From assembly GCA_028698215.1 (NCBI GenBank), contig JAQVDY010000016.1:1-38802 (forward strand): a stretch of DNA of 38,802 nt. The letters are read 5' to 3'. Positions 1-38,802 of the stretch are shown here, piece by piece. Within the stretch, counting starts at the first letter, position 1. Each line of letters opens with the position of its first letter. The notes beneath the pieces were generated by a model. It saw only the letters and a program-made list of their open reading frames with translations, did not search any database and was not told where the DNA came from. A program made the position numbers and the translations under genes. The stretch is from Actinomycetota bacterium (GTDB lineage Bacteria > Actinomycetota > Humimicrobiia > Humimicrobiales > Humimicrobiaceae).

Positions 1-176
1 TCCTCTTCTTGCCCTGTTTCAGGTTCCTGGGCAGGCTGCCCGGTTTCTTCTACCTTTTGGGGTTCAGGTTCAGGGCTGGGGGCAGCCTGTTCCGGTAGGG
101 GCTGGCAGGAAAAAAGAAGCCATACCACAGACAGGATGGCTAAAATTAATGCTGTATATGATTTATGATTAAAAAT
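1..176 (-). CDS. Putative lipoprotein, N-terminal part only (runs off the left edge)
   Basis: On the minus strand an open frame of about 58 codons runs from 176 to the window edge. It encodes a basic start (NHKSY), a hydrophobic stretch (ALILAILSVVWLLFSC) ending in a lipobox-like LFSC, and then a Pro/Glu/Gln-rich low-complexity linker. This is the layout of a lipoprotein: signal peptide, lipidated Cys and flexible tether to a domain that lies outside the window. The start is unusual. A stop codon closes the frame just upstream, and no ATG, GTG or TTG precedes the hydrophobic core. The best-placed initiator is ATT at 176, four bases after an AAAGGGG ribosome binding site. A later CTG or GTG would destroy the signal peptide. 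The function of the missing domain cannot be told. Confidence 0.55.
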   Translation of the reverse strand, partial: MFNHKSYTALILAILSVVWLLFSCQPLPEQAAPSPEPEPQKVEETGQPAQEPETGQEE

Positions 177-232
177 ATGTCCCCTTTATATAATTTGTTT
201 GACTAGATTTTATAATTAAAGTGCACTATTTA

Positions 233-252
233 AGAGTTGTGTTTACAACTCT
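233..252 (+). terminator. Perfect 8-bp hairpin, possible weak terminator
   Basis: AGAGTTGT and ACAACTCT form an 8-bp perfect stem with a GTTT loop, followed by AGTTTTAAAA on the plus strand. It lies between the left-edge lipoprotein start and the boxA-like motif upstream of the insertion sequence. It could be an intrinsic terminator with a poor U-tract or simply an inverted repeat. Confidence 0.35.
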
Positions 253-262
253 AGTTTTAAAA

Positions 263-283
263 GCTCTTTGAAAACAAAATAAA
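263..283 (+). promoter_or_regulatory. boxA-like antitermination motif (copy 1)
   Basis: GCTCTTTGAAAAC, one variable base, then AAATAAA. This matches the boxA region (TGCTCTTTGAAAACT-type) found in bacterial rRNA leaders and spacers, where the NusB/NusE antitermination complex binds. A copy with a single mismatch lies at the right end of the window (38756-38776). Here it sits 28 bases outside the left inverted repeat of the insertion sequence and 10 bases after a small hairpin. No rRNA gene is nearby in the window, so the role is inferred from sequence only. Confidence 0.4.
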
Positions 284-311
284 AATATAGATACAAACTG
301 ATAGATAAAAC

Positions 312-338
312 ACTACCTCCAAGTGTAAAATATTTGAT
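312..338 (+). repeat. Left terminal inverted repeat of the insertion sequence
   Basis: The sequence carries CCTCCAAG at 316-323 and TAAAATATT at 326-334. It matches the reverse complement of 1382-1408 at about 22 of 27 positions. Similarity stops abruptly outside the ACT at 312, which sets the element boundary. Confidence 0.7.
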
Positions 339-373
339 TAGCAACAAAAAAATATACACACAAGGGGGTAGCG

Positions 374-1375
374 ATGACCAAAGATGATTTCATCTTGGGC
401 CACAGGTTAAGTTTACTATCACGGGCCAAATCTATCAATAACATTTCCAGGGCCTGCAGAGAAGCTGGAGTTTCCAGGACCTACTACTACAAATGGGCTA
501 AAAGATTTACCACCTACGGAATCGTTGGTCTTAGAGAAAGAGAAAAATCCAAACCTAAGATGCCCAATACCACCAGGTCAGAGATAGTGGATAAGATATT
601 AGCATTTATTAAGGAATACCCCACTTATGGTCCGGCAAGAATAGCCAATGAACTAGATAGTATTGTCTGTCCCGCCACAGTGTATAATATTTTAAAAAAG
701 CGGGGCTTAAACCGTAAAATTGACAGGCTCCTTGCCCTAGAGGATATACCAGTTTCTGTAAGCCTGAGCCCAGTTATGGCCAGAAAGATAGATGAGGCAG
801 GCCCACTTCCGAGGATAGAAAGCCACTACAGTGGCTATATGCTATCAGTTGATACCTTTTATGTATGCCGGCTAAAGGGAGTGGGCAGGATCTATCAGTT
901 TAGCGCCATAGACACTTTTTCCTCTTTTGGGTTTGCTTATCTCTATACTGATAAGAGCGCAAAATCTGCCATAGATTTTATAGACAAAACTGTGGAAATT
1001 TTTGCCCAAATTGGCATAACTGTAGAAAGGGTATTAACTGACCACGGCAAGGAATATACCACCCACTGGGAAGGCGGCTACCACCTGTTCGAAAAATATC
1101 TAAGGTCAAAAGATATCAAGCACCGCTATACTAAAGTAAGGCACCCTTGGACCAACGGATTTGTAGAAAGGTTCCAAAGGACTATACTGGAGGAATTCTA
1201 CCAGCCGTCTATGCTTAAAAAGACTTACCACAGCTTAGAAGAGCTTCAGGATGACTTGGGCCAGTTTCTATATTTTTATAATTTTCAAAGAACGCATCAA
1301 GGATATAGAACAAAAGGTTCTAAGCCTTGTGATCTTTTATATAAATGTGGTGACTTTTTATCATTATCACCATAA
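374..1375 (+). CDS. IS481-like DDE transposase (rve integrase core)
   Basis: This 333-residue protein moves the surrounding insertion sequence. Residues about 1-60 form an N-terminal helix-turn-helix (SRACREAGVSRTYYYKW), followed by a second DNA-binding region (about 68-125, with TYGPARIANEL) and a retroviral-integrase catalytic core. The catalytic triad is visible as Asp160 (LSVDTFYV), Asp223 (LTDHGKEY) and Glu265 (NGFVERFQR). The spacing of 41 residues between the last two is longer than the classic 35. The ATG is preceded by AAGGGGGTAGCG, a good ribosome binding site. Length and domain order fit IS481-type transposases, and IS3-type orfB is the main alternative. No orfA or programmed frameshift is needed. 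No truncation is seen. Confidence 0.85.
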   Translation: MTKDDFILGHRLSLLSRAKSINNISRACREAGVSRTYYYKWAKRFTTYGIVGLREREKSKPKMPNTTRSEIVDKILAFIKEYPTYGPARIANELDSIVCPATVYNILKKRGLNRKIDRLLALEDIPVSVSLSPVMARKIDEAGPLPRIESHYSGYMLSVDTFYVCRLKGVGRIYQFSAIDTFSSFGFAYLYTDKSAKSAIDFIDKTVEIFAQIGITVERVLTDHGKEYTTHWEGGYHLFEKYLRSKDIKHRYTKVRHPWTNGFVERFQRTILEEFYQPSMLKKTYHSLEELQDDLGQFLYFYNFQRTHQGYRTKGSKPCDLLYKCGDFLSLSP

Positions 1376-1381
1376 AATAAT

Positions 1382-1408
1382 ATTTAATATTTTATGCTTG
1401 GAGGAAGT
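1382..1408 (-). repeat. Right terminal inverted repeat of the insertion sequence
   Basis: The reverse complement reads ACTT-CCTCCAAG-CA-TAAAATATT and so pairs with the left repeat. It begins seven bases after the transposase stop codon. Sequence beyond 1408 no longer matches the left flank. Confidence 0.7.
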
Positions 1409-1469
1409 TAAACTGTAAGCACCAAGCTTAGATAGTACAATTAAAGCAGTTATAAAATCAAATAATTAA

Positions 1470-3962
1470 ATGGTATATGTTAAAATGATGGGAATGGAAT
1501 ATTTAGGCAAAAAAGACTTGGATGAAGCTCTGTGGATAAGCTGGTTTGATCAGGAGGGGCAAATTCTGCTATGGAGCAGAAGGGCAGAAGCGGTTAGCGG
1601 TTACAGCAGGAAGCAGCTGGATGGCCGGGTTTGGGAACTGCTGTTTCCGGATAAACAATACCGGCAAAAGATAGAGGGGGCTTTAAACCTGCTGATAAAG
1701 GATTCTTCCACCTCCAGCTGCCTGGAGGCAAACATTACCGGTATCCAGGGAAACAAGGTAGCCATGGTCTGGAATGTATTTCCGCTGGAACCAAAAAGCG
1801 GCAAGCCCGGCTGGCTCATACTGGGCCATGAAACAAAATCCTCTTCTGCTGAACATAATACCTGGTTTAAAGTTTGGATGGATAATATACCCCATATTGT
1901 CTACATTAAAGATGACCAAGGTTATTATATCTTTGTAAACCCTTATTTCAGCCAATTGGCTGCCCGCAGCATAGGCCAGGTTATCGGGAAACAGGACCGC
2001 CATATATGGCCTCAAGCTATTGCAGATGTACTGGTAAGAAACGATAAGGAAGTCCTGAAAAAAAACAAGCCCCAGTATTACCGGGAGTCTATGGCTACCG
2101 GACAGGTTTTTATGAGTATAAAATTTCCCTTAAACGGTAACAACCAGAGAGTACTGGGGGGAATATCCATAGATATTTCAGACCAGGTTAAACAGGAAGA
2201 GAAGATCAAGCGGGATAAGCAAAGATATGAGCAAACCCTGAGCCTGCTGCCGGATATCTTGTTTGAAACAGACCGGGAAGGGCAAATAACTTTTCTAAAC
2301 CAGGCAGGAAAGAAGGTACTGACTTTAGGCCAGGATGACATTGAAAGGGGAGTGCTGGCCCTGGAGCTAGTAGCAGAAAAGGACCGGGAGGAAATAGAGC
2401 ATGAGTTTATGTCTATTTTAAAAAAACAGCGGTCCAAATCGAAGCTGTTGGAGTTTGATATACAGGGAGAGTCGGATGTTATCACTGTAGCCGGGCATAT
2501 AGCCCCCATAACTGATGGGGTGCAAATACTGGGTGTAAGGGGCGTGGTGGTAGACATTACCCTTTTAAAACAAAAAGAAAAAGACTTAAAGGAAAGTGAA
2601 GAAAAATACAAAAGGCTGTTTAACCATTTAAAAGACGGCATTTATGTCAGCACCCTGGATGGCAGGTATATTGATGTTAATCCTGCCTTGGTAGACATGC
2701 TGGGCTACCCTAACCGTAAAGAGCTGCTGGCCAAAAACATAATAGAAGATATTTATGTCGATCGCAGCCAGAGGCCTCGGCCTTCCCAGAGGGTGAGGCC
2801 TTTTGAAACCCAGTTAAAAAAAGCAGACGGAAGCAAGATATGGGTGGAGATAAGCTGCCAGGTACATATGGATGAAGGAAAACCTGCTTATTATGAGGGC
2901 ATAGTAAGGGACATATCTATACGTAAGGAATATGAGGAAAAATTAAGGTTCAAGTCATTTCATGATGGCTTGACCGGCCTCTATAACCGGGCTTATTTTG
3001 AAGAAGAGCTGAGACGTTTGGACCGCAAAAGGCAGCTGCCTTTAAGCATAATTATGGGAGATGTGAATAATTTAAAATTAATTAATGATGCTTTTGGCCA
3101 TCAGCAGGGAGACAAACTGCTAAAGAAAACAGCAGAAATCCTGGCCCAGGCCTGCCGGAAAGAAGATATAATAGCCAGGTGGGGCGGAGATGAATTTGCC
3201 ATACTGCTCCCTAAGACTTCCCAGCAAACCGCGGCAAGAATTGTGGATAGGATAAACGATATTGCCGGTACATACAAACAAGTTTATGTTCCATTGAGTG
3301 TTTCCCTGGGTAAAGCTACCAAAATAAGCGAAACCCAGAGCTTAAGGCCAGTATTGGCAGAGGCTGAAGATAATATGTACCGCCAGAAACTTTTGGATAA
3401 AAAGAAAGTAAGCGGTCAAGTGATCATGTCTTTGGAAAAGGCTCTGCTTAAAAAAAATTATTATAGTGTCAGCCATATACAAACTGTAAAAAAAGCAGCA
3501 TTGTCTATTGGGAAGGAGCTAGGCCTTTCCGGGACCAAGCTGGATGACCTGTCTCTATTGGCCGGAGCTTACCAGATAGGCAAGATTTCCATTCCGGATA
3601 ATGTAATCAACAAGAAGGGCCCGCTAAATGAAGAGGAATGGAAAGCCATAAAAAAGTATCCGGAAGCAGGTTACAATATTGCCGAAGCCATACCCCAGAT
3701 ATCGCATTTATCTGAAGCCATACTGTCGCATAGGGAATGTTGGGACGGCAGCGGATATCCCCAGGGGCTCATGGGTGAAGCCATCCCTTTATACGCCCGC
3801 ATAATTGCCATTGCTGATGCTTATTCAGCTATGGTAAGCCGCCATTACCGGGCCAGGTTAAGCCACCAGCAAGCCATAGGGGAGCTTAGGGAAAATGCGG
3901 GGATACAGTTTGACCCGTATCTAATAAAAAAGGCTATTCTGGCTTTAGATAAGAATAATTGA
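1470..3962 (+). CDS. Multi-PAS diguanylate cyclase with degenerate HD-GYP domain
   Basis: This is an 830-residue cytosolic signalling protein. Four PAS-like sensor segments lie at about 15-110, 133-245, 250-370 and 378-490. A GGDEF domain follows (about 495-650), with metal-ligand Asp531 (GDVNNLKLIND) and an intact GGDEF motif at 572-576, so c-di-GMP synthesis is plausible. The C-terminal HD-GYP domain (about 655-830) is damaged. The HD pair is Tyr701-Gln702 (AYQIGK), the next ligand His is Tyr730 (KKYPEAG), HHE has become HRE (SHRECWDG), and ADxxDAM reads ADAYSAM. Phosphodiesterase activity is therefore unlikely. The first ATG has no visible ribosome binding site, and ATG 1494 (after GATGGGA) is an alternative start. 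The gene lies 39 bases before the patatin gene, possibly in the same transcript. A paralogue with the opposite defect lies at 35702. Confidence 0.85.
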   Translation: MVYVKMMGMEYLGKKDLDEALWISWFDQEGQILLWSRRAEAVSGYSRKQLDGRVWELLFPDKQYRQKIEGALNLLIKDSSTSSCLEANITGIQGNKVAMVWNVFPLEPKSGKPGWLILGHETKSSSAEHNTWFKVWMDNIPHIVYIKDDQGYYIFVNPYFSQLAARSIGQVIGKQDRHIWPQAIADVLVRNDKEVLKKNKPQYYRESMATGQVFMSIKFPLNGNNQRVLGGISIDISDQVKQEEKIKRDKQRYEQTLSLLPDILFETDREGQITFLNQAGKKVLTLGQDDIERGVLALELVAEKDREEIEHEFMSILKKQRSKSKLLEFDIQGESDVITVAGHIAPITDGVQILGVRGVVVDITLLKQKEKDLKESEEKYKRLFNHLKDGIYVSTLDGRYIDVNPALVDMLGYPNRKELLAKNIIEDIYVDRSQRPRPSQRVRPFETQLKKADGSKIWVEISCQVHMDEGKPAYYEGIVRDISIRKEYEEKLRFKSFHDGLTGLYNRAYFEEELRRLDRKRQLPLSIIMGDVNNLKLINDAFGHQQGDKLLKKTAEILAQACRKEDIIARWGGDEFAILLPKTSQQTAARIVDRINDIAGTYKQVYVPLSVSLGKATKISETQSLRPVLAEAEDNMYRQKLLDKKKVSGQVIMSLEKALLKKNYYSVSHIQTVKKAALSIGKELGLSGTKLDDLSLLAGAYQIGKISIPDNVINKKGPLNEEEWKAIKKYPEAGYNIAEAIPQISHLSEAILSHRECWDGSGYPQGLMGEAIPLYARIIAIADAYSAMVSRHYRARLSHQQAIGELRENAGIQFDPYLIKKAILALDKNN

Positions 3963-4001
3963 AATATTTATAAAAAGATGGTTTAGCCTTATAATTGGAG
4001 T

Positions 4002-4880
4002 ATGCTGTTCAAAAAGAAAAAAATCGGCTTAGCTTTATGCGGAGGGGCAGCCAGAGCCCTATGCCATGTAGGGGTATTAAAAGAGCTGGACCAGCTGGAC
4101 CTAAACTATACGGCTATCAGCGGTACCAGCATGGGGGCTATAATCGGCGCTTTTTACTGCTCCGGGGTGCCCCTGGAGGAAATAGAGGATTTTATCCGTG
4201 ACATGGACTGGCGGAGCATGCTCATGTTTTCTGATATTACAATGGCCCGCATGGGAATAATAAATGGAAAAAAAGTGGAAAAGATACTGCATGATTTTTT
4301 GGGCAACAGGACCTTTAGCCAATGCCGGCCCCAATTTTGCTGTGTGGCGGTGGACATGCTTACCCAGAAAAAAGTGGTATTACATGAAGGCAGGCTGGTG
4401 GATGCAGTAAGAGCTTCCATATCCATACCAGGGGTGTTTTCTCCCGTAAAGCTTGATGACATGGTGCTGGTAGACGGAGGGGTAATAGAGCCCCTGCCGG
4501 CAAAAGCCATAAAAATGTTTGATGTGGATTTTACCATAGGGGTATCCATAGTTCTGGATAAGCTTAAGGACAGCAGCAACTATTATCAGAGCCTGGCCCA
4601 GTATGACCCGGAACCTAAAATCAAGAAGTTTTTTAGAAAACTTTTTAGGCACAAGAATCCCAGCCGTTTATCTACCTATGAAATATTAAATACCAGTTTT
4701 AATATAATACAGAGGGAAATGGCCAAGAAATATTACCAGTATACCGATCTGGTGATAGAGCCCAAAGTGGGAGAATACGGCTTTTTTGATTTTATCAAAG
4801 GCTCCGATATAGTAGAGAAAGGCTGCATAGCTGCCCGGGAAAAATTACCTGAATTAAAACAAAAGCTAAAATTAAGGTAA
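4002..4880 (+). CDS. Patatin-like phospholipase (RssA/YlbK type)
   Basis: This is a 292-residue patatin-family serine acyl hydrolase, expected to act on phospholipid or other acyl ester substrates in the cytoplasm. The oxyanion-hole glycine loop (LALCGGAARALCHVGVL) is at the N-terminus. The nucleophile Ser lies in the GxSxG motif GTSMG, and the dyad Asp lies in VDGGVIEPLP. These are the three diagnostic patatin blocks in the right order. Length fits the short bacterial single-domain form. There is no signal peptide or membrane segment. The ATG at 4002 follows TTGGAG at a short distance. The stop is separated by one base from the stop of the convergent nadC gene, leaving no room for a dedicated terminator. 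The physiological substrate cannot be told. Confidence 0.85.
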   Translation: MLFKKKKIGLALCGGAARALCHVGVLKELDQLDLNYTAISGTSMGAIIGAFYCSGVPLEEIEDFIRDMDWRSMLMFSDITMARMGIINGKKVEKILHDFLGNRTFSQCRPQFCCVAVDMLTQKKVVLHEGRLVDAVRASISIPGVFSPVKLDDMVLVDGGVIEPLPAKAIKMFDVDFTIGVSIVLDKLKDSSNYYQSLAQYDPEPKIKKFFRKLFRHKNPSRLSTYEILNTSFNIIQREMAKKYYQYTDLVIEPKVGEYGFFDFIKGSDIVEKGCIAAREKLPELKQKLKLR

Positions 4881-4881
4881 T

Positions 4882-5739
4882 CTAGCCAAAATCCATAGAG
4901 AAGTCGGCAGCGGGAGCAGAATGGGTTATATAGCCGGAAGAAATTAGGTCTATGCCTGTCTGGCAGTAACTTTCCAGGTTGTCCAAGGCAACATTTCCTG
5001 AAACCTCTACCAGGGTTCCCGGTTTTGCTTCCCCCCTTATTTTCTTAACTGCTTCCCTTATCTGGCCGGTATCCATATTGTCCAGCATAATAATGTCTGC
5101 ACCGGATTCTACGGCCTGCTGCAGCTGGTCACTGTTTTGGACTTCCACTTCAATTTTTAAGGGATGAGGTATCCTGGATCTTATGGCTTCTACAGCTGCT
5201 GTGAGGCCCCCTGCGGCCTTGATATGGTTGTCCTTTAACATTACCCCGTCAAACAGCCCAAACCGGTGATTATAGGCTCCTCCAACCTGTACTGCATATT
5301 TTTCCACCAGCCGCAATCCGGGTTTGGTTTTCCTGGTATCCACTACCTTCACTCCATAGGGAGCGGCTATGTCAGCAAACTGCCGGGCTATGGTAGCGAT
5401 GCCGGAAAGGTGTTGTATAAAATTTAGGGCTGACCTTTCTGCTGCCAACAGAGAGGCGGTAGGCCCCTTTAATAAAGCTACTTGGTCTGGCCGGGATACT
5501 GTTTGGCCTTCGGATGCTAATTTTTCCATACTTATGCTTCCATCTACCTGCTGGCACAGCCATTGGGCTAAATCCAGGCCGCAGACTACAGCCTGCTGTT
5601 GTTTGCATTTTATATAGGCTTGGCTGGTGTGTCCTTCCGGCAGCAGGTATTTGGTAGTGATATCTCCAAACCCGGCCAGGTCTTCGGCCAGGGTTTTTTC
5701 AATCAGCTCCCTTACCTGGTTTTGGTTTAGCTTAAGCAT
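4882..5739 (-). CDS. nadC: Nicotinate-nucleotide pyrophosphorylase (quinolinate phosphoribosyltransferase)
   Basis: This 285-residue enzyme converts quinolinate and PRPP to nicotinate mononucleotide, CO2 and PPi, the third step of de novo NAD synthesis. Recognisable blocks are the N-terminal LAEDLAGFGDITT, the DTRKTKPGLR and HRFGLFDGVMLKDNHI active-site segments that bind the phosphoribosyl and carboxylate groups, and the EVEVQN and IMLDNMD barrel strands. Length is standard. The ATG lies inside the 3' end of nadB (8-bp overlap), so the two are probably translationally coupled. It is the last gene of nadA-nadB-nadC and ends one base from the convergent patatin gene. Confidence 0.95.
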   Translation of the reverse strand: MLKLNQNQVRELIEKTLAEDLAGFGDITTKYLLPEGHTSQAYIKCKQQQAVVCGLDLAQWLCQQVDGSISMEKLASEGQTVSRPDQVALLKGPTASLLAAERSALNFIQHLSGIATIARQFADIAAPYGVKVVDTRKTKPGLRLVEKYAVQVGGAYNHRFGLFDGVMLKDNHIKAAGGLTAAVEAIRSRIPHPLKIEVEVQNSDQLQQAVESGADIIMLDNMDTGQIREAVKKIRGEAKPGTLVEVSGNVALDNLESYCQTGIDLISSGYITHSAPAADFSMDFG

Positions 5740-7363
5740 CTTTTACCTCTTCAAATATTATTTTATCCTTTTGAAGCAAAATATGCTTACGCCAGTTAAC
5801 ATCATCGGTATGGGGAAAGTCATTTCTCTGATGGGTTCCCCTGCTTTCTTCCCTTAAAGCGGCTGCTTTGGTAAGCAGGTAGGAAACGGTAAGCATATTT
5901 GCCAGTTCTATTTTAGATTTATCTTTTTGATTATAGAGGGCCTCATGGTTAACGTATTGGGCAATGAACCCTGAGACCTGGCCCAGGCCTTTGGCATCCC
6001 TTAAGATACCGGCTTTCTGGGTCATTATCTGTCTTAGCTGCCGGCGTATTTTATCTGTATCCAATGGCTGGGCCCCTTCTTTTTGAACAGGGGGCATTTG
6101 CCAGGGCCCTAACTGGCTGGGTGCAGTTTCCTGTTTGAGCCTTCTGTCTATTTCCCGGTATATATTCCACCCGTATACCAGGCCTTCAATCAGGGAATTG
6201 GAGGCCAGCCGGTTGGCCCCATGGGCTCCAGTGGCGGCTACTTCTCCGCAGGAATACAGCCGGTCCAAGGTAGTTAGGCCCTGGTAATCAGTTTTTACCC
6301 CGCCATTCATGTAATGGGCAGCAGGAGATACCTTAACCAGGTCCTTGTTTAGGTTCAGGCCGTTTTCCTTTAATTTGTACAGTATATTGGGGAACCTCAC
6401 TTTCAAGGTGGTAGCGGGCAGGTGGGTGGCATCCAGGTAAACAAAATTACAGTTGGTTTCATTCATCACCCTGACCATTTCCTTTACTACTATATCCCTG
6501 GGGGCTAGTTCCGCCAAAGGGTGCTTATCCAGCATAAATCTCTTCCCCTGGCAGTCCCTTAGGTAAGCTCCTTCTCCCCTTAATGCCTCACTGATGAGGA
6601 ACAGTTTCTTATCTTTGGTTCTAAATACTGTGGGGTGAAACTGCACGAATTCAATGTCCATGATGGCCGCTCCCGCCCGGTAGGCCATGGCAATGCCGTC
6701 CCCGGTAGAAATATCAGGGTTGGTGGTAAGGTTAAAAATCTGGCCTATTCCCCCGCTGGCCAGAACTACAAAGGCAGCAGGGTGTATCTCCAGCTGGCCG
6801 TTTTCTAAATTAAGCCCTATAACCCCGGTGCATTGGCCGTTATCAGTCATCAGGTCCAGGGCGAAATAATTGGGATAAAATTGAATATTTTTAGTGCTCT
6901 GGGAGTACTTTACCAGCTTTTTTTCGATCTCTTCCCCGGTAGCGTCTCCCCCGGCATGAAGGATTCGGGGATAACTGTGGCCCCCTTCCGTGGTAAGGCT
7001 TATTTCACCTTCAGATATATCAAAAACTATTCCCAGCTCTATCAGTTTTTCTATCATCTTCGGGGCATTCTTTACCAGTATCTTTACTGCTTCCGGATCG
7101 CATAGCCCCTGCCCGGCTACAATAGTGTCCCGGTAATGGTTCTTCCAGAAATCAGGTTTCTTAATGGCAGCAGCTATGCCCCCCTGTGCATACCAGGTAG
7201 TGGATTCGGACAAGGAACTCTTGGTTAGGACTTTTACCTTATGTTTTTGGGAAAGCCTGATGGCAGTAGAAAGCCCGGCAATACCACTGCCAATGACTAT
7301 GCAGTCACAAGGGTCTGCCTGCTGATAGTAATCTGAAGGATTTATTACATATCTTGGTATCAT
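5732..7363 (-). CDS. nadB: L-aspartate oxidase
   Basis: This 543-residue FAD enzyme oxidises L-aspartate to iminoaspartate, which NadA condenses with dihydroxyacetone phosphate. The FAD-binding Rossmann motif GSGIAG is at residues 25-30, after a short N-terminal extension. The STTWYAQGGIAAA, SEALRGEGAYL and HGANRLASNSLIEGLVYG blocks are typical of the fumarate reductase/NadB flavoprotein family. The C-terminal helical domain contains ALREESRGTHQRNDFP. Fumarate is the expected electron acceptor under anaerobic conditions, which is known for the family and inferred here. The start is four bases after the nadA stop, and the 3' end overlaps nadC by 8 bp. Succinate dehydrogenase flavoprotein is the alternative family, but the operon settles the call. 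Confidence 0.95.
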   Translation of the reverse strand: MIPRYVINPSDYYQQADPCDCIVIGSGIAGLSTAIRLSQKHKVKVLTKSSLSESTTWYAQGGIAAAIKKPDFWKNHYRDTIVAGQGLCDPEAVKILVKNAPKMIEKLIELGIVFDISEGEISLTTEGGHSYPRILHAGGDATGEEIEKKLVKYSQSTKNIQFYPNYFALDLMTDNGQCTGVIGLNLENGQLEIHPAAFVVLASGGIGQIFNLTTNPDISTGDGIAMAYRAGAAIMDIEFVQFHPTVFRTKDKKLFLISEALRGEGAYLRDCQGKRFMLDKHPLAELAPRDIVVKEMVRVMNETNCNFVYLDATHLPATTLKVRFPNILYKLKENGLNLNKDLVKVSPAAHYMNGGVKTDYQGLTTLDRLYSCGEVAATGAHGANRLASNSLIEGLVYGWNIYREIDRRLKQETAPSQLGPWQMPPVQKEGAQPLDTDKIRRQLRQIMTQKAGILRDAKGLGQVSGFIAQYVNHEALYNQKDKSKIELANMLTVSYLLTKAAALREESRGTHQRNDFPHTDDVNWRKHILLQKDKIIFEEVKDA

Positions 7364-7367
7364 ATTT

Positions 7368-8282
7368 TCAGCTAATGGCCAGCATCCTGTCTATAGCTTT
7401 CCTGGCCTTATCCATAACATCTTTATCCAGTTCTATCTGGTACTGCTCTTCTTCCAAAGCCCAGTAAACCTTTTCCAGGTTTATCAATTTCATATTGGGG
7501 CATATGCTTTTGGGGGAGGCAGGATAAAATATTTTTAGAGGATTTTCTTTTTTCATTCGGTGGATAATGCCTGTTTCAGTACCGATAATAAATTCCTTAG
7601 CATCAGATTTTTTTACATAATCCAGCATGCCCCCGGTGCTGGCTACCAAATCTGCCACTTCAATTACATCGGGAGGAGCCTCGGGATGCACCAGTACCAC
7701 CGCGTCCAAGTGCTCTTTTTTTAACTGTACTATATGCTTGGCGCTGATGGTAACATGGGTAGGGCAATACCCGTTCCATAAAATCATTTCCCTGCCGGTC
7801 TGTTTCTGGACGTAGCTGCCCAGGTATTTGTCAGGGATAAATATTATGGGGCGGTCCTTATCAATGGAATTTACCACTTTTACTGCATTGGAAGAGGTGC
7901 AGCATATGTCGCTTAAAGCCTTTACCTCTGCAGTGGAATTTACATAGCATACTACCACTGCTTCCGGATGTTTTTGTTTGAGCTCTTCTAGCTGCTGGGC
8001 ATTAATCATGTCCGCCATGGGACAGCCGCTGTAACGGTCGGGAAGCAGTACCATGCGGCCAGGGGAAAGTATTTTGGCAGTTTCTGCCATAAACCTTACT
8101 CCGCAGAACACTATGATATCGCTGTCAGTCTGGGCAGCTTTAATGCTTAACTGCAGGGAATCCCCCACAAAATCAGCTATATCCTGGACCTCGCCTATCT
8201 GATAGTTATGGGCTATTATAACCGCATTTTTTTCTTTTTTAAGTTGGCTGATCCCAGCAGCTAAATCTAATTTTGTATTCAT
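7368..8282 (-). CDS. nadA: Quinolinate synthase A
   Basis: This 304-residue [4Fe-4S] enzyme condenses iminoaspartate with dihydroxyacetone phosphate to give quinolinate. Three Cys residues with the family spacing are the likely cluster ligands: Cys87 (SGCPMADM), Cys173 (NGYCPTH) and Cys261 (KSICPNM). VIIAHNYQIGEVQDIADFVGDS at the N-terminus and HPEAPPDVIEVAD further on are also diagnostic. Length matches the short form found in Thermotoga and many anaerobes. It is the first gene of nadA-nadB-nadC. The 180-base gap to the divergent topoisomerase gene must hold the promoter. I see no NAD riboswitch or clear repressor palindrome in it. Confidence 0.95.
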   Translation of the reverse strand: MNTKLDLAAGISQLKKEKNAVIIAHNYQIGEVQDIADFVGDSLQLSIKAAQTDSDIIVFCGVRFMAETAKILSPGRMVLLPDRYSGCPMADMINAQQLEELKQKHPEAVVVCYVNSTAEVKALSDICCTSSNAVKVVNSIDKDRPIIFIPDKYLGSYVQKQTGREMILWNGYCPTHVTISAKHIVQLKKEHLDAVVLVHPEAPPDVIEVADLVASTGGMLDYVKKSDAKEFIIGTETGIIHRMKKENPLKIFYPASPKSICPNMKLINLEKVYWALEEEQYQIELDKDVMDKARKAIDRMLAIS

Positions 8283-8462
8283 AGCCCTACTATGGTAAAT
8301 AAATAATATCTGTTATTTTAAAACAACCTGGCTTAAATTAAAATATGTAAAAATATTTACTTTAAAGAAATATACAGTCGGTTTGGGCCCAGCGGATGAA
8401 ATTAAAGCCTATTTTATTGATGGGCTCTTTTATGATATGATTTCAAATTCAAGGAGATTTTA

Positions 8463-10532
8463 TTGAAATTTATAATATCAGAAAAAGAAATAGCAGCCCG
8501 GCGAATAGCGGATATACTGTCCGGCAGGAAAGCCAAGGAAGAAAAGGTATACGGTGTTCCTACCTACAGGTTCAGCCTGGATGGACAAGAGTACCGGACT
8601 ATAGGCCTGAAGGGCCATATACTAAAAGTGGATTACCCCCGCCAGTATTCCAATTGGTTTAAGGTTGACCCCATGGAGCTTATAGAGGCGGAGATAGAAA
8701 AAATTCCCATACAGAAAAAAATCATACAGGCCTTAAAGAAAACTGCCAAGGAAGCAGATCAAATCATTATAGCTACTGACTACGACCGGGAGGGGGAGCT
8801 TATTGGTTATGATGCCCTTACCCTGGCACAGGAAGTAAACCGGGAGGCTGCGGTCAAGCGGGCTAAATTTTCTTCCATTACTGAAAGAGAGCTGCAGGAA
8901 TCCTTTAATAAATTGGGCAAGCTGGACCATAACCTGGCTTTTGCCGGCAGGGCAAGGCAGGATATAGACCTTATATGGGGAGCTACTTTGACCCGGTTCA
9001 TTTCCCTGGCCTCCTACCAGGTAAAGGATAAGTTTCTTTCAGTGGGCAGGGTGCAGACCCCTACCCTTACCCTGATCGTAGACAGGGAAGAGGAGATAAA
9101 GAAATTTAAGCCGGTGCCTTACTGGGTGATAAAGGTATCTCTTTCTACTGAAGATGGACAGAAGTTTGAAGCCGGACATAAGAAAAAGAGGTTTTTAGGC
9201 AGGGAGGAAGCAGAAGCGGTGTATAACCGTTTGGGAAGCAAGGCCACAGTGGACCATATAAAGGAGAGCCAAAGGAAAATAAAGCCTCCCATTCCTTTCA
9301 ATACCACCGGCTTGATTGTGGCGGCTAATGCTATGGGCTTTACTGCCAACCGTACCATAAATACTGCAGAAAATTTATATATGAATGGATTTATAAGTTA
9401 TCCCAGGACTGATAATACCGTATATCCTTCCTCCATAGATTTAGCTGAGGTTACGGCAGAGATCGGCAAGTCTTCCTATTTTAAGCAGGACTGCGCCCGG
9501 GTACTGGCCCAGAAAAAAATAACTGCTTCCAGGGGCAGGAAAAGATCTACCGACCATCCCCCCATATACCCTACCCTGGCTGCTTCACAGGGCAAGCTTA
9601 CCAGTGATGAATGGAAGATATATGAGCTGATAGTGAGAAGGTTTTTGGCCACCCTTTCTCCCCCAGCTACCATTAAAAGCGTATCAGCCAGGATAAACAT
9701 AAATGATGAAATATTTGTGGCTAACGGCAGCCGTCTTATAGACAGGGGCTGGGTGGACCTGTACCCTTATTACAAGCACCAGGACCTGTTTATCCCTCAT
9801 TTAGAGGAAGGCCAAAAGCTAGCTGTAGACAGCAGGCACCTGGAGGATAAGGAAACTAAACCCCCGGCCAGGTATACCCAGGGCAAACTGGTAGAGAAGA
9901 TGGAAGAGCTGGGTTTGGGCACCAAAGCCACCAGGCACACCATTATACAGAACCTCATAACCAGGGGCTATATCAAGGGCAATCCCCTGGAGCCTTACGA
10001 AAAGGCGGTATCAGTAGTAAAAATGCTTAAAAAACATGCAGAAAGGATATCCAGCCCGGATATGACTGCAGAGCTGGAGATGGATATGGACGGCATAGCT
10101 TCCGGGGAACAAACCCAGGAGCTGGTGGTAAATAAATCCAGGAAGATGCTCAAGCAGGTTATGGCCAGGCTTAAGGATGAAAAGGAAGAAATAGCCAAAG
10201 AGATTAAAAATGGAGTAAAAGAAGATCTTAAAGTGGGTAAGTGCACCCAAGAAGATTGTCCCGGAGACCTGATTATAAGGGTTAGCCGAAACAAGAAGCG
10301 TTTCATTGGCTGTAACGCCTATCCCCAATGCAGAAATACCTTTTCTCTTCCCCAGAAAGGACTTATACTTACTACCAAGGATAAATGCAAGGAATGCGGT
10401 TTTCCGGTAGTTAAGATAATAAATAAGGGAAGGAAACCATGGAACCTTTGCATCAATCCCCAGTGTCCGGCCAAAGATGAAAAGTATAAAACTTACAACC
10501 ATAGCCAAAGAGCTGGCCAAACTGATAGTTGA
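8463..10532 (+). CDS. topA: DNA topoisomerase I, archaeal-type (type IA)
   Basis: This 689-residue type IA topoisomerase relaxes negative supercoils through a 5'-phosphotyrosine intermediate. An N-terminal Toprim domain carries the acidic motif DYDREGE (residues 106-112). The catalytic Tyr is Tyr313 in GFISYPRTDN. The C-terminus has two four-Cys zinc-ribbon-like segments, about 594-625 (CTQEDC...CNAYPQC) and about 640-675 (CKECG...CINPQC). The short spacing between the N-terminus and the Toprim motif, and the opening MKFIISEKEIAARRIADIL, look like the archaeal topA branch rather than the standard bacterial protein. Translation starts at TTG, with AAGGAGA five to six bases upstream. The last 56 bp overlap the fumarase alpha gene. 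Confidence 0.85.
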   Translation: MKFIISEKEIAARRIADILSGRKAKEEKVYGVPTYRFSLDGQEYRTIGLKGHILKVDYPRQYSNWFKVDPMELIEAEIEKIPIQKKIIQALKKTAKEADQIIIATDYDREGELIGYDALTLAQEVNREAAVKRAKFSSITERELQESFNKLGKLDHNLAFAGRARQDIDLIWGATLTRFISLASYQVKDKFLSVGRVQTPTLTLIVDREEEIKKFKPVPYWVIKVSLSTEDGQKFEAGHKKKRFLGREEAEAVYNRLGSKATVDHIKESQRKIKPPIPFNTTGLIVAANAMGFTANRTINTAENLYMNGFISYPRTDNTVYPSSIDLAEVTAEIGKSSYFKQDCARVLAQKKITASRGRKRSTDHPPIYPTLAASQGKLTSDEWKIYELIVRRFLATLSPPATIKSVSARININDEIFVANGSRLIDRGWVDLYPYYKHQDLFIPHLEEGQKLAVDSRHLEDKETKPPARYTQGKLVEKMEELGLGTKATRHTIIQNLITRGYIKGNPLEPYEKAVSVVKMLKKHAERISSPDMTAELEMDMDGIASGEQTQELVVNKSRKMLKQVMARLKDEKEEIAKEIKNGVKEDLKVGKCTQEDCPGDLIIRVSRNKKRFIGCNAYPQCRNTFSLPQKGLILTTKDKCKECGFPVVKIINKGRKPWNLCINPQCPAKDEKYKTYNHSQRAGQTDS

Positions 10533-11343
10533 GGCCAGTTTTAATCTGCCTGCGGATATAATTTCAGCTCTAATTAAGGCCAGAGAAATCGAGACCAGTC
10601 CCACTGCGGTAAAGATACTGGATTGTATCCTGGAAAATGCCCGCCTGGCTCCGGTAGAAAAGCTGCCCCTTTGCCAGGACTGCGGCCGGGTGTATATAAA
10701 TCTGGCAATAGGCCCCGGCATATGCATAGAGCAAAGCCAACTTTTGGAAGCAAAAGTAAATGATGAGGTAGCTAAGGCTTATCAGCAGAACTACCTGCGA
10801 AAATCCATAGTGGACGACCCTTTGTTTGAAAGAAAAAATACACAGGGCAATACCCCGGCTTTGTTGAGCATGGAGCCTTCCAGCCAGCCGGGCCTTACCA
10901 TAGAAGTTAACTTGAAAGGGGGAGGAAGCGAGAACTGTTCTTACCTGTTTATGCTTAATCCTTCCACCCGGCCCCAGGATATAGTTAAACTAGCCACAAG
11001 GACAGTAAGGGAAAATGTGACCAAGTGCTGTCCCCCGGTAATCATAGGCCTGGGAATAGGCTCCGGTGCTTCAGGAGCTGCAGTTTTAGCCCGGAAGGCC
11101 AGTTTCAGGAATCTTAATAAAAGAAACGCCCATCCCCAGTACCGGAGGATGGAGCAGGAGATTTTAGAGGCGGTAAACAGCTTGGGTATTGGGCCCCAGG
11201 GCCTGGGAGGAAAGACTACTGCTCTGGCCTGCAATATAGAGTATGCTCCCTGCCATATGGCCACTTTGCCGGTAGCCCTTTTTTTAGGGTGTCATTCTTT
11301 GCGCAGGGCTTCTTCAAACATATCTCCGCCCCACATGTCATAG
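10477..11343 (+). CDS. fumA: Class I fumarate hydratase, alpha subunit
   Basis: This 288-residue N-terminal subunit of the two-subunit [4Fe-4S] fumarase interconverts fumarate and malate. Diagnostic segments are LPLCQDCG (cluster Cys region), EVNLKGGGSENCS, the Gly-rich GLGIGSGASGAAVLARKA, and the terminal CNIEYAPCHMATLPVA followed by GCHSLRR. The family normally ends just after that CH block, so the final dozen residues (SSNISPPHMS end) are an extension that reads antisense to the beta gene. The ATG lies inside topA (56-bp overlap) with no strong ribosome binding site, suggesting coupling. The beta subunit is on the opposite strand and overlaps tail to tail by 52 bp. The related alpha subunit of L(+)-tartrate dehydratase is an alternative. 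Confidence 0.88.
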   Translation: MKSIKLTTIAKELAKLIVEASFNLPADIISALIKAREIETSPTAVKILDCILENARLAPVEKLPLCQDCGRVYINLAIGPGICIEQSQLLEAKVNDEVAKAYQQNYLRKSIVDDPLFERKNTQGNTPALLSMEPSSQPGLTIEVNLKGGGSENCSYLFMLNPSTRPQDIVKLATRTVRENVTKCCPPVIIGLGIGSGASGAAVLARKASFRNLNKRNAHPQYRRMEQEILEAVNSLGIGPQGLGGKTTALACNIEYAPCHMATLPVALFLGCHSLRRASSNISPPHMS

Positions 11344-11846
11344 GCCACAAACAGGGGAAAGCGGTCCAGGTATATCTCATAGATGGCTTCTGCCCCCAGA
11401 TCTGTATAGGCCACTGGCTTAATACTGGTTACTTTAAGTCCCAGGTAAGCGGCAATTCCCCCTATGGCTACCAGGTATACTGCTTTGTATTTCTTTAACA
11501 GCTCCCGGTAGGCAGTGCTTCGCCTGCCTTTTCCTATCATGACTTTCAGTCCTTGCTTCAGCAGGGGTTCTGTCAGGTTATCCATACGGGCAGAAGTAGT
11601 AGGCCCTACCGCTCCGCTTTTTTTATGGGGAGGAGCAGGTGAAGGCCCTACATAAAAAATGACGGCATTATGCAGGTCAATGGGCAGGGGCTCTCCTTTT
11701 TTTAGGGATGATATCAGGCGCTGATGGGCCATGTCCCTGGCTCCGTATACTTTTCCGCTCAGGCTTACCATGTCACCTGCTTTCAGGCGGGCAATCCCGG
11801 CTTCATCCAGCGGGGCGGTAAGCTCTTTTTGGGGTTTAGTAATCAT
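11292..11846 (-). CDS. fumB: Class I fumarate hydratase, beta subunit
   Basis: This 184-residue C-terminal subunit of fumarase (or tartrate dehydratase beta) completes the active site formed with the alpha subunit. Typical features are ARLKAGDMVSLSGKVYGARDMAHQRL near the N-terminus, GPSPAPPHKKSGAVGPTTSARMD in the middle, and AIGGIAAYLGLKV plus DLGAEAIYEI near the end. Length is normal. It starts inside the 3' end of the upstream lipoprotein gene (11-bp overlap), so it belongs to the minus-strand HAD/lipoprotein/fumB group. Its last 52 bp overlap the 3' end of fumA on the other strand. This arrangement is unlike the usual tandem alpha-beta order. Confidence 0.9.
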   Translation of the reverse strand: MITKPQKELTAPLDEAGIARLKAGDMVSLSGKVYGARDMAHQRLISSLKKGEPLPIDLHNAVIFYVGPSPAPPHKKSGAVGPTTSARMDNLTEPLLKQGLKVMIGKGRRSTAYRELLKKYKAVYLVAIGGIAAYLGLKVTSIKPVAYTDLGAEAIYEIYLDRFPLFVAYDMWGGDMFEEALRKE

Positions 11847-12666
11847 CTAGGTGCTTATCTTTTTTAAAGTAATTGTCATAGGAGTAAAGGGGCTTGCGGG
11901 GGTCTTTACTCTTTCTTCCCCGGCGGGAACTAAAGATAAGGGCAAAAATTATAAACAGTATAAACAATCCTATAAGACCCAGGGCTATGATTAAAAAGTA
12001 AGACAAAAACTTGGTTTTCTTTCCTTCTATTTTGATGTCTTTTTTCTGTCCGTAACCAATATTCCACAGGGCTATATTATTGTCTCCCTGTACATCGGCA
12101 TTGGTCTGGGTGATTTTTACCGGGAACTTAACCTGGTAGGTAATGCTCAACATATTGGGATCGGCCTTGATTAAGTCTTGCAGTCGCCCGTAGTCGGAAT
12201 CCTGGGCGGAAGCTGCAATCAAGCTGGGATCAACCTCCATATCAATATAGTCATAAAAAAAATAGTCGCTATGGAAAAAATAGTCATCAATGCTCATTTT
12301 GGCATAAAACCGGGGGTTGGGTTCCTGGGAAAAATTATCTATGGATACATGCTGTAAGAAATTTATATCCTGGAAAGCGGAAGTAGACCTAAAATGGGTA
12401 TAGTTTTGTTCTTCATAGGTATCTACTTCTCCAGCAGGCAATGCTGCTATAAGCTTCTGGTAAAGGGTCTGGTCTCCGGTCAGCACTACTTCGCCTTTCT
12501 GCAGGTATTCTGTCTTTATGGCCAGGTCCACCACCCTGGTACCGCTGTAATCAGTATTTATTTCGGTATAGATATCAATGATGGTCTGGTCACAGGCAGA
12601 GGCAAATATAATTAGGGCAGATAGAAGGCAAATTAGTGTAATTTTGTATGCCAGGGTTTTTTTCAT
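11836..12666 (-). CDS. Membrane-anchored lipoprotein with C-terminal transmembrane helix (DUF3153/LppM-like)
   Basis: This is a 276-residue surface protein of unknown function. The N-terminus is a lipoprotein signal peptide ending FASAC, with Cys25 as the likely lipidation site; the -3 residue is Ala rather than the preferred Leu. The external domain (about 26-218) is polar and beta-rich in appearance, with opening strands TEINTDYSGTRVVDLAI resembling the DUF3153/LppM group. A hydrophobic segment at about 220-246 is followed by an Arg/Lys-rich tail (SSRRGRKSKDPRKP), which places the C-terminus in the cytosol. The gene sits 58 bases after a HAD hydrolase gene and overlaps fumB by 11 bp. Nothing visible links it functionally to fumarase. 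Confidence 0.7.
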   Translation of the reverse strand: MKKTLAYKITLICLLSALIIFASACDQTIIDIYTEINTDYSGTRVVDLAIKTEYLQKGEVVLTGDQTLYQKLIAALPAGEVDTYEEQNYTHFRSTSAFQDINFLQHVSIDNFSQEPNPRFYAKMSIDDYFFHSDYFFYDYIDMEVDPSLIAASAQDSDYGRLQDLIKADPNMLSITYQVKFPVKITQTNADVQGDNNIALWNIGYGQKKDIKIEGKKTKFLSYFLIIALGLIGLFILFIIFALIFSSRRGRKSKDPRKPLYSYDNYFKKDKHLDDY

Positions 12667-12724
12667 TTGGAACTAATTTTACCATATTAAAACGGTAGAG
12701 AATAGGGAAAAACTGAAGCAAAGC

Positions 12725-13504
12725 CTAAAAGCCTAATACTTTTTTTATAGCTATGCTTACCCCATGGTGATCCAGGTCTTCGGTTACCCAGTCCGCGGCT
12801 TGCTTAAGTTTTTGGCAGGCGTTGCCCATGGCTACTCCCACCCCGGCCATGCTGATAATTCCCAGGTCATTTTCTCCGTCTCCGATGGCCATTACCTGGC
12901 TCGGTTCCAGCCCCAGGTAATGGAGTACTTTGTTTAAGGCAAAGGTTTTGCCTGCCTGGCGGCTGAATATGTTTACGTAATTAAAGCCCGCGTCCCTTAT
13001 TTTTATATCTTTAAGGTTCTGGCCTATGCTTAAAGCATCGATTGGCCCGGATTCCTCTCTCTTTAGTATGGTAGCTAAAAGCACTTGGCCGGCTATATCC
13101 GGATCCATAAGGTCATCAACTTTTCTCATATAATGCTTGTGGGCCACTTCGCTTAGTCCCTGCTCGTAAACCAAGTCCCCGTCTAATGTGCTTAGAAACA
13201 GCAATTGGCCGGTTTTTCGGGCAAATTCTATTATTGATTTCACCGAGCCAGAATTAATCAGCCGGTAATCCAGGTGGTTTAAGCCCTGGTCTACGATCAG
13301 GGTTCCATTGGATACTACCTGGGGGTTGGGAGGGCGGAAAGTATTTATAATCCTTTTGGCCGCATTAAGGTTTTTACCGGTGATAAATACCACTTTTATA
13401 CCCTGCTGGATACAGCGGCTGATGGTCTGCCGGTTCTGCCCGCTTATGGCAGATTCAGAATTAAGCAGTGTTCCGTCTGCGTCTATTGCTATCAGTTTAA
13501 TCAT
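12725..13504 (-). CDS. HAD-superfamily phosphatase, Cof type (subclass IIB)
   Basis: This 259-residue cytosolic hydrolase dephosphorylates small phosphorylated metabolites, probably sugar phosphates or cofactors. Motif I is IDADGTLLNS near the N-terminus, with the nucleophile Asp and the acid/base Asp. Motif II is VFITGKN. Motif IV is AIGDGENDLGIISMAGVGVAMGNA near the C-terminus. The cap between motifs II and III is the alpha/beta type of subclass IIB. Length and order match the Cof/YidA group. The substrate cannot be predicted. It is the first gene of the minus-strand group with the lipoprotein and fumB, preceded by an extended -10 promoter candidate at 13558. Confidence 0.85.
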   Translation of the reverse strand: MIKLIAIDADGTLLNSESAISGQNRQTISRCIQQGIKVVFITGKNLNAAKRIINTFRPPNPQVVSNGTLIVDQGLNHLDYRLINSGSVKSIIEFARKTGQLLFLSTLDGDLVYEQGLSEVAHKHYMRKVDDLMDPDIAGQVLLATILKREESGPIDALSIGQNLKDIKIRDAGFNYVNIFSRQAGKTFALNKVLHYLGLEPSQVMAIGDGENDLGIISMAGVGVAMGNACQKLKQAADWVTEDLDHHGVSIAIKKVLGF

Positions 13505-13557
13505 TTTTTTAATTACCTAATCCCTTGCCTTTAATTTCTGGCTGCTGCCAGAGACCC

Positions 13558-13566
13558 ATTATAGCA
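13558..13566 (-). promoter_or_regulatory. Extended -10 promoter candidate for the HAD gene
   Basis: On the minus strand the sequence reads TGCTATAAT, an extended -10 element (TGnTATAAT) that matches the housekeeping sigma consensus exactly. It is about 54 bases upstream of the HAD phosphatase start. There is no good -35 hexamer at 17 bp, which is common for extended -10 promoters. A small CTGGC/GCCAG hairpin lies in the short leader that would result. Confidence 0.45.
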
Positions 13567-13658
13567 TCTTAATTAATAATATCTACATACGGCCGCTAAC
13601 CGGTGAAGTTTATCTGGTTTGGCCAAGTCAGCAAGCAGGGGATTGTCCTTAATTAAGG

Positions 13659-14687
13659 TTACAGCCTTTTTACCGACTCCCTTATTACCAGCCGGGGCTC
13701 TAAAATTATCTGGGTAAAATCCGCAGATATATTTTCCATTTTTTCCAGCAAAATTTTAGCGCTGTAGCTTCCCGTCCTTATTTTGGGCTGGTGAACAGTG
13801 GTAAGGGGAGGGCATAGGTAGGCAGTAGCCATAATATTGTCGTATCCTATTACGCTGTAATCATCTGGTATACTAAATTTCAGTTCCCGGGCAGCTTCAT
13901 ATATGCCTATGGCCACAATATCGCTTAAGGTGACCACAGCCCTGAAATTGTATTTATCCTTTTGCCGGTGGCACTCTTTCATGGCCCGGCAGCCGGCCTG
14001 GATACTTAAATCAACATTTTTGACTAGCTCTTCCTGGGGCCCAATGCCGTATTTCTTTAAAGCCTTCAGGTATCCTTTAAGGTAATTTTTTGATGATGAC
14101 AGCTGGGAAGGGCCGTTTAGCAGAAGAATTTGTTTATGTCCCTGCCCAATTAGATACCCTGCAGCATCAAAAGCCGCCTTTTGATGGTCAACATAAACAA
14201 AATTTATATCTTTAAAATCCGGCCTGCAGTCAATGTAGACCGCGGCCAGCCCATTATCCCTGATTAATTTGATATTTTCAGATTTAGCATTAACCAGGGA
14301 TATGATAATCCCGTCCACTCCCTTGGCCAGCATATTGATTATATTCTTTCTTTCCAGCTGCTGGTCATAATTGGAATCACAGAGTATCATGGTGTAATTT
14401 CTTGCATCCAGGGCCTGGCCAATGGCATCTATGGTTTCATAGTATAAGGGGTTTTTTAAATCATTGAGGATAAGCCCTACTGTTTTAGTTTTTTTATCCC
14501 GCAGCCCTTTGGCCAGCAGGTTAGGATAATAGTTAAGGTCCTCTGCTATTTTTAATATCTTTCTTTTGGTCTCTTCATTGGCGGCAGGATCGCCCCTTAA
14601 GGCCCGGGAAACGGTGGAAGCTGAAAATCCCGATTTTTTAGCCAGGTATTTAATGGTTACTTTTTCACTTTTATTTTGGCTTGACAT
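13659..14687 (-). CDS. LacI-family transcriptional regulator
   Basis: This sugar-responsive repressor is about 342 residues from the preferred start. The N-terminal helix-turn-helix and hinge helix are clear: TIKYLAKKSGFSASTVSRALRG, then KILKIAEDLNYYPNLLAKGLR. The effector-binding domain is of the periplasmic-binding-protein type (about 60-340), with KTVGLILNDLKNPLYYE, GVDGIIISLVN and SVIGYDNIMATAYLCPPLTTV. The open frame extends upstream to a GTG at 14726, but the HTH comes at the usual distance from the ATG at 14687. Neither start has a good ribosome binding site. It is divergent from the M24/ASRT/glycosidase/deacetylase genes, with two matching palindromes between, so it probably controls both itself and that operon. 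Confidence 0.88.
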   Translation of the reverse strand: MSSQNKSEKVTIKYLAKKSGFSASTVSRALRGDPAANEETKRKILKIAEDLNYYPNLLAKGLRDKKTKTVGLILNDLKNPLYYETIDAIGQALDARNYTMILCDSNYDQQLERKNIINMLAKGVDGIIISLVNAKSENIKLIRDNGLAAVYIDCRPDFKDINFVYVDHQKAAFDAAGYLIGQGHKQILLLNGPSQLSSSKNYLKGYLKALKKYGIGPQEELVKNVDLSIQAGCRAMKECHRQKDKYNFRAVVTLSDIVAIGIYEAARELKFSIPDDYSVIGYDNIMATAYLCPPLTTVHQPKIRTGSYSAKILLEKMENISADFTQIILEPRLVIRESVKRL

Positions 14688-14711
14688 GGTACTACCATAA
14701 TAATATATTAT

Positions 14712-14725
14712 TGGTATCGTTGCCA
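14712..14725. promoter_or_regulatory. LacI-type operator candidate, site 1 (lacI-proximal)
   Basis: TGGTATCGTTGCCA is an imperfect palindrome with the central CG typical of LacI-family operators. It differs from site 2 (14806-14819) by one base. It lies just upstream of the preferred ATG of the regulator and over the alternative GTG, consistent with autorepression and with the downstream ATG being the real start. Confidence 0.65.
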
Positions 14726-14805
14726 CAGGCTGACTGTAAATTACGCATTGTTTTTAAAATGCAAAAAACAAAAAAACTAAACTGCAAAAACTTTTCCGAC
14801 ATAAT

Positions 14806-14819
14806 TGGTAACGTTGCCA
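14806..14819. promoter_or_regulatory. LacI-type operator candidate, site 2 (operon-proximal)
   Basis: TGGTAACGTTGCCA is near-palindromic around a central CG, one mismatch from site 1. It directly follows CATAAT (14800-14805), a possible -10 element, so a bound repressor would block initiation of the M24-ASRT-glycosidase-deacetylase operon. The centre-to-centre distance to site 1 is 94 bp, close to nine helical turns, which would allow looping by a tetramer. Confidence 0.7.
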
Positions 14820-14874
14820 GTACTAACAGGGGACTGGCAGTCAATACATAAGCAAACAAGAGAAAGGAAATTAG

Positions 14875-16047
14875 ATGCTGGCTAAGGATGAATTTGAAAG
14901 AAGGAAAAAGGCTGTAATCAAAATCCTAAATAAAAATGACCTGAGGGCCTGCCTTATTTATTATGATGAATTAAATATTGGCAATGGCTGGTATCTATCC
15001 GGATGGTGCCCCCAGTTTGAGAGCGGCAGCATACTGGTTACCGATACCGGGTATGCCGCTATCTTAGGGGGACCGGAATCAGAGCCTTTTGCCAAGATGG
15101 ATTGCACTATTAAGGAAACCAAGAACATACCGGTATTCATGGTTCCTGATGAAGAGTATCCCTATGCTGAAATAACTGATTTTAAAAGCGTGTTCAGCCA
15201 GATTTTTGGCACCAGCCAATTGGATAAAATAGGGGTAGTAGGATTAAATTCCATGCCTTATGGGGTATATAGCCTCCTGACCCAGGACCTGGAAGGTACC
15301 AGCCTGGTGGATATAACCGGCGAGTATGAGGCCTTGAGGATAAAGAAATCAGCTTATGAGATTGAAATGATGCAGAAAGCTTCTGATATAGCAGATTCAG
15401 CTTTTAAAAAAATGCTGGATAATGTCCAGGCCGGAGTGGCTGAAACCTATTTGGCCGGAGTGGCTGAAGGCCAGATGAGGATGTTGGGGGCTAACCGGTT
15501 TGGCTTCCAGACCATTGTAGCTGCAGGAAAAAGAAGCTGCGGCGTGGTTCCTACCGCTACTGACCGTAAACTAAAGGAGGGGGAGATGGTGATGCTGGGG
15601 ATAAGCCCCCGGTACAGGGGATATGCAGCTGCTGCAGGATACAGCACCGTAGTAGGAGGCAATCCTACTTCCCAGCAGAAGGAGTATTTAAAAATATTGT
15701 CGGAAGCTTACCTGGCCACCAAGGATATGCTTAAGCCGGGCATGGTAGGCAGAAACAATTACCGCCAGATTAAGGAATTTTTTGCCGGGCGGGGCGGATA
15801 TGAAAAGTATATTGTTTGCCCCTTTGTGCATACTATTGGGTTACATGAAGCAGAGGCTCCCTTCTTTGGGCCCCATAGCGATGATGTGCTGGAGCCTGGC
15901 ATGACGGTGTGTATAGATGTGTCTTTGTTCGGGCATCCAGGTTTTCATGGAATGAGGCTAGAGACGGCATTTTTGATTACCCCCCAGGGCCACCGGCCGT
16001 TTTCCAGCTATATGGATAAACTGATATCCGGCCTGTCGGCAGGGTAA
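14875..16047 (+). CDS. M24 (pita-bread) family protein lacking canonical metal ligands; creatinase/prolidase-like
   Basis: This 390-residue protein has an N-terminal creatinase/prolidase domain (about 1-150) and a C-terminal pita-bread domain (about 155-385). In active metallopeptidases the five ligands are Asp, Asp, His, Glu, Glu. By eye alignment these positions here are Gly242 (VMLGISP), Ala253 (GYAAAAGYS), His319 (VHTIGL), Asp348 (VCIDVSL) and Glu363 (MRLETA). Both Asp ligands are gone and one Glu is Asp, so a dinuclear aminopeptidase centre is unlikely. Creatinase is a known metal-free member of this fold, so a metal-independent C-N hydrolase is possible. AGAAAGGAAATTAG upstream of the ATG is a good ribosome binding site. 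It is the first gene of the operon facing the LacI regulator. Confidence 0.75.
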   Translation: MLAKDEFERRKKAVIKILNKNDLRACLIYYDELNIGNGWYLSGWCPQFESGSILVTDTGYAAILGGPESEPFAKMDCTIKETKNIPVFMVPDEEYPYAEITDFKSVFSQIFGTSQLDKIGVVGLNSMPYGVYSLLTQDLEGTSLVDITGEYEALRIKKSAYEIEMMQKASDIADSAFKKMLDNVQAGVAETYLAGVAEGQMRMLGANRFGFQTIVAAGKRSCGVVPTATDRKLKEGEMVMLGISPRYRGYAAAAGYSTVVGGNPTSQQKEYLKILSEAYLATKDMLKPGMVGRNNYRQIKEFFAGRGGYEKYIVCPFVHTIGLHEAEAPFFGPHSDDVLEPGMTVCIDVSLFGHPGFHGMRLETAFLITPQGHRPFSSYMDKLISGLSAG

Positions 16048-16149
16048 GCTGCACAGTTAAAGCAAGGGGTCTAAAAGGATTAAGCAGCAGGTCCCTGACG
16101 GGCGAAGGCCATAAAAATTTAGAAAAGACAAAGGATAAAGGAGGCTGTA

Positions 16150-16524
16150 TTGGAACAGGGAGAAGGAAAAAGGATATGGCTGTTTCCGGATGGAGAATTG
16201 CCGGTGCCTGACCCTGGCAGCACGCTGGCAGCTCACGAGGCTTTGATGGTATTAAACACTTCTGGCCGTGATGCCAGCCTGAAGCTTTCTTTCTATTTTG
16301 AAGACAGGGAACCTGAAGAAAATATCAAGTTGGCGGTCAAGGCCAAAAGAGTGAAATGTATAAGGATGGATGATCCGGTGCAGCTGGGCGGTTTTAAACT
16401 GCCTTACAGCACCCAGTATGCGCTGAGGGTAGAAAGCAATATACCGGTAACGGCTACTTTTGGAAGGCTGGATACCGCGTCAGACAGGATGGCTTTTTAT
16501 ACCAGTGCCTGGCACTGCTACTGA
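16150..16524 (+). CDS. ASRT-like protein (sensory rhodopsin transducer family, PF07100-like)
   Basis: This is a small 124-residue soluble protein. The pattern GKRIWLFPDGELPVPDPG, then SHE-like AAHEALMVLNTSGRDASLKLSFYFEDREP and a C-terminal LRVESNIPVTATFGRLDT matches the Anabaena sensory rhodopsin transducer family, a tetrameric beta-sandwich. Most family members occur in bacteria without rhodopsins, often near sugar genes, and a ligand-binding role has been suggested. No rhodopsin gene is present here. Translation starts at TTG 16150, with AAGGAGG five bases upstream. It lies 102 bases after the M24 gene and just before the glycosidase, in the LacI-controlled series. The specific role is unknown. 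Confidence 0.7.
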   Translation: MEQGEGKRIWLFPDGELPVPDPGSTLAAHEALMVLNTSGRDASLKLSFYFEDREPEENIKLAVKAKRVKCIRMDDPVQLGGFKLPYSTQYALRVESNIPVTATFGRLDTASDRMAFYTSAWHCY

Positions 16525-16573
16525 GAATAGCAAACTTATAATTTTAATGGTAAACAGGGAAGGGATGGATAGC

Positions 16574-18685
16574 ATGTTTAAGATATTGCCTATGCCAAAA
16601 GTATGGGACCTGGACCAGGAGGCCAGCTATACTTTTACAGAGATTAACCTGGATTTTAACGGTTGCTCCCCTGATCTTATGGACAAAATTAAGGATATAG
16701 CCTTACTGAAATTAGGGCCGCTGGGCCTAAAAATAGGGGAAGGCCAAAAGGTTTTAGGCAATACCCTGGCCCTGGAGTTTATTTCTAGCCTGGATACGGG
16801 CCGGATAGAAGGAAGGTATCAGCATTTATTCGAGCAGCAGGGCTATATACTTAAGTCTGAACATAACAAGATGCAGCTCTATTTTGCCCATCTCAGGGGG
16901 GCCGTATACGGCTTGTCTACCTTAAAGCAGATAATGATGAAACAGGAAGGGCCCTGGACCATGCCCCATTTCTATATCCTGGATTACCCGGAAGTAGGGC
17001 AGAGGGCCCTGGCTACCACCTTTGCCTGGTATGCAGGTTACGGCCGGGTGGGGTTTGACATGCAGCTATGGGATTTTGAGGACTGGAAAGCTTTCCTAAA
17101 CCAATGCTCGGACTTTAAGATTAACCAGCTTAATATGTGCATGTATGGGTACTGGCCTTTTGAATTTGAGCAGTACCCGGAAACTACCCTAAAGGATTTT
17201 CCCCTTAAGATATGGAATGATGAAAGCAAGAACTGGATAGAAATAAGGTATACCCACCCTAATATAGTAAAAGAGTTTTTGCCGGAGCTAATAGATTATG
17301 CCCATAGGCTGGGCATAGATATCTTTGCCTATATTGGCCTAAATTCATATAATGGCGGCTATTCCAATATCCATAGGGATAAGAGGATGAAACTTCCTGC
17401 GCAAAGCAAATACATCAATGATTTCGATACCTTGTGCCTCAGCCAAAAAGATACCATAGCCTACCTTAAAGCCTCCATAGGCAAAGTGGCCAGCCTGGGG
17501 TTTGACGGCATAATATTTGAAGAAAGCGAGGAGGCATTCTGGTACTGTAATTGTGATAGGTGCAAGGCTAAATACATAGATAAGACTTCTTCCCCGGCAG
17601 AGGCCAAACATATGGCCAATTATGAGCTTCTTAAGATTTTACATGGGAAGATAAAAGAGGTAAACCCTGGCTGTGAGGTAGGGCTTAGGGCCTGGAGGGA
17701 GCCTCCCTTAAAAAAGGACCTGGATTATCTAAAAAAATGTGAGGCATCAATACCCAAGGATGTCAGCCTTTACTGGGCCCCCGGCCTGTATGTGGGGGAA
17801 GAAGAATTTGAAAAATGGGTCAGTGTATTCGGCACCAATAGAATTTGTGCCCGGGATACTGAATCCAATGCCATCTCTTCCTGCCTGGGGCGCCTGTACC
17901 GGGTGTTCAGGTCCAATATTTTAAGGCCGGAAGAAGAAACCAACCAGCAGCATATAGATAATGATATAAGGCAGCATAAGGGCTCAGCCAGGGTGGGGGC
18001 CAGGGGCATAAACGGCTATATGTTTGAGTATTACAGCTATTTTATGCATTTTTTGGTTCACGCCGGCTATGGCTGGGACTCTTCTATGGAAGCAGACAGC
18101 TTCTTTGAATATGCGGCGGAGGCGGTATTCGGCTTGGAGTTGGCACCAGATATAATGTATGTGCTTAAAAACATGTTAACTATCCATGAAAGCCAGATAT
18201 CTATTTTCACTTCTGAATTTCCCTTCCAGAGAAACAAGGTAGAAGCCAGGGATATAGATACCATAAAGCAGGCTTTAGGGCAGTGGCCTATTATTTTAGA
18301 AAAAATCCAGAAAGTCAAAAAAGAGCTGCAAGACCATAAATACCTGCAGCATTATTACCAGCACTTTGATAAAATTGAAAATGCCCATAGGAGAAACAAA
18401 TATATCTATAAGCTGTGCCTGAATGCCATTAGTTATGACCAGGCCCGGGACGGTGAAGAAAAGGTTAAATACCTTAAACAGGTTTACAGATACAATGAAA
18501 AGGATTTTGACCTGGCCCGGAAAAAATTCTTTGATGTAAACCCGGTGGATGCTACCGGCATTAAAGCCAGCATGTTTCCCTATCATGAGATAAAAAGGGT
18601 GATTAGGAACCAGATTGAGGATGGCTACCGTGACCAGGAGCAAATATATTTGGGAGTGGAGGCTTTAGGCTGGCTCTGGCTTTAG
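16574..18685 (+). CDS. GH20-like glycoside hydrolase (hexosaminidase-like N-domain plus TIM barrel)
   Basis: The protein is about 703 residues from the ATG at 16574. The frame stays open upstream to 16460, but that part overlaps the ASRT gene, and an AGGG element sits nine bases before 16574. The N-terminal part (about 1-130) has the hexosaminidase domain-2 pattern ending GAVYGLSTLKQIM, followed by ILDYPEVGQRA. A barrel domain follows, with NQLNMCMYGYWPFE, LIDYAHRLGIDIFAYIGL and FDGIIFEESEEAFWYCNCDRC. The usual GH20 catalytic HxGGDE block is not seen. The acidic cluster in FEESEE plus the CNCDRC motif instead resembles unassigned GH20/DUF4838-like proteins. There is no signal peptide, so the substrate is probably imported. 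The activity is uncertain. Confidence 0.65.
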   Translation: MFKILPMPKVWDLDQEASYTFTEINLDFNGCSPDLMDKIKDIALLKLGPLGLKIGEGQKVLGNTLALEFISSLDTGRIEGRYQHLFEQQGYILKSEHNKMQLYFAHLRGAVYGLSTLKQIMMKQEGPWTMPHFYILDYPEVGQRALATTFAWYAGYGRVGFDMQLWDFEDWKAFLNQCSDFKINQLNMCMYGYWPFEFEQYPETTLKDFPLKIWNDESKNWIEIRYTHPNIVKEFLPELIDYAHRLGIDIFAYIGLNSYNGGYSNIHRDKRMKLPAQSKYINDFDTLCLSQKDTIAYLKASIGKVASLGFDGIIFEESEEAFWYCNCDRCKAKYIDKTSSPAEAKHMANYELLKILHGKIKEVNPGCEVGLRAWREPPLKKDLDYLKKCEASIPKDVSLYWAPGLYVGEEEFEKWVSVFGTNRICARDTESNAISSCLGRLYRVFRSNILRPEEETNQQHIDNDIRQHKGSARVGARGINGYMFEYYSYFMHFLVHAGYGWDSSMEADSFFEYAAEAVFGLELAPDIMYVLKNMLTIHESQISIFTSEFPFQRNKVEARDIDTIKQALGQWPIILEKIQKVKKELQDHKYLQHYYQHFDKIENAHRRNKYIYKLCLNAISYDQARDGEEKVKYLKQVYRYNEKDFDLARKKFFDVNPVDATGIKASMFPYHEIKRVIRNQIEDGYRDQEQIYLGVEALGWLWL

Positions 18686-18709
18686 CACAGGGAGATAAAG
18701 GAGGCAGGA

Positions 18710-19609
18710 GTGGCAGAAAAATATATAATTTTTGGTTTTGACATGGAAACCGATATTGGCAGCTACCTTAAGACCTATAAGGGGATAAGGCAAGGCAGCC
18801 CTAAGATCCTGGATATTCTAAAAAAGCATGGGATAGAGGCTACTTTTTTCTTTACCGGCCATGCGGCCCAAAATAATCCGGACCAGGTTCTGGAGATAGT
18901 GGAGCAGGGCCATGATTTAGGCTGTCACAGCCTTAAGCATGAGACGGTAGGAGATGCAGCTTTTAACATGCCCAATGACTGTCCCATACTGGAGGAAGAG
19001 CTGGAGCGCAGACTGCTTAAAAACATTGAAATTATAAAATCCATAACCGGCAGCAGGCCCCAAAATTTCAGGGCTCCCCGGCTGTGGCAGGGACATGGCC
19101 AGATAAAGGTACTGGAAAACCTGGGGTTTAAGGTGGATGCCTCCTATTCGGTGGCTACTCATGAGAAGCAAATCATTCCCTACCATCCTTCAGATACAGA
19201 TTGGCTGCAGCCGGGGAATATGAATATATTGGAGATACCTAATTTTGCTTTCCTGGATTCAGAAAATGACTATAGCCGTTTTTTCGGCCAAAATGACCAA
19301 TGGCCCCTGTTGAGGCTGCTGGGAGCAGAATTTGTGGCTGAAAACCAAAAATTAGTAGTAGAAAGGCAAGCAGAGTTAACCGATAAATGCGTGCTGCTGT
19401 TTTATTTGCATCCCTGGGAATTTGAGGTTATGCCTGAAAAGTTTGAATATGATGAGGGGACTTTCCTGTTTAAGCCTGAGCTTACCCAAAATTGCGGTCC
19501 CCGGATGGCAGAAGAGTTTGAAAAATATATTAGGCTCTGCTTGGAGGACGGCTATAAATTTACTACCTGCAGCAAATTTTACCATATCTGGACCAGCGGC
19601 TGCAGCTAG
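18710..19609 (+). CDS. Polysaccharide deacetylase family protein (NodB fold, PgdA-like subgroup)
   Basis: This 299-residue metal-dependent carbohydrate esterase removes N- or O-acyl groups from sugars. The motif-1 region is FGFDMETDIGS (Asp11, with an Asp-Met-Glu pattern as in the HpPgdA-like group). Motif 2 is HSLKH (His73 and His77), giving the Asp-His-His metal triad. Motif 3 is FRAPRLWQG, and LLFYLHPWEF near the C-terminus carries the late His. GIEATFFFTGHA is the usual barrel strand. There is no signal peptide or membrane anchor, so it is likely intracellular. Translation starts at GTG 18710, with AAAGGAGG upstream. It is the last gene of the LacI-facing operon, where deacetylation could partner with the hexosaminidase-like enzyme. 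Confidence 0.82.
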   Translation: MAEKYIIFGFDMETDIGSYLKTYKGIRQGSPKILDILKKHGIEATFFFTGHAAQNNPDQVLEIVEQGHDLGCHSLKHETVGDAAFNMPNDCPILEEELERRLLKNIEIIKSITGSRPQNFRAPRLWQGHGQIKVLENLGFKVDASYSVATHEKQIIPYHPSDTDWLQPGNMNILEIPNFAFLDSENDYSRFFGQNDQWPLLRLLGAEFVAENQKLVVERQAELTDKCVLLFYLHPWEFEVMPEKFEYDEGTFLFKPELTQNCGPRMAEEFEKYIRLCLEDGYKFTTCSKFYHIWTSGCS

Positions 19610-19613
19610 CTGG

Positions 19614-19632
19614 CTGGGGCTCGGGGCCCCAG
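19614..19632 (+). terminator. GC-rich hairpin after the deacetylase gene
   Basis: CTGGGGC and GCCCCAG form a 7-bp perfect stem with a TCGGG loop four bases after the deacetylase stop. It is stable but not followed by a T-run, so termination is possible but not certain. Its position at the end of the operon is suggestive. Confidence 0.4.
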
Positions 19633-19697
19633 GACAGGTATGGAATTTTAGGGTAATATTTTAAAAATTTTCCCCTGAACATGAAGCATTCAGTTTA

Positions 19698-19726
19698 TTG
19701 ACGTTTATTTTCAATGTTGTTAGCAT
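19698..19726 (+). promoter_or_regulatory. Sigma-70-type promoter for the activase gene
   Basis: TTGACG (19698-19703) and TAGCAT (19721-19726) are separated by exactly 17 bp, upstream of the ATG at 19767. The -35 matches the consensus at five of six positions and the -10 at four. The predicted start leaves a leader of about 35 bases that includes GAAGAGGCAGG as ribosome binding site. Confidence 0.5.
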
Positions 19727-19766
19727 TACATAATCAATTCAGCATAAACAAAAAGAAGAGGCAGGC

Positions 19767-22700
19767 ATGGAGTTATATATCGGCTATGATATTGGTTCAG
19801 TAAGTGTAAACCGGGCGGTACTAGACCGACGGCACCAGGCAATAGATGTATTGGAATACACCCGTCATCAGGGAGAACCCTTAAAGGTAATCAGAAAAGA
19901 TTTAAGCCAGTTGCTGGAAAAATATGAGGGGGATAGTATCAGGGGGCTGGCTTTTACCGGTTCCGGGGGCAAAGGGGTAGCTACTGCCCTTAAAGCGGTT
20001 TTTATAAATGAGATTGAAGCCCTTATGAATGCCTGCCGCCAGTATATGCCTGATGCTTCTACGGTTATAGATATAGGGGGGCAGGATTCCAAATATATTG
20101 ACCTGGCCATTGGCGATTATGCCATGAACGAACTGTGCGCAGCGGGAACGGGGTCTTTCCTGGACCAGCAGGCTTCCCGTTTCGGGTTAAGTATCGAGGA
20201 GTTTGCCCAGGTAGCCCTAAAGTCTGATAATCCGGAAACCATTGCCGGAAGATGCAGCGTATTTGCCAAGTCGGACATGATACATTTGCAGCAGGAAGCA
20301 GCCAGGGATGAAGACATAATGCTGGGCCTGTGCTATGCCATGGCCAGAAGCTTTAAGTCCGGTATAGTTAAGGGTAAGAAATTCAAGCCTCCGGTAGTAT
20401 TTTGTGGAGGGGTTTCCAATAACCAGGCTATGGCGGCCGCTTTTAAGGATGTGCTGGGCTTGCCCATAACCGTGCCTGATCACAATGAATCCCTGGGGGC
20501 TATAGGCGCTGCCCTTTCTGCCATGTCCGGGGGGAAGCCGGCAGACAGGGAAAGTTTAAGGCTGCTGGATGATTATATTGCAGGACTAAAATATGAAAGG
20601 GATACCTTTGAGCCATTGTCTATACAAAAGTCAGAGCTTCCGGCCTATACCGCGGAGGAATATGAGTTTGGCACTGGTAAGGTGGATGCCTATATAGGTA
20701 TAGACGTGGGATCCATAAGTACCAATGTGGTGGCTATCGACCGCCATAAAAGGCTTATTGCCAAATGTTATCTCCGTACTGCAGGCCGGCCTATTGAAGC
20801 AGTAAGGAAAGGCATTGCCATTATTGGCCAGGAGGTGGGAGATAAGATTACGGTCAAGGGAGCAGGGACCACCGGCTCCGGCCGGTACCTTATTGGTGAC
20901 TTTGTGGGTTCAGACATAGTGATAAACGAAATAACTGCCCAGGCCACCGCCGCTGCTGCTATCGATAAAGAGGTGGATACCATCTTTGAAATAGGGGGCC
21001 AGGATTCCAAGTACATATCCCTGGAGAACGGGGTGGTAGTAGATTTTGAAATGAACAAGGTATGCGCCGCCGGTACCGGCTCTTTTTTAGAAGAGCAGTC
21101 AGAGAGGTTTAACCTGGCCATAGAGGAGTTTGCGCCTATAGCCCTTAAGGCTCAGAACCCCCTGGATTTGGGGGAAAGGTGTACCGTATTTATGGAGACC
21201 AATGTTTACTCGCATTACCAAAAGGGGGCCCAGGTAGATAATATACTGGCCGGCCTGGCTTACTCCATTGTAATGAATTACATAAACCGGGTAGTGGCCA
21301 GAAAAAAGATAGGCAACAAGATATTTTTCCAGGGGGCAGTGGCATTCAATCATGCGGTAGTGGCCGCTTTTGAAAAATATTTGGATACCAAGATAATAGT
21401 GCCTCCCCATCATGAAGTTACGGGAGCCATAGGTACAGCTATTGCTGCTTTAGAGCACGGCGGGGATGCTACTAATTTCAGGGGATTCGGCCCTATATCT
21501 GAGGTTAGCTACCAGCAGAAATCTTTTGAATGCAAGGGATGTGCCAATCATTGTGATATAAAGATGGTTTCCATAGAAGGAGAAAAACCCCTTTATTATG
21601 GTGGAAGATGCGAAAAGTATGAGCAATCCAATAAGGCTAAAAACGATATACCCGATTATTTCCAGGATAGGGAAGACATACTGCTGGGCACCTATAAGCC
21701 CCAGCAGAGGAAAGGGGCCAAAAGAGTAGGTATCCCCTTTACCATGCTCACCTATGAATTTTATCCTTTCTGGGGTGCTTACTTTGATAATCTGGGGCTG
21801 GAAGTGGTCCTTTCCGATAAAACCAATAAGCAGATTATAGCCAGCGGCCTTTCTTCAGTTATTGCTGAAACCTGTTTTCCCATGAAGGCCATGCTGGGCC
21901 ATATCCATAACCTGCTGGACAAGGGGATAGATTATTTGTTTGTCCCTACCATCAGGGATATGCCAGCCAAACATCATGCTATCAAGGGAGACCGCACTGG
22001 AAGTTATCCCTGTCCCTTTGTACAGGGCATTCCCAGCATTGTAAAGGCAGCCATAGATTTGGACGGGGTAGAGGTATTGGATCCTATTATTAATTTTAGT
22101 TTTGAAGGTTATGCCAAATCCAGGCAGCTGCAGCAGCTGGGCCAAAAAATAGGGGGAGGCAAGGCGGCCATAAATAAGGCTATACAGGCAGCTTACCAGG
22201 CCCAGAACCAATTCTACTCTAAGCTGAGGCAGAGGGGTAATGAAGTTTTGGCTGACCTGGGCCCGGATGAGCCAGCCATAGTGGTTACTTCCCGGTCCTA
22301 TAACAGCTGTGACCGCTCTATATCCATGGATATACCCAATAAGCTCAGGGATTGCGGCATGAAAGTAATTCCCCTGGATTTTCTGCCCTTGGAAACAGTG
22401 GACCTTTCCCAGCAGTGGCCCAACCTTTACTGGGAATTTGGAGACCGTATCATTAGCGCAGCCAAGATAATAAGGGAAGATGCCAGGCTTTATCCTGCTT
22501 ATCTTACCAATTTTGGCTGCGGTCCTGATTCCTTTATACTGCAATATTTTGAACGGGAGATGGACAAGCCTTTCCTAAAGATTGAAATTGATGAGCATAC
22601 CGGAGGGGCGGGAGTGGTTACCAGGTGTGAGGCGTTCATAGATTCCCTTAAAAACTACCGGAAGACAGCCCATACCCCCGGCCCGGAGCCTTATCTGGCC

Positions 22701-24032
22701 CCGGTGTCCTTTAAGAAAGGAGACAGGCGTACCCTTTATATCCCTTATATGAGTGACGGCTCTTATGCCATCCAGGCTGCTTTTAAGAGTGTGGGGATTG
22801 ATTCCGAGGTAATGATTTCTGATGACGAGACCTTGGAGCTGGGACGGAGGCATACCCTGGGCAAAGAGTGCTACCCCTTCATTATTACTACCGGGGATAT
22901 ACTTAAAACCTTAAAATACAATGATCCTGGCCGGTGCGCATTCCTGATGCCCTTAACCTATGGGCCCTGCAGGTTTGGCCAGTATAACCAGCTGCAGAAG
23001 ATAATTATTGCCGAGCAGGGCTATGAAGGGGTGCCCATAGTTTCCCCCGGGGCCCCGGAAAGCTCCCGTTTCTATGAAGAATATGATATGGATAATATCA
23101 GGGGGCTGAGGCTGCTGGGACGGGCCATGCAGGGAGTGTTTACCATGGATAATCTGGATAAAATGGCCAGGAAAGTACGCCCCTATGAAAAACAGGCTGG
23201 ACAGGCTTCCAGCTTGTATGATAAATATCTTAAACAGATCATTGGTTTGCTGGAAACCCAGCCCCATAAGGCTTTGTTCGGGCAATTGGTAGACCTTTTA
23301 GCCCGGGCTCGCCAGGAATTTGAAGCGGTAGAGGTAGAAAAGGCCAAGAAGCCGCTAATCGGGGTGGTGGGAGAGATTTATGTCAGGAACCATCCTTACA
23401 GCAATAATGAGATTGTCAAAAAAGTGGAGCAGCTGGGAGGAGAGGTAGACATACCCACCATATCGGAGTGGCCCAGCCATACCACTGCTACCAGCAAGCT
23501 GGACAATTCCGTAAAACAGGCAGACCTTTGGTATAAAATATTGGGGGCAGCAGGGTTCAATTCCATTATAGGCAGAACCAATGGGGGGCTGGGCTCTTTG
23601 GTATCTGATTATGTAAAAACCATACGCTTTTATGCCCTTAACCGCCTTAACAACCGGATTATAGCTTCTTATTTGAGCAAGCTGGCCAAACCGGTGGAAG
23701 GATTTGTCCGGGATACCGATAATCATGATATTTACCATACCTGGGATGCGGCTGAACCCTATATCATAAAATGGTTCGGGGAAGCAGCCCTGAGTGTGGG
23801 GAAATCAGTTAATTGGATTGAGCAGGGTTTTGATGGAATTATCAATGTAATGCCCTTTACCTGTATGCCGGGCACCATTGTGACTGCTACTTCCAAGAGG
23901 ATAAGGGAAAAATACAAGGTACCCTGGCTGAACCTGGCTTTTGATGGACTGGAGCAGGGCACTACTGAGACCAGGCTGGAAGCTTTCATGTACCAGGCCC
24001 GTCTATATGCTGAGCAAAAGGATGGCAAATAG
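19767..24032 (+). CDS. Double-activase / 2-hydroxyacyl-CoA dehydratase-like fusion protein (BcrAD/BadFG + DUF2229)
   Basis: This is a 1421-residue cytosolic protein. Two tandem ASKHA-fold activase domains occupy about 1-265 and 308-585. Each has an N-terminal phosphate loop (GYDIGSVS, GIDVGSIS), IGGQDSKYI, and a helix-cluster-helix CAAGTGSFL. The likely [4Fe-4S] ligands are Cys124 and Cys163 in copy 1 and Cys433 and Cys472 in copy 2, both spaced 39 residues as in the known activator HgdC. A Cys-rich block (CKGCANHC, GGRC) at about 588-620 leads into a DUF2229/dehydratase-subunit-like region with ETCFPMKAMLGH, LTYGPCRFGQY and FTCMPGTI. Known relatives use ATP to push a low-potential electron into a dehydratase or reductase. 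The target reaction is unknown for this fused type. It appears to be transcribed alone. Confidence 0.85.
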   Translation: MELYIGYDIGSVSVNRAVLDRRHQAIDVLEYTRHQGEPLKVIRKDLSQLLEKYEGDSIRGLAFTGSGGKGVATALKAVFINEIEALMNACRQYMPDASTVIDIGGQDSKYIDLAIGDYAMNELCAAGTGSFLDQQASRFGLSIEEFAQVALKSDNPETIAGRCSVFAKSDMIHLQQEAARDEDIMLGLCYAMARSFKSGIVKGKKFKPPVVFCGGVSNNQAMAAAFKDVLGLPITVPDHNESLGAIGAALSAMSGGKPADRESLRLLDDYIAGLKYERDTFEPLSIQKSELPAYTAEEYEFGTGKVDAYIGIDVGSISTNVVAIDRHKRLIAKCYLRTAGRPIEAVRKGIAIIGQEVGDKITVKGAGTTGSGRYLIGDFVGSDIVINEITAQATAAAAIDKEVDTIFEIGGQDSKYISLENGVVVDFEMNKVCAAGTGSFLEEQSERFNLAIEEFAPIALKAQNPLDLGERCTVFMETNVYSHYQKGAQVDNILAGLAYSIVMNYINRVVARKKIGNKIFFQGAVAFNHAVVAAFEKYLDTKIIVPPHHEVTGAIGTAIAALEHGGDATNFRGFGPISEVSYQQKSFECKGCANHCDIKMVSIEGEKPLYYGGRCEKYEQSNKAKNDIPDYFQDREDILLGTYKPQQRKGAKRVGIPFTMLTYEFYPFWGAYFDNLGLEVVLSDKTNKQIIASGLSSVIAETCFPMKAMLGHIHNLLDKGIDYLFVPTIRDMPAKHHAIKGDRTGSYPCPFVQGIPSIVKAAIDLDGVEVLDPIINFSFEGYAKSRQLQQLGQKIGGGKAAINKAIQAAYQAQNQFYSKLRQRGNEVLADLGPDEPAIVVTSRSYNSCDRSISMDIPNKLRDCGMKVIPLDFLPLETVDLSQQWPNLYWEFGDRIISAAKIIREDARLYPAYLTNFGCGPDSFILQYFEREMDKPFLKIEIDEHTGGAGVVTRCEAFIDSLKNYRKTAHTPGPEPYLAPVSFKKGDRRTLYIPYMSDGSYAIQAAFKSVGIDSEVMISDDETLELGRRHTLGKECYPFIITTGDILKTLKYNDPGRCAFLMPLTYGPCRFGQYNQLQKIIIAEQGYEGVPIVSPGAPESSRFYEEYDMDNIRGLRLLGRAMQGVFTMDNLDKMARKVRPYEKQAGQASSLYDKYLKQIIGLLETQPHKALFGQLVDLLARARQEFEAVEVEKAKKPLIGVVGEIYVRNHPYSNNEIVKKVEQLGGEVDIPTISEWPSHTTATSKLDNSVKQADLWYKILGAAGFNSIIGRTNGGLGSLVSDYVKTIRFYALNRLNNRIIASYLSKLAKPVEGFVRDTDNHDIYHTWDAAEPYIIKWFGEAALSVGKSVNWIEQGFDGIINVMPFTCMPGTIVTATSKRIREKYKVPWLNLAFDGLEQGTTETRLEAFMYQARLYAEQKDGK

Positions 24033-24081
24033 GGGCTGATACGGTGATTTAAGCCCTTATTCATGTTAAAATAGGTACATT

Positions 24082-24717
24082 ATGGAAGCTAGAAGCAATG
24101 GTCTGTTTATAACATTTGAAGGCCTGGATGGCTCCGGTAAGAGCACCCAGATGAAGCTGGCTGAAGACTATCTGAAATCCAAGGGGCTGGCAGTAGTATC
24201 TACCCTGGAACCGGGGGGCACTCCCATAGGGGAAAAGATAAGGGATCTTCTCCTGGACAGGGATAACTTTGAGATGTGTCCCAAGGCGGAAGTGTTTTTA
24301 TTTTTAGCTTCCCGGGCTCAAATTGTATACCAGGTAATTAGGCCTGCCCTTAACCAGAATAAGATAGTGCTGTGTGACCGTTTCTTTGATTCCTCTATTG
24401 CCTATCAGGGAATAGCCCGGGGGCTGGGGCCAGAAAAGATTTTAGAGTTGAGCTTGTGGGCTACAGAAGGTCTGGTGCCCCATCTTACCTTTTTGCTTTC
24501 TGTGGGTACCCCTCAATCGGAGGCCAGGAAAAAGGCCAGGGGCGAAGGCCAGGACCGGCTGGAAGCGCAGGAAGATGATTTCAAGCAGCAGGTTTATAAA
24601 GGTTATTTGCAATTGGCCCGGCAGTTTAAGGACCGTTTTGTGGTAATAGATGGTGAAAAAAGTGTGAGCCAGGTATTCCAGCTGGTTAAGGAAAAGATAG
24701 ATGAGTTGGTGGGATAA
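24082..24717 (+). CDS. tmk: Thymidylate kinase
   Basis: This 211-residue enzyme phosphorylates dTMP to dTDP. The P-loop is FEGLDGSGKST (residues about 12-22). The DRF(F)DSS motif with FDSSIAYQG, and the LEPGGTPIGEKIRDLLL segment, are characteristic. The lid carries basic residues (ARKKARGEGQDRLEAQ). Length is normal. The gene overlaps holB by 17 bp, the common tmk-holB pairing, and opens the long series that reaches thrB. Confidence 0.95.
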   Translation: MEARSNGLFITFEGLDGSGKSTQMKLAEDYLKSKGLAVVSTLEPGGTPIGEKIRDLLLDRDNFEMCPKAEVFLFLASRAQIVYQVIRPALNQNKIVLCDRFFDSSIAYQGIARGLGPEKILELSLWATEGLVPHLTFLLSVGTPQSEARKKARGEGQDRLEAQEDDFKQQVYKGYLQLARQFKDRFVVIDGEKSVSQVFQLVKEKIDELVG

Positions 24718-25714
24718 ATTAAATTTTCTAAAGGACTGGCCCCAGAACCAGCTAAATTTAAAGATGCTGGCATCAATGTTGGAGGGAAAACTGGGCCATG
24801 CTTTCTTGTTTTGGGGTCCTGACCATGATTACCTGTATCAGCTGGCCTTAAGTTTTGCTGCTGCTATAAATTGTCCCCATAAAGGCTGCAGCACCTGCCA
24901 GGTCTGTAAAAATACCATAAAAGGGATACACCCCAACCTGCTTACGGTGGAAGCTGATGGAAATATCCTTACTGTAGATAAAATTAAGCAGATACAGAAT
25001 TTTTGCAGCCTGACTTCTTATAACAGCCAAAAGAAGATAGTGATAGTCAAGGAAGCGGAGCGGTTAAACCAGGAAGCCTCCAATAAGTTTTTAAAAACCC
25101 TGGAAGATCCTCCCGGGCCGCAATGTGTATTTATATTGTTGTGCCAGCAGCCGGGGATGCTGCTTCCCACCATTTATTCCCGGTGCCTGGCTTTTGAGTG
25201 GTCTTTTGATATGAATGCTGAAAATGGGCAGCAGTTTGATGAGTTGGAGCTGATGGTGGAGGCAGGTATGAAAAGAATAATTGGGCAGGATATAGGGGAG
25301 GCACTAAAGCTGGGACAGAAAATTTGCGGATGGCTGGATGGCCAGGGCAGGTCCCTGGCCCAGGAGCAGAAACAGCTTAGCCCTGAAGAGGGCGGTCCTG
25401 ATAAGGCCATGATTAAAAAAAAGGTATCCAGGTTAAACAGGTTGGGCATGGAAAAGGTTTTTGATATAATAGTGGCCTGGCTGGAAGATATGGTAGCGGT
25501 GGTTCTGGGGGCAGGAAGCAAAGTACTGCACTACAGCCAGAATCATGATTTTCTGGATTCCAGCCTTATAGGCATAAAAGCGGACCGGTTGCTAAACCTG
25601 TTGGAATTGGTGGAAGAAAACCGGTATTATTTGAGCCGCTCTATTAACCAGGAGCTGGCTTTGGACACAATATTTTTAGGCCTCAATGAGGCAATAAGAG
25701 GTGAAGCAAAATGA
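24701..25714 (+). CDS. holB: DNA polymerase III delta' subunit
   Basis: This 337-residue clamp-loader subunit works with gamma/tau and delta to place the sliding clamp. The P-loop position is degenerate (FLFWGPDHDYLYQL, no GKT), as is typical of delta', which does not hydrolyse ATP. The zinc-binding Cys cluster CPHKGCSTCQVC is present, followed by IVIVKEAERLNQEASNKFLKTLEDPP and the IYSRC sensor region. The C-terminal third is divergent. The start overlaps tmk by 17 bp and the stop overlaps ricT by 4 bp (ATGA), so translation is probably coupled. Confidence 0.92.
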   Translation: MSWWDKLNFLKDWPQNQLNLKMLASMLEGKLGHAFLFWGPDHDYLYQLALSFAAAINCPHKGCSTCQVCKNTIKGIHPNLLTVEADGNILTVDKIKQIQNFCSLTSYNSQKKIVIVKEAERLNQEASNKFLKTLEDPPGPQCVFILLCQQPGMLLPTIYSRCLAFEWSFDMNAENGQQFDELELMVEAGMKRIIGQDIGEALKLGQKICGWLDGQGRSLAQEQKQLSPEEGGPDKAMIKKKVSRLNRLGMEKVFDIIVAWLEDMVAVVLGAGSKVLHYSQNHDFLDSSLIGIKADRLLNLLELVEENRYYLSRSINQELALDTIFLGLNEAIRGEAK

Positions 25715-26544
25715 AGCCATGTATTGGCATAATATTTAGGAAGAACGGCAGGATACATTATTATGACTGCAATAGCATTTGTGTGGAAGTCGGAGACAAG
25801 GTTATATGCCATGTCAGCGACTCCATTGAAATAGGCGAGGTAGCCAACCCGGTGCAGGATGTGGATGAAGAAGGATTTTCTGAACCTTTGAGCAAGGTTA
25901 TCAGGAAGGCTACCCATTATGACCTATCGGTGGATGAGATCAATAAGAATAAGGAAGCAGAAGGCAGCAAGAAATTTGAGGAGCTGGCTGCCAAGTACAA
26001 GCTGCCCATGAAGCTGGTAGATGTGCATGTCATGTTTGATAAGAGCAAGATGATCTTTTATTTTACTTCTGAAAAGAGGGTTGATTTCAGGGATATGGTA
26101 AAAGAGCTGGCCTCTACTTTTAAGATGCGCATAGAGCTGAGGCAGATAGGGGTAAGGGACGAAGCTAAGATCATTGGCGGGTTGGGACCTTGCGGCAGGA
26201 AATTGTGCTGCAAGAGTTTTTTATCCGATTTTGATTCCATTTCTATCAAGATGGCCAAGGACCAGAACCTGCCCTTAAACCCCCTCAAGATTTCAGGCAT
26301 TTGCGGGCGGCTTATGTGCTGTCTCAAATATGAATACGAAGACTATGAGAAGTTTATGGATAAAGCTCCGGAGAGGGGCACCAGGGTAAGGGTAGACCAG
26401 CATTGCGGCTGTGTATGCGGTTATGAGCCGCTTAAAGGCAGTGTTATCGTAGAACTGGATAATGAGACCAGGAAAACAGTTCCCATAGACCAGATTACCG
26501 TAATAGGCAAAGCTCCGGAATCTGGGGACAGGCAAGAGCAGTAG
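25711..26544 (+). CDS. ricT: PSP1-domain protein RicT (YaaT)
   Basis: This is a 277-residue member of the RicT/YaaT family. In Bacillus it forms a complex with RicA and RicF that carries iron-sulfur clusters and influences RNase Y-dependent mRNA processing. The PSP1 C-terminal domain includes DKSKMIFYFTSEKRVDFRDMVKELA. Two Cys groups, GPCGRKLCC (Cys161, 166, 167) and GICGRLMCC (Cys198, 203, 204), are the conserved candidate cluster ligands. Length is standard. It follows holB with an ATGA overlap, the same neighbours as in Firmicutes, and ends seven bases before a tRNA gene. Confidence 0.93.
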   Translation: MKPCIGIIFRKNGRIHYYDCNSICVEVGDKVICHVSDSIEIGEVANPVQDVDEEGFSEPLSKVIRKATHYDLSVDEINKNKEAEGSKKFEELAAKYKLPMKLVDVHVMFDKSKMIFYFTSEKRVDFRDMVKELASTFKMRIELRQIGVRDEAKIIGGLGPCGRKLCCKSFLSDFDSISIKMAKDQNLPLNPLKISGICGRLMCCLKYEYEDYEKFMDKAPERGTRVRVDQHCGCVCGYEPLKGSVIVELDNETRKTVPIDQITVIGKAPESGDRQEQ

Positions 26545-26551
26545 GCAGTTT

Positions 26552-26627
26552 GCCGATGTAGCTCAATTGGAAGAGCAGCTCATTCGTAATGAGCAGGTTA
26601 CCGGTTCAAATCCGGTCATCGGCTCCA
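26552..26627 (+). tRNA. tRNA-Thr, anticodon CGT (reads ACG)
   Basis: This is a 76-nt cloverleaf. The acceptor stem GCCGATG pairs with CATCGGC. The D stem is GCTC/GAGC. The anticodon stem is GCTCA/TGAGC with loop TTCGTAA, so the anticodon is CGT. The variable loop is AGGTT, and the T arm is ACCGG-TTCAAAT-CCGGT. The discriminator is T and CCA is encoded. It lies seven bases after ricT, and the argS ribosome binding site starts right after the CCA, so it must be cut out of a protein-coding transcript. Confidence 0.95.
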
Positions 26628-26640
26628 GGAAGGAGAAGCA

Positions 26641-28275
26641 TTGATTGTAAGGGATTTATCTTTAAAGCTGAACCAATATGTCCGTGATATGGCCGGCAAG
26701 TCTGCAGAGGGGATATTGGATTCGGTTACCATAGGGGTTCCCAAGAACAAGAAATTTGGGGACCTGTATACCAATGCGGCCATGGTCATGGCCAGGCCTT
26801 TGGGCAAAAACCCCTTAAACATAGCCCAAACCATGGTCAAGGATTTAAGTGAGGCCTGGCCCCAGGCAGAAGGCCTGGAAATTGTCAAACCCGGCTTTAT
26901 CAATTTTAAGCTAAAGGACAGCTTCCTAAAGTCTTGCCTGGCAGAGATTATTACCCAAAGGGAAAAATATGGCCGCAACCAGGAAGGGGCGCAGGCAAAG
27001 GTAAATATTGAATATGTTAGCTCTAATCCTACCGGCAATCTCCATATCGGCCACGGCCGGTGGGGAGTTTTGGGAGATGTGCTGTCCAGCCTTTATGAGG
27101 CCAATGGCTACCAGGTGACCCGTGAATACTATGTTAATGATTACGGCAGCCAGATACAGAAGTTTGGCCAGTGTGCGGCCAGCCTGTATTCCCGCCATTT
27201 TGGCCGGGAACATGATTACCCTGAAGACGGTTATCCCCCGGAAGCAGTATCTGAGGTAGTAGAAAGGGTTATAGAGAGGTATGGCGACCAGTTTACAGCG
27301 GACCTGCCCCGGCTGGAAAAGGTGGCAGTGGAGACCATGATAGAGGTTATCAGGCATACTTTATCCAGCATGGGGGTTAATTTTGATGTATGGTTTAAGG
27401 AAAGCAGCCTGTATGAAAATAATAATTTTGAAAAGGTAATAGATAAGCTGATATATAAAAACCTGGCGTACCGCAAACAGGGGGCGGTATGGTTCAGGTC
27501 CAGTAATTTTGGTGATGATAAAGACAGGGTTATTATTAGGAAGGACGGCCAGCCTACCTATTTTGCTTCCGATATCATGTACCTTATCAATAAGTCAGAA
27601 CGCGGATTTGATAAGATTTTCTATATATGGGGAGCAGACCATCATGGCTATGTGGATAGGCTAATGGCTACCGCCCGGGCTTTGGGCCTGGATGATATGG
27701 AGGTAATAATTATAATAGGCCAGCTGGTAAAGCTGGTAAAAAGCGGGCAGCTGGTTAAGATGTCCCGGAGGAAAGGCAAGGTCTACACTTTAGCTGATTT
27801 GATTGAAGAAGTAGGCCCGGATGCGGTTAGATATTTTTTCGCTGCCAATTCCTTTGATACCTCTATGGATTTTGATATTGATTTGGCTTTGGAGAAGTCC
27901 AGCCAGAACCCGGTTTATTATGTCCAGTATGCCCATGCCAGGATAGAGAGCATACTTAAGAAGGTGGGCACCAGGCAGTTGGAGGATGTGGATTGCAGCC
28001 AGCTGCAATTGGAGTCAGGGGCGGAAAGGGAAATAGCCAAGAAACTGGTATTTTTCCCGGATGAAGTATATAACGGATGCGCTAATAATTCCCCTTATTT
28101 CTTAACCCAGTACCTTTATGGGCTGGCTACTGATTTTCACTATTTCTATAACCATTACCGGGTTATGGAAAATGAGGGGATAAACCAGTCCCGTTTAGGG
28201 CTGGTGCTGTTAACCAAACAGGTATTGTTAAACGGGTTGGAAATGCTGGGCATTAGCGCTCCTTCCCAAATGTAA
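26641..28275 (+). CDS. argS: Arginine--tRNA ligase
   Basis: This 544-residue class I synthetase charges tRNA-Arg. An N-terminal Add-1-like domain (about 1-110) is followed by the catalytic Rossmann fold with NPTGNLHIGHGR (HIGH at 135-138). The KMSKS-equivalent loop is KMSRRKG (residues 373-377). A C-terminal DALR anticodon-binding domain (about 430-544) contains YVQYAHARIESILKK and ends normally. The start is TTG at 26641, preceded by GGAAGGAG, which directly abuts the tRNA-Thr CCA end. Length is close to the usual 550. The next gene, lysA, follows after 24 bases. Confidence 0.95.
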   Translation: MIVRDLSLKLNQYVRDMAGKSAEGILDSVTIGVPKNKKFGDLYTNAAMVMARPLGKNPLNIAQTMVKDLSEAWPQAEGLEIVKPGFINFKLKDSFLKSCLAEIITQREKYGRNQEGAQAKVNIEYVSSNPTGNLHIGHGRWGVLGDVLSSLYEANGYQVTREYYVNDYGSQIQKFGQCAASLYSRHFGREHDYPEDGYPPEAVSEVVERVIERYGDQFTADLPRLEKVAVETMIEVIRHTLSSMGVNFDVWFKESSLYENNNFEKVIDKLIYKNLAYRKQGAVWFRSSNFGDDKDRVIIRKDGQPTYFASDIMYLINKSERGFDKIFYIWGADHHGYVDRLMATARALGLDDMEVIIIIGQLVKLVKSGQLVKMSRRKGKVYTLADLIEEVGPDAVRYFFAANSFDTSMDFDIDLALEKSSQNPVYYVQYAHARIESILKKVGTRQLEDVDCSQLQLESGAEREIAKKLVFFPDEVYNGCANNSPYFLTQYLYGLATDFHYFYNHYRVMENEGINQSRLGLVLLTKQVLLNGLEMLGISAPSQM

Positions 28276-28299
28276 TAATATACGAGAAGGCAGGATTTT

Positions 28300-29616
28300 A
28301 TGTTATTACCTATTACTGCGGTCATAGATGATGGTGGGATGCTGCATATAGGCGGATGCAGTGCAAAAAGTTTGAAGGAAAAGTATGGCACCCCCCTATA
28401 TATTATGGATGTGGCTACTATCAAGAAACAATGCACAGATTATATTTCCAATTTTACCTTTGATGATTTACAAGCAGAGATTATCTATGCCTCCAAGGCT
28501 TTCAGCAGCCTGGCCATATGCCAGCTGGTAGCTTCCCAGGGGTTAAGTGTGGATGTGTCTACCGGAGGGGAGCTTTATATGGCTTTGGCCAGCGGCTTTG
28601 ATCCGGCCAAAATTTATTTCCATGGCAATAACAAATCATGCCAGGAAATAGAATATGGCCTGGAGAGCAATGTGGGCACTTTTATTGTAGACAACTTGGA
28701 AGAGCTGGATCTATTGGCCCGGATGGCCCAGGAGAAAGGCAAAAGACAGAACATATTTTTAAGGATTACTCCGGGAATCAAGGCTTCCACCCATGAGTAT
28801 ATCCAGACCGGTAAAATAGAATCCAAGTTTGGATTTGGGATCCATAAATCCATCGCCAGCCAGGCGGTGAAGCAGGCCTTAAGTTACGGCAGCCTGAACC
28901 TGTCCGGCCTGCACTGCCATATCGGTTCCCAGATCTTTAATCTTTCCAGTTATGAGAAACTGATAGACGTAATGCTTAAATTCATGCATTCGGTAAATAA
29001 TTCTTGGGGGGCCGGACTGGGGCAGCTAAACATAGGGGGAGGATTGGGTATTAGCTATACCCGCCATGATAAGCCTCCCGCCATTGCTGATCTGGCTCAG
29101 CTGGTCCATCATGCAGTTTTAAAATATGGGGCCAGGCATGGGGTTAAATTAAAGAAGATTTACCTGGAACCGGGAAGGTCGATTGTGGGCAATGCCGGGA
29201 TTACCCTGTATGAAGCAGGCACCATAAAGCAGATCCCCCATGTAAAAAATTATTTATCAGTAGATGGGGGGATGTCAGATAATATCCGCCCCATTCTATA
29301 TCAGGCTAAATATGATGCTTTTTTGGCTGAAAGGATGAAGGACAGCACCCCGCAAGCTGCTTATACCATTGTAGGCAAGCATTGTGAGAGCGGGGATATC
29401 CTGATAGAGAACATAGATTTGCCAATTGTAAACAAAGGTGATTTAATTGCAGTTACAGCCACCGGCGCGTACTGTTATTCCATGGCCAGCAATTATAATG
29501 GGCAGACTAAGTGTGCGGTGGTAGCAGTGGAAGAGGGCGCCAGCTGGCCTTGGATAGAGAGACAGACTTATCAAGACTTGGTAGCCCATAACAAGGAGCT
29601 ATATGAATCAAAATAA
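28300..29616 (+). CDS. lysA: Diaminopimelate decarboxylase
   Basis: This 438-residue fold-III PLP enzyme converts meso-diaminopimelate to L-lysine. The PLP lysine is Lys66 in YASKAF. The family blocks are SVDVSTGGELYMAL, SKFGFGI, LHCHIGSQIF, NIGGGLGISY, LEPGRSIVGNAG, HCESGDIL (the Cys of the partner-subunit active site) and TGAYCYSMASNYNG. The start follows GAGAAGGCAGG. The last 14 bp overlap hom, linking lysine and threonine branches in one transcript. Confidence 0.95.
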   Translation: MLLPITAVIDDGGMLHIGGCSAKSLKEKYGTPLYIMDVATIKKQCTDYISNFTFDDLQAEIIYASKAFSSLAICQLVASQGLSVDVSTGGELYMALASGFDPAKIYFHGNNKSCQEIEYGLESNVGTFIVDNLEELDLLARMAQEKGKRQNIFLRITPGIKASTHEYIQTGKIESKFGFGIHKSIASQAVKQALSYGSLNLSGLHCHIGSQIFNLSSYEKLIDVMLKFMHSVNNSWGAGLGQLNIGGGLGISYTRHDKPPAIADLAQLVHHAVLKYGARHGVKLKKIYLEPGRSIVGNAGITLYEAGTIKQIPHVKNYLSVDGGMSDNIRPILYQAKYDAFLAERMKDSTPQAAYTIVGKHCESGDILIENIDLPIVNKGDLIAVTATGAYCYSMASNYNGQTKCAVVAVEEGASWPWIERQTYQDLVAHNKELYESK

Positions 29617-30922
29617 TTACCAGCAGGTTAATATTGGAATAATAGGATTTGGCTATATTGCCAGTGAGGTTTATTCCTTAATCTACAGCCAGGCCGATTA
29701 TATATCCAAAAAGATTGGCAGAAAGCTTAATATCAGCCGCATAGCTGAAAAGGATAAGCAGAAGCTGAAAGGCAATATTCCCGGCCTGTCTTCAGTGGAG
29801 ATAACCAGGGATGCTAATGATATAATTGAAGATGATAGTATTGATATAGTAGTGGAGCTTATAGGGGGCATTGTTCCCGCCTATGACTTTGTATCTAAAG
29901 CCCTAAGCCGGGGCAAGTATGTGGTAACTGCCAATAAGGACCTGATTGCCAATAAGGGCAAAAGGCTGTACGAGCTGGCCCAGGATTCCAATGTGGACAT
30001 ACTGTTTGAGGCCAGTGTAGGGGGAGGTATACCTATTATAGGGCCCATGAAATCATCCTTAGCTTCCAATAATATCCAAAAGATCGTGGGAATTTTAAAC
30101 GGAACCACCAATTATATCTTGACCAGGATGGAAAAGGAGGGCTTGTCTTTTGCCGATGCCCTTAAGATGGCCCAGGATTTGGGTTATGCTGAAAAAGCTA
30201 ATCCCTCTGCCGATATCGAGGGTTATGATGCTGCCTGCAAGCTGGCCATACTGTCTTCCATTGCCTTTAATTCCAGGGTGGTAATGGATGATGTTTACCG
30301 GGAGGGCATTACTTCCATTACTATTGACGATATAAATAATGCCCGGGAGATGGGTTACCGCATTAAATTATTGGCTATAGGCCAGGAGAAAGATTCGGTC
30401 ATCAGCGTGAAGGTACATCCTGCCCTGATACCGGTTAACCATATTTTGGCTTCTATTGAGGACACTTACAATGCTGTATACGTATACGGCAATTATGTGG
30501 GGGAAATAATGAGTTACGGCCGGGGTGCCGGGGATAAGCCTACTGCCAGTTCAGTGGTGGGGGATATTATAAAGGTGGCCCGCCACCTGGACAGGGACCG
30601 TAAAGGTCCTATTTATGGCTGCAGCTGCTTTGAGGATAAGAAGCTAAAGGCTATTGATGAAGATATCAGTAAGTTTTATTTATTGGTTGATGTGGAAGAC
30701 AGGCCGGGAGTCCTGGCCAACATAGCCAGGGTATTCGGGGATTATCAGGTAAGCATAAAATCCATGATCCAGAAACAGTCAGACCTGGATAATACGGCCC
30801 GGCTAATATTTATTACCCATGAAGTATTAAACAGGAACCTGTACCAGTCCATTAAAGAGGTTTCCCGGCTGGATGTAGTACATAAAGTGCTAAATGTCAT
30901 CAGGGTAGAGGACTTGAGCTGA
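29603..30922 (+). CDS. hom: Homoserine dehydrogenase with C-terminal ACT domain
   Basis: This 439-residue enzyme reduces aspartate semialdehyde to homoserine, the branch to threonine and methionine. The N-terminal NAD(P)-binding region has IGIIGFGYIA, where the third Gly of the GxGxxG pattern is Ala. The catalytic domain shows TANKDLIANKG, VGGGIPIIG, GILNGTTNYILTRM and PSADIEGYDAACKLAIL. The C-terminal ACT domain (about 355-439, FYLLVDVEDRPGVLANIARVF) suggests feedback control by threonine. It overlaps lysA by 14 bp and thrC by one base. Confidence 0.95.
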   Translation: MNQNNYQQVNIGIIGFGYIASEVYSLIYSQADYISKKIGRKLNISRIAEKDKQKLKGNIPGLSSVEITRDANDIIEDDSIDIVVELIGGIVPAYDFVSKALSRGKYVVTANKDLIANKGKRLYELAQDSNVDILFEASVGGGIPIIGPMKSSLASNNIQKIVGILNGTTNYILTRMEKEGLSFADALKMAQDLGYAEKANPSADIEGYDAACKLAILSSIAFNSRVVMDDVYREGITSITIDDINNAREMGYRIKLLAIGQEKDSVISVKVHPALIPVNHILASIEDTYNAVYVYGNYVGEIMSYGRGAGDKPTASSVVGDIIKVARHLDRDRKGPIYGCSCFEDKKLKAIDEDISKFYLLVDVEDRPGVLANIARVFGDYQVSIKSMIQKQSDLDNTARLIFITHEVLNRNLYQSIKEVSRLDVVHKVLNVIRVEDLS

Positions 30923-32418
30923 TGGACCCTATCCGGTACAAAAGTACCAGAGGCGGAGAAGAGGTAAGCAGCGTTCAGGCCATTTTAGATGGAATCGCCC
31001 CTGACGGGGGGCTTTATGTACCTACCGGTTTTCCCTCTTGGGGGCCTCGTTTGGGTCAGCTGGCTGAATTGGACTACCGTCAGCTGGCAGCTGAGGTTTT
31101 GGGCAGTTTTTTTGCAGATTTCAGCCTGGAAGAAATACAGGCTGCAGTTAATGCTGCTTATGATGACAAATTTGACCATCCTTGTTTTGCCCCCTTGGTT
31201 GAAAAGGGTGGTTACTTTTTTTTAGAGCTTTTTCACGGACCTACCCTGGCTTTCAAGGATATGGCCCTATCGGTGCTTCCCCACCTGGTGCAACTGGCCA
31301 GGACCAAGCTGGGGCGCAAAGATGAGCTGGTTATATTGACTGCTACCTCCGGGGATACGGGAAAGGCTGCCCTGGAGGGTTTTGCTGATGTAGAGGGAAC
31401 CAGGATCATTGTTTTTTACCCCCAGGAGGGGGTCAGCAAGATACAGGAAAGACAGATGGTAACCCAGAGGGGTGAAAATACCCATGTAGTGGCTATCCGG
31501 GGAAACTTTGATGATGCCCAGGGGGGAGTCAAGGAGGCTTTCTCGGACCAACAGTTCAGGAGCCTGGCCAAAAGAGCCGGTTTTTCCTTTTCTTCTGCTA
31601 ATTCCATTAATATAGGGAGGCTTATTCCCCAGGTGGTATATTACCTATACTCTTACCTGGAGCTGTTAAACAGGGGCAGGATTAAGGAAGGGGAAGAGAT
31701 CAATGTATGTGTTCCTACCGGTAACTTTGGCAATATCCTGGCCGCTTATTATGCCCGGCAGTGCGGGGTTCCCCTGGGGAGGCTAATCTGTGCCTCCAAT
31801 ATTAATAATGTGCTTTATGACTTTATAAATAGCGGCACCTATGATAGAAACCGCCAGCTAAAGCTTACTTCATCGCCTTCCATGGATATATTGGTTTCCA
31901 GCAATCTGGAAAGGCTGCTGTATCATATAAGCGGGGAAGATGCCGTAATGGTAACCAGGCTGATGGAAAATTTGGCAAATGAAGGCAGCTATTCCATAAG
32001 CCCAAAGATGAAGGACAGTTTGGCTGATTTTTATCCGGGTTTTGCTACCGAAGCAGAAACCAGGGAGGCTATAGCTTCAGCTTACCAGGAGCTTGGCTAC
32101 CTGATTGATACCCATACTGCAGTTGGTTTTAGTGTATGCCGGCAGTATGTACAGGAGGGCAATAGCGGTATTAATATTATTGTTTCTACTGCCAGTCCTT
32201 TTAAATTTCCAGCAGAAGTGCTAACTGCTATTGGGGCTCCGGCCGGCTGCACAGATGAACTACAGCTAATAGACCGGCTGGCTGAGGTTACCGGAGTTAC
32301 CGTACCCCAGAATTTAAGAAATTTAGCCCAGCTGCCGGTAAGGCATACTGCCGTCTGTTCCCAGGCCGGCATAAGGCAGCAGATTAAAAGTATATTGGGT
32401 ATAGAGGCCCTGCAATGA
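30922..32418 (+). CDS. thrC: Threonine synthase (long form)
   Basis: This 498-residue fold-II PLP enzyme converts O-phosphohomoserine to threonine. The N-terminal segment YKSTRGGEEVSSVQAILDGIAPDGGLYVP is the hallmark of the long E. coli/yeast-type enzyme. The PLP lysine is Lys112 in FHGPTLAFKDMAL. The phosphate-binding region is TATSGDTGKAALEGF, and VCVPTGNFGNILAAYYA is also conserved. The start overlaps the hom stop (TGATG) and the stop overlaps the next gene by 4 bp, so the genes are tightly coupled. Confidence 0.95.
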   Translation: MDPIRYKSTRGGEEVSSVQAILDGIAPDGGLYVPTGFPSWGPRLGQLAELDYRQLAAEVLGSFFADFSLEEIQAAVNAAYDDKFDHPCFAPLVEKGGYFFLELFHGPTLAFKDMALSVLPHLVQLARTKLGRKDELVILTATSGDTGKAALEGFADVEGTRIIVFYPQEGVSKIQERQMVTQRGENTHVVAIRGNFDDAQGGVKEAFSDQQFRSLAKRAGFSFSSANSINIGRLIPQVVYYLYSYLELLNRGRIKEGEEINVCVPTGNFGNILAAYYARQCGVPLGRLICASNINNVLYDFINSGTYDRNRQLKLTSSPSMDILVSSNLERLLYHISGEDAVMVTRLMENLANEGSYSISPKMKDSLADFYPGFATEAETREAIASAYQELGYLIDTHTAVGFSVCRQYVQEGNSGINIIVSTASPFKFPAEVLTAIGAPAGCTDELQLIDRLAEVTGVTVPQNLRNLAQLPVRHTAVCSQAGIRQQIKSILGIEALQ

Positions 32419-33632
32419 AGTATGCAATCATTTTGATGGACGGGGCTGCCGGTTATCCTTTGGAGCAGCTGTCAGGCAAAACCTGCCTGCAGGCGGCCCA
32501 TACCCCTAACTTGGATTATTTGGCTAAAAAAAGTTTGCTGGGCATGGTTAGGACGGTGCCGTTAGGACTGGAACCTGGTAGCGATGTGGCCAATCTTTCT
32601 GTTTTGGGCTATAATCCGGCGGCCTACCATACCGGCAGGTCTCCCCTGGAGGCAGCCAGCATTGGCCTAGACTTGGCAGCTGATGAAGTTGCTTTCCGCT
32701 GTAATTTGGTTACTTTAAGCCAGGCTGATAGCTATGCCCGCCGGCAGATGCTAGACCATAGTGCAGGAGAGATCACCACCCAGGAAGCCAGCATTTTGAT
32801 AAAGGATTTGGCCCAGGTGCTGCAAAGGGACGGTTTGAATTTTTATCCCGGGGTAAGCTACCGCCATATAATGGTGCTAAAAGGCGAAGAAAAAAAGGTA
32901 AAGCTTACTCCTCCCCATGATATACTGGGCAAGGTTGTTGGCCCCTTTCTGCCCCAGGGCCGGGGTGGGGATATGCTATTGGGGCTGATGGAAAAAAGTG
33001 TAGGGATTTTAAGCGGGCACCCCCTTAATATCCAGCGGGAAAAACAGGGATTAAGGCCGGCCAACTCCATCTGGATCTGGGGCCAGGGCAAAAAACCCAG
33101 CCTGGATTCTTTTTATAAGAAATACGGTTTGACCGGTGCGGTCATATCTGCAGTGGATTTGATTAACGGCATAGGCATATGTGCGGGGCTCATACCGATA
33201 AAGGTAGAAGGGGTTACCGGCAATCTTCATACCAATTATAAAGGGAAGTATGAAGCAGGGGCAGAGCAGTTAAAAAAAATGGATTTGGCTTATATACATA
33301 TTGAGGCTCCGGATGAATGCGGGCATCAGGGTGATATCCAATGCAAGCTAAAGGCCATCGAACTAATAGACCAGCAGGTGATAGGGCCCCTGTATGAGGG
33401 CTTAAGTGAGCTGCAAATTCCTTTCAGGATGATGGTTCTGCCTGACCACCCTACCCCTATTGCCTTAAGGACCCATAGCGGAGAGCCGGTGCCTTTCTTA
33501 ATTTATGACAGTTCGGATCCCAGGCAGGACAGCCAGGCAGCCTATGATGAATTCTGGCCGGCAAAACATGGAATTAAGGTGGAGGAAGGCCATAAGCTTA
33601 TGGATATTTTTATAGGAAGGCAATATGGATAG
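32415..33632 (+). CDS. ApgM-like phosphoglycerate mutase homologue; proposed homoserine kinase (TIGR02535-type)
   Basis: This 405-residue protein belongs to the archaeal-type cofactor-independent phosphoglycerate mutase branch of the alkaline phosphatase superfamily. Metal and nucleophile positions are intact: Asp9 (MDGAAG), Ser56 in GLEPGSDVANLSVLGYNP, HIEAPDECGHQGD and LPDHPTP followed by His. The GRSPLEAASIGLDL block is typical. Relatives found inside threonine operons have been annotated as a proposed homoserine kinase because they seem to replace thrB. Here it lies between thrC and a GHMP-type thrB, overlapping both (4 and 8 bp). It may therefore be a second homoserine kinase, a glycolytic mutase or an accessory phosphatase. 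The fold is certain but the reaction is not. Confidence 0.8.
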   Translation: MKYAIILMDGAAGYPLEQLSGKTCLQAAHTPNLDYLAKKSLLGMVRTVPLGLEPGSDVANLSVLGYNPAAYHTGRSPLEAASIGLDLAADEVAFRCNLVTLSQADSYARRQMLDHSAGEITTQEASILIKDLAQVLQRDGLNFYPGVSYRHIMVLKGEEKKVKLTPPHDILGKVVGPFLPQGRGGDMLLGLMEKSVGILSGHPLNIQREKQGLRPANSIWIWGQGKKPSLDSFYKKYGLTGAVISAVDLINGIGICAGLIPIKVEGVTGNLHTNYKGKYEAGAEQLKKMDLAYIHIEAPDECGHQGDIQCKLKAIELIDQQVIGPLYEGLSELQIPFRMMVLPDHPTPIALRTHSGEPVPFLIYDSSDPRQDSQAAYDEFWPAKHGIKVEEGHKLMDIFIGRQYG

Positions 33633-34509
33633 AAAATACATGGTATCAGTTAAGGCCTGTGCCAGTTCGGCTAATATGGGGCCTGGTTTTGACCGGGCAG
33701 CCATTGCTTTGGATATCTGGAATTATTACCGGGTTTTAGGGTTCAGGCCTGAATTTGAGCTTAGGGATTTAAAATCAAACCAGAAGTACAGTGGCGGGGA
33801 AAGCCTTTTGGTAAAATCCATATTACATACCCTCCAGGTTTGCGGGAAACCGTCCAGCCAAGGCCTGGCGGTGGAATATGAGGAAAATATCTTGCCGGGT
33901 GGAGGCTGGGGCAGCAGTGCAGCCCAGATAGTGGCAGGCATAATACTGGCTGACCGGTGTTACGGTTTAGGACTGGCTTCAGGCATAATGCTGGATATTG
34001 CCCAGGCCTTAGAGAGGCATCCTGACAATGTAGCGGCAGCCCTGGGAGGAGGAATGGTGGTATGTTACCGGAAAAAGGGTAAATTTTATTACCAGAAAAT
34101 GGCTGTAAGCCCTCACCTGGAGGTGCTTCTGTTTGTGCCTCACAGCAAAATTGTAACTGAACAGGCCAGGGACCTTATTCCGGATAAGGTGCCCATAGAT
34201 GATGCCGCTGATAATATCGCCAATTTTTGCCTGCTGGCCAATGCCTTAAGGAAAGGCGATATCTGCCAGGCGTCATTATTTATAAAGGACAGGCTTCACC
34301 AGCCATACCGGGCCAAGATTTATCCTTTCTCCATGGACCTGGTAAAAAGGCTTAATACCGATTACCAGATACCGGCAGCAATAAGCGGCTCCGGCCCTTC
34401 GGTGATAGCTTTTATATCCAAGCACAGCGGGGTGGAAAAAAATATGAGGTTTGAGGGTTTTGACCTGGTTAAAACCAATATCAGCTTCGATGGAAGCATG
34501 ACTTATTAG
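33625..34509 (+). CDS. thrB: Homoserine kinase (GHMP family)
   Basis: This 294-residue GHMP kinase phosphorylates homoserine to O-phosphohomoserine, the ThrC substrate. Motif 1 is ACASSANMGPGFD near the N-terminus. Motif 2, the ATP phosphate loop, is LPGGGWGSSAA (about 90-100). Motif 3 is ISGSGPSVIAF near the C-terminus. ALERHPDNVAAALGGG is a typical ThrB segment. After GPGFD the usual Ser-Leu-Gly is RAA, a mild deviation. It starts within the upstream gene (8-bp overlap) and ends the threonine series. Confidence 0.9.
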   Translation: MDRKYMVSVKACASSANMGPGFDRAAIALDIWNYYRVLGFRPEFELRDLKSNQKYSGGESLLVKSILHTLQVCGKPSSQGLAVEYEENILPGGGWGSSAAQIVAGIILADRCYGLGLASGIMLDIAQALERHPDNVAAALGGGMVVCYRKKGKFYYQKMAVSPHLEVLLFVPHSKIVTEQARDLIPDKVPIDDAADNIANFCLLANALRKGDICQASLFIKDRLHQPYRAKIYPFSMDLVKRLNTDYQIPAAISGSGPSVIAFISKHSGVEKNMRFEGFDLVKTNISFDGSMTY

Positions 34510-34595
34510 CCCTGGCTTGGATTAAAATGCATAAGGGGACAACCTTCTTTTTTTTAGGTACAATAATATAGGATTAAGATATTAACTAAGGCAAA

Positions 34596-35510
34596 ATGGC
34601 TAAAATGAGTACAGGGAAAATTGTAGGTATAGTAATCGGCAGCCTGCTGCTCTTGTTTTTGTGCTCAGCATCTTGTTTTGCCCTGGGGTTTTTCTCTTCT
34701 ATTTTTTCCGGCAGCCCTGCAGCGGGGGGAAATATATTTCAGATAAATATTGAAGGAGTAATTTCAGCTTCCCCGGCTAGCCTGCTAAGCGGGCAGGCTA
34801 CTACTCCTGAACAGTTTATGGCCCAGCTGGATAAGGCTGAAAAAGATCCTTCCATAAAAGCCGTACTGCTAAGGATAAACAGCCCTGGAGGCAGCCCTGC
34901 TGCCTCTCAGGAAATTTTTGAGCAGGTTGGCAGATGCAGTAAACCGGTAGTGGTATCCGTGGCAGATACTTGTGCTTCAGGAGCTTATTATATTGCCTGT
35001 GCCGCCGATGTTATAGTAGCTTCCCGCTCTTCTTCAGTGGGCAGCATTGGGGTAATTTTACAGGTAGCCAACCTGGAAGGGCTGTATGATAAGCTGGGCA
35101 TAGAATACACCACTGTCAAACAGGGAAAATACAAGGACATCGGAAGTTCCAGCCGGGAAATGACTTCTGAAGAGAAGCAGATGCTGGAAGAGCAAACCTA
35201 TAAAATCTATAACCAGTTTATAGAGGATGTTGCCGGCAGCAGGGGCCTAAAGCTGGAGCAGGTAAAAGAACTGGCTACCGGATGGACTTATATCGGTACC
35301 GAGGCTTTAGAGCTGGGCCTGATTGATAAATTGGGCAACTACAAAGATGCCATAGATGAGGCAGCCAGGCTGGGTGGTATTAAGGGGGAGCCCGTGGTTA
35401 GCGGAAGGCAGCAGTTTTCCTGGCTGGACATGGTATTAAGTTATTATTCGGGGGGCTTATCGCCCCGTTTTGCAGAAATCCCCCAGTGGGATACCTATAT
35501 CTACAGGTAG
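34596..35510 (+). CDS. sppA: Signal peptide peptidase SppA, short form (S49)
   Basis: This 304-residue membrane-anchored serine protease degrades leftover signal peptides. One N-terminal transmembrane segment covers about 8-35 (IVGIVIGSLLLLFLC and onward). The catalytic domain follows, with the nucleophile Ser128 in DTCASGAYYIACAAD and the general base Lys180 in VKQGKYKDIGS. LLRINSPGGSP is the conserved loop before the nucleophile. It is about half the length of E. coli SppA, as in Bacillus and archaea, and would oligomerise. An in-frame ATG at residue 4 is an alternative start. It stands 86 bases after thrB and is probably expressed separately. Confidence 0.92.
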   Translation: MAKMSTGKIVGIVIGSLLLLFLCSASCFALGFFSSIFSGSPAAGGNIFQINIEGVISASPASLLSGQATTPEQFMAQLDKAEKDPSIKAVLLRINSPGGSPAASQEIFEQVGRCSKPVVVSVADTCASGAYYIACAADVIVASRSSSVGSIGVILQVANLEGLYDKLGIEYTTVKQGKYKDIGSSSREMTSEEKQMLEEQTYKIYNQFIEDVAGSRGLKLEQVKELATGWTYIGTEALELGLIDKLGNYKDAIDEAARLGGIKGEPVVSGRQQFSWLDMVLSYYSGGLSPRFAEIPQWDTYIYR

Positions 35511-35546
35511 CTTCAATATTGCTATAATATTGATAACAGGCGGCCG

Positions 35547-35576
35547 GCCTGGCAGTATAATGTTATGCTGCCAGGC
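35547..35576 (+). terminator. Long hairpin after sppA
   Basis: A 14-bp stem (one G-T pair) with only a TG loop: GCCTGGCAGTATAA pairs with TTATGCTGCCAGGC. It is followed by TATCTTCTAATAAATCTTTT, a broken T-rich stretch. Position and stability fit an intrinsic terminator of sppA, although the T-run is poor. Confidence 0.55.
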
Positions 35577-35701
35577 TATCTTCTAATAAATCTTTTAGAA
35601 AATTTCCTTATGAATATTATTATTTAAATAGTAGACATTTAATTAACAATTAGTTATTATATTTTATGTATTAATTATTAGTAATAATATTTATACTTTA
35701 A

Positions 35702-38314
35702 ATGAAAGATTTTAAGGAAGTTTGTAATTCACTGGCTTTTCCCTTGTTTGTAATAGATGATAAAGCTAAAATCCTGTTTGCCAATAGGGCTGCCTGCCGT
35801 AAATGGTCCAGGAGTTTTGATGACGGACAAAAACCTGCCTTTTTTATGGATTTGTTTGAGGAAAGTTGTGCTTTAGTGGTAAAGGATGTGCTTCACCACG
35901 TAAGTTCCACTGGCCAGCCTGAAACCATAAGCTGTGAAATGACAGCGGGATCAGAAATTTGTAAAGTGGTTATAAGTTTGGGATTAATGGATTCACCTGG
36001 CCGCTTTACCGCTACTATTTTAGATCCAAGCCTGGCCGGGGAGGAAAGGGAGCAGCTATATTACCGCCTGGGGTTTGAGATAATGATTTCCAGGTTATCC
36101 CAAGAATTCATATCTTCCAGCAATCAGGGAATTGAAGCCAGAATACAAAGGGTGTTCCGGTTGTTAGGCCCTTACCTGGGGGCAGAACGGATACTCCTGT
36201 ATCTTCTAAGTAAAAGCGGCAGCCGGTGGATAAAGTCTGCCGGATGGGGGGCAAAACTAGCCCAGGCAGGACATATGGATAGGACTAGGTACAGTTGGTG
36301 GTTTGACCAAATAAAAGGAATGGAAACGGTAAAGATAAACAATATCCGTGACCTTGGCCAGGATGCTGAGGCGGAAAAAAGGCTCTTTGCCAGGCAGGGG
36401 GTTAAATCATTGCTGGCTGTTCCCCTGGTCTTAAATAATGAAGTAAGAGGCTTTATGAGATTTGATTTTTTAGCCTTTAACCGGTGTCCAAATACGGACC
36501 AGGTGTATCTAGTAAAGATGGTCAGCGAAGCTGTAGCTAATTTTACTGAAAGGCTAAGGCTGGAAACCATGATAGAAAGAAATAGGAAGCTTTACCACAG
36601 TTTCCTGGAAAATACTATGGACATGGTGTTCCTAAAGGATAAGAATTTCAAATACCTGATGGTTAACCAGCCTATGGCTGATTTCTACCGGAAACAGCAA
36701 TCAGAAATAGAGGGAAAAACTGATTTTCAATTAATGAGCCCTAGAGAAGCCAGGCAGTGCAGGAAATCAGATATAAGGGCCCTGGAATCCAGTAAAGTGG
36801 TGGCCACCATAGAGAACGTAGGGGATAAGATTTATGAGACCAGGAAATTTAAAATAGCAGATCCGCAGGGCCAGGTTCTAATTGGGGGCTATATCCGGGA
36901 TGTGACTGAGGAAAATAATATGATGGTCAAGCTCAGGGAAAGTGAAGAAAAATACCGTTTAATTGTAGATAACCAGACCGAGCTTATTGATAAGGTTGCT
37001 CCTGACGGTACCCTTTTGTATGCCAGCCCTTCCTATTGCAGGTTCTACCGCAAGAAAAAAGAAGAATTAATAGGTTCTAATTTTGTACAGCACCTGGACT
37101 CCAAACAAAGGGATAAGATTAAGAAATTATTTTTAAAGGCTATCCGTCCGCCATATGTTTCCTCATCCCTGGAGCAGGTAGAAATAGGGGGGCAGCAAAA
37201 ATGGGTGTCCTGGATAAATAAGGGAGTGTTGGATAACCAGGGCAGGCTGCTGTATGTAATAGGATCAGGCCGGGATATTACCGAACAGGTAAAAACCGAA
37301 AAGCAGAGGGAATTTTTGTCCCTTCATGACAGCTTTACCTCCCTTTACACCCGTAACTTTTTTTTGGCAGAACTAAAAAGGGAGGATGAGCTTAAAAATT
37401 ATCCCTTGACCGTTATACTGGGAGACATAAACGGGCTGAAGCTGGTTAACAGCAGTTTTGGGCAAAAAGAAGGAGACCGTATTATCCTGGGGGTTTCTAA
37501 TGCTATTAAAGCCACTCTTAGAAAAGATGAAATTATTGCCCGGTGGGGAGGAGATTCATTTGCCATACTGCTATCAGGAACCGGGGAAGCCCAGGCAGAG
37601 AAGATTATTGCCAGGATAGACAGGCGCATAGCCCGGCAGGATTTCGTGGTGCCGGTAACCATATCTTTCGGTGTTTCCACCAAGACTGGTGATACAGAAA
37701 GGGTTAACTTAATCAGGGATGCGGAAGATAAGTTGATGGGCAAGAAGCTGTTTAATAAATCCAGCTCCCATAGCGCGATTATCACTTCATTGGAGAGGGC
37801 TTTAAAGGAAAGGGATTATGAAACTGAAGAGCATGTAAAGAGGATGAAGGTCTACAGCCAAAAACTGGGCCAGTCCCTGGGACTGTCAGAAGATAAGCTG
37901 AACCATCTTCTGCTGTTAGCCACCCTGCATGATATTGGGAAAATATCCATACCGGACAATATAGTGCTAAAACCGGGCCGTTTAACCTCGCAGGAATGGA
38001 AGATAATGAAGACCCATGCTGAGATTGGGTTTCGTATTGCTGAGGCCAGCCCTAATTTAAACCATATTGCCCAGGCTATATTGCATCATCATGAGAAATG
38101 GGATGGGTCCGGATACCCGGATGGCTTTTCTGGAAAAAAAATCCCTTTGCTATCCAGGATTATTGCTGTAGTGGATGCCTATGATGCTATGACCCATGAC
38201 CGCCCTTACAAAGGGTCCATGAGTAAAAAAGAGGCCATAGAGGAGCTTAAAAGGTGCTCCGGGAGCCAATTTGACCCTAAAATAGTCCGGGAATTTATCA
38301 AGATTTTGAAATAA
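35702..38314 (+). CDS. PAS/GAF sensor protein with degenerate GGDEF and intact HD-GYP domain
   Basis: This is an 870-residue signalling protein. From the N-terminus it has a PAS-like segment (about 5-110), a GAF-like domain (about 130-285), two PAS domains (about 295-405 and 412-530), GGDEF (about 535-690) and HD-GYP (about 695-870). The GGDEF signature reads GGDSF (616-620), which replaces the metal-binding Glu, and the IND/GH region reads VNSSFGQ, so cyclase activity is doubtful. The HD-GYP residues are intact: HDIGK (His743, Asp744), His772, HHE (His796, His797), DGSGYP and DAYDAM. c-di-GMP hydrolysis is therefore plausible. The ATG has no ribosome binding site, and TATACT ends four bases before it, so the mRNA may be leaderless. 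It is a paralogue of the protein at 1470. Confidence 0.88.
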   Translation: MKDFKEVCNSLAFPLFVIDDKAKILFANRAACRKWSRSFDDGQKPAFFMDLFEESCALVVKDVLHHVSSTGQPETISCEMTAGSEICKVVISLGLMDSPGRFTATILDPSLAGEEREQLYYRLGFEIMISRLSQEFISSSNQGIEARIQRVFRLLGPYLGAERILLYLLSKSGSRWIKSAGWGAKLAQAGHMDRTRYSWWFDQIKGMETVKINNIRDLGQDAEAEKRLFARQGVKSLLAVPLVLNNEVRGFMRFDFLAFNRCPNTDQVYLVKMVSEAVANFTERLRLETMIERNRKLYHSFLENTMDMVFLKDKNFKYLMVNQPMADFYRKQQSEIEGKTDFQLMSPREARQCRKSDIRALESSKVVATIENVGDKIYETRKFKIADPQGQVLIGGYIRDVTEENNMMVKLRESEEKYRLIVDNQTELIDKVAPDGTLLYASPSYCRFYRKKKEELIGSNFVQHLDSKQRDKIKKLFLKAIRPPYVSSSLEQVEIGGQQKWVSWINKGVLDNQGRLLYVIGSGRDITEQVKTEKQREFLSLHDSFTSLYTRNFFLAELKREDELKNYPLTVILGDINGLKLVNSSFGQKEGDRIILGVSNAIKATLRKDEIIARWGGDSFAILLSGTGEAQAEKIIARIDRRIARQDFVVPVTISFGVSTKTGDTERVNLIRDAEDKLMGKKLFNKSSSHSAIITSLERALKERDYETEEHVKRMKVYSQKLGQSLGLSEDKLNHLLLLATLHDIGKISIPDNIVLKPGRLTSQEWKIMKTHAEIGFRIAEASPNLNHIAQAILHHHEKWDGSGYPDGFSGKKIPLLSRIIAVVDAYDAMTHDRPYKGSMSKKEAIEELKRCSGSQFDPKIVREFIKILK

Positions 38315-38380
38315 AAAAAATATTAGACAAAATTTGGCGGTTGTGCTATATTGCAATTTACCTTGAAAATTAAATATGGC

Positions 38381-38664
38381 CAAAAAGCCGTTGAGCAGAA
38401 GTAGTAAGCACCATGCGGCATACAGAGAGCCACTAGCAGGTGAGAAAGTGGCTGCAGTGCAGGTAGCTGAATGGGTCTGTGAGGCGCCCGGCTAAAATCT
38501 TGGAGAGAGTAAGTCGGGACGGGTTCCTCCGTTATCATAGGATAGGGTATTATAATGTACCTGATGAGAGCACTTCAGCCGTGAGCCTGAAGTGAAGTAG
38601 AGTGGCACCGCGAGAATTAACCTCTCGTCTCTACCGTTAGTAGAGATATGAGAGGTTTTTTTAT
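38381..38664 (+). promoter_or_regulatory. T-box leader, probably tRNA-Trp responsive
   Basis: A complete T-box riboswitch. Early Stem I elements include GCAGAAGTAGTAAG, CAGAGAGCCACT and GGTGAGAAAGTGGC. The specifier region CTGAATGGGTCTGTGAG contains a candidate TGG codon at 38472-38474. The T-box signature AGAGTGGCACCGCG is at 38599-38612. Its TGGC (38603-38606) pairs with the tRNA acceptor end and implies a G discriminator, which fits tRNA-Trp but not tRNA-Gly; this argues against the overlapping GGG or GGT readings. The regulated gene begins beyond the window. Confidence 0.9.
38619..38664 (+). terminator. T-box intrinsic terminator
   Basis: AACCTCTC pairs with GAGAGGTT and CTCTA with TAGAG around a short loop, followed by a run of seven T. 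The 5' arm overlaps the antiterminator that begins at the T-box sequence, which is the standard switch: uncharged tRNA stabilises the antiterminator and transcription continues. Confidence 0.88.
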
Positions 38665-38802
38665 TTTACTTAAAGAAAGACATTCTATAAAAAGAAAAGA
38701 TAAAAAAAATTAAATTGTCAAAGAACTTAAAAAATATAAATATTTTCAAAAATTTGCTCTTTGAAAACTAAATAAAGCTAAGCAGCATTTTTTAAAGACA
38801 TA
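38665..38802. other. AT-rich tail after the T-box terminator
   Basis: This stretch holds no start codon with a ribosome binding site and no open frame. It is strongly A-rich and contains the boxA-like motif near its end. The gene controlled by the T-box must begin after the window edge. Confidence 0.6.
38756..38776 (+). promoter_or_regulatory. boxA-like antitermination motif (copy 2)
   Basis: GCTCTTTGAAAACT followed by AAATAAA, preceded by TTT. This is close to the boxA of rRNA leaders and spacers (TGCTCTTTGAAAACT-type) and matches 263-283 at 20 of 21 bases. It lies about 100 bases after the T-box terminator. It may precede an rRNA operon or another antiterminated transcript outside the window. 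Confidence 0.45.

Follow-up and report, generated by a model that had tools for sequence, protein, structure and literature searches.

The subunits of one enzyme are usually encoded on one mRNA, and overlapping pairs on one strand would balance their output. Same-strand genes with short overlaps encode subunits of complexes more often than expected, which presumably serves coupled translation (PMC10666635). Convergent overlaps are a minority among the overlapping genes of prokaryotes, and the possibly real ones over 60 bp are mostly kept only in very close species (PMC2478687). Conserved convergent overlapping pairs of prokaryotes are known, and their origin is usually put down to loss of stop codons (PMC2174442; PMC2478687). 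The convergent Escherichia coli pair mscL/arfA regulates via overlapping 3′ regions (PMC10070815), and concepts such as the excludon and the noncontiguous operon have been put forward (PMC7154746). Reports of convergent fumarase subunit genes were not found in the open-access literature searched, nor was anything relevant found there on convergent subunit genes generally or on fumarase gene order.

The locus described here lies in a 38,802-nucleotide stretch of an Actinomycetota genome, the whole of which is termed the window. FumA, the alpha subunit of a class I fumarase, is encoded at 10477–11343 on the plus strand (288 aa, stop TAG), and FumB, the beta subunit, at 11292–11846 on the minus strand (184 aa, stop TGA). 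Both are intact, with profile coverage near full length. FumA matches PF05681 over profile positions 3–268 of 270 (E 2e-86; 289.9 bits, cut-off 25) and is above the cut-off of NF004885 (294.6 bits, cut-off 276). FumB matches PF05683 over positions 32–204 of 205 (E 7e-51; 173 bits, cut-off 22.2) and is above the cut-off of TIGR00723 (162.2 bits, cut-off 145.15), but is below that of the narrower NF005310 (191.4 vs 238). The best match among solved structures is the two-subunit pair 7xky. Cysteines C66, C185 and C272 of FumA, presumably the ligands of the Fe-S cluster, are invariant in 25 aligned sequences that include the tandem outgroups. The L(+)-tartrate dehydratase TtdA/TtdB was considered and rejected, as the scores are below the cut-offs (NF006084, 144.3 vs 365; NF006082, 94.2 vs 264). 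A search of the whole genome gives a single match for each of the two families, namely FumA and FumB, and no second pair in tandem. Because no class II fumarase is matched above cut-off anywhere in the taxonomic family of the window, FumA/FumB is the only candidate fumarase found, its activity being predicted. Predicted models have a mean pLDDT of 89 for FumA and 87 for FumB. The extreme tails are of low confidence (FumA 281–288, mean 64; FumB 181–184, mean 59), which fits, without proving, the presence of dispensable extra residues at the two C-termini. In three other loci of the data set (L103, L086 and L104), the PF05681 match of FumA is split in two although the frame stays open, which suggests that sequence has been inserted around profile position 75–95.

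The two reading frames overlap tail to tail by 52 bp, both stop codons included (11292–11343; phase 123:213). The strands and the length of the overlap given in the first-pass annotation are thus correct, as is its statement that the end of alpha is read antisense through the C-terminus of beta; the portion involved is not the last dozen alpha residues, as it had stated, but the last 16 and the stop, and the same holds for FumB. In this phase the third codon positions of the two genes are opposed, and therefore a stop codon on one strand is possible only opposite a Tyr, His or Gln codon of the partner. The TGA of FumB is the antisense of TCA at 11292–11294, which lies within the plus-strand TGT-CAT (11290–11295) encoding Cys272-His273 of FumA. 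The TAG of FumA (11341–11343, plus strand) is read antisense to the point at which the Ala and Tyr codons of FumB meet (GCC-TAT), within the AYD motif.

Overlaps in related genomes show the same properties. An overlap of 43 or 52 bp in the identical register is present in 16 genomes, and in 16 of 16 the FumB stop is TGA, antisense of FumA TGT-CA(T/C), the Cys-His that includes the third Fe-S cysteine. The FumA stop is read antisense to a Tyr codon of FumB in 14 genomes and to a Gln codon in two, and the sole difference between the 43- and the 52-bp overlaps is which FumB residue supplies this stop. The third base of the Cys272 codon is fixed because the FumB TGA is read from its antisense. The equivalent codon is TGT in all 16 genomes with the overlap, compared with 49 of 132 other FumA Cys codons in the same genomes (Fisher p 6e-7, kinship ignored). 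In 11 genomes of the family that lack the shared-register overlap, this Cys codon is TGT in five and TGC in six (vs 16/16 TGT: Fisher p 0.0016, kinship again ignored). The codons thus show an overlap that the genetic code holds in place and that would be hard to undo.

The taxonomic family of the window, Humimicrobiaceae (f1), is represented by 35 genomes from 15 genera and is the sole family of its order in the genome set. FumA and FumB are on one contig in 26 of the 35 genomes, and 25 of these 26 pairs converge, in 12 genera. The 16 overlapping pairs come from seven genera, and because they all keep one register the overlap is more than a chance occurrence; two conserved genes here form a conserved convergent overlapping pair in several species. 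Overlap is absent or lost, with the enzyme retained, in seven genomes (G004, G005, G006, G017, G028, G029 and G033). The one exception to convergence is G008, which has a tandem fumarase pair (L098, 7839–9250) with 30–35% identity to the pair of the window. None of the other genes of the block described below is present within the 17 kb read around it. This distant tandem pair looks like a replacement of the convergent pair.

Some genomes provide natural breakages of the overlap. In L105 (G025; 9600–11183), a ribbon-helix-helix-like and a PIN-like open reading frame, which together resemble a toxin-antitoxin pair, are situated between FumA and FumB. The overlap DNA has been duplicated, and each gene thus retains its own 3′ end. 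The copy on FumA reads TGC, and the FumB 3′ remnant, antisense to FumA, runs past the old stop. The gap between convergent FumA and FumB is filled by different genes in three genomes (L085, 840–4280; L086, 6600–8950; L091, 5680–6800). By sequence reading, the gap in G029 contains a mechanosensitive-channel-like gene, that in G006 an antitoxin/PIN-like pair, and that in G005 ATPase-like and hydrolase-like genes. In the non-overlapping G017, G028 and G029, the tail of FumA (TCR-AAM or AGG-ATA) is like what the FumB motif DIFE gives when read antisense, which looks like descent from overlapping ancestors.

Outside the family the direction of the genes is different. The first-pass annotation held that alpha and beta genes normally point the same way, and this is borne out by a sample of 397 genomes from the phylum, where alpha and beta positions were paired from the matches listed. 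All 91 scorable linked pairs outside the family among those matches are co-directional with alpha first; 65 are spaced by less than 400 bp and 26 by 400–3000 bp. Left out of the 91 are 34 cases without beta among the matches listed and two with the genes on different contigs. FumA and FumB are in tandem in the other two families of the class (f2 and f3), where a gap separates them, and relatives from other phyla have them in tandem wherever both genes could be seen.

The neighbourhood of the fumarase genes is informative in regard to how the arrangement arose. Directly upstream of FumA, with an open reading frame overlap of 56 bp, is a gene for an archaeal-type DNA topoisomerase I (TopA; 8463–10532, plus strand), which passes the cut-offs for NF005555 and TIGR01057 and falls short of that for the bacterial TIGR01051. 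Upstream of FumB, overlapping it by 11 bp, is a gene for a predicted lipoprotein or membrane protein (MemP; 11836–12666, minus strand), for which the only profile match is a sub-threshold one to LppM. TopA is upstream of FumA throughout the family and in phylum outgroups. Almost every family locus long enough to show it has MemP adjoining FumB, and no match to MemP was obtained at the fumarase locus of the outgroups. The common block in Actinomycetota outgroups (L158–L175), all on one strand, is TopA-Mdh-FumA-MFS-FumB-Tmk-HolB-PSP1. Fifteen outgroup loci have TopA, FumA and FumB on the same strand in that order, followed nearly always by Tmk, HolB and PSP1, and three further loci start at FumA and continue like the other 15. 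In most of these loci, by sequence reading, the gene between TopA and FumA encodes malate dehydrogenase and that between FumA and FumB an MFS transporter. The malate dehydrogenase C-domain family gives no match in most Humimicrobiaceae genomes. Where contigs of the family are long enough, TopA and FumA are followed by FumB and MemP on the opposite strand, with Tmk, HolB and PSP1 beyond, again on the strand of TopA; in the window, other genes separate MemP from Tmk. FumB has kept its position between FumA and Tmk with its orientation reversed.

These data point to an ancient inversion of fumB in place, with an overlap that persists by mutual coding constraint, and we regard this as the best explanation and a probable one. 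At the TopA…Tmk locus, in the family's common ancestor or close to it, fumB, alone or with a neighbour, would have been inverted from co-directional to convergent, and gap closure would then have left the 3′ ends of the two genes overlapping. In the resulting phase each stop is read antisense to conserved residues in the partner, Cys272-His273 of FumA for the one and Tyr or Gln of FumB for the other. Point mutations would rarely shorten such an overlap, since a new stop needs a Tyr, His or Gln codon on the other strand. The overlap may thus have persisted passively in many lineages, with others lacking it or having lost it by gain of sequence between the genes. The local inversion proposed in the first-pass annotation is hence the best-supported event, placed by synteny between FumA and Tmk. 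The suggestion that it kept the genes touching does not hold, as an MFS gene usually intervenes in syntenic outgroups and a gap in the class-level ones; the contact between FumA and FumB came with or after the inversion. It should be pointed out, as evidence against the inversion in place, that the tandem pairs of f2 and f3, the closest class-level outgroups, lie outside the TopA–Tmk block, so that the ancestral orientation at the locus has to be taken from more distant lineages. The same position could also have been reached if the operon had lost FumB and the gene had then been inserted again in the opposite orientation, either from elsewhere in the genome or horizontally. Some sampled betas from outside the phylum indeed resemble the FumB of the window more (up to 55%) than those of f2 and f3 do (42–45%), and MemP next to FumB is new at the locus. 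We nonetheless consider re-insertion improbable, in that FumB is still between FumA and Tmk-HolB-PSP1 as in phylum outgroups, and inversion in place needs one event. The window comes from a draft assembly of 63 contigs, and the first-pass annotation had raised the question of a misassembly; an inversion peculiar to this genome was considered as well. The same arrangement in 24 other, separately assembled metagenome-derived genomes of the family, with a common register and codon lock, rules both out, and the likelihood that remains for an artefact or a recent private inversion is negligible.

The number of times the overlap arose was approached with a tree built from RpoB and six neighbour proteins, with the trait genes left out. 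The overlap is present in two deep clades and missing from a third, as well as from two lineages that stand alone; the base of the tree is not separated. By counting alone the minimum is three changes, a number reached equally by two gains or by one gain followed by losses. In AU tests one shared gain was not rejected when the overlap clades were constrained to group with G017 and G028 (p 0.297), nor was a grouping of the two overlap clades alone (p 0.116). The identical register argues for a single origin, without proving it.

This raises the question of whether the overlap was selected as a regulatory device, in which complementary mRNA 3′ ends couple the levels of the two subunits by antisense cleavage, mutual stabilisation or polymerase collision. 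Conservation over seven genera would be in keeping with such a role, and mscL/arfA and the excludon and noncontiguous-operon concepts offer precedents. On the other hand, the overlap is dispensed with in the seven genomes listed above, which keep the enzyme, its length and register are explained by the code lock alone, and on neither strand does a terminator-like hairpin keep its place among relatives. A bidirectional terminator, searched for as a hairpin with a T-tract at a place common to the window and its relatives, was not found. Hairpins resembling terminators are present in both genes of the window, but their places differ in relatives, and mean best hairpin energies are slightly below those of shuffled sequences (–8.0 vs –6.4 and –7.2 vs –6.1 kcal/mol). 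No sequence signs of regulation at the overlap, whether a conserved terminator or other, were found. A selected regulatory role is thus unlikely. A bolder form of the idea, in which the code-locked 3′ end is itself a selected coupling device, and cross-control by the complementary mRNA ends gives convergent genes an operon-like balance of subunits, must be looked at as a speculation with rather poor prospects. The overlap is best read as being maintained mainly through mutual coding constraint. The subunits probably come from separate transcripts, TopA-FumA for alpha and MemP-FumB for beta, as the genes are on opposite strands behind different neighbours. Assembly would follow translation, and any 3′-end interference between the two genes, as envisaged in the first-pass annotation, would be tolerated.

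While the family diversified, the two obligate parts of this enzyme were encoded by convergent genes in at least 12 genera, in many cases with overlapping frames, and the pair shows how a genome can carry convergent subunit genes. Conserved residues of one protein here dictate the stop codon of the other, and the example is a clean one, for which natural breakages such as L105 serve as controls. FumA/FumB is a good pair in which to measure transcription interference, if this is of importance in bacteria.

In relation to known systems, FumA/FumB has the same two subunits and the same three invariant cysteines as the two-subunit class I ([4Fe-4S]) fumarase of the 7xky type. Elsewhere in the phylum this enzyme is encoded in tandem with alpha first (91 of 91 scorable pairs among the matches listed), whereas here the genes are convergent and overlapping. 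As in the unidirectional pairs described (PMC10666635), overlapping neighbours encode subunits of one complex, but those pairs have translational coupling on one mRNA, which is impossible for convergent genes. With mscL/arfA (PMC10070815) the locus shares convergence and complementary 3′ regions. There a 3′ UTR lies over the coding sequence of the partner and regulation is demonstrated, whereas in FumA/FumB coding sequence lies over coding sequence and any regulation is putative. The conserved convergent pairs (PMC2174442; PMC2478687) are likewise convergent in phase 123:213. FumA/FumB differs from them in that the two genes encode subunits of one enzyme, and its overlap of 43–52 bp is kept across seven genera, as against mostly very close species for the possibly real convergent overlaps over 60 bp.
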